Part shown: positions 1 to 34,028 of the stretch, one piece after another
Layout: every line of letters begins with the position of its first letter
Position numbering within the stretch: the first letter of the stretch is position 1
Assembly (NCBI RefSeq): GCF_003337245.1
Contig: NZ_QPJE01000022.1
Span: 1-34,028, forward strand
Source: Halanaerobium sp. MA284_MarDTE_T2
GTDB lineage: Bacteria; Bacillota; Halanaerobiia; Halanaerobiales; Halanaerobiaceae
Direction: 5' to 3'
DNA length: 34,028 bases
Position numbers and translations under genes: made by a program
The notes under the pieces: generated by a model
Seen by the model: only the letters and a program-made list of their open reading frames with translations
Databases searched by the model: none
Told to the model about the DNA's origin: nothing

Positions 1-50
1 AATACAAAAGGCAAGTTAGAGGATATACTGTTGGGCTAACAGGATTTTAA
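1..50 (+). CDS. tnpB: TnpB C-terminal tail (5' end outside window)
   Basis: The frame in phase with 3-50 reads YKRQVRGYTVGLTGF and ends at TAA (48-50). The TVGLTGF tail resembles the C-terminus of IS200/IS605 TnpB proteins, the RNA-guided nucleases of these elements. After the stop the same frame would read ACGDGG, a stretch that in many TnpBs is still part of the protein, so the TAA may be premature or may be this lineage's normal end. Only about 16 codons are visible, so the nuclease residues cannot be inspected. The assignment rests mainly on the element end that follows directly. Confidence 0.5.
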   Translation, partial: YKRQVRGYTVGLTGF

Positions 51-121
51 GCCTGTGGAGATGGTGGGTTACCACTTCTAAGAAGCAGGAATCCTCGTGG
101 GCTTGCCCCGAGGAGGGTCAA
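1..121 (+). mobile_element. Right end of an IS200/IS605-type insertion sequence
   Basis: The end has the layout of a Y1-transposase substrate. A four-base guide GAAT (89-92) abuts a hairpin (93-113) whose stem is CCTCG, one bulged T, GGG, a CTTG loop, then CCC and CGAGG. This is followed by GAGGGTCAA. IS608 is known to use GAAT as right guide, TCAA as right cleavage site and a hairpin with an unpaired T, so all three landmarks are present. The element should therefore end at base 121 and lie immediately 3' of a TTAC-like target outside the window. It interrupts a symporter gene whose frame resumes at once. The left end, tnpA and most of tnpB lie beyond the window. Confidence 0.8.
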
Positions 122-123
122 AA
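93..123 (+). repeat. 31-bp IS-end repeat, copy 1
   Basis: These 31 bases (hairpin, GAGGGTCA and four A) are identical to 27398-27428. Copy 1 belongs to a full right end: its guide GAAT precedes it. The final bases after TCAA at 121 are flanking DNA and match by chance, since both flanks begin with A's. Confidence 0.95.
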
Positions 124-1231
124 AACGGGTTTAATAAGAATTTTTTCAGCAGTGGTTACACTGCTATTTTTTACAATATATTCAGCATCCGGACTGGTAG
201 CAGCCGGAAAATTATTTGAATCACTATTTAATATCGATTATTTTGTCGCTGTTTTTATTGGTGGTATAGCAATTGTGCTTTATACATTTCTGGGTGGATT
301 TATGGCTGTTTCCTGGACTGATTTTTTTCAGGGAATACTGATGTTTCTGGCAATTACAATTGTTCCATTTTTTGCCTATTCCAGTGTCGGTGGAATGACA
401 GGTATAGCAGATACGATGCAGATACAGAATATTTCTTTATCTTTAATGCCGGAAGGTTTTACTGCGGCAGCTGTTATTTCTGCGGCAGCCTGGGGTCTTG
501 GTTATTTTGGTCAGCCGCACATATTGGCAAGGTTTATGGGTATTGATTCTATAAAGAAAGTACCGGGTGCCAGAAAAATAGCTGTAGTCTGGGTTGCTAT
601 CTCTCTGGCAGGTGCTGTACTTATTGGCCTGATAGCTATTCCTATGTTTCCGGAAATTCAGGATAGCGAAAAAGTATTTATAGGGATGATAAGGAATATA
701 TTTAATCCCTGGATAGGTGGAATTTTACTGGCAGCAATATTATCTGCCATTATGTCAACAATAGATTCTCAGCTTTTAGTATCTTCATCAACACTGACCG
801 AAGATTTTTACAACAGAATTATTAAAAGGAATGCTTCCGAAAATGAAAAAATGTGGGTTGGGAGAGGATTTGTAATTTTAATTGCAGTAATAGCTTTTTT
901 ACTTGCTTTAAACCCTGAGAATACTGTTTTAGGACTGGTGGCATATGCCTGGGCCGGCTTGGGAGCTGCTTTTGGTCCAGTAGTATTATTTTCTCTTTTT
1001 TCTAAAAACACAACCTGGAAGTCTGCATTTGCCGGTATGCTTTTAGGAACAGCAGTACTTATTATCTGGAAACAAACTGGTTTAGGTGCACAAATGTACG
1101 AAATAGTGCCAGGGTTTTTGGTCAATTCTGCCACAATATTTGTTGTAAATATATTTTATAAACAGGACAACAGGGAAGTTATTGAAGAGTACAGTAGAGT
1201 AAATGAATTTTTTGTAGAAAATAATATTTAA
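122..1231 (+). pseudogene. putP: Sodium/proline (solute) symporter, 5' part cut off by IS
   Basis: A Na+/solute symporter of the SSS family; PutP members import proline with Na+, a compatible solute or nitrogen source. The remaining 369 codons carry the characteristic blocks LLFFTIYSASGLVAAGKLF, YTFLGGFMAVSWTDFFQG and STIDSQLLVSSSTLTEDF, with many membrane segments. Family members are about 480-500 residues, so roughly the first 120 are missing. The frame is open from the IS boundary (AAA ACG GGT TTA...) and reads KTGLIRIFSAVVTLL, matching the region just before the family's FFTIY motif. A GTG at 152 is therefore only an internal codon. No promoter or ribosome site serves the fragment. Proline specificity is by resemblance only. 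Confidence 0.85.
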
Positions 1232-1298
1232 TTAATAAACTTTTGTTACCGATGATAGTTAAATTGTAAATGTAATTATCTAAAATGATAAAACATCT

Positions 1299-1327
1299 CT
1301 TCTTCTAAATTTCAGATTTAGAGGAAG
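1299..1327. terminator. 12-bp hairpin in the symporter-exoA gap
   Basis: CTTCTTCTAAAT (1299-1310) pairs with ATTTAGAGGAAG (1316-1327), with one G-T pair and a five-base loop. There is no clean T run after it on the plus strand, so it is a weak terminator candidate. About 20 bp further on, ATATTGTC (1349-1356) and GACAATAT (1380-1387) form a second inverted repeat with 23 bases between the arms, just before the exoA ribosome site. Confidence 0.35.
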
Positions 1328-1433
1328 AAATTTACATAATATTAAAGTATATTGTCAAATTTAAGTACTGCATGGATTCGACAATATCTATGTAAAGATA
1401 AATATGTAAATCAAAAAATGGAAGGAGATATTT

Positions 1434-2198
1434 ATGCGTATTTATTCCTGGAATGTCAATGGCATTAGGGCGGTGGCCCGCAAAGGTTTTTTAGACTGGA
1501 TAGAAGGAGAACAACCCGATATACTGGGGCTGCAGGAGATTAGAATACAGAATGATCAGCTGGAAAATAAGCTCAGAAATATAGATGGTTATCATTCCTA
1601 TTTTAATTTTGCTGAAAAAAAGGGATACAGTGGTGTTGCACTTTATACTAAAGAAGAACCACTGCTGGTGGAAAATGGACTGGGAGTGGAGAGATTTGAT
1701 AGAGAAGGAAGGGTTCTCAAAGCAGAATATCCTGATTTTGTTCTCCTTAATATTTATTTTCCTAATGGTAAGAGGAGAAAAAAAAGACTGAATTACAAGC
1801 TGGACTTTTATGATGAGGTTTTGGATTACTGTGAAAATCTGAGGGAAAACGGCAAAAAAGTTCTTGTTTTTGGAGATTATAATACTGCACATCATCCTAT
1901 TGATTTAAAAAATCCAGAAGCAAACAAAGATACCTCTGGTTTTCTGCCCATAGAAAGAGAATGGCTGGATAAGCTGGAAGATCACGGCTATATAGATACA
2001 TACAGATATTTTTATCCGGATAAAGAGACTTATTCCTGGTGGAGCTACCGCACAAGAGCTAGAGAAAGAGATGCTGGGTGGAGGATAGATTATCACTTTG
2101 TTTCCAAAGAACTGAAGGATAATCTAAAAAATGCTGATATTCTGACAGATATAATGGGTTCTGATCACTGTCCTGTAACAGTAGAGCTGGAATTTTAA
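1434..2198 (+). CDS. exoA: Exodeoxyribonuclease III (AP endonuclease)
   Basis: A Mg2+-dependent endonuclease/exonuclease/phosphatase-fold enzyme that cuts DNA 5' of abasic sites in base-excision repair and has 3'-5' exonuclease activity. The 254 residues are typical of the bacterial ExoA/XthA family. Visible active-site blocks are WNVNG (6-10, Asn), LQEIR (Glu35, metal), YFPNG (Tyr108), GDYN (Asp148, Asn150; GDFN is more common) and GSDHCP (Asp244, His245). The ATG follows GGAAGGAG at a normal distance. It has no evident partner: a 93-bp gap with its own promoter separates it from the next gene. Confidence 0.95.
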   Translation: MRIYSWNVNGIRAVARKGFLDWIEGEQPDILGLQEIRIQNDQLENKLRNIDGYHSYFNFAEKKGYSGVALYTKEEPLLVENGLGVERFDREGRVLKAEYPDFVLLNIYFPNGKRRKKRLNYKLDFYDEVLDYCENLRENGKKVLVFGDYNTAHHPIDLKNPEANKDTSGFLPIEREWLDKLEDHGYIDTYRYFYPDKETYSWWSYRTRARERDAGWRIDYHFVSKELKDNLKNADILTDIMGSDHCPVTVELEF

Positions 2199-2272
2199 TT
2201 TTATTTTAAGCAGCCGATATTTTTTTAAAAAGGCAAATATTAAAAATGAAAAAACTTCCTGTAATTCACTAA

Positions 2273-2301
2273 TTGACTGCCTATCCTGCTGATGTTAAAT
2301 T
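2273..2301 (+). promoter_or_regulatory. Candidate promoter for the threonine-synthase-like gene
   Basis: TTGACT, 17 bases, TAAATT: the -35 has five of six consensus bases and the -10 four of six. It lies about 60 bp before the GTG start at 2364, leaving room for a short leader. An ATG at 2292 in the same frame lies within this promoter and so is not a sensible start. Confidence 0.4.
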
Positions 2302-2363
2302 ATAATTATTCTAATAAAAATATTGATTTAAAAAATAAAAGTTTAAAAATGGAGGTGCGGCTG

Positions 2364-3452
2364 GTGAAATATATCTGCAGTAGATGTAATAAAACAGAAG
2401 ATATAACAACACATAAACCTGCATGTGAGTGTGGGGGGTTGTGGAAACTTGACTACAGAAATAACAAATTTTCAAATACGATGATAGTAAAAGAACACTG
2501 GAATATGATGAGGTACAAAAACTTTATTCCGGTTAATTCAAAAACCTGGGCGGAAATAAGCCTTGGTGAAGGTATGACACCAATGGTAAGGCTTAATAAA
2601 AATCTTCTGCTGAAAATGGATTATCTTATGCCTACACTTTCATTTAAAGACAGGGGTGCTGCTGTGCTGATAGCTCACTGCAGAGATATTGGGGTAAAAT
2701 CAGTAGTACAGGACAGCAGTGGAAATGCAGGTAACAGTATTGCTGCTTACTGTGCCAGAGCAGGAATAGACTGTGAAATATTTGTTCCTGAAGGAGCTTC
2801 AGAGAAAAAAATTGAGATGATAAAATCTCACAATGCAGAAGTAACAGTTGTACCGGGAAGTAGAGATCACTGTGCAGATGTATGTCGAAAAAAAGTTCAG
2901 ACAGAAGGAAAGTATTATGCCAACCATGTCTACAATCCATTTTTTTATGAAGGAACCAAAACTTATATTTATGAGGTATATGAAGAGCTTAAATATATAC
3001 CACAAAATATATATGTTCCACTGGGTAATGGAACCCTATTTATCGGTATAATGAAAGGGCTTGAAGACCTGCTTGCAGCTGGATTAATAGAGAAAATGCC
3101 GCAGATAATAGCAGTACAGAGTGAAAACTGTGCTCCAATTGCTGAAGCAGTAAAAAATAGGGAAAAAACTCCTGCTGATATCAATATATCTTCAACTCTG
3201 GCTGAAGGAATAGCGATAGGAAGACCCATGCGTGGGCCAGAAATACTTGACTATATCTATAAATACAGTATTGATGTAATAACAGCACCGGAAAATAGGA
3301 TTTCAAAGGCAAAAGCTGAGCTGGCAGCAGAAGGAATTTATATTGAAGATACCACGGCAGCCACTTATGCTGCCTATTTAAAATACAGTCAGAGCAGAGA
3401 AAGCAATGTAGAATCACTGCTGCCGATGTGTGGTGCAGGATTGAAGAAATGA
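2364..3452 (+). CDS. thrC: Threonine synthase-like PLP enzyme (copy 1)
   Basis: A fold-type II pyridoxal-phosphate enzyme; threonine synthase turns O-phosphohomoserine into threonine. The 362 residues begin with a zinc-ribbon-like segment (CSRC, then CEC), followed by the cofactor lysine in LSFKDRG (Lys95), the substrate loop DSSGNAGNS, and a glycine-rich phosphate-binding stretch PLGNGTLF. The C-terminus is MCGAGLKK rather than the common TGHGLKD. The start is GTG 2364 because GGAGGTG lies 6 bases before it. No homoserine kinase or dehydrogenase gene is nearby. The family also contains enzymes acting on other amino acids, so the substrate is not certain. Confidence 0.75.
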   Translation: MKYICSRCNKTEDITTHKPACECGGLWKLDYRNNKFSNTMIVKEHWNMMRYKNFIPVNSKTWAEISLGEGMTPMVRLNKNLLLKMDYLMPTLSFKDRGAAVLIAHCRDIGVKSVVQDSSGNAGNSIAAYCARAGIDCEIFVPEGASEKKIEMIKSHNAEVTVVPGSRDHCADVCRKKVQTEGKYYANHVYNPFFYEGTKTYIYEVYEELKYIPQNIYVPLGNGTLFIGIMKGLEDLLAAGLIEKMPQIIAVQSENCAPIAEAVKNREKTPADINISSTLAEGIAIGRPMRGPEILDYIYKYSIDVITAPENRISKAKAELAAEGIYIEDTTAATYAAYLKYSQSRESNVESLLPMCGAGLKK

Positions 3453-3469
3453 AAAGAAAGGGGAAATAT

Positions 3470-4753
3470 ATGAATAAAAGACTGTTCAAAAGACGTTTAA
3501 TCTATGTGCTGATACTTGTGCTGACAGCAGGTGCTATTTTTTCTGTAAATTATTATTATGGAAATAAGATTTCTCAAAATTTAAAAAATGAGATAGAAAA
3601 AACTGCCGAGGAAAATGATTATCAGATTGAAACAGCCGAAATTACTGCCAATCCGCTGCTCAGAGAAATAAATGTAGGTAAGCTAAATTTAATTAATGCA
3701 GACAGGGGTAATTTAGAGCTTGATAATATCAATATTACTACAAGCTGGCAGCAGATTTTATATTATATTAAAAATGAAAATTTTGATTTAAACAAAGATT
3801 TCACGGTGGTTATAGATAGAATTTATTTTGCCAATATAAGGGAAAGCTTTCAGCTGACAGCAGAAAATGTGGAGGCTGATTTTGAAGGTGAGTTTGCACC
3901 AGAATATTTTTCTGATGCAGAACAGTTTTTGGTCCATGATCAAAATCTTAATCTTACAGCAGACAGGCTAAAATATAATTTTCCCTACTACAGAAGCTAT
4001 GGTCTGGTAAAGGAAAACTGGGAAGATATCTCCACCTTTGACAATTTTAAAGCAAACTACAGTTTTGACGCAGAAACTAAAATTATGGATATAAATCAGC
4101 TGCAGCTAAAAAATCAATTTCTGGATTTTGCAGGCAGCCTGCATGGGAAATTAATTAAACTGCAAAATAAAAACAGAGTATTTTTCGAAAGCTTAAAAAC
4201 AGATTATGATCTTAAATTAAATGGAGAAAATTTAGTAATCAATGAAAATCCAATTTACAGAGATTTTAAATTCAGTACATTGACAGCATCCGGTGAATTT
4301 GATATCTTTCTTGAAGACAGAGATAATATAACGTATCGCCCCAACAGCTTTGATTTTACAGCAGAGCTTACAGATTTTTATTTAACTTTAACAAATGAGA
4401 TAAGGGAGGAACTGAAAGAAAACACATTTGGAATTTTTGGCAGCAGTGAGGATTTTGCCTTCCGCATAGATAACATGTTTTATGAACAGGATTATAACTA
4501 CCCAGAGGGACATACCTATTCAGAACTTAATTCACCACTTATTGAGGCAAAATTAAATGCAGAATATATTTATCGGGGTAATAATCAGCCTTATCTTAAT
4601 AGTGGAATACTTAAATTTAAACCTCTAACCGATAAAGCAGCAGGTATTGTTAATATACTAGAAATGCTGTATGGCAAAAAGCTTAACAGAGATAAGGACG
4701 GTTATATCACAATAGAAGCATGGGGAGATATGGGTAATCTACAGTTTAAATAA
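3470..4753 (+). CDS. Membrane-anchored, beta-rich protein, AsmA-like
   Basis: I do not recognise a precise family. The 427-residue product has positive residues at the N-terminus (MNKRLFKRRL), one membrane segment at about 11-27, and then a long soluble part rich in alternating polar and hydrophobic residues with few cysteines. This pattern resembles AsmA/TamB-type proteins, which in two-membraned bacteria span the periplasm. The motif-like LREINVGKLNLINADRGNL near residue 60 recalls the 'scale of layers' of that group. It starts at ATG 3470 after AAAGGGGAAA, 17 bp behind the threonine-synthase-like gene, so the two are probably co-transcribed. The function stays open. Confidence 0.55.
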   Translation: MNKRLFKRRLIYVLILVLTAGAIFSVNYYYGNKISQNLKNEIEKTAEENDYQIETAEITANPLLREINVGKLNLINADRGNLELDNINITTSWQQILYYIKNENFDLNKDFTVVIDRIYFANIRESFQLTAENVEADFEGEFAPEYFSDAEQFLVHDQNLNLTADRLKYNFPYYRSYGLVKENWEDISTFDNFKANYSFDAETKIMDINQLQLKNQFLDFAGSLHGKLIKLQNKNRVFFESLKTDYDLKLNGENLVINENPIYRDFKFSTLTASGEFDIFLEDRDNITYRPNSFDFTAELTDFYLTLTNEIREELKENTFGIFGSSEDFAFRIDNMFYEQDYNYPEGHTYSELNSPLIEAKLNAEYIYRGNNQPYLNSGILKFKPLTDKAAGIVNILEMLYGKKLNRDKDGYITIEAWGDMGNLQFK

Positions 4754-4779
4754 TATTTAAAAAACTTTGAAGATAAAAA

Positions 4780-4813
4780 CTAAATATTTATCTGCTCTAA
4801 ATATTTATCTGCT
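4780..4813 (+). repeat. 17-bp tandem duplication
   Basis: CTAAATATTTATCTGCT occurs twice without a gap (4780-4796 and 4797-4813). It ends just before the -35 box of the opuA promoter, so the copy number could in principle affect upstream promoter contacts. It could equally be a recent slippage product. Confidence 0.9.
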
Positions 4814-4820
4814 CTATAAT

Positions 4821-4849
4821 TTGACAGTCCAAGTTATATTTGTTATCCT
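4821..4849 (+). promoter_or_regulatory. Candidate opuA operon promoter
   Basis: A perfect TTGACA (4821-4826), 17 bases, then TATCCT (4844-4849), which matches four of six -10 bases. It lies about 170 bp before the opuAA start, with a terminator-like hairpin in between. A second, weaker possibility is TTGTGA-16-TATAAG (4866-4893). Confidence 0.5.
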
Positions 4850-4926
4850 ATTTAGCAGGTAAAGATTGTGATACACTATTTTCAATATATAAGTCTGATG
4901 TTTTTGCTGATAATTCTTTGAACGCT

Positions 4927-4972
4927 AAGGTTTAAGATATGTTTAACCATTTACATGTCTTAAACCTTTTTT
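4927..4972 (+). terminator. Intrinsic terminator or attenuator before opuAA
   Basis: A 16-bp stem (4927-4942 with 4953-4968, one G-T pair), a ten-base loop and six T's (4967-4972). It sits after the AsmA-like gene but downstream of the candidate opuA promoter and only 47 bp before opuAA. It therefore either ends read-through from upstream or works as an attenuator in the opuA leader. Confidence 0.75.
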
Positions 4973-5018
4973 AGTTGTGGGGACAGATTTTTTTAAAATG
5001 AGAAAGAGGTGGATATGA

Positions 5019-6203
5019 TTGAAGATAAAAGTAAAGGATCTATATAAAATATTTGGTAAAAACCCGCAGAAATCACTTTCACTGCTGGAGGAAGGATTAT
5101 CTAAAGATGAAATACTTGCTGAGACAGGAGATACAGTTGGAATCAATGATGCCGGCTTTGATGTAAAAGAAGGAGAAATATTTGTTATAATGGGTCTTTC
5201 CGGAAGCGGGAAATCTACTTTAATCCGCTGTTTAAACAGGCTGATAGAGCCTACTAGAGGGAAAATAGAAATAGATGGAACAGATATCATGTCCCTTAAT
5301 AAAAATGAACTAAGGGAATTTAGAAAAGAAAAAATAGCCATGGTGTTTCAGAATTTCGCTCTTTTCCCCTATAGAACAGTACAGGAAAATGCAGAATTTG
5401 GTCTGGAAGTTCAGAGAGTCGAAAAAAAAGAAAGGGAGAAAAAAGCAAAAAAAGCTTTAAAACAGGTAGGTCTGGAAGGATGGGAAGATCAGAAGCCTGA
5501 TCAGCTGAGCGGAGGTATGCAGCAGAGGGTCGGACTTGCCAGAGCACTGGCAGTAGACACAGACATACTGCTGATGGATGAACCATTTAGTGCTCTGGAT
5601 CCACTTATAAAAAAGGAGATGCAGGATAAACTGCTGGATCTTTATGAACACATAGATAAGACAATAGTATTTATAACACATGATCTGGACGAAGCCCTTA
5701 AACTTGGTGACAGAATTGCAATTATGAAAGATGGAGAAATAGTTCAGATTGGAAACCACGAAGAAATTCTGACAGAAGCTGAAAATGATTATGTTAAAGA
5801 ATTTGTACAGGATGTGAACAGATCACGGGTACTGTGTGCGGAAGATATAATGGATAAACCGGTTGCACTGCTTTATTATGAACAGGATGGACTTCATACT
5901 GCTCTGCACAAAATGAGAAAACATGATCTGAGCAGCATATTTGTTGTTGGAAAAAATAGAAAATATAGAGGGATAGTTGAACTGGAAGAAGTGGTATCTT
6001 CGCTGAATAGAAAAGATAAGTCTATTGATGATATCATCAAAAAAGTGCCGGCTGCAGATCCGGCTGAAAATCTAGATGATCTTTTTGCTCAAATTGCCGA
6101 TCTGGATACACCACTACCTGTACTTGATGATTCAGGTAAATTAAAAGGAATTATAGTTAAAACAACTGTGCTTGCTAATCTTGCAGGGAAAAATTTAAAA
6201 TAA
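5019..6203 (+). CDS. opuAA: Glycine betaine/proline ABC importer, ATPase with CBS pair
   Basis: The energising subunit of an osmoprotectant importer, acting at the inner face of the membrane. In its 394 residues are Walker A GLSGSGKST (59-67), Q-loop Gln111, signature LSGGMQQR (163-170), Walker B LLMDEP (184-189) and the switch histidine in FITHDLDEA. Two CBS domains (about 265-394) follow; in OpuA they sense ionic strength or nucleotides and gate transport. The start is TTG 5019, preceded by AGAGGTGG at 5006-5013; nearby ATGs in other frames run into early stops. It is the first gene of opuAA-opuAC-opuAB, with 19 bp to the next. Confidence 0.93.
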   Translation: MKIKVKDLYKIFGKNPQKSLSLLEEGLSKDEILAETGDTVGINDAGFDVKEGEIFVIMGLSGSGKSTLIRCLNRLIEPTRGKIEIDGTDIMSLNKNELREFRKEKIAMVFQNFALFPYRTVQENAEFGLEVQRVEKKEREKKAKKALKQVGLEGWEDQKPDQLSGGMQQRVGLARALAVDTDILLMDEPFSALDPLIKKEMQDKLLDLYEHIDKTIVFITHDLDEALKLGDRIAIMKDGEIVQIGNHEEILTEAENDYVKEFVQDVNRSRVLCAEDIMDKPVALLYYEQDGLHTALHKMRKHDLSSIFVVGKNRKYRGIVELEEVVSSLNRKDKSIDDIIKKVPAADPAENLDDLFAQIADLDTPLPVLDDSGKLKGIIVKTTVLANLAGKNLK

Positions 6204-6222
6204 AAATCTGGAGGGATATCAA

Positions 6223-7164
6223 ATGAAAAAATTTAAACTTATTTCTATTTTTTTAATTCTTACAGCTGTTGTAGCAGTTACAGGAATACAGGCTCCTGCA
6301 GTAAGTGCTCAGGATGACACAATTGACTTCGGTTATGTGCAGTGGCCGGGAGTAACAGTTAAGACACATGTTGCAGCAAAAATTGCCGAATATCTGGGCT
6401 ATGATGCTGAAATGACTTCTGGATCTCAGGCAATAGTATTTAAAGGTCTTGATACAGGTGATCTGGACGTATTTCTGGGAAATTGGATGCCGACTATGAA
6501 AATGCACTTTGATAAATATGAAGAAAAGGGCTCAATACACAATGTGAGAGTAAATCTCTGGGATGTTGTCTATAAGACAGCAGTACCGGATTATGTATAT
6601 GAAGCAGGTGTAACTTCACTCAGTGATTTAAATAAATATGCAGAGAAATTTAATAGTACGATTTATGGAATCGAACCTGGTAATGAAGGTAATATTATCA
6701 TTCAGAATGCAATAAAGAATAATAATTATAACTTAAAAGATTGGAAACTGCAGGCAAGCAGTACTGCAGGAATGCTAACTGCTGTTAAAAGAGCAGTAAA
6801 TAATAAAGAATGGATTGCCTTTAATGCTTGGAAACCTCATTATATGAATGTAATGTTTGATATCAGATATCTTGAAGATCCAGAAGGTATCTGGGCAGAG
6901 GGAGAAAGAGTATTTACAGTAGTAAGAAATGGATTTGAAGATGAAAATCCTAATTATTATAAATTCTTAAAGCAGTTTAAAGTTACTGCACCAATACAGA
7001 ATAAATGGATAGACAGTTATAAAAGACAGGGCAAAAATCCAGAAGTTGTAGCAGAAGAGTGGATTGCAGATAACCTTGATGTTGTAAATCAGTGGGTCTA
7101 TGGAGTAGAAACTGTTGATGGAAGAATGGCCCGTAAAGCTATTAAAGAACAAATAAATAATTAA
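6223..7164 (+). CDS. opuAC: Glycine betaine-binding protein
   Basis: The extracytoplasmic receptor of the betaine importer. The N-terminus is a signal peptide (MKKFKLISIFLILTAVVAV, cleavage near residues 28-30 after VSAQ). There is no lipobox cysteine, so it is a free periplasmic or surface protein, which fits a two-membraned cell. The mature part starts with DFGYVQWPG and contains GSQAIVFKGLDTGDLDVF and FLGNWMP, as in the OpuAC/ProX class whose aromatic residues cage the quaternary ammonium group. The length, 313 residues, is usual. It is preceded by GGAGGG at a good distance. A hairpin between it and the permease may raise its level over the membrane parts. Confidence 0.92.
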   Translation: MKKFKLISIFLILTAVVAVTGIQAPAVSAQDDTIDFGYVQWPGVTVKTHVAAKIAEYLGYDAEMTSGSQAIVFKGLDTGDLDVFLGNWMPTMKMHFDKYEEKGSIHNVRVNLWDVVYKTAVPDYVYEAGVTSLSDLNKYAEKFNSTIYGIEPGNEGNIIIQNAIKNNNYNLKDWKLQASSTAGMLTAVKRAVNNKEWIAFNAWKPHYMNVMFDIRYLEDPEGIWAEGERVFTVVRNGFEDENPNYYKFLKQFKVTAPIQNKWIDSYKRQGKNPEVVAEEWIADNLDVVNQWVYGVETVDGRMARKAIKEQINN

Positions 7165-7191
7165 ATTACTATAATAAATATAACTAAAATT

Positions 7192-7221
7192 GGGCGGTAT
7201 CAGGTTTACAATGATGCCGCC
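7192..7221 (+). promoter_or_regulatory. Hairpin between opuAC and opuAB
   Basis: GGCGGTATCA (7193-7202) pairs with TGATGCCGCC (7212-7221), with one G-T pair and a nine-base loop, and no T run follows. Such an intercistronic stem is more likely to stabilise the upstream mRNA or mark a processing site than to terminate fully, giving more binding protein than permease. Confidence 0.5.
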
Positions 7222-7234
7222 ACTTAAACATGAT

Positions 7235-7247
7235 AAGGATGGTGATC
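7235..7247 (+). promoter_or_regulatory. Extended ribosome-binding site of opuAB
   Basis: AAGGA then, after one extra T, GGTGATC matches nearly the whole 16S anti-Shine-Dalgarno complement (AAGGAGGTGATC). Eight bases separate its GG from ATT at 7251, the ideal distance. The in-frame ATGs are badly placed: 7230 and 7239 lie before or inside the site, and 7263 is about 20 bases away. Confidence 0.6.
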
Positions 7248-7250
7248 GAC

Positions 7251-8084
7251 ATTAACAATTTAATGAACTTATTAACGACTAAAATTCCACTGGGTAACTG
7301 GGTGGAAAATTTGGTGAATTTCTTAATAAATAATTTTAGTGGGCCACTAAACAGTTTTGCTTCAATTATAGAATATGTTATAGGTCATATTGAAGGTATG
7401 CTGGCTTTTCCTCATCCTTTAATTCTAATAATATTATTTTCACTGCTTGCCTGGAAACTGAAAAATATAAAATTATCTGTTTTTGTTGCTCTTGGTTTAG
7501 CACTGGTTTTAAACCTAAATATGTGGGAGCCTCTTATTATAACTTTAGCTTCAATTATGACTTCAGTAATAGTGGCACTTGTAGTAGGAATACCAATTGG
7601 TATTTTAAAAGCTCACAATAGAGCAGTTGATCTAATAACAAGACCTATACTGGACTTTATGCAGACAATACCACCTTTTGTATATTTAATTCCTGCTCTA
7701 ATGTTTTTTGGACTGGGCAATGTCTCCGGAGTTATAGCAACAGTTGTATTTGCTATAGCACCTCCAATTAGATTAACTTATCTTGGTATTAAACAGGTGG
7801 ATACAGAGCTTAAGGAAGCCGGTCATGCTTTTGGTGCAGACTGGTGGCAGATACTATTAAAAATAGAACTGCCAAGTGCAATGCCTTCTATCATGATGGG
7901 GATAAATCAGTGTATAATGCTGTCACTTTCCATGGTAGTTATTGCCGCAATGATAGGTGCAGGAGGTCTTGGAAAACCTGTACTTCGTTCACTGAATGTA
8001 GTAGATATAGGGCTTGGTTTTGAAGCAGGACTGGGAGTTGTAATAATTGCTATGATTCTGGACAGGATGTTTGGCAGGGATTAA
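7251..8084 (+). CDS. opuAB: Glycine betaine ABC importer, permease
   Basis: The membrane channel of the betaine importer. From ATT 7251 it has 277 residues and begins INNLMNLLTTKIPLGNWVE; the family usually opens close to such a segment. Several membrane helices follow and the ATPase-contact loop reads KEAGHAFGADWWQILLKIELPSAMPSIMMG. Starts at ATG 7230, 7239 or 7263 are possible but fit the ribosome site less well. The end, LDRMFGRD then TAA, is slightly short. The same frame after the stop continues for 46 codons of coding-like sequence (KELNPTYEKLTGLF...), so the stop may be secondary or the tail may have been replaced by the GGDEF debris that follows. Confidence 0.88.
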   Translation: MNNLMNLLTTKIPLGNWVENLVNFLINNFSGPLNSFASIIEYVIGHIEGMLAFPHPLILIILFSLLAWKLKNIKLSVFVALGLALVLNLNMWEPLIITLASIMTSVIVALVVGIPIGILKAHNRAVDLITRPILDFMQTIPPFVYLIPALMFFGLGNVSGVIATVVFAIAPPIRLTYLGIKQVDTELKEAGHAFGADWWQILLKIELPSAMPSIMMGINQCIMLSLSMVVIAAMIGAGGLGKPVLRSLNVVDIGLGFEAGLGVVIIAMILDRMFGRD

Positions 8085-8115
8085 AAAGAACTCAACCCAA
8101 CTTATGAAAAGCTCA

Positions 8116-8174
8116 CAGGACTTTTTACAGAAAAAGCAAAAGGAAAAACACCATCAGGACTTTTTACAGAAAAA
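8116..8174 (+). repeat. 20-bp direct repeat, period 39
   Basis: CAGGACTTTTTACAGAAAAA occurs at 8116-8135 and 8155-8174. The 39-base period equals 13 codons, and in the opuAB frame it encodes GLFTEK twice. This suggests duplication in what was once coding sequence. Confidence 0.9.
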
Positions 8175-8196
8175 ACAGCTGCAAAAACAGAAAGCA

Positions 8197-8379
8197 ATTA
8201 CAGAAGGTGTCTGCAGCAGAATAGATGAAAAATTTAAAGAATATAATAAAAACCATAAAATCTATCCACATCTCAAAATTTCTCTGGGTTTTGCCGTTAA
8301 AGATGTTGAAGATGATCTGGAGCATATATTCAGAAAAGCAGATCGGCGAATGTACAGAGAAAAAGATAGTGTATGTTAA
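8197..8379 (+). pseudogene. C-terminal fragment of a GGDEF (diguanylate cyclase) domain
   Basis: The frame 8071-8379 ends with RIDEKFKEYNKNHKIYPHLK, then ISLGFAV, and finally IFRKADRRMYREK. This is the last third of a GGDEF domain (the final beta strand ISLGFA and the helix with ADxxMYxxK). The catalytic GGDEF loop and metal-binding part are absent, so it cannot make c-di-GMP. Upstream, a different frame contains YEKLTGLFTEK, which resembles the LTGLxNRR start of GGDEF domains, as if the middle had been deleted. It lies between the opuAB stop and the operon terminator and is probably co-transcribed. Confidence 0.65.
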
Positions 8380-8397
8380 AATTAATAATTTAAAGGC

Positions 8398-8445
8398 CCT
8401 CTTAAAGAAAAGTTTGATAAAAACTCTTCTTTAAGAGGTTTTTTT
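8398..8445 (+). terminator. opuA operon terminator
   Basis: An 18-bp stem (8398-8415 with 8421-8438, one A-C mismatch), a five-base loop and seven T's (8439-8445). It is a strong intrinsic terminator that closes the opuA operon and the GGDEF fragment. Confidence 0.92.
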
Positions 8446-8614
8446 AATTTAACAGATATTTTTGTAATTCAGTAAAAATATATTTATAAGGATTATAAAT
8501 ATTTAATTAAAGCAGCAGATAAATTTCGTAGTCTGATGCTGTATTGGAGCAATATATGTAACTTTTATGTAAAAATTTGATTTAAATATATCTGCTAAGG
8601 CAGCAGTGTAAATT

Positions 8615-8643
8615 TTGATTAATTAAAAAAAATGTATTATAAT
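8615..8643 (+). promoter_or_regulatory. cfa promoter
   Basis: TTGATT (8615-8620), 17 bases, TATAAT (8638-8643), 70 bp before the cfa start. The -10 is perfect and the -35 has four of six bases. The rest of 8446-8714 shows no gene. Confidence 0.65.
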
Positions 8644-8713
8644 ATACTAAAAGATAACAGAAAAGAATCTATTTTACTTTTGTTTAACAGACAAATGGAA
8701 AGGAGAGCTTTTT

Positions 8714-9916
8714 ATGTTAACTAAAAAAATATTAGATAAAATTTTTAGTCAGTTGGAGGGAGAAGAGTTTAAGGTTGTCTACTGGGATGGAGAAGAACAG
8801 TCATTTAACACAGATAATAGTTCTAATTTTAATCCTGCCTTTACACTTTACATAAATGAAAAAATATCTTTAAATCAGATCAGAAAAAATCCTCAGGTAG
8901 AGATTGCTGAAGCATATATGAGGGGAGATGTAGATTTTGAAGGTTCCTACAAAAAACTTATCAAAATGATTGCAGAAAATAGTGCCAGTCTAAAAAATGA
9001 GGCAGAAAATTTAGGTACATACAGTGAATGGAAGACACAGAAAGATGCTTCCTTCAGTGAACAGGCCGAAGGTGTTCAAAAACACTATGATCTGGGTAAT
9101 GACTTTTTTTCACTGTGGCAGGATAATACTATGACATATTCCTGTGCATATTTTAAAAATAAAGATGACAGCCTGGAAAAAGCACAGCAGCAGAAAATGG
9201 ATCATATTTTAAAAAAATTAAATATAGAATCAGGAGATAGAATGCTGGATATCGGCTGTGGTTGGGGTGGACTGGCCATCAAAGCAGCAGAAGAATATGA
9301 TATTGATGTACTCGGTATAACTTTAAGTGAGGAACAGGTAAAAGGTGCCAACGAAAAAATAAGACAAAAGGGCCTTTCAGATAAAGTTAAAATTATAAAA
9401 AAAGATTACCGCAAACTGGCAGAAGAAGGAGAACAATTTGATAAAATAGTAAGTGTAGGTATGTTTGAACATGTGGGTAAAGAATATATTGAAGAATATT
9501 TTTCAGCTGTAAAATCTATGCTTAAAAAAGGTGGATTATCTTTACTGCACAGCATTACCCATCTAAGGGAAGATCCAACCCATCCCTGGATACAAAAATA
9601 TATTTTCCCATGGGGATATATACCTTCTTTAAGAGAAATTGTCTGGCATCTGGGAGAACAGTCTTTTCACCTGCTGGATGCAGAGAATATTGGTTTTCAT
9701 TATGCACTTACTCTGGAAAAATGGCTGGAAAATTATGAGCAAGTTACTGATCAGGTTAGAGAAAAATTTGATGAAGAGTTTGTTAGGATGTGGAGGATGT
9801 TTTTAATGGGTGCAATGTCTGCATTTAGATATGGTGATACTGATGTTCATCAGGTGCTGTTTTCCAGTGGAAAGAATATAGAGCTTCCTTTAACCAGAGA
9901 TTATATGTATAATTAA
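8714..9916 (+). CDS. cfa: Cyclopropane-fatty-acyl-phospholipid synthase
   Basis: Transfers a methylene group from S-adenosylmethionine to the double bond of unsaturated acyl chains already in membrane phospholipids, which hardens membranes against salt, acid and other stress. The 400 residues match the family length. The N-terminal lipid-binding part includes AEAYMRGDVDFEG. HYDLGNDFFSLW and MTYSCAYF mark the active-site region, MLDIGCGWGGLA (177-188) binds SAM, and MFEHVG follows. The C-terminal part has RMWRMFLMGAMSAFRYGD. The ATG lies behind AAAGGAGAG. It stands alone with its own promoter; placement next to opuA fits a shared role in salt stress, which is inference. Confidence 0.93.
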   Translation: MLTKKILDKIFSQLEGEEFKVVYWDGEEQSFNTDNSSNFNPAFTLYINEKISLNQIRKNPQVEIAEAYMRGDVDFEGSYKKLIKMIAENSASLKNEAENLGTYSEWKTQKDASFSEQAEGVQKHYDLGNDFFSLWQDNTMTYSCAYFKNKDDSLEKAQQQKMDHILKKLNIESGDRMLDIGCGWGGLAIKAAEEYDIDVLGITLSEEQVKGANEKIRQKGLSDKVKIIKKDYRKLAEEGEQFDKIVSVGMFEHVGKEYIEEYFSAVKSMLKKGGLSLLHSITHLREDPTHPWIQKYIFPWGYIPSLREIVWHLGEQSFHLLDAENIGFHYALTLEKWLENYEQVTDQVREKFDEEFVRMWRMFLMGAMSAFRYGDTDVHQVLFSSGKNIELPLTRDYMYN

Positions 9917-10576
9917 ATTAATCTTATCTTGAGATTTTGATGATGGCCCGTAACCAACCGGACTGTGTTACTGTATAAATTCAGCTGCACTGCGTTTTAT
10001 ACCGGTAGATAAGATGGAAGAAGAAAGATATGGAGATTATCTTTATCTATTCAAAGAAAAATAGATCACCCCTATGTGTTTGGGATAGTTGTCGTGGGGC
10101 ACAGATAATTGTTTTGTCCTTATCACAGATCAAAACAGTATTTTAAAAATTATTCTATTAACACTTTTTTATAAATATAAGTATATAAAAAATCAACAAC
10201 TTGCAAATATTAATGCTCTCCTTTCAGGTAAATGGATTCCAATCATTGGATCTATCTACTTTTGGGAGAGCATATTTTTATCAGGATTTTTTTAGAAGCT
10301 GCCAGACTTCAAGCACAGCAGCAGCTGATAAAACTAATATAGTGTATAGTTCAAATTTAACAGATTTAACAGCATATTTAACAATTTAGAATATTTAAAG
10401 TCCATTTAAATTTTAAGAAATAACAGTTGTGTGATCTAAAAATTAGAAAACGATGTTCTTCTAAGCTGTATCAGTTTTATTGCTGTAAAATTGCACTTAA
10501 AAATTAATGAGGCTATTATGAAAGAGCCTCAAAAAATAGTATTTTACTTAAAGAATGTTTTTAAATAGACAATTTT
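9917..10576. other. Gene-poor stretch after cfa, with coding debris
   Basis: No convincing gene. A short open frame at about 9958-10065 ends [20 protein letters not shown] before its stop and reads like the C-terminus of a protein, but an in-frame stop lies just upstream, so it would be a relic of an unidentified gene. At 10213-10221 and 10265-10273 a 9-bp stem with a 43-base loop precedes ATTTTT and could be a terminator. A 68-codon frame at 10089-10295 is strongly biased to I, L, F and K, has no ribosome site and looks random. Confidence 0.5.
10501..10530 (-). terminator. Terminator of the P-loop-like gene
   Basis: Read on the minus strand, GAGGCT (10530-10525) pairs with AGCCTC (10514-10509) across a ten-base loop and is followed by ATTAATTT. 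It lies about 50 bp behind the stop of the minus-strand gene at 10577. Confidence 0.5.
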
Positions 10577-11077
10577 TTATTTTGAATCAAAGGTCTGCCT
10601 GTGTAGTTTACCATTTTCATCTAACATTATTTCAGTAATTTTATCTAGATAAGGAACATCATTTTCTTTTTTACAATCTAAAGTATGAAATTTTTTGCCT
10701 AGTGATTTTCCCTCTTTTGAATTCATTCTTAAGATTTTCATGAGTGAAATTGGATGTTCCGGTTCTTTAACAGTAATAAGTGCTGTGTCTTCCACTGCTG
10801 CAGCTTCACTAATAAGTTTTTCGAAGTCAATATCATCGATTCCCGGGATTAATAAAAAGTCAGCATCTGTCTCTAAATCATCAAATCCTTTTACCTGCTG
10901 GCAGCTAAAACTCTGTTTTGCAGCAGCCATCAGTGATGCTAAAAGAGGTCTGATACCTGCTGATCTGTGGCCTGAAACTACTATTGATTCTTTTCTTTTG
11001 ATTGCAGAATCAATATATTCTCCTTCTTTTTCGGAAAAAAATCCCTGTTTAACAAATTTTTCAATCATCTTGTTCAT
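10577..11077 (-). CDS. Small protein with a P-loop-like segment, function unknown
   Basis: I cannot name a family. The 166 residues open with a helical EKFVKQGFFSEKEGEYIDSA, then IVVSGHRSAGIRPLLASL. This looks like the beta strand, loop and helix of a Walker A region as in secretion or pilus ATPases, but the lysine and Ser/Thr of GxxxxGK[ST] are replaced (GHRSAGIR), so nucleotide binding is doubtful. Later come FLLIPGIDDIDFEKL, placed like a Walker B strand, and TALITVKEPEHP. The start is ATG 11077 rather than the GTG at 11086, because GAGGAG lies 8 bases before it. It is transcribed in the same direction as gdhA, 60 bp upstream. Confidence 0.55.
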   Translation of the reverse strand: MNKMIEKFVKQGFFSEKEGEYIDSAIKRKESIVVSGHRSAGIRPLLASLMAAAKQSFSCQQVKGFDDLETDADFLLIPGIDDIDFEKLISEAAAVEDTALITVKEPEHPISLMKILRMNSKEGKSLGKKFHTLDCKKENDVPYLDKITEIMLDENGKLHRQTFDSK

Positions 11078-11137
11078 AAATATCACTCCTCATTCTATAA
11101 TATCATAATTACAGCAGAATTTAAACATAAGTTAAAA

Positions 11138-12511
<1,374 letters not shown>

Positions 12512-12910
12512 TTATTAAATTTAAAATTAAATATGATGCTTTCAGAAAAAATTTCTCTTAAATTATATACTATTATATTTTATGGAAGAATTCAATGGAG
12601 AAAGAATATTTTTTTGCGAAAAATAGTAATAAATTGCTTTTAAACTATAATATATTTCAAATTAAATAATTTTAAGGCAGATAATATTGAAATATCTATA
12701 TTTTTTTGTTATATTTTCAGTTTTTTGATATATCTGTGCTGAATTAAAAAGAAAAATGCGGAATTTTAAATTTAATTTATACTTTTGATTGTGTAAAATA
12801 AAAATATATTAAACAACAATATTGTACCTATAAATATAAAGCAGTAATGATTATTATGTGAAATTTAAAAAGAGTGAAACTTGAAAGAAGTAATAAATTT
12901 TCTTTTGACA

Positions 12911-12939
12911 TTTAAAAACTGCAGATAATATGGTATAAT
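12911..12939 (+). promoter_or_regulatory. Extended -10 promoter for the second thrC-like gene
   Basis: TGGTATAAT (12931-12939) is a perfect TGn-TATAAT extended -10. TTTAAA at 12911-12916 is a poor -35 at 17 bases, which extended -10 promoters tolerate. Confidence 0.55.
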
Positions 12940-13131
12940 TTTCAATAAATATTTAAAGCATTGTTCAATTCTATTATTTATTTAAAGATTACAGAAAATT
13001 TAAGAATCATTTTTGTAATGAATAAAAATCAATATAGATGTAGACAAAAAAATCCCTTGGTAGAATGTAGAAGCAGAAATTTCAGAATCTGCAGTGAAAT
13101 AAGCTGTTAAAAGCTGCAGTATGAGCTGGAC

Positions 13132-13138
13132 AGGAGGT
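13132..13138 (+). promoter_or_regulatory. Ribosome-binding site deciding an ATT start
   Basis: AGGAGGT is followed after 7 bases by ATT at 13146 (8 bases from GGAGG). Upstream the frame closes with TAA at 13143-13145, and no in-frame ATG, GTG or TTG occurs before the conserved N-terminal region. Confidence 0.65.
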
Positions 13139-13145
13139 AAGTTAA

Positions 13146-14369
13146 ATTAAACTTAAATCTGATATTTATTTAAAATCTGTATTTGCTGGAAAAAGTTTTA
13201 AAAAATATCCCATAACCAGGATAAAGGAATGGTCAGATAGTGGAGATCCTCTGGAAGTTGTTATACCGGATATAGATAAAGCAGAAATAAAGGATGGAGC
13301 TTCAATTTGGGAAAGATTTGCTGATTTTTTTATATTTAAAGATATTGATACATATTATTCTCTGGGAGAAGGTAATACCTCGCTTATTGAAGCAGGTAGT
13401 ACACTGAAAGAATACTGCGGCTCAGAAAATATTTTTCTAAAAAATGAAACTCAGAATCCAACCTGGAGTTTTAAAGATAGAGGTACATTCATATGTACCT
13501 GTTTTGCGGCAGTACTTAATGAACCTCTAACAGCAACGATATCAACAGGAAATATGGGTAATTCTACTGCTGCATATGGAAGTAGAGCCGGCATTAAAAC
13601 AGCAGTTTTTTTACCTCATTATACATCGGAAGAAAAGATCTCAGCGATTGGAATACATGGTGCAGAAATTTTTAAAATAAAAACTGATAATTATTCAGAT
13701 ATGAAAAATGCAATTCTTAATAGAGCAGAAAAACTTAAAATAAGGGTTGTTTCCGGTAATGGGCCAATTCGAATAGAAGGATATAAATCAACAGCTTTTG
13801 AACTGTTTGAGCAGACAGGTGGTAATTTGCCTGATTATATTGCTGTACCAACATCTGCTTGTGGACATATACGGGGAATATTTAAAGGTTTTAGAGAATT
13901 AAAGGAAGCCTCTATTATAGAAAAGATGCCGAAGATGATAGCTGTCCAGTCAAAAAATATTAATCCTATTGTGGCAGCTATTAAAAATAATAGAGAAGAT
14001 ATTATACCGGCATTAAATAAAAATAGTATCGCTGAAGCTATAACCACCGGCAGACCTTATGGAGGCAGGGAGATTATAGATAAAATATATAAATATGGTT
14101 GGCTGGCTGAAGATGTCAGTGAAGAGGAGATAATAAGAGCACAAAAATTGATTGCTGAAGATGGTTTTTTTGTTGAAGCTGCTTCTGCCACTACGGCGGC
14201 TGCAGTAAAGCAGCTAATAGAAATGGGTAAAATTAAAGCCAGCGAAAAGGTGCTGCTTATGTTAACTGGATCCGGACTAAAGGACCTTGAGTCTGTTAAA
14301 GATTACACATATAATATAAATAAAGTTGATCTGGATAATATTGAGGAGTGGATGACAGCTGATGAGTGA
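13146..14369 (+). CDS. Threonine synthase-like PLP enzyme (copy 2), probable ATT start
   Basis: A second fold-type II PLP enzyme, 407 residues. Cofactor lysine is in WSFKDRG (Lys110), the substrate loop is STGNMGNS, and the phosphate-binding region reads PTSACGHIRG. From MIAVQSKN to the C-terminal LTGSGLKDL it is clearly a paralogue of the protein at 2364. The N-terminal IYLKSVFAGKSF occupies the place of the usual zinc ribbon but its cysteines are gone. The first in-frame ATG (13554) lies behind the catalytic lysine and cannot be the start; the only codon fitting the ribosome site is ATT 13146. Its end overlaps the next gene by 8 bp, so translation is coupled. Substrate unproven. Confidence 0.75.
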   Translation: MKLKSDIYLKSVFAGKSFKKYPITRIKEWSDSGDPLEVVIPDIDKAEIKDGASIWERFADFFIFKDIDTYYSLGEGNTSLIEAGSTLKEYCGSENIFLKNETQNPTWSFKDRGTFICTCFAAVLNEPLTATISTGNMGNSTAAYGSRAGIKTAVFLPHYTSEEKISAIGIHGAEIFKIKTDNYSDMKNAILNRAEKLKIRVVSGNGPIRIEGYKSTAFELFEQTGGNLPDYIAVPTSACGHIRGIFKGFRELKEASIIEKMPKMIAVQSKNINPIVAAIKNNREDIIPALNKNSIAEAITTGRPYGGREIIDKIYKYGWLAEDVSEEEIIRAQKLIAEDGFFVEAASATTAAAVKQLIEMGKIKASEKVLLMLTGSGLKDLESVKDYTYNINKVDLDNIEEWMTADE

Positions 14370-15096
14370 TAAAGAAAATATCGGTGGGCGTGCATATAAA
14401 AACGGTGTGCGCCTTATGGACAGCAGAAGATCTGTTAAGGCTTACTATGATGAGGATAATAACCTGCAGATAAGTATTTCTTCAGTGAAACAAAATGATT
14501 ATTTTAGGTACTTTAAAAAGATTCCCATTATAAGGGGTATTTTTGCTCTGTTTTTTGCCCTGTGGGAATTTTTTAAAGAGGTTTTTAAAGAGCCGAAAAA
14601 ATACTGGTTTGTTTTTTTCATCCTGGCAGCAGATATAATTTTTTTTACCATTCCCGAATCTGCTGGAGAAGGATTTAAAGAAATTTTCTTTTTAATCTAT
14701 TTTTCAATTCCTCTAATTTTGATCCTTTTATTTAAAAGTACTGTATCTGAAGTTCTCAAATTTCATGGAGCAGAACATAAAGCTGTAAACTATTACGAAA
14801 ATGGTTCAGAAGGTGAAATTGCTAATTATTCTAGAATTCACAAAAGGTGTGGCAGCAATATTGTATTTTATTATCTGCTGATCACATTTATATCAGGTTT
14901 TTTCAATATTGGAATCAACTTTTTTATCCAGGAGATATTATTTCTGGGAATTGCCTATGAAATTATGAAAATAACACCTGACAGACTGCTTTTTATTCCG
15001 TCTTTTTTTCAGAAAATATTTGCCAGAGAACCGGAAGAAGAGCATATTAAGGCTGCAGAAGCAGCACTCAAAATTTTAAAAAAAGGAAGCAGGTAA
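14362..15096 (+). CDS. DUF1385 membrane protein
   Basis: A member of the DUF1385 family (function unknown), common in Firmicutes. The 244 residues include IGGRAYKNGVRLMDS at the N-terminus (family: GGQAVIEGVMMR), three or more membrane segments (about 88-105, 112-128, 170-195), and the hallmark LKFHGAEHKAVNYYENG, whose histidines and glutamate could bind a metal (inference). The ATG overlaps the stop of the previous gene and fbp follows after 4 bp, so thrC-like, DUF1385 and fbp form one operon. Confidence 0.82.
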   Translation: MSDKENIGGRAYKNGVRLMDSRRSVKAYYDEDNNLQISISSVKQNDYFRYFKKIPIIRGIFALFFALWEFFKEVFKEPKKYWFVFFILAADIIFFTIPESAGEGFKEIFFLIYFSIPLILILLFKSTVSEVLKFHGAEHKAVNYYENGSEGEIANYSRIHKRCGSNIVFYYLLITFISGFFNIGINFFIQEILFLGIAYEIMKITPDRLLFIPSFFQKIFAREPEEEHIKAAEAALKILKKGSR

Positions 15097-15100
15097 GCAA

Positions 15101-17044
15101 ATGAGAGATATCGATTATTTAAAATTATTATCAACCAAATTTCCTAATGTTCCTTCTGTGAGTACCGAAATTATAAATTTAAAGGCAATATTGAATTTAC
15201 CAAAAAGTACTGAACATTTTTTAACAGATCTGCATGGTGAACATGCGGCATTTAAGCATATGCTTAGAACGGCATCTGGATTAATAAAATTTAAAATTGA
15301 CATGATTTTTGGAGATGAACTAAATAAAGCAGAAAGAGAAGAACTGGCAGCTTTGATTTTTTATCCAGAAGAAAAGATAGACAGCCTTAAGGGAAAGGAC
15401 AGGCTGAGTCAAGACTGGTATAAAAATTCTCTCAATAGAATAATTAAATTGTGCAGAGATGTTTCTTCAATATATACCCGTTCAAAAGTTAGAAAAGCTC
15501 TGCCGGAAGAATTTGCCTATATACTTGAAGAACTGCTGCATTTAACAGAAGATGATCAGAACAAAAAAGAATATCATGACCAGATTATTTCTACAATTAT
15601 AGATATTGGTCAGGCAGAAAACTTTATTGAATCACTTTCAGAACTTATTCAGACATTTAGTGTTGATACTCTGCATATAATAGGTGATATATTTGATCGG
15701 GGACCTGAACCACACATGATTTTAGAAGAGTTGAAGTCACATCATAACTGTGATATACAGTGGGGGAATCACGATATTCTCTGGATGGGAGCCGGACTGG
15801 GGCAGAAAGCTCTTGTTGCTACTGCGGTCAGAATTTCTCTGAGATATGGTAATCTGGAACTTCTCGAAGAAGGTTATGGAATTAATATGCGCCCACTGGC
15901 AAGACTTGCTATGAATGTTTACGGTGGAGATGTTTATGAGGATTTCCATCCTAAACTTATAGATCGAGAATTAGAAAAAAAGGAAGAAGCTGTTATATCT
16001 CAGATGCAGAAAGCTGCTGCAGTAATACAGTTTAAACTTGAGGGTAATTTAATTAAAAAAAGAACTGAGTTCGATATGAACGAAGCTTTGTATTTAGATA
16101 AGATAGATTATCAAAAAGGTATAATTACTTTAGATGGAAAAGAATATAAACTTACAGACAGCTATTTTCCAACAATAGATCCTGAAAATCCGTATGAGCT
16201 TAATCAGGAAGAAAAAAAAGTAATAGATCAATTAAGTAATTCTTTCAAAAATAATGATAAATTACAGGAGGATATACGATTTTTATTCAATAATGGAAGT
16301 ATGTATCTTAAATATAATGGGAATTTGCTGTATCACGGCTGTGTGCCATTAACAGAAGCTGGTGAGTTTGCTTCTTTAAAAATAGAGGGCGGAAAATACA
16401 GTGGGAAAAAATTGATGGATTTTTTTGATGATATAGTACGCAGGAGTTATTCATATAAATATGAAGAAAAGGACTACAGGGATTGGCTGTGGTATTTATG
16501 GCGCGGAGAATTTTCTCCACTTTTTGGAAAAGATAAAATGACAACTTTCTGCCGTTATTTTACAGATGATAGTTCCCTTTATAGAGAAAAAGAAAATCCC
16601 TACTACAGGTTGAGGGAAAATGAAGATATCTGTAATATGATATTAGATGATTTTGGGCTTGATCCAGAAACTGGTCATATTATTAATGGACATACACCTG
16701 TCAAAGAAAAACAGGGAGAGAGTCCAATCAAAGGGCACGGTAAACTTCTTGTAATAGATGGAGGTATTTCGGCAGCATATCAGAAGAAGACCGGGATAGC
16801 CGGTTATACTCTTATTTATAATTCAGATGAGATAAGGATAATATCTCATGAACCATTTATTTCTAAAAAAAGAGTAATTGACGGACAGGTAAGTAATGTT
16901 TCTTCTATAAGAGTGGTGGAATTTGTCGGAAGACAGAAAATTGAAGATACAGATATAGGTAAAAGTTTAAAATCCGATATTAATGATTTAATGGATCTCC
17001 TTGAGGCATATAATAAGGGGATTATTAAGGAAAAGTATAATTAA
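15101..17044 (+). CDS. fbp: Fructose-1,6-bisphosphatase, class III
   Basis: Removes the 1-phosphate from fructose 1,6-bisphosphate, the committed step of gluconeogenesis. It is the large Firmicutes-type enzyme: 647 residues compared with about 640-670 in relatives. It uses a calcineurin-type metal centre, seen as FLTDLHGEH, HIIGDIFDRGPEPHMIL, WGNHDILWMGA and GHTPVKEKQGE. Start ATG 15101 is 4 bp after the DUF1385 stop with GGAAGCAGG before it. No separate promoter is visible, so it depends on the upstream promoter. Confidence 0.95.
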   Translation: MRDIDYLKLLSTKFPNVPSVSTEIINLKAILNLPKSTEHFLTDLHGEHAAFKHMLRTASGLIKFKIDMIFGDELNKAEREELAALIFYPEEKIDSLKGKDRLSQDWYKNSLNRIIKLCRDVSSIYTRSKVRKALPEEFAYILEELLHLTEDDQNKKEYHDQIISTIIDIGQAENFIESLSELIQTFSVDTLHIIGDIFDRGPEPHMILEELKSHHNCDIQWGNHDILWMGAGLGQKALVATAVRISLRYGNLELLEEGYGINMRPLARLAMNVYGGDVYEDFHPKLIDRELEKKEEAVISQMQKAAAVIQFKLEGNLIKKRTEFDMNEALYLDKIDYQKGIITLDGKEYKLTDSYFPTIDPENPYELNQEEKKVIDQLSNSFKNNDKLQEDIRFLFNNGSMYLKYNGNLLYHGCVPLTEAGEFASLKIEGGKYSGKKLMDFFDDIVRRSYSYKYEEKDYRDWLWYLWRGEFSPLFGKDKMTTFCRYFTDDSSLYREKENPYYRLRENEDICNMILDDFGLDPETGHIINGHTPVKEKQGESPIKGHGKLLVIDGGISAAYQKKTGIAGYTLIYNSDEIRIISHEPFISKKRVIDGQVSNVSSIRVVEFVGRQKIEDTDIGKSLKSDINDLMDLLEAYNKGIIKEKYN

Positions 17045-17133
17045 TACTGATGTTAACATCGGCCAGTCTAAAAAGATATTTATTTATGCTATTTTAAATT
17101 TATATTCAAATAGCAAATTATAAATAAAAAGCA

Positions 17134-17166
17134 GTAAAAAAGAGATAGTTGTAATAAACTATCTCT
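17134..17166 (-). terminator. rpoD terminator
   Basis: A perfect 10-bp stem, AGAGATAGTT (17141-17150) with AACTATCTCT (17157-17166), and a six-base loop. On the minus strand the stem is followed by a T run (17140-17136). It lies about 70 bp behind rpoD and also faces the end of fbp, so it may help both ways. Confidence 0.8.
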
Positions 17167-17200
17167 TAGCTTCATCTTATAGCTTCATCTTAATAATTAA

Positions 17201-17226
17201 TATTTCAATATAATTATATTGAAATA
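17201..17226. repeat. Perfect 26-bp palindrome
   Basis: TATTTCAATATAA (17201-17213) is followed directly by its exact reverse complement (17214-17226). It lies 8 bp after the rpoD stop codon. A few bases before it, AGCTTCATCTTA is repeated in tandem with a period of 13 (17168-17192). Confidence 0.9.
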
Positions 17227-17234
17227 AATCTTCT

Positions 17235-18146
17235 TTATAGATAACCTCTCAGTTTTTTACTTCTGGTGGGATGCCTCAATTTCCTGAGAGCTTTAGCCTG
17301 AATCTGTCTAATTCTTTCTCTGGTTACACCAAATTCTGTGCCGACCTCTTCTAATGTACGCTGACGGCCATCTTCCAGCCCAAAACGAAGCTCTATAATC
17401 CTTTTTTCTCTATCAGTAAGAGTACTCAGCACATCATCCAGCTGATCTTTTAACAGTTCAGAAGAAGCTAATATATCTGGTGCTGGTGCTTCCTGATCTT
17501 CTATAAAATCTTTCAGCTGACTGTCATTTTCTTCACCAATCGGAGTATCTAAGGAAGCAGGCTGCTGATTCATGACCAGCTTTTTAACTTCCATAACTTT
17601 GTCTGGTTCCATATTCATTTCTTCACCAATTTCTTCAAGAGTAGGTTCTCTTTCTAGTTCTTTCTGCAGTCGCTTTTCCACTCTTCTCAATTTGTTCATG
17701 GTTTCTACCATATGAACAGGAATTCTTATAGTCCTTGCCTGATCGGCAAGTGCTCTTGTAATAGACTGTCTAATCCACCATGTTGCATAGGTGCTGAATT
17801 TATATCCTTTTGTATAATCAAATTTATTAACGGCTTTCATTAAACCTTTATTGCCTTCCTGAATTAAATCCAGAAAAGACATTCCCTGACCAATATATTT
17901 CTTAGCAATACTGACAACAAGTCTTAAATTAGCCTCTATTAATTCCTGCTTTGCTTTTTCTTCACCTTTTTCGATGCGTTTTGCAATCGCCACTTCTTCT
18001 TCTTTTGTCAGCAGGTCAACTTTTCCCATCTGCTTCAAATATACTCTCACAGAGTCATCAATTCCTGCACCAGCAGGGATAGAAAGATCAAGTTCCTTAT
18101 CTTCATTATTTTCATTCTTATTACTTGCAACTTCTTTTTGAGACAT
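17235..18146 (-). CDS. rpoD: RNA polymerase primary sigma factor (sigma-70)
   Basis: The housekeeping sigma factor that recognises -10/-35 promoters. Its 303 residues lack region 1.1, as is usual for short SigA proteins. Region 1.2 is [18 protein letters not shown], region 2 has [28 protein letters not shown] and [15 protein letters not shown], region 3 has [12 protein letters not shown], and region 4 has the helix-turn-helix [19 protein letters not shown]. It starts at ATG 18146, where AAGGAGGAG is well placed; an upstream in-frame GTG (18179) lacks such a site. It has its own perfect promoter. dnaG, its common neighbour in Firmicutes, is absent here. Confidence 0.95.
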
Positions 18147-18187
18147 ATAAAACTCCTCCTTATAGCCATTGCCTGACACAACAAATC

Positions 18188-18216
18188 ATTATAGTATAAA
18201 AGTATCGATTTGTCAA
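18188..18216 (-). promoter_or_regulatory. Consensus promoter of rpoD
   Basis: On the minus strand: TTGACA (18216-18211), 17 bases, TATAAT (18193-18188). All twelve bases match consensus. The start point would lie about 35 bases before the ATG. Confidence 0.88.
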
Positions 18217-18233
18217 GTGAATAGAGAAAGGAG

Positions 18234-18485
18234 TTTCCCCAAAATTTATTTTCAAGCTGCAAAAAGGGGGCTTTAGTCATCAACGAAATTTTTAGATTTA
18301 TCTAAAACTCAATTCGGGTGTGAAATAGGGCACACTAATCAATGAGTCCTCCTGACTCATGATTAGCTCACTCCATCCTGCAGTTCAACCCTATTTCTTC
18401 CTTCATTTCGTTAAGATTCATTGACTAAAAATTTCAATATTCCTGCATCTCCCCTTTTTGCAGCAGTATATAAAAAATGGGGAAA
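18234..18485. repeat. Nested inverted-repeat element of about 250 bp
   Basis: A set of arms folds on one axis: TTTCCCCA (18234-18241) with TGGGGAAA (18478-18485); a perfect 14-bp pair GCTGCAAAAAGGGG (18256-18269) with 18451-18464; TTAGTCA (18273-18279) with TGACTAA (18422-18428); AACGAAAT (18282-18289) with ATTTCGTT (18405-18412); GAAATAGGG (18322-18330) with CCCTATTTC (18379-18387); and a tip CTAATC-A-ATGAGTC (18335-18348) with 18354-18366 around a CTCCT loop. No gene lies inside. The shape fits a MITE-like non-autonomous element or a large structured RNA. It ends 18 bp before the rpoD promoter. Confidence 0.85.
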
Positions 18486-18918
18486 GTCTATAATAGAGAA
18501 TAAAAAAAAAACAGAAACATGTAGATATATCTTAATAATATTGAGAAACCCCCTCATTAAATAAAGACAGGGTTTAGAGAAAACTTTTTTAACAGGAAGT
18601 TTTTTAAAAAATTTATATATATATATCTTTTAATTAATAGTAAAATACTCAAGTTAATTATATTATAGCATATATGTGATTTGTGTGTCAAGTTGTGTAG
18701 TATAAAGAATTTCTCCAAAATAAAATTGCTTTTTTGAAAGATTAATTTGTAGTTTTTAGATAAAAATGTTAAAATAATTATAAACATATGTTAAAATAGG
18801 AGGAGTTTGTTAAAATTAATATTTATTTAAAACGGCCAGGAAAACATCAGGCAAGTAGTTTATCTGTAATTTATCTGATGAAAAATTATTGTGTGATATT
18901 TACAGAAAGGAGAAAATT
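18486..18918. other. AT-rich gap before the GGDEF/HD-GYP gene
   Basis: No gene seen. TTGAAA-17-TAGATA (18734-18762) is a weak promoter candidate for the rightward gene. AAACCC (18546-18551) and GGGTTT (18570-18575) could form a small stem. The leader at 18790-18918 has no c-di-GMP riboswitch core that I can recognise. Confidence 0.4.
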
Positions 18919-20892
18919 ATGAAAAAAAATATCATAGTTTATGCTATTATGTTAATGTTTTTTATAATAGCAGTTCCCCTTTCTATTAAAGCAGATATCT
19001 TTGACGATATTGCAGATGTTTTTAATTCTCACGGTTTTATTATGCTTTTAATTATTTTGCTTTTATTTATCTTTACTTTTATTTTGTTCAAAAATTACAG
19101 GGATTTAAAAAACAAAAATAGGGTTCTGGAAAATTTTAATAAACTCAGACAGATATTTATTGATGCAGATGACAGCCTCATATATTTAAAAGATGAGAAA
19201 TTGAAATATATTTTTGTAAATAAAACGGCAGCTGATTTTTATAACCTTTCTAAAGAAGAAATTATTGGTCTGGATGATTATGATCTGACAGATGAGTTTT
19301 TTGCCGATATCCGCCACAACACAGATTTAAAAGTAATGGAAACTGGAGAATTAGTTGAAGAGGAAGTGAGGTGGAATGGGCACATCTATAAAACTACTAA
19401 ATTTCCAGTTGAACTAATAAGTGGTGATTATGGGATAGGTGCATATATTAAAGATGTAACAGAAGAATATAAGTTAAGCCAAGAATTAAAAGTAGAAAAA
19501 AATAAATATTTTCGCACACTGCTTTTTATAGGTGATGGTGTAATTCTGGTTAATAATGACCGCAAAATAGAAATGATAAATAAAGCAGCTGAACGACTGA
19601 CAGGCTGGCATTTTGAAGAAGCTGAAGGCAGAGATTACAGAGATGTTTTAAATTTTATTTACCTGAATAATGATAAAGAACTGACAGATCCTATTGAAGC
19701 AGTATTTGCAAGTGGAAAGGTTGAAAAACTTGAAGATAATGCTGCTCTTATATCAAAAAATGGGGAAAAATATTTTTTGGATGATTCTGCTGCCCCTATT
19801 TTTGATGCAAATGGAGATCTTTATGGAGTGGTTATTGTTTTTAGAGATGCTACAACTGAAAAAAAGCGTCAGGAGAAGATCGAGTATTTAAGCTATCATG
19901 ATCCGATGACAGGTTTATACAACAGGCGTTTTTTTGAAGAAGAATTAAAAAGGCTGAACGTGGAAAGAAATCTTCCGGTATCGATAATTATAGGTGATCT
20001 GGACGGCCTTAAGCTGACAAATGATATTTTTGGACATGATGCTGGAGATAAACTTATTCAGCAGGCAGCAGAAGCTTTTAAAGAAGCCTGCCGTAAGGAT
20101 GATATAATTGCCCGCTGGGGAGGAGATGAATTTGTCGTTTTACTCCCTGATACAGGGAAGGAAGATGCTGAAGCTGTTAAAGAGAGGATTAATGAGTGTT
20201 TTGAATCTAAAAAGGCGCTTGCACTTGCTGCAGGTATATCAATGGGTGTCGGAACACAGGAAGAAAAGGCAGGAGAGATAATAGATTATCTAAATAAAGC
20301 AGAATCAGCCATGTATTCCAGCAAAAGTGTAAGCCGGACCAGCAATGATCAAATACATATAAATAATATTATTGATATTCTGCACAGTAAATGTGCCAGA
20401 GAAAAAACTCATGCAGAAAATGTATATAATCTGTCGGTAAAATTTGCAGAAGAACTCAAGCTGGACAAATCAGTTTTAAAGAAAATTAAAAATGCTTCCT
20501 ATTTCCATGATATAGGTAAAGTTGCTGTAGATACCGACATATTAAATAAAAAAGAATTTTTAACAGATAAGGAGTACGAAGACATGAAGCTGCATGTTTC
20601 CACTGGCTATAGAATATTAAATTATTTCAACCATACTATAGATATAGCTGATGATGTGCTCTCACATCATGAGAGGTGGGATGGAAACGGCTATCCAAGG
20701 GGGTTGAAAGGCAAAGAGATATCAATGATTGCAAGAATAATTGCAGTTGTAGAAACTTTTGAAAGCATGACAGCAGCTGATTCCTATTCGTGTAAACACA
20801 GCAGAGAAGAAGCACTGACTGAAATTAGAAGATGTGCTGGAACACAGTTTGATCCGGCATTAGCCGAAAAATTCATTAAGTTTATCAGCTGA
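18919..20892 (+). CDS. Membrane PAS-PAS-GGDEF-HD-GYP c-di-GMP signalling protein
   Basis: A predicted bifunctional c-di-GMP enzyme of 657 residues. It has two membrane segments (about 3-22 and 38-58), PAS at about 75-185 and 190-315, and GGDEF at about 325-475 with intact RWGGDEF (401-405) and a product-inhibition site RKDD (392-395), so synthase activity is likely. The HD-GYP domain (about 485-657) has the metal pair in FHDIGK (530-531) and HHERWDGNGYP (583-593), so phosphodiesterase activity is also likely. Which one prevails cannot be read from sequence. ATG 18919 follows AGAAAGGAG; an in-frame ATG at 18889 has no such site. Confidence 0.9.
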   Translation: MKKNIIVYAIMLMFFIIAVPLSIKADIFDDIADVFNSHGFIMLLIILLLFIFTFILFKNYRDLKNKNRVLENFNKLRQIFIDADDSLIYLKDEKLKYIFVNKTAADFYNLSKEEIIGLDDYDLTDEFFADIRHNTDLKVMETGELVEEEVRWNGHIYKTTKFPVELISGDYGIGAYIKDVTEEYKLSQELKVEKNKYFRTLLFIGDGVILVNNDRKIEMINKAAERLTGWHFEEAEGRDYRDVLNFIYLNNDKELTDPIEAVFASGKVEKLEDNAALISKNGEKYFLDDSAAPIFDANGDLYGVVIVFRDATTEKKRQEKIEYLSYHDPMTGLYNRRFFEEELKRLNVERNLPVSIIIGDLDGLKLTNDIFGHDAGDKLIQQAAEAFKEACRKDDIIARWGGDEFVVLLPDTGKEDAEAVKERINECFESKKALALAAGISMGVGTQEEKAGEIIDYLNKAESAMYSSKSVSRTSNDQIHINNIIDILHSKCAREKTHAENVYNLSVKFAEELKLDKSVLKKIKNASYFHDIGKVAVDTDILNKKEFLTDKEYEDMKLHVSTGYRILNYFNHTIDIADDVLSHHERWDGNGYPRGLKGKEISMIARIIAVVETFESMTAADSYSCKHSREEALTEIRRCAGTQFDPALAEKFIKFIS

Positions 20893-20901
20893 TTGATATA
20901 G

Positions 20902-20937
20902 GTACCGGGTACAAAAAAGCTTTTTTGTACCCGGTAC
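20902..20937. repeat. Perfect 36-bp palindrome between convergent genes
   Basis: GTACCGGGTACAAAAAAG (20902-20919) is followed with no spacer by its exact reverse complement (20920-20937). It lies 9 bp after the GGDEF/HD-GYP stop and 59 bp before the stop of the convergent permease gene. It may act as a two-way terminator, with an RNA stem of GTACCGGGTAC and an A-to-T-rich top, but no T run follows the stem on either side. Confidence 0.95.
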
Positions 20938-20979
20938 ATGAGATTAATTTCACTTGAATCTGGTACTATTTAGTTGTTT

Positions 20980-20992
20980 GGTACCCGGTACC
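20980..20992. repeat. Partial copy of the palindrome arm
   Basis: GGTACCCGGTACC resembles one arm of the 36-bp palindrome (GTACCCGGTAC) and is itself a near-perfect inverted repeat. It sits immediately behind the permease stop at 20997. Confidence 0.8.
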
Positions 20993-20996
20993 ATAA

Positions 20997-22085
20997 TTAT
21001 TTTGGATCCAGTGCATCTCTCAGGCCATCTCCCAGAATATTATAGCTTAATACTGTAATAAAGATAAAAAAGCCGGGCAGAAGGAGCCAGGGGAAACTGC
21101 TTATTTTACTGACATTCTGGGCGGCTGAAAGCATATTACCCCAGCTTGCCGAGGGTTCCTGAATTCCCAGCCCTATAAAGCTCAGTCCACTTTCCATGAT
21201 AATATAACCTGGAATTGCAACAGTAGCTCTGATGATAATATATGTTGTTGTATAGGGGAGGATATGTTTAAATATGATTCTCCTGTCACCTGAGCCCAGT
21301 GCTTTTGCTGCAGCAACATAATCTTCCTGTTTTACTGAAAGCACCATACCTCTTATAACTCTAGCCATACCGGCCCAGCCCTGAAAGGCCAGGATAGATA
21401 CAATAAGAAAAAATCTGAAAGCAGAAGATAAATCAAGTGGAAGAACTGCAGCCAGGGCCAGCAGAAGATAAAAACTCGGAATAGACATTATAACTTCTAC
21501 AACTCTCATTATCAGATTATCTATCCAGCCTCCATAATAACCGGAAATACTGCCCACAATTACACCAATTATGGTGGTGATAATAATTGCCACAAAACCT
21601 ATAAATAAAGAGACTCTGCCGCCAAAGAGAATGCGGGTAAATATATCCCTGCCAAAACTGTCACTTCCCAGCAGAAAAATAGGTATATCACCTTCAGTCT
21701 GAAACAGGTGTATATCTGAGCTGAAAAGTCCCAAAAGACTGTACTCACTACCCCTGCTGAAAAAATTAAGGTAATATTTCTGGCTTTGGTCAACTTTGTA
21801 TTCACCCCAGCCTACAGCTTCAGTTTTGTATATATATGGAGCAGAAAGGCCATCTTCATCTGTAAAGTGTATTTTAGTTGGTGGATGGTAAAAATGCTTT
21901 TTAAATACCTCTGTACTTTCATAGGGAGCAATAAAAGGTGCAAAAATGCTCAAAATATACAGTATTATTATAATTACAGCTGCTGAAAGAGCAAAGCTAT
22001 TTTTTAAAAATCCCTGGAATTTTCTCTTCCGGGGTGAAATATTTTTAAAATCTTTATCCACTTTATTAAGTTTTTCTGTCGGCAT
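20997..22085 (-). CDS. Peptide/oligosaccharide-type ABC importer permease (OppC-like)
   Basis: The second permease of a Dpp/Opp-type importer. The 362 residues start with a cytoplasmic segment and a membrane helix (about 28-50). An unusually long outside loop of about 95 residues follows (KKHFYHPPTKIHFTDEDG onward), then LGSDSFGRDIFTRILFGGR, typical of OppC. Further helices and the ATPase-contact loop KALGSGDRRIIFKHILPYT are present. The start is preceded by GAGGTGAG. It is the last gene of the operon, and no ATPase gene follows before the convergent gene. The substrate is unknown. Confidence 0.88.
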   Translation of the reverse strand: MPTEKLNKVDKDFKNISPRKRKFQGFLKNSFALSAAVIIIILYILSIFAPFIAPYESTEVFKKHFYHPPTKIHFTDEDGLSAPYIYKTEAVGWGEYKVDQSQKYYLNFFSRGSEYSLLGLFSSDIHLFQTEGDIPIFLLGSDSFGRDIFTRILFGGRVSLFIGFVAIIITTIIGVIVGSISGYYGGWIDNLIMRVVEVIMSIPSFYLLLALAAVLPLDLSSAFRFFLIVSILAFQGWAGMARVIRGMVLSVKQEDYVAAAKALGSGDRRIIFKHILPYTTTYIIIRATVAIPGYIIMESGLSFIGLGIQEPSASWGNMLSAAQNVSKISSFPWLLLPGFFIFITVLSYNILGDGLRDALDPK

Positions 22086-22117
22086 TACAGCTCACCTCAT
22101 TTGCTGAAATAATATAA

Positions 22118-23086
22118 TTAGTCATAACTAATGCGCGGGTCATTTAGAGCAAGCATTATATCTGCAGCAAGATTACCGATAATAAGCATCAGGCTTCCCA
22201 TCATCATCCCCGCCATAGCAAGATAGAGGTCCTTGGACCTGACTGCTGTCAGCATCATATTTCCCAGACCAGGCCAGCCGGTGACTATTTCAGTCAGCGC
22301 TGCTCCACTGAAAAGTGAGCTGAGCTGAAAACCAAAAATAGTTATCATAGGGTTAAGAGCATTTTTAAGAGCATGTTTGTAGATGACTTTTCTTTCTTTT
22401 AAACCTTTGGCTCTTGCTGTGCGGATATAATCCTGATTTATTACATCCAGCATCTGTCCCCTCATCTGGCGCATCAGAGAAGCAGTACTGGCAGTACCCA
22501 GCACAACTGCTGGTACAATTAGATGTTTTGCAATATCGATTACTTTTTCAACTGGTGTCATGTAATCATACATAATGCTGGTCATACCGCTGATAGGCAG
22601 AGGAATATTAAGCCTGACTATAAGAAACAGCAGCAGCAGAGCAAAAAAGAAATTTGGAATTGACAGACCAATAAAAGAAAAAGTAGTAAAAATATTATCC
22701 AGTATGCTGTAGTGGTGTGTTGCAGAGTAAACACCCACCGGTATAGAAATCCCCCAGGCGATAATCATCGCAGCAGCAGAAAGAATAAATGTATTGAGCA
22801 GCCTGCTGCCTATAATTTCTGCCACAGGTATTCTGTAGGTGAAAGATTCTCCCAGATTTCCCTGCAGCAGTTCTTTTAACCAGTATAGATACTGTACCGG
22901 TACACTTTTATCCAGACCAAAATCTTCTTCCATAGTTTCTATAAGTTCAGGTGATATATCAGGATTCATTTTTATTTGATCAAGATAGCTGCCTGGAGAA
23001 AGCTGCATAATAAAAAACGACATAATAGAGATTACAAAAAGCAGAGGAATGGTAATAATAATTCTTCTTAAAATATAGTTCCTCAT
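22118..23086 (-). CDS. Peptide/oligosaccharide-type ABC importer permease (OppB-like)
   Basis: The first permease, 322 residues. It opens MRNYILRRIIITIPLLFVIS with the usual N-terminal helix, then LGLDKSVPVQYLYWL (OppB signature region). The ATPase-contact loop is TARAKGLKERKVIYKHALKN, and it ends LNDPRISYD, as OppB/DppB proteins do. GAGGAGG precedes the ATG. It pairs with the OppC-like permease (32-bp gap) and the binding protein upstream. Confidence 0.92.
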   Translation of the reverse strand: MRNYILRRIIITIPLLFVISIMSFFIMQLSPGSYLDQIKMNPDISPELIETMEEDFGLDKSVPVQYLYWLKELLQGNLGESFTYRIPVAEIIGSRLLNTFILSAAAMIIAWGISIPVGVYSATHHYSILDNIFTTFSFIGLSIPNFFFALLLLFLIVRLNIPLPISGMTSIMYDYMTPVEKVIDIAKHLIVPAVVLGTASTASLMRQMRGQMLDVINQDYIRTARAKGLKERKVIYKHALKNALNPMITIFGFQLSSLFSGAALTEIVTGWPGLGNMMLTAVRSKDLYLAMAGMMMGSLMLIIGNLAADIMLALNDPRISYD

Positions 23087-23138
23087 CTTTTTATCCTCCT
23101 CATCAGCTGTTCCACCTGAAGACAGATTCTAACTTTTA

Positions 23139-24872
23139 TCACTGTTCCAGATATAGCTCGTAAATATTCCATGTTACACCACCATATGCAGTTACTTCTG
23201 TATTTTTGAGGCTGTCTCTTACAGCATAAATTGCATTTGGAACTACAGTATAGATAACAGGTAGTTTTTCAGCAATTATCTCCTGAAACTCTCCATAGTA
23301 TTCAGCTCTTTTTTCTACCTCATGTGTCTGAGCTGCTTTAATAAAAAGTTCATCTATGTGTGCCTCCCAATCGGTGGCCGGTTTTTCCTGGCGTGGATTC
23401 CACATATGCAGATGTCCATGAGAAAGCCAGACATTGGAACCACTGTGTGGTTCAACTCCACCTGTTAGTCCGATAAGGATAGTATCAAAATTCCATTCAC
23501 TCATCAGCATAGAAGTCATTCTGTTAAAATCTACCGGTGTGGCATTGATCTTCATACCCAGATTTCTCAGTTCAGTAGAAATGATATTCATCAGTGCTTC
23601 TCTAACATCATTTCCTGCATTTGTAAGAATATTAAATTCAACTCTATGCCCATTTTTATCTATCAGTTCTCCAGCATCATTCCAGCTGAAGCCGCCTTTT
23701 TGCAGTTCTTCTCGGGCTTTTTCTAGGTTATATGGATATTTTTTTACATTTTCATTCAGATAGATTTTATTGGGTGTGCTGATAGGACTCCACTGTTTGC
23801 TTCCCTGGCCGGCAAGTGCCTGATCAATCATTGTATTTTTATCAAAAGAATAGGCTACTGCCCGCCTGAAGTGGATACTGCTGAACCATTCCAATTTCCA
23901 CGGCTCTTCTTCAAGTTTGGGGTTGCGCGGATTTAGATTGAAAACCAGAAAATTAGTGCTGAAGGTCGGCCCTCCATCTATCAGATCAAAATCTTCCTCT
24001 TCAGATTTTTCCTTAAAGCGCTTATAATCAATACCTCTAACTCCCAGTATATGTGTTTCACCTTTTTCGAAAAGCAGAGATTCTGTTTCCTGGCTGCCGG
24101 TAATTATTCTGACCCAGTTTTTAATATAGGGCAGTGATCTGCCTTCTGGATCAAGTCGCCAGTAGTTTTGATTGGCCTGCATAACAATTCTTTCTCCATT
24201 TTTGTAATCTACCATTTTATATGGTCCTGTACCGATAATATCTGCTGGATCTGTATTTATACCCCAGCTGCTGTTAAATTTTCCCTGCTGCCAGCTTTTA
24301 TACAGTCTGTGTTTGGGCAGAATAGGGGCCAGCATATTGTTTAAAAATGGTGCAAATGGTTCTGGGAGTTTAAATTCTACCGTATATTTATCAATTTTTT
24401 TGTACTGAGGAAATTCACCATCGATTATCATAACATCTCTGCTGCCGGTGGGAATTGACTCATCTTTAATTAGATCAAAGGTAAAAATGACATCATCAGC
24501 TGTAAATTCCTCACCATCACTCCAGTTTACACCTTCTCTTAGATAGAAAGTGTAGGTTTTTCCATCCTCACTAATCTTCCAGTCTTTTGCCAGTTCAGGT
24601 TCTATTTCTGTAGTGACACCATTTCTGGTGACAAGTCTTTCGAAAATATAACCCATTACTACACCACTGGAACTTGTCTCTGCAGCAATAATTGGATTAA
24701 ATGTTTTTGGATCACTGAGCAGAGTTGTAATAAGTGTTCCTCCATGTTTCCCCTGAGGTTTTTGGGATATCCATGGGTCTTTTAGCTCAGCTGCTGTGAG
24801 AGAAGAGGACAGGATAAAACTAAAAATAAAGATAAATATTAATAAAACTGCTGAAACTCTAAATTTTTCCAT
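23139..24872 (-). CDS. Extracellular solute-binding protein, family 5 (OppA-like)
   Basis: The receptor of the Opp/Dpp-type importer, 577 residues. A signal peptide covers about 1-30 (hydrophobic run LLIFIFIFSFILSSS, likely cut after LTA) with no lipobox cysteine, so a soluble periplasmic form is implied. Family 5 landmarks are ELAKDWKISEDGKTYTFYLR, GVNWSDGEEFTADDV, FAPFLNNMLAPILPKH and the C-terminal YYGEFQEIIAEKLPVIY. The ligand could be a peptide or a plant-type oligosaccharide; sequence alone does not say. ATG 24872 is preferred because of AAAGGAG. Confidence 0.9.
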   Translation of the reverse strand: MEKFRVSAVLLIFIFIFSFILSSSLTAAELKDPWISQKPQGKHGGTLITTLLSDPKTFNPIIAAETSSSGVVMGYIFERLVTRNGVTTEIEPELAKDWKISEDGKTYTFYLREGVNWSDGEEFTADDVIFTFDLIKDESIPTGSRDVMIIDGEFPQYKKIDKYTVEFKLPEPFAPFLNNMLAPILPKHRLYKSWQQGKFNSSWGINTDPADIIGTGPYKMVDYKNGERIVMQANQNYWRLDPEGRSLPYIKNWVRIITGSQETESLLFEKGETHILGVRGIDYKRFKEKSEEEDFDLIDGGPTFSTNFLVFNLNPRNPKLEEEPWKLEWFSSIHFRRAVAYSFDKNTMIDQALAGQGSKQWSPISTPNKIYLNENVKKYPYNLEKAREELQKGGFSWNDAGELIDKNGHRVEFNILTNAGNDVREALMNIISTELRNLGMKINATPVDFNRMTSMLMSEWNFDTILIGLTGGVEPHSGSNVWLSHGHLHMWNPRQEKPATDWEAHIDELFIKAAQTHEVEKRAEYYGEFQEIIAEKLPVIYTVVPNAIYAVRDSLKNTEVTAYGGVTWNIYELYLEQ

Positions 24873-25425
24873 ACTCACTACTCCTTTCTAGTCCTTTTTG
24901 CTTATCTAATTTGTTTTCAAATCTTTACTTGTTTAATTTCTTCTTATATTAATGTATTGCTTGATTATCTTCCTGACTGATTACAGCATTGTGTGCCGCC
25001 ATCTGTAAAAGTAATAATCAAATACATATATCTAAAAAATTGAAATTAAATATAGTTTTAAGAAAATCAGGGTAAAGCTTTTTGATAAAGAGAAATATTG
25101 GGTTTATAAGAAGAAAACTGAGGGGCGTTAAAAAATAAGCTTTATGGATTACTGATATATTCTGTGTTTTGAACAATAATCCTGCTGAAAAATTTAAAAA
25201 ATGGTGGATGCTGGACTGAGAAAATAGGTAACTTTTTTAAAAGTATTTTTTATCTGTCAAAAAGAGAGTTAATTGGTTACTTGCGGACTGCCACAGGGAC
25301 TGCTAAAATGATATATAAATACAGTTTAGAGAATAATTAAAAGGTCTTTGTAGAGAAGAAATTTGCACAGTACTGTTGAAAGGCATCAGTAAAGTCATAA
25401 TTAATTTTTAAAAGGAGAGGTTTTT
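24873..25425. other. Divergent gap, oppA / YkoF-like gene
   Basis: About 550 AT-rich bases with no open frame of interest on either strand. I looked for a thiamine (TPP) riboswitch because the YkoF-like protein may bind thiamine precursors, but the conserved CTGAGA and ACCTGATCTGG blocks are absent. No clear promoter was found. Confidence 0.4.
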
Positions 25426-25695
25426 ATGAAGAAGGATTCAGCCTATATTTCCTGTCAGATTAATTTTTATCCACTCTATACGATGGATGTTAATGAGGAA
25501 GTAAAAGAAGTGATAGATATAATAGATAAATCCGGACTTAAATATAAATCAGGTGATCTATCGACAGCAGTATATGGATATAGTGGTGAAGTTTACTCTC
25601 TCTTAGAAGAGATAACAGAAAAAATGCAGCAGAATGATAGACTTTTTTCTATGAATATCAGTATTTCCAACAGCTGTGGATGTAAGGTGGAATAA
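25426..25695 (+). CDS. YkoF/MTH1187-type thiamine-precursor-binding-like protein
   Basis: A small protein of 89 residues with the ferredoxin-like pattern of the YkoF/DUF77 families: ISCQINFYPL, VKEVIDIIDKSGLKYKSGDL, STAVYGYSGEVYSLLEEITEKM, and a final SMNISISNSCGC strand. YkoF of Bacillus binds thiamine and hydroxymethylpyrimidine. Here only one such unit is present, so it probably works as an oligomer; ligand binding is inferred. A clear AAAGGAGAGG lies before the ATG, and the MATE exporter gene follows after 78 bp in the same direction. Confidence 0.65.
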   Translation: MKKDSAYISCQINFYPLYTMDVNEEVKEVIDIIDKSGLKYKSGDLSTAVYGYSGEVYSLLEEITEKMQQNDRLFSMNISISNSCGCKVE

Positions 25696-25773
25696 ATAGA
25701 ACTAAGTATAGATTACTTTATGCTTACTTTAAAATCTGAAAGCTGATCAAACGAGAATTGAGGAGCTGTAAAA

Positions 25774-27174
25774 ATGGCATTTATGACTGTATATTTTCCA
25801 ATCTGGATTAAGGCCCTGCACCTGGCATGGCCGGTTATGTTAAACCACATATTTTCAACTGCAATGAGGACAACCGATATGGTTTTAATGGGATTTTTTG
25901 GGCCGGCAGCCGTGGCTGCTGTGGGGCTAGGTGATGTCTGGGAGAGTATTGTTCTGCAGATAGGACTCGGCCTCGGTACAGGCAGTATTTCCCTTATTTC
26001 ACAGGAAAGTGGTATTAAATCCAGATTGGCGGAAGAAAATAAAAATATAATTTTATCTCAGGTTATGTATGTAGGTTTTTTAATCGGTATACCTTTTATA
26101 GTTGTAGGCTTTTTAATGTCAGAACAGCTTATTTCTGTTCTGGGGGCTGCACCTGAGGTAGTTAAACTGGGTGCCCAGTACTTACTTATAATTTTTGCTG
26201 CTGCACCATTCCGCATAACCGGTATGATAGCAGCAAGAGCACTTCAGGGGAGTGGAGATACCAGAACCCCTATGGTAATAGAAGTAATTTCAAATTTTTT
26301 GAACATAGTTATTTCAGTTGTGCTTGCCCTCGGAATCGGACCATTTCCTGGTATTGGGATAATAGGAGTTGGGATTGGAACATTTGCAGCTAAGATTTTT
26401 GCAGCTTTTATATATTTCTTCCGGTTTTTAAGTTCAAAAAGCAAATTTACTATTAAAAATCCGATAAAATACTGGGATTTTACAATTATAAAACAGCTGT
26501 TTAAGGTCAGTATGCCCAAGATTACCCAGGGGCTCTACCAGAGTTTTATTACCTTTCCCCTCAACTCACTGGTGCTGTTATTTGGTACAGAGGCGGCAGC
26601 TGCCTACCATATAGCAAGAAGGGTTCATCATCAGCTGATTGCTCCTATGCACCGGTCATATTATACTGTGACGACAATTATGAACGGAAATAATCTTGGA
26701 GCAGGTCGGGTTGAGGAAAGCAAAAGAACGGTAGAGGCGATGCTAATACTGACCATTGTATCGATTGGAATGTTCTCAATTGGGATTTTCTTTACTGCTC
26801 CGTTTCTGGTCAGATTTTTCAGCAGTGATGCAGAGACTATCAGGTCTGCAGTGCTTTTCCTTAGAGCACTAAGTGTTGGAGGTCCGGCAATTACCTGTTA
26901 TGGGGTTCTGGCAGGACATTTAAATGGTGCCGGGAATACCCGTTCTTCACTTTATGGAAATCTCTTCAGCCAGACATTTTTCAAACTGGGGCTTGCCTAT
27001 TTTCTGGCTGTAGTAATGGATTTTGGAATTACAGGTATACTTATTTCCATACCACTTGATTTTCTAATAAGGGCTCTCTGGGTTGGCAGAAAATACCTCA
27101 GTGATGACTGGATAGAAGAAGCAGATGTTATGATCAAAGAAAGAAGAGTTAAAACCGCAGATAGGAGTTGTTAA
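25774..27174 (+). CDS. MATE family efflux transporter
   Basis: A cation-driven multidrug or toxic-compound exporter of 466 residues with about twelve membrane segments. The N-terminal half has AWPVMLNHIFSTAMRTTDMV and GPAAVAAVGLGD, and the gateway region ARALQGSGDTRTPM. The second half repeats the pattern with GHLNGAGNTRSSLYGN. The substrate is unknown. ATG follows GAGGAGCTG; the stop overlaps the ribosome site of the DUF89 gene, so the two were probably co-transcribed. Confidence 0.92.
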   Translation: MAFMTVYFPIWIKALHLAWPVMLNHIFSTAMRTTDMVLMGFFGPAAVAAVGLGDVWESIVLQIGLGLGTGSISLISQESGIKSRLAEENKNIILSQVMYVGFLIGIPFIVVGFLMSEQLISVLGAAPEVVKLGAQYLLIIFAAAPFRITGMIAARALQGSGDTRTPMVIEVISNFLNIVISVVLALGIGPFPGIGIIGVGIGTFAAKIFAAFIYFFRFLSSKSKFTIKNPIKYWDFTIIKQLFKVSMPKITQGLYQSFITFPLNSLVLLFGTEAAAAYHIARRVHHQLIAPMHRSYYTVTTIMNGNNLGAGRVEESKRTVEAMLILTIVSIGMFSIGIFFTAPFLVRFFSSDAETIRSAVLFLRALSVGGPAITCYGVLAGHLNGAGNTRSSLYGNLFSQTFFKLGLAYFLAVVMDFGITGILISIPLDFLIRALWVGRKYLSDDWIEEADVMIKERRVKTADRSC

Positions 27175-27383
27175 TATTGAAAATAGATCTTGACTGTTTC
27201 CCCTGTATGATGAGGCAGCTTATTGAGGCATCTGAAATGGCTGGAGCTGATAAACATACAACACGGGAAATTATAAACCATTATGCAGATATGATTAAAG
27301 ATATACCGGAAGATGCTAAAGCACCTGAAGTTAGTGATAAACTGCAGAAGTTTTTAAAGAAAAAGACAGGTGATAGAAGTTAT

Positions 27384-27426
27384 AGTCTGCTAGCAAACCT
27401 CGTGGGCTTGCCCCGAGGAGGGTCAA
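27384..27426 (+). mobile_element. 43-bp solo end (scar) of an IS200/IS605-type element
   Basis: The insert consists of 14 bases of unique sequence (AGTCTGCTAGCAAA) and the same hairpin and TCAA end found at 93-121. TTAT lies directly to its left, close to the TTAC target of IS608. Unlike the complete right end, the bases before the hairpin are CAAA, not GAAT. This suggests a left-end guide joined to a right-end hairpin, that is, deletion between the two hairpins. Confidence 0.75.
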
Positions 27427-27428
27427 AA
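27398..27428 (+). repeat. 31-bp IS-end repeat, copy 2
   Basis: Identical to 93-123 over 31 bases, in the same orientation. Together the pair could serve as a short recombination substrate. Confidence 0.95.
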
Positions 27429-28113
27429 TGACCCCTATTACAGCCTGAAGCAGAAAAATATTGAGATGGCAGAAAAGCTGCTGCCAGTAGTGAACAAAGA
27501 GATTGAATCTGCTGCTGATCCACTTAAAGCAGCACTGCTGATGGCGGCAATGGGGAATTCCATAGACGCCGGAGTTGGTCTAAATATTGATATTGAAGAA
27601 AATATAGAGAGGGCTTTAGAGCACGGTTTTGCCAGAAGTGACTACAGCCTTTTTAGAGAAAAATTGGATAAGGCAGAAAATCTGCTGATAATCGCTGACA
27701 ATAGTGGTGAGGCAGTTTTCGATAAAATTCTGATAAAATATCTTAAAGAACATGTAGATAAAATCATTTATGCTGTAAGAGGTGTTCCGGTTTTAAACGA
27801 TATTACTGAAAGTGAAGCAGAACAGATAGGTATTGGCAGCAGAGCAGAGGTTGTTTCAAGTGGTGCTGAAGGGCCGGGGCTGGTTCTGGAAACTGCTGAT
27901 CCGGATTTTGTGGATATATTTAATCAGGCTGATCTTGTTTTAAGCAAAGGACAGGGTAATCTGGAAGGCCTTTCTGAAGTGGAGAGAGATATTTTCTTTC
28001 TGCTTAAGGCTAAATGCCGTATGATTGCCGGGTTTCTCAATACTGAGTTAAATAATTTTGTTTTTGTTTTGAATCGCTGAAGTTTTAACTTTTAATAATC
28101 CAGCAGCTGTTTT

Positions 28114-28142
28114 TTGACAGAGCAATATTCAATTGAAATATT
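28114..28142 (+). promoter_or_regulatory. Candidate promoter for the ADP-ribosylglycohydrolase-like gene
   Basis: A perfect TTGACA (28114-28119), 17 bases, then AATATT, with four of six -10 bases. It lies about 90 bp before the TTG start. Confidence 0.35.
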
Positions 28143-28228
28143 ATTTTGCATTGAGGTAAGAGATTCACTGAACAGTAGAAATTCAATTATGTTCAAAAAA
28201 TTGTGGATTTTTGGGGAGGATTAGAGAT

Positions 28229-29188
28229 TTGGATTCTAAACTGTTAAATAAAAAGCTCAAAGCAGCTGTAATCGGTCACCTGATCGGTGATGCACTTGGT
28301 GTGCCGGTTGAATTTAAAAGCCGCAAATATTTAAAAGAAAATCCGGTAAAATCAATGCAGGGTTTTGCACAGTATAATCTACCTCCCGGCAGCTGGTCAG
28401 ATGATGGTTCTTTAACATTATGTCTGCTGGAATCACTGGCAGTAAAAGGTTATGATCTTAATGATCTTGCAGATAGATTTGTCAGCTGGCTTTATGAAGG
28501 GCATCTGACTCCCACCGGAGAAGCTTTTGGTGTCGGTAGGACAACTGAGACTGCTGTTTCCCGGCTTAAAAGCGGTGTCCTGCCTTTTGAGGCTGGCCCG
28601 AATGGAGAAAGAGATAATGGAAATGGATCTCTAATGAGGATACTGCCCCTGGCCTTTTATCTTTTAGAAAATGACCCTGAAGATAGATTTAAAGCTGTGG
28701 AAGAAGTAAGTTCACTTACCCATGGACATCCAAGGGCTGTTCTGGCCTGCTATATCTATACAGATTTTTCTATTAGACTTATAAAAGGTGAAAATATAGA
28801 AGATGCATATTTAGAATGCTGCAGCCATGTAGAAGATTTTTTAGCTGCTGGCAGGTATGGCAGATATGGTAAATATAAAGAGGAACTAAAATATTACCGG
28901 AGAATTATAAAAGAAGATACTGCTGAACTTAATGAAGGGCAGATAAATTCAACTGCATATGTGGTAGATACTCTGGAAGCATTTTTCTGGGTTCTGCTGA
29001 ACAGCAGCTCTTACCGAGAAGCAGTTCTAATGGCAGTTAATCTGGGACTTGATACAGACACTACAGCTGCAGTAACAGGAGGACCGGCTGCTATTTATTA
29101 TGGATTTGAAGATATTCCAAAAAAATGGATCGATCAGCTAAGGCATAAAAAAGAAATTATTGCACTGATAGATAAATTTTCGTTTTAA
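28229..29188 (+). CDS. ADP-ribosylglycohydrolase family protein (DraG/ARH fold)
   Basis: Proteins of this fold remove ADP-ribose from proteins or small molecules with a two-metal centre. The 319 residues show GHLIGDALGVPVEFKSR at the N-terminus, SWSDDGSLTLCLLE (metal aspartates; SDDT in many members, here SDDG), NGNGSLMRILPLAFYL, SLTHGHPRA and LGLDTDTTAAVTGGPAAIYY near the end. TTG 28229 is the start supported by GGGGAGG at 28213-28219; a TTG at 28211 in the same frame overlaps that site. Its target is unknown. Confidence 0.85.
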   Translation: MDSKLLNKKLKAAVIGHLIGDALGVPVEFKSRKYLKENPVKSMQGFAQYNLPPGSWSDDGSLTLCLLESLAVKGYDLNDLADRFVSWLYEGHLTPTGEAFGVGRTTETAVSRLKSGVLPFEAGPNGERDNGNGSLMRILPLAFYLLENDPEDRFKAVEEVSSLTHGHPRAVLACYIYTDFSIRLIKGENIEDAYLECCSHVEDFLAAGRYGRYGKYKEELKYYRRIIKEDTAELNEGQINSTAYVVDTLEAFFWVLLNSSSYREAVLMAVNLGLDTDTTAAVTGGPAAIYYGFEDIPKKWIDQLRHKKEIIALIDKFSF

Positions 29189-29276
29189 AATTTTCCGACT
29201 GCATTATATAATGATATAAAGAATTGAGACAATATTTAATATTTTTGGAATTAAGCATCCAGAAGGAGGCTTTAAA

Positions 29277-29870
29277 ATGGATATATTATGTGATCAGAGC
29301 TGTAATATGGGGTATATATACCTCTACAAAAACAAAAAAGGTATAATAGAAAATTATGATGAGAGTACATTAATTACAGCAAATCAGCCTGTTGAGGTGA
29401 TAGAAAATATTTATCTCAAGCTGAACAGACTCAGCTGGCCTGGCAAAAAATATATTGAGGCACTGGAAGATGGAGATTTTATAGAAGAATTTCAGAATGA
29501 TATTGATGAGGATGGATATATTACCGGCATTGAGCTGGAGCTGAATGAAGAAAGGCTGCAGGATTTGATAGAGAATTTTAAGATTGCAACCTTTGAGCTT
29601 AATGGTAAGCAGTTTTATTATGCAGCTTTTTCCTCAGATGAAGCAGTTTTTGATACAAACAACTATGTTTATTCCTTTTCTGAAGAGGAAGATGCTTTTG
29701 TAATAGTTAACCGCTCTGAAGACAGGCGGTTTCAGATCAATATTGGTGAAGGAACTTCTTTAAGCAACAGGATAGCCTATGTGAGAGCCATTATTTTTAA
29801 TGAAGATTCTCCATATGATGTTGATTATCTAAAACAGCTGAAGCTGTACAGAAGTACTGATAATTTTTAG
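29277..29870 (+). CDS. Protein of unknown function with a DUF2283-like N-terminal half
   Basis: The 197-residue acidic protein has no signal peptide or membrane segment. Its first part, MDILCDQSCNMGYIYL, and later FQNDIDEDGYITGIELEL resemble the two strands of DUF2283 (DxxxDxLYIxL and D.DGxIvGIEIl), here separated by an insert of about 60 residues. The second half (ATFELNGKQFYYAAFSSDEA) matches nothing I know. GAAGGAGG precedes the ATG. It stands between the ADP-ribosylglycohydrolase-like gene and a convergent gene. Confidence 0.6.
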   Translation: MDILCDQSCNMGYIYLYKNKKGIIENYDESTLITANQPVEVIENIYLKLNRLSWPGKKYIEALEDGDFIEEFQNDIDEDGYITGIELELNEERLQDLIENFKIATFELNGKQFYYAAFSSDEAVFDTNNYVYSFSEEEDAFVIVNRSEDRRFQINIGEGTSLSNRIAYVRAIIFNEDSPYDVDYLKQLKLYRSTDNF

Positions 29871-30053
29871 AATAGTTCATATAACGGCAGCACAATTTTG
29901 TAAATATATTTCAATAAAAAATATTAAAAATAAAACAAGTTCACTCAAAATAATACTTTTTAACAAAAATGCTAAAAAATTACCTCTGGATTTTATTGTG
30001 ACCGAGGGGTGAGAGGGTTACTTAGTTGGGAAAGCTCATTTAAAAGAATTTAT

Positions 30054-30461
30054 TTAAAGTTCCTGATATTTCTCTCTGTATTTGTCAAGGGTAGGCACAT
30101 ATTCTTCTCCACAGTCCTTACAGATAAATCTTTTTGAGATGATAAGATTATATATTATTCCTATTGCTGCAAATATAATTACAATCCATCCCAGAATTGG
30201 AATCCAGGATAAGAGCACAATGGCTAAAATATTTTTTATGATACTCCACAATTTATTCTTTGTTTTTGTATTGTATGATCCACAGTTAGGACACTGATTT
30301 GGATCAATAAAAACCTGTTCTTCCTGACTGCTGTTTTCCTCCTCACTAAATTCCACTTCTTCGACCTCAACTGATTCTACTTCTTCAGCAACCTTATTTC
30401 CACAGCTGCCGCAGAAGATATCTCCTTCATTGATCTGAGCTCCACACTGACTGCACTTCAT
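30054..30461 (-). CDS. Membrane protein with two zinc ribbons
   Basis: The 135 residues start with a zinc ribbon (CSQCGAQINEGDIFCGSCG), followed by an acidic linker (about 24-50). Then comes CPNCGSYN, a membrane hairpin of about 40 residues (IIKNILAIVLLSWIPILGW onward), and CKDCGEEYVP. The second CxxC pair is split by the membrane part, so both halves must meet on the same side, in the cytoplasm. The family is known only by its N-terminal zinc-ribbon type; the role is unknown. AAAAGGAG precedes the ATG, and the gene is convergent with its left neighbour. Confidence 0.7.
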   Translation of the reverse strand: MKCSQCGAQINEGDIFCGSCGNKVAEEVESVEVEEVEFSEEENSSQEEQVFIDPNQCPNCGSYNTKTKNKLWSIIKNILAIVLLSWIPILGWIVIIFAAIGIIYNLIISKRFICKDCGEEYVPTLDKYREKYQEL

Positions 30462-30929
30462 AATTTATACTCCTTTTTAAAATATTTTTTGACCATTACT
30501 TATAAATAATTTTATTTTCAAGTCAACCATCATTTTTATTAAAATCTATTTTATCAAGTTTCCACGGCTTTTCTATTCCTAAAGCCTGGGTGAATAAATT
30601 TATATTATTAAATATTAAAATAATCTCCTGTTATAGTATAGGTAAAGTATACCATAATTGAATATGAAAATGAATTAATTCAGCTATATTAAATAAACGA
30701 ACAATTAAAACCCACACTAAATAGCGAAGAGGCTATTTTAATTTAGGGGAGAGGTTAACAAGTTGCTCTGTAAAAATATTAACATGCAGTAAATAAATTT
30801 CTATATTAATCTTATATTTCCTTCAAAAAATTTTAAGTTTTAACCAATTTAAGTAGATTAAGTAGAAAAATGATAATTTTAAATAAAAGTTTGGTTCTCC
30901 CACAAAAAGGTTAAATTTGGCGAATTTAC
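30462..30929. other. Divergent gap before the iadA operon
   Basis: About 470 AT-rich bases without a gene. AAATAGC (30719-30725) and GCTATTT (30732-30738) form a 7-bp stem. Nearby AATTTAGGGGAGAGG has some likeness to GAGGGGTGAGAGGGT at 30004-30018, but too little to call a repeat. Confidence 0.4.
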
Positions 30930-30958
30930 TTGATAATATTTTCATACGACAATATAAT
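30930..30958 (+). promoter_or_regulatory. Promoter of iadA-racemase operon
   Basis: TTGATA (30930-30935), 17 bases, TATAAT (30953-30958). The short leader leads to AAAGGAGGGG and the TTG start at 30990. Any in-frame start before 30959 would lie in the promoter and is excluded. Confidence 0.8.
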
Positions 30959-30989
30959 GGTTTTAGATGTGAAAAAAGGAGGGGTCATA

Positions 30990-32135
30990 TTGAAATTAAT
31001 AAAAGATGTTGAAGTTTACAGTCCTGAATATTCAGGCAAAAAAGACCTGCTTATTGGTGGAGGTAAAATATTATTAATTAAAGATAAAATTGAATTTAAT
31101 GATGAAGATATTGAGGTTATAGATGGTCAAAACAAAAAAATGCTGCCCGGGTTTATTGATCCACATGTACATATTACCGGTGGTGGAGGAGAAGGCAGTT
31201 TTAAAACAAGAGTTCCAGAAATACCTTTAAGTGATTTAACTTCAGCCGGGATTACTACTGTTGTCGGCTTGCTTGGCACAGATGGAGTAACAAGGTCGGT
31301 GGAAAATGTTCTGGCAAAGGCAAAATCACTGGAGGAAAATGGAATTACTGCCCTGATACACACCGGTTCATACAGATATCCCAGCAAAACAATAACTGAT
31401 TCTGTACAGAAAGATGTTGTTTTAATTGATGAAATAATAGGTGCTAAAGTAGCGATATCCGATCACCGCTCTTCTCAGATTGGTGCCGAAGAATTGAAAT
31501 TTATTGGTTCAGAGGTTAGAACTGCAGGTATGCTGGCAGATAAGGCAGGAATAGTCTGTGTACATATGGGAGACGGAAAAAAAGGGTTGGGTCCAATTAT
31601 TGAAGCTGTAGAAGACAGTGAACTGCCGATACAGACTTTTGCACCAACTCATATTAATCGCAATGAAAGTCTGCTTGCAGAAGGATTTGAATTTCTAAAA
31701 AAAGGTGGAATTATCGATCTTACCTGTGGTATTTTTGATGATCTTTCTCCGGCTTCAGTAATTAGTAAAGCCAGAAAGAAAAATCTTCCGACTGAGAATA
31801 TTACGGTAAGTTCTGATGGATATGGAAGCTGGTCCAGCTATGACGAAAAGGGTAATCTGCTGGAGATCGGTGCTTCCAGTGTAGGAACTCTTTATGAAGA
31901 ATTTAAAAGTCTTGTCAGTCAATATGATTTTGAATTAGAAGAAGCACTGCCGTACTTTACGTCAAATCCGGCTAAAATTCTAAAACTGTTCCCACAGAAG
32001 GGAAATATAGAACAGGGAGCAGATGCAGATTTAATTATAGCTGATTTTGATCTCAAGATAGATACTGTACTGGCAAAAGGAGAAATTATGGTTAAAAATG
32101 GAGAAATTATTAAAAGAGGAGCCTACGAAAATTAG
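30990..32135 (+). CDS. iadA: Isoaspartyl (beta-aspartyl) dipeptidase
   Basis: A two-zinc amidohydrolase that splits beta-aspartyl dipeptides, products of damaged aspartate and asparagine residues, releasing aspartate. The 381 residues contain PGFIDPHVHITGGGGEGSF with the HxH metal motif, TSAGITTVVGLLGTDG, IGAKVAISDHRSSQ (the lysine that becomes carbamylated in IadA), HMGDGKKGLG, PTHINRNESL, and VSSDGYGSW with the catalytic aspartate. All of these are IadA-specific. The start is TTG 30990. The racemase gene follows after 17 bp. Confidence 0.92.
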   Translation: MKLIKDVEVYSPEYSGKKDLLIGGGKILLIKDKIEFNDEDIEVIDGQNKKMLPGFIDPHVHITGGGGEGSFKTRVPEIPLSDLTSAGITTVVGLLGTDGVTRSVENVLAKAKSLEENGITALIHTGSYRYPSKTITDSVQKDVVLIDEIIGAKVAISDHRSSQIGAEELKFIGSEVRTAGMLADKAGIVCVHMGDGKKGLGPIIEAVEDSELPIQTFAPTHINRNESLLAEGFEFLKKGGIIDLTCGIFDDLSPASVISKARKKNLPTENITVSSDGYGSWSSYDEKGNLLEIGASSVGTLYEEFKSLVSQYDFELEEALPYFTSNPAKILKLFPQKGNIEQGADADLIIADFDLKIDTVLAKGEIMVKNGEIIKRGAYEN

Positions 32136-32152
32136 TAATTGAGGTGAAAAAA

Positions 32153-32848
32153 ATGGGTAAAGAAGAGATAATAGGAGTTCTCGGTGGTATGGGACCTGAT
32201 GCTACTGTCGATCTATTTCAGAAAATCATTGACAAAACAGCAGTAGAAAAAGATCAGGACCACCACAGAATTTTAATCTATAATAATCCTAAAATTCCGG
32301 ATAGAACAGAGGCAATTTTAAATGGTGGAGAAAGTCCACTACAGGAACTTATTAAAACAGCTGAAGTGCTGGAAAAAGCTGGAGCCAGCTTTCTTGTAAT
32401 ACCCTGTAATACAGCCCACTACTATTTTGAAGAGCTGCAGCAGGAAGTGGAAATTGAGATACTTAATATGCTGGAAGAAGTAGCAAAAAAAATTAAGCGG
32501 GATCTCAATATCAAAAAAGTTGGTGTAATGGGAACACGTGGAGTTTTAGAATCTGAAATTTATGATAAAGAGCTGAAAAAGTTAAACTTTGAGGTAGTTA
32601 AACCTGCTGAAGAGCAGAAAGATAAAATTATGGATCTGATATATTCTGTAAAAGCCGGCCAAAAGACTTTGGAAATGCAGCAGGAGCTGAGTGCTGTTGC
32701 TGAATCAATGGTTAAAAAAGGGGCGGAAGCAGTAATACTCGGCTGTACAGAACTGCCGCTTATATTTGATATGGATAGTTTTGCCTATCCGGTTTTCTCT
32801 TCTCAGGAGGTTCTGGCAGAAAGTGCATTGAGAAGAATTAATAAGTAA
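32153..32848 (+). CDS. Aspartate racemase (Asp/Glu racemase family)
   Basis: A cofactor-independent racemase that interconverts L- and D-aspartate through two cysteines. Both are present in the 231 residues: IPCNTAHYY (Cys85) and LGCTELPLIF (Cys198). The N-terminus IIGVLGGMGPDATVDLF is the family's substrate loop. ATG 32153 follows GAGGTG; a GTG nine bases before it lies in that site. Co-transcribed with iadA, it could turn released aspartate into D-aspartate or recover L-aspartate from D-aspartyl peptides (inference). Confidence 0.9.
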   Translation: MGKEEIIGVLGGMGPDATVDLFQKIIDKTAVEKDQDHHRILIYNNPKIPDRTEAILNGGESPLQELIKTAEVLEKAGASFLVIPCNTAHYYFEELQQEVEIEILNMLEEVAKKIKRDLNIKKVGVMGTRGVLESEIYDKELKKLNFEVVKPAEEQKDKIMDLIYSVKAGQKTLEMQQELSAVAESMVKKGAEAVILGCTELPLIFDMDSFAYPVFSSQEVLAESALRRINK

Positions 32849-32893
32849 AAGCCTGTTTTAGTGAGATGCTGTCTCATTAAGCAGGCTTTTTTT
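32849..32893 (+). terminator. Terminator of the iadA-racemase operon
   Basis: AAGCCTG (32849-32855) pairs with CAGGCTT (32882-32888) outside an inner TGAGA/TCTCA stem, and a T run follows (32887-32893). It begins directly at the racemase stop. Confidence 0.9.
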
Positions 32894-32974
32894 ATAGGGA
32901 AGTCTCAGAAAACTCCTTATGCTTGTCTTAGTGGATGAATAAGCCTTTTAATTTTGAGATTTGATTCCTAGAAA

Positions 32975-33106
32975 TTAAACATTCTTTTGATTTTGGATAT
33001 ACTTTTGCATAGTTTCAGAAGTTACACTTTCAGCTGTCCCGTCATAATATCCTCTACCCCACAAACCACTACCCCAAAGGCAGTTTCGTATCAGACTTCG
33101 AAAATG
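32975..33106 (-). pseudogene. tnpA: C-terminal relic of an IS200/IS605 TnpA transposase
   Basis: Minus-strand frame: LIRNCLWGSGLWGRGYYDGT, then AESVTSETMQKYIQNQKNV and stop. This is the C-terminus of Y1 transposases: the LWG.GLWGRGYY strand and the catalytic tyrosine helix KYIQNQ (Tyr codon 32999-33001, Gln four residues later). The metal-binding HUH part and everything N-terminal are missing, and the frame is closed by a stop at 33146-33148, so it is inactive. Behind it (32955-32900, minus strand) TATTCATCCACTAAGACAAG and TTTTCT recall the end of such elements. Confidence 0.75.
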
Positions 33107-33261
33107 CCATAATTTATGAGAATTTAAAGGATTGTTTGCACAGCATTATTTCAATCAGGGATGCTGTATGATAAAAAGTTGTAAAAAAGTTGTAAAGTGA
33201 TGCAAAAGACATAGAAACATTTCTAATTTTGTCGAACAATTTAATAAATATGTAATTTGGC

Positions 33262-33290
33262 TTGACATAATTCTAAATTAACACTATAAT
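33262..33290 (+). promoter_or_regulatory. Perfect consensus promoter with no gene close behind
   Basis: TTGACA (33262-33267), 17 bases, TATAAT (33285-33290): twelve of twelve matches. The next coding sequence starts 640 bp downstream. Confidence 0.85.
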
Positions 33291-33930
33291 GTAAATGAAA
33301 TAATAAGGAATATAATTGTTGTAATACTAAATTGTAGCAATAGATAAAAATTATAAAGGGCAGAGATCTTTCCCAGATTCTTAAAATAAAGAAAGATGGG
33401 ATTAAGTTTAAATAATTTAAATATAGGGTAGCAATTTACAGTTACTACTGCCTTGTTAGTTAAACATTTATCATATTAATGGGTTTGTGTAAATTAATCA
33501 TTGTTGCTTTTATTAGAAGTATCAAAATATTGTTATATACTGAAAATTATAATTTAAGAATTAGGGCTCTGGGCCGGGAAATGTATTTTTCCGGCCTTCC
33601 TACGTGTATAAGTAATAATTTTTACTTCTAAAAATATAATAGAATTACTTTAAATTAAATTTTATTATCAATAATTTTTGTAATTGTTCGGAGGAAACAA
33701 TAATTTTAGAGTGAAATATTATGAAAAGCATTGTATAGGTAAAGAATGGAATGGTTAATGCTTTTAAAAGAATTAATATATAATTGCATTGCGAAAATTC
33801 AATTTTGGTCATTTTAACAATTTGACATTTTTGTCATAATAGGGATTGTGAAATTCAAAAATTGCTAATTAAGACTGTTCGCAGTGTAAGCATGTATTGA
33901 TATAAAAACAATAAAAGTAGGTGAATATTT
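33291..33930 (+). other. Untranslated stretch before the malic enzyme: long leader or small RNA
   Basis: No protein frame stands out. Possible structures are GATCTTTC (33366-33373) with GAAAGAT further on, a GTAGCAA/TTACTAC pairing near 33428-33450, and a GC-rich 10-bp stem GGCCGGGAAA (33572-33581) with TTTTCCGGCC (33587-33596) around TGTAT. The latter could end a transcript of about 300 bases from the promoter at 33262, although TTCCTAC after it is a poor T run. Closer to the malic enzyme, TGACA-TTTT-TGTCA (33823-33836) could be an operator. Confidence 0.4.
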
Positions 33931-34028
33931 ATGAATTTAAAAGAAAAAGCGTTAAAGATGCATGAAGAAAACATGGGGAAATTAAAAGTAGCAGGAAAGG
34001 TTAAGGTTGAAAATGAAGATGACCTAAC
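33931..34028 (+). CDS. NAD-dependent malic enzyme, N-terminal part (runs off window)
   Basis: Malic enzyme oxidatively decarboxylates malate to pyruvate. Only 32 residues are visible (MNLKEKALKMHEENMGKLKV, then AGKVKVENEDDL). They match the short helical N-terminus of the small bacterial malic enzymes, where ALxxHxxxxGKxxVxxKxxVxxxxDL precedes the AYTPGVA motif. AAGTAGGTG lies 7 bases before the ATG. The catalytic Tyr, Lys and the Rossmann part lie outside the window, so cofactor preference is unseen. Confidence 0.8.
   Translation, partial: MNLKEKALKMHEENMGKLKVAGKVKVENEDDL

Follow-up and report, generated by a model that had tools for sequence, protein, structure and literature searches.

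A 52-bp unit composed of both ends of a TnpB-only element interrupts a DUF89 gene in Halanaerobium and is probably the product of a core deletion

Background

In the haloarchaeon Haloquadratum walsbyi, the 1500-bp TnpB-only element ISHwa23 is shortened to 52 bp via a 19-bp direct repeat at its palindromes (PMC3119063). This form was named a terminal-only PATE in 2011, with the question of whether it can be mobilised, and HqIRS46 of H. walsbyi also shows core deletions and terminal-only PATEs (PMC3119063). In the bacterial family studied here, Halanaerobium hydrogeniformans carries a PATE-like sequence of 271 nt that is likewise an ends-only IS605 derivative, but with two ends (the right one whole), part of tnpB and dissimilar hairpins; a 52-bp single-hairpin form is not described in that report (PMC7290912). 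Free-standing IS605 stem-loops on Borrelia plasmids are also isolated end hairpins without a transposase gene, but each is a single left or right hairpin, not a fusion of the two ends that retains both outer edges (PMC2775950). No report of 52-bp single-hairpin forms in bacteria was found in the literature searched, which consisted mostly of papers available without subscription.

A solo LTR is what remains of a retrotransposon when its similar ends recombine and the core is lost together with one of them. The original prediction for the locus described here invoked the same comparison and knew no common name for such solo ends in IS200/IS605 elements, although the 2011 account of terminal-only PATEs formed by core deletion in an archaeon supplies one. 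The solo unit that breaks a DUF89/ARMT1-like gene of Halanaerobium sp. MA284_MarDTE_T2 is of the same kind, in another domain of life. Unlike a solo LTR, it has a 20-bp hairpin repeat in place of long LTRs, derives from a DNA element moved as a single strand and lacks a target duplication.

Results and discussion

Position and edges of the insert

The window analysed is the whole of contig 22 (34,028 nucleotides) of a 2.47-Mb draft genome, here coded G000. It opens, at 1-121 on the forward strand, with a full-length copy of the element described below, of which only the right end lies on this side of the contig edge; this end has a guide GAAT (89-92), a hairpin (93-113) and the tail AGGGTCAA (114-121). 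As the original prediction stated, the 31-bp right-end sequence of position 93 recurs inside a DUF89 (PF01937) gene, the insert ends on the right with TCAA, its hairpin is preceded by GCAAA where the right end at 93 has GGAAT, and it shifts the reading frame of the gene.

The left edge lies elsewhere than was predicted. An insert of 43 bp starting at 27384 and flanked by TTAT (near TTAC) had been proposed, whereas full-length left ends, DUF89 orthologues and a natural empty site all place the edge at 27375, making a 52-bp insert (27375-27426, forward strand) 3' of the target pentanucleotide GTGAT (27370-27374). In each of the 20 full-length left ends found, 14 of them in this genome and 6 in two relatives, GTGAT is directly followed by AGA; therefore AGAAGTTAT is part of the element and TTAT is not a flank. 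GTGAT also marks the natural empty site, seen on comparing a full copy in H. congolense (G001; left flank L207, right flank L116) with H. polyolivorans (G004; L082). There the element lies between CTGGCTGTGAT on the left and TTATTCTGAA on the right, such that GTGAT borders its left edge and TCAA is its last sequence before the flank. Target duplication is absent both at this site and when the DUF89 gene is set against its orthologues.

The 5' part of the broken gene (27177-27374, forward strand) was delimited by orthologue alignment and matches PF01937 with E 1.5e-5 over 69 aa; the 3' part (27427-28080, forward strand) is out of frame with it and matches PF01937 with E 2e-46 (27466-28080). Orthologues at the joint, a comparison proposed with the original prediction, are intact and free of the insert, and they fit 52 bp rather than 43: seven intact family orthologues align gap-free once 52 bp are removed. 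Exact removal of 43 bp does restore the frame, as claimed, but leaves three surplus residues, RSY. Frame by itself cannot separate the two lengths because both equal 1 modulo 3.

Composition of the unit and its parent element

From GTGAT onwards, the first 48 nt are identical to the left end of the multi-copy element of this genome, and the final 29 nt to its right end. The left-end arm AGAAGTTATAGTCTGCTAGCAAA (27375-27397) is identical in the 14 full left ends of this genome, and its last bases, CAAA, occupy the place of the left guide. It is followed by the subterminal hairpin CCTCGTGGGCTTGCCCCGAGG (27398-27418), which DNA folding shows with a bulged T, and by the right-end tail AGGGTCAA (27419-27426) with the right cleavage site TCAA; this tail equals positions 114-121 and is identical in other right ends of the same element type. 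The left-end and right-end stretches overlap in CCTCGTGGGCTTGCCCCGAG, the 20 bp common to both end hairpins, and the joint is located somewhere inside this zone (27398-27417). The last hairpin base is G, as in right ends, where left ends of this genome have A (GAGG of the right-end type versus GAGA), and the hairpin as a whole is identical to that of the right end of the element. The outer edges, AGAAG on the left and GTCAA on the right, form no terminal inverted repeats, and 52 bp are too short to encode a transposase. In full copies AGTCTGCTAGCAAA sits directly before the left hairpin, in agreement with the original prediction. The 48-nt and 29-nt end matches, together with two units in this genome and 21 more in relatives, exclude a chance origin.

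The parent is a TnpB-only IS200/IS605 element of the IS1341 type, with tnpB beginning approximately 150 bp after the left end (L031). A complete element of the parent type, 1388 bp long (G012:C77:5831-7222), encodes a single TnpB (373 aa as searched; NCBIfam NF038281, E 4.9e-157) with no other long reading frame on that strand, and has a GTGAT-flanked left end and a right end made of GAAT, hairpin and AGGGTCAA. Subterminal hairpins, a guide 5' of the hairpin and a fixed target 5' of the left end are all present in the parent element. On the right it shares the guide GAAT and the cleavage site TCAA with IS608 (PMC5934647). The GTGAT target resembles the ISDra2 target and TAM, TTGAT (PMC8612924), and by this likeness TnpB would use GTGAT as its TAM as well.

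IS605-type copies with the same hairpin but the tail AGCGTCAA also exist, one of them linked to part of a tnpA (G012:C144). The only TnpA sequence found in this assembly is a 56-aa relic of a Y1 transposase (PF01797, E 1.6e-5) at 32987-33103 of the window, on the reverse strand; active copies may be hidden in unassembled repeats. A related but distinct TnpB element of the same genome (L210; G000:C32:17202-17573) has a 380-aa frame, the hairpin CCACGTAGGCTTGCCCCGTGG and the tail AGCGTCAA. Assignment of the unit to a known RNA family was rejected, as the window has no Rfam match.

Solo units in related genomes

The original prediction called for a search for further short inserts, and such inserts, of about 51 bp, were found. 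Pattern searches of 14 Halanaerobiaceae genomes gave 23 solo units of 51-55 bp in six of them (two in G000, six each in G001 and G004, one in G005, five in G006 and three in G012) and 20 full left ends in three (14 in G000, five in G001 and one in G012), all of these counts being lower bounds since the patterns require GCAAACC and miss decayed copies. GTGAT precedes 20/20 full left ends and 20/23 solo units; the other three follow TTGAT or ATGAT. A search of viral contigs for more left ends gave none.

Several solo units in G000, G001 and G012 have the same left arm as the full copies in their own genome. In G004 and G006 the patterns detect neither full left ends nor right ends of the GAAT type, and the TnpB genes of these two genomes lie in loci that lack this hairpin. 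The G004 solo copies are nearly identical and lie at unrelated sites. An AGAG-type left arm is present in 16/23 solo units and 0/20 full copies (Fisher P = 9e-7, an optimistic value as relatedness is uncorrected); within G001 alone it is present in five of six solo units and none of five full copies (P = 0.015, also optimistic given related copies).

The junctions differ among solo units, as expected from separate deletions between two ends. L086 and L095 keep the left-end-type AAAG and have only TCAA from the right end, and L095 also retains GCCGCGAGG, the hairpin arm of the G012 left end. In L205 the joint is misaligned and GAGG is doubled; the left arm and hairpin of this unit are those of the full copies of its own genome, G001.

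Other arrangements of the ends were also observed. At 1501-1640 of L207 (G001:C49:11250-12991) the left end occurs twice in tandem, with left arm, hairpin and AAAGAGAAGACGG repeated, and this is another product of recombination between element ends. On the reverse strand of L097, near 1544-1567, a solo unit with a 12-bp duplication of the right tail (GAGGAGGATCAA then GAGGAGGGTCAA) lies immediately upstream of a start codon. In two species, full copies have right ends that adjoin a common flank, ATACCAATGAGAAGAGATC (L123, G009:C51; L135, G001:C58), which reflects either an old shared insertion or a transferred stretch.

Origin of the unit in the DUF89 gene

The insert is best explained, and with good probability, as the remnant of a full element that collapsed by deletion between direct repeats. 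A TnpB-only element of about 1.4 kb would have inserted 3' of GTGAT in the DUF89 gene; with the hairpin of the left end repeated at the right end in the same orientation, the two ends would provide a 20-bp direct repeat. Replication slippage or single-strand annealing between the two repeat copies would delete tnpB and one hairpin, and the product would consist of left arm, one hairpin and right tail, 52 bp in all. A repeat of 20 bp offers little length for RecA-dependent recombination, which makes single-strand annealing, or slippage on a single strand that forms hairpins, likelier. It may be speculated that TnpA assists the deletion by bridging both ends. The collapse between similar hairpins put forward in the original prediction thus fits the composition (end, hairpin, end), but not with the length and left flank given there.

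The remnant would keep the left guide and both cleavage sites but would have lost the right guide GAAT, so that precise excision is no longer expected under the IS608 model and the gene stays frameshifted; the 52-bp remnant has probably lost its mobility. Against this reading, a full copy at the DUF89 site was not encountered in any strain, and we infer from structure that the collapse occurred in place; a search for an orthologous site occupied by a full copy in one genome and a solo unit in another found none. The unit in the window is a perfect fusion of local ends and is therefore probably young.

Likeness to the terminal-only PATEs of H. walsbyi (PMC3119063) extends to the IS605-type or TnpB-only parent, the lack of terminal inverted repeats and of target duplication, near-terminal palindromes that form 19- to 22-bp direct repeats, a length of 52 bp after deletion and doubt about mobility of the short form. 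The unit in the window has an IS605-type palindrome, and its structure suggests that the core and one palindrome were deleted, which are the features by which terminal-only PATEs are recognised. The Halanaerobiaceae units differ in having a bacterial host, a GTGAT target and several junction points, and in lacking a strain pair with full and collapsed forms.

A clearly less probable reading is that the unit of 51-52 bp, with its single hairpin, is mobile in its own right as a non-autonomous element, with TnpA acting in trans, and that the DUF89 copy arrived as such. It would account for solo units in G004 and G006 without matching full copies, for the near-identical G004 copies at unrelated sites and for a left-end subtype that is found in 16/23 solo units and is absent from full copies. 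The H. walsbyi study considered this too, on the grounds that each of the six strain-specific ISHwa23 insertions reported there is terminal-only (PMC3119063). Such a unit would be among the shortest transposable units known, moving with one hairpin and one guide, contrary to the two-ended IS608 model, which needs two hairpins and two guides (PMC5934647); the solo units have one hairpin and no right guide GAAT. Mobility of the unit is also at odds with the varied junctions, and with the perfect match between the solo unit in the window and the local full left end. The solo-only genomes and the subtype split may reflect either an extinct full subfamily, whose full copies were excised or lost while un-excisable solo units stayed, or movement of the solo units; these genomes make the mobility of terminal-only forms directly testable.

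An assembly artefact, in which a full copy occupies the site and the assembler jumped from left to right hairpin, is very improbable. The assembly is a draft in which contigs break at full copies, and the shared stretch is a perfect 20-mer, but contigs enter full copies by approximately 90-120 bp before breaking, indicating that the assembler was working with overlaps exceeding the 52-bp unit, and the same units are contig-internal in five other assemblies, including a 2.3-Mb genome in a single contig. The idea that the unit is no transposon remnant but a REP-like repeat, spread by a domesticated Y1 transposase of the RAYT type, can practically be dismissed: the hairpin is single and dispersed and Y1 proteins of RAYT-like length (180-198 aa) occur in most of these genomes, but both arms equal IS ends over their full length, no such hairpin lies within 1.5 kb of the Y1 genes examined with flanks, those of RAYT-like length among them, except in one IS605-type copy, and REP copy numbers are usually far higher (PMC2817692).

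On the preferred reading of core deletion, a process described earlier from a haloarchaeon, TnpB elements are commonly reduced to a 52-bp scar in a bacterial family as well. Scars of this kind can keep a gene disrupted and are apt to escape annotation. TnpB is thought to re-cut donor joints (TAM plus flank), so restoring the element (PMC8612924). As the solo unit puts 52 bp between the TAM and the flank matched by the guide RNA, the site should be immune to re-homing by TnpB, and it is proposed that the scar may shield it in this way.

Insertions near start codons and within reading frames

GTGAT lies in the complement of the anti-Shine-Dalgarno sequence, and the right tail GAGGAGGG resembles a Shine-Dalgarno sequence. 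Targeting of Shine-Dalgarno sites was considered and rejected, as 4/24 insertions compared with 16/282 background GTGAT sites (P = 0.06) is a weak enrichment. In L078, L083, L099 and L209, insertions of this element family lie inside Shine-Dalgarno-like sites (for example, GAGGTGAT and GGGGTGAT); here the right tail GAGGAGGGTCAA, at Shine-Dalgarno distance from ATG, could replace the lost site.

Two solo units of 51 bp read open as 17 codons (RVKVCSQTSWACPEEGQ, with one substitution in L075). Both are on the reverse strand, one inside a gene of L068 (5142-6083, GGDEF-EAL-like) and the other inside a gene of L075 (4071-4469, Mrp-like), the genes being named by eye. An in-frame insertion of 17 codons was rejected for both, since their reading frames are cut short upstream and they are probably pseudogenes.
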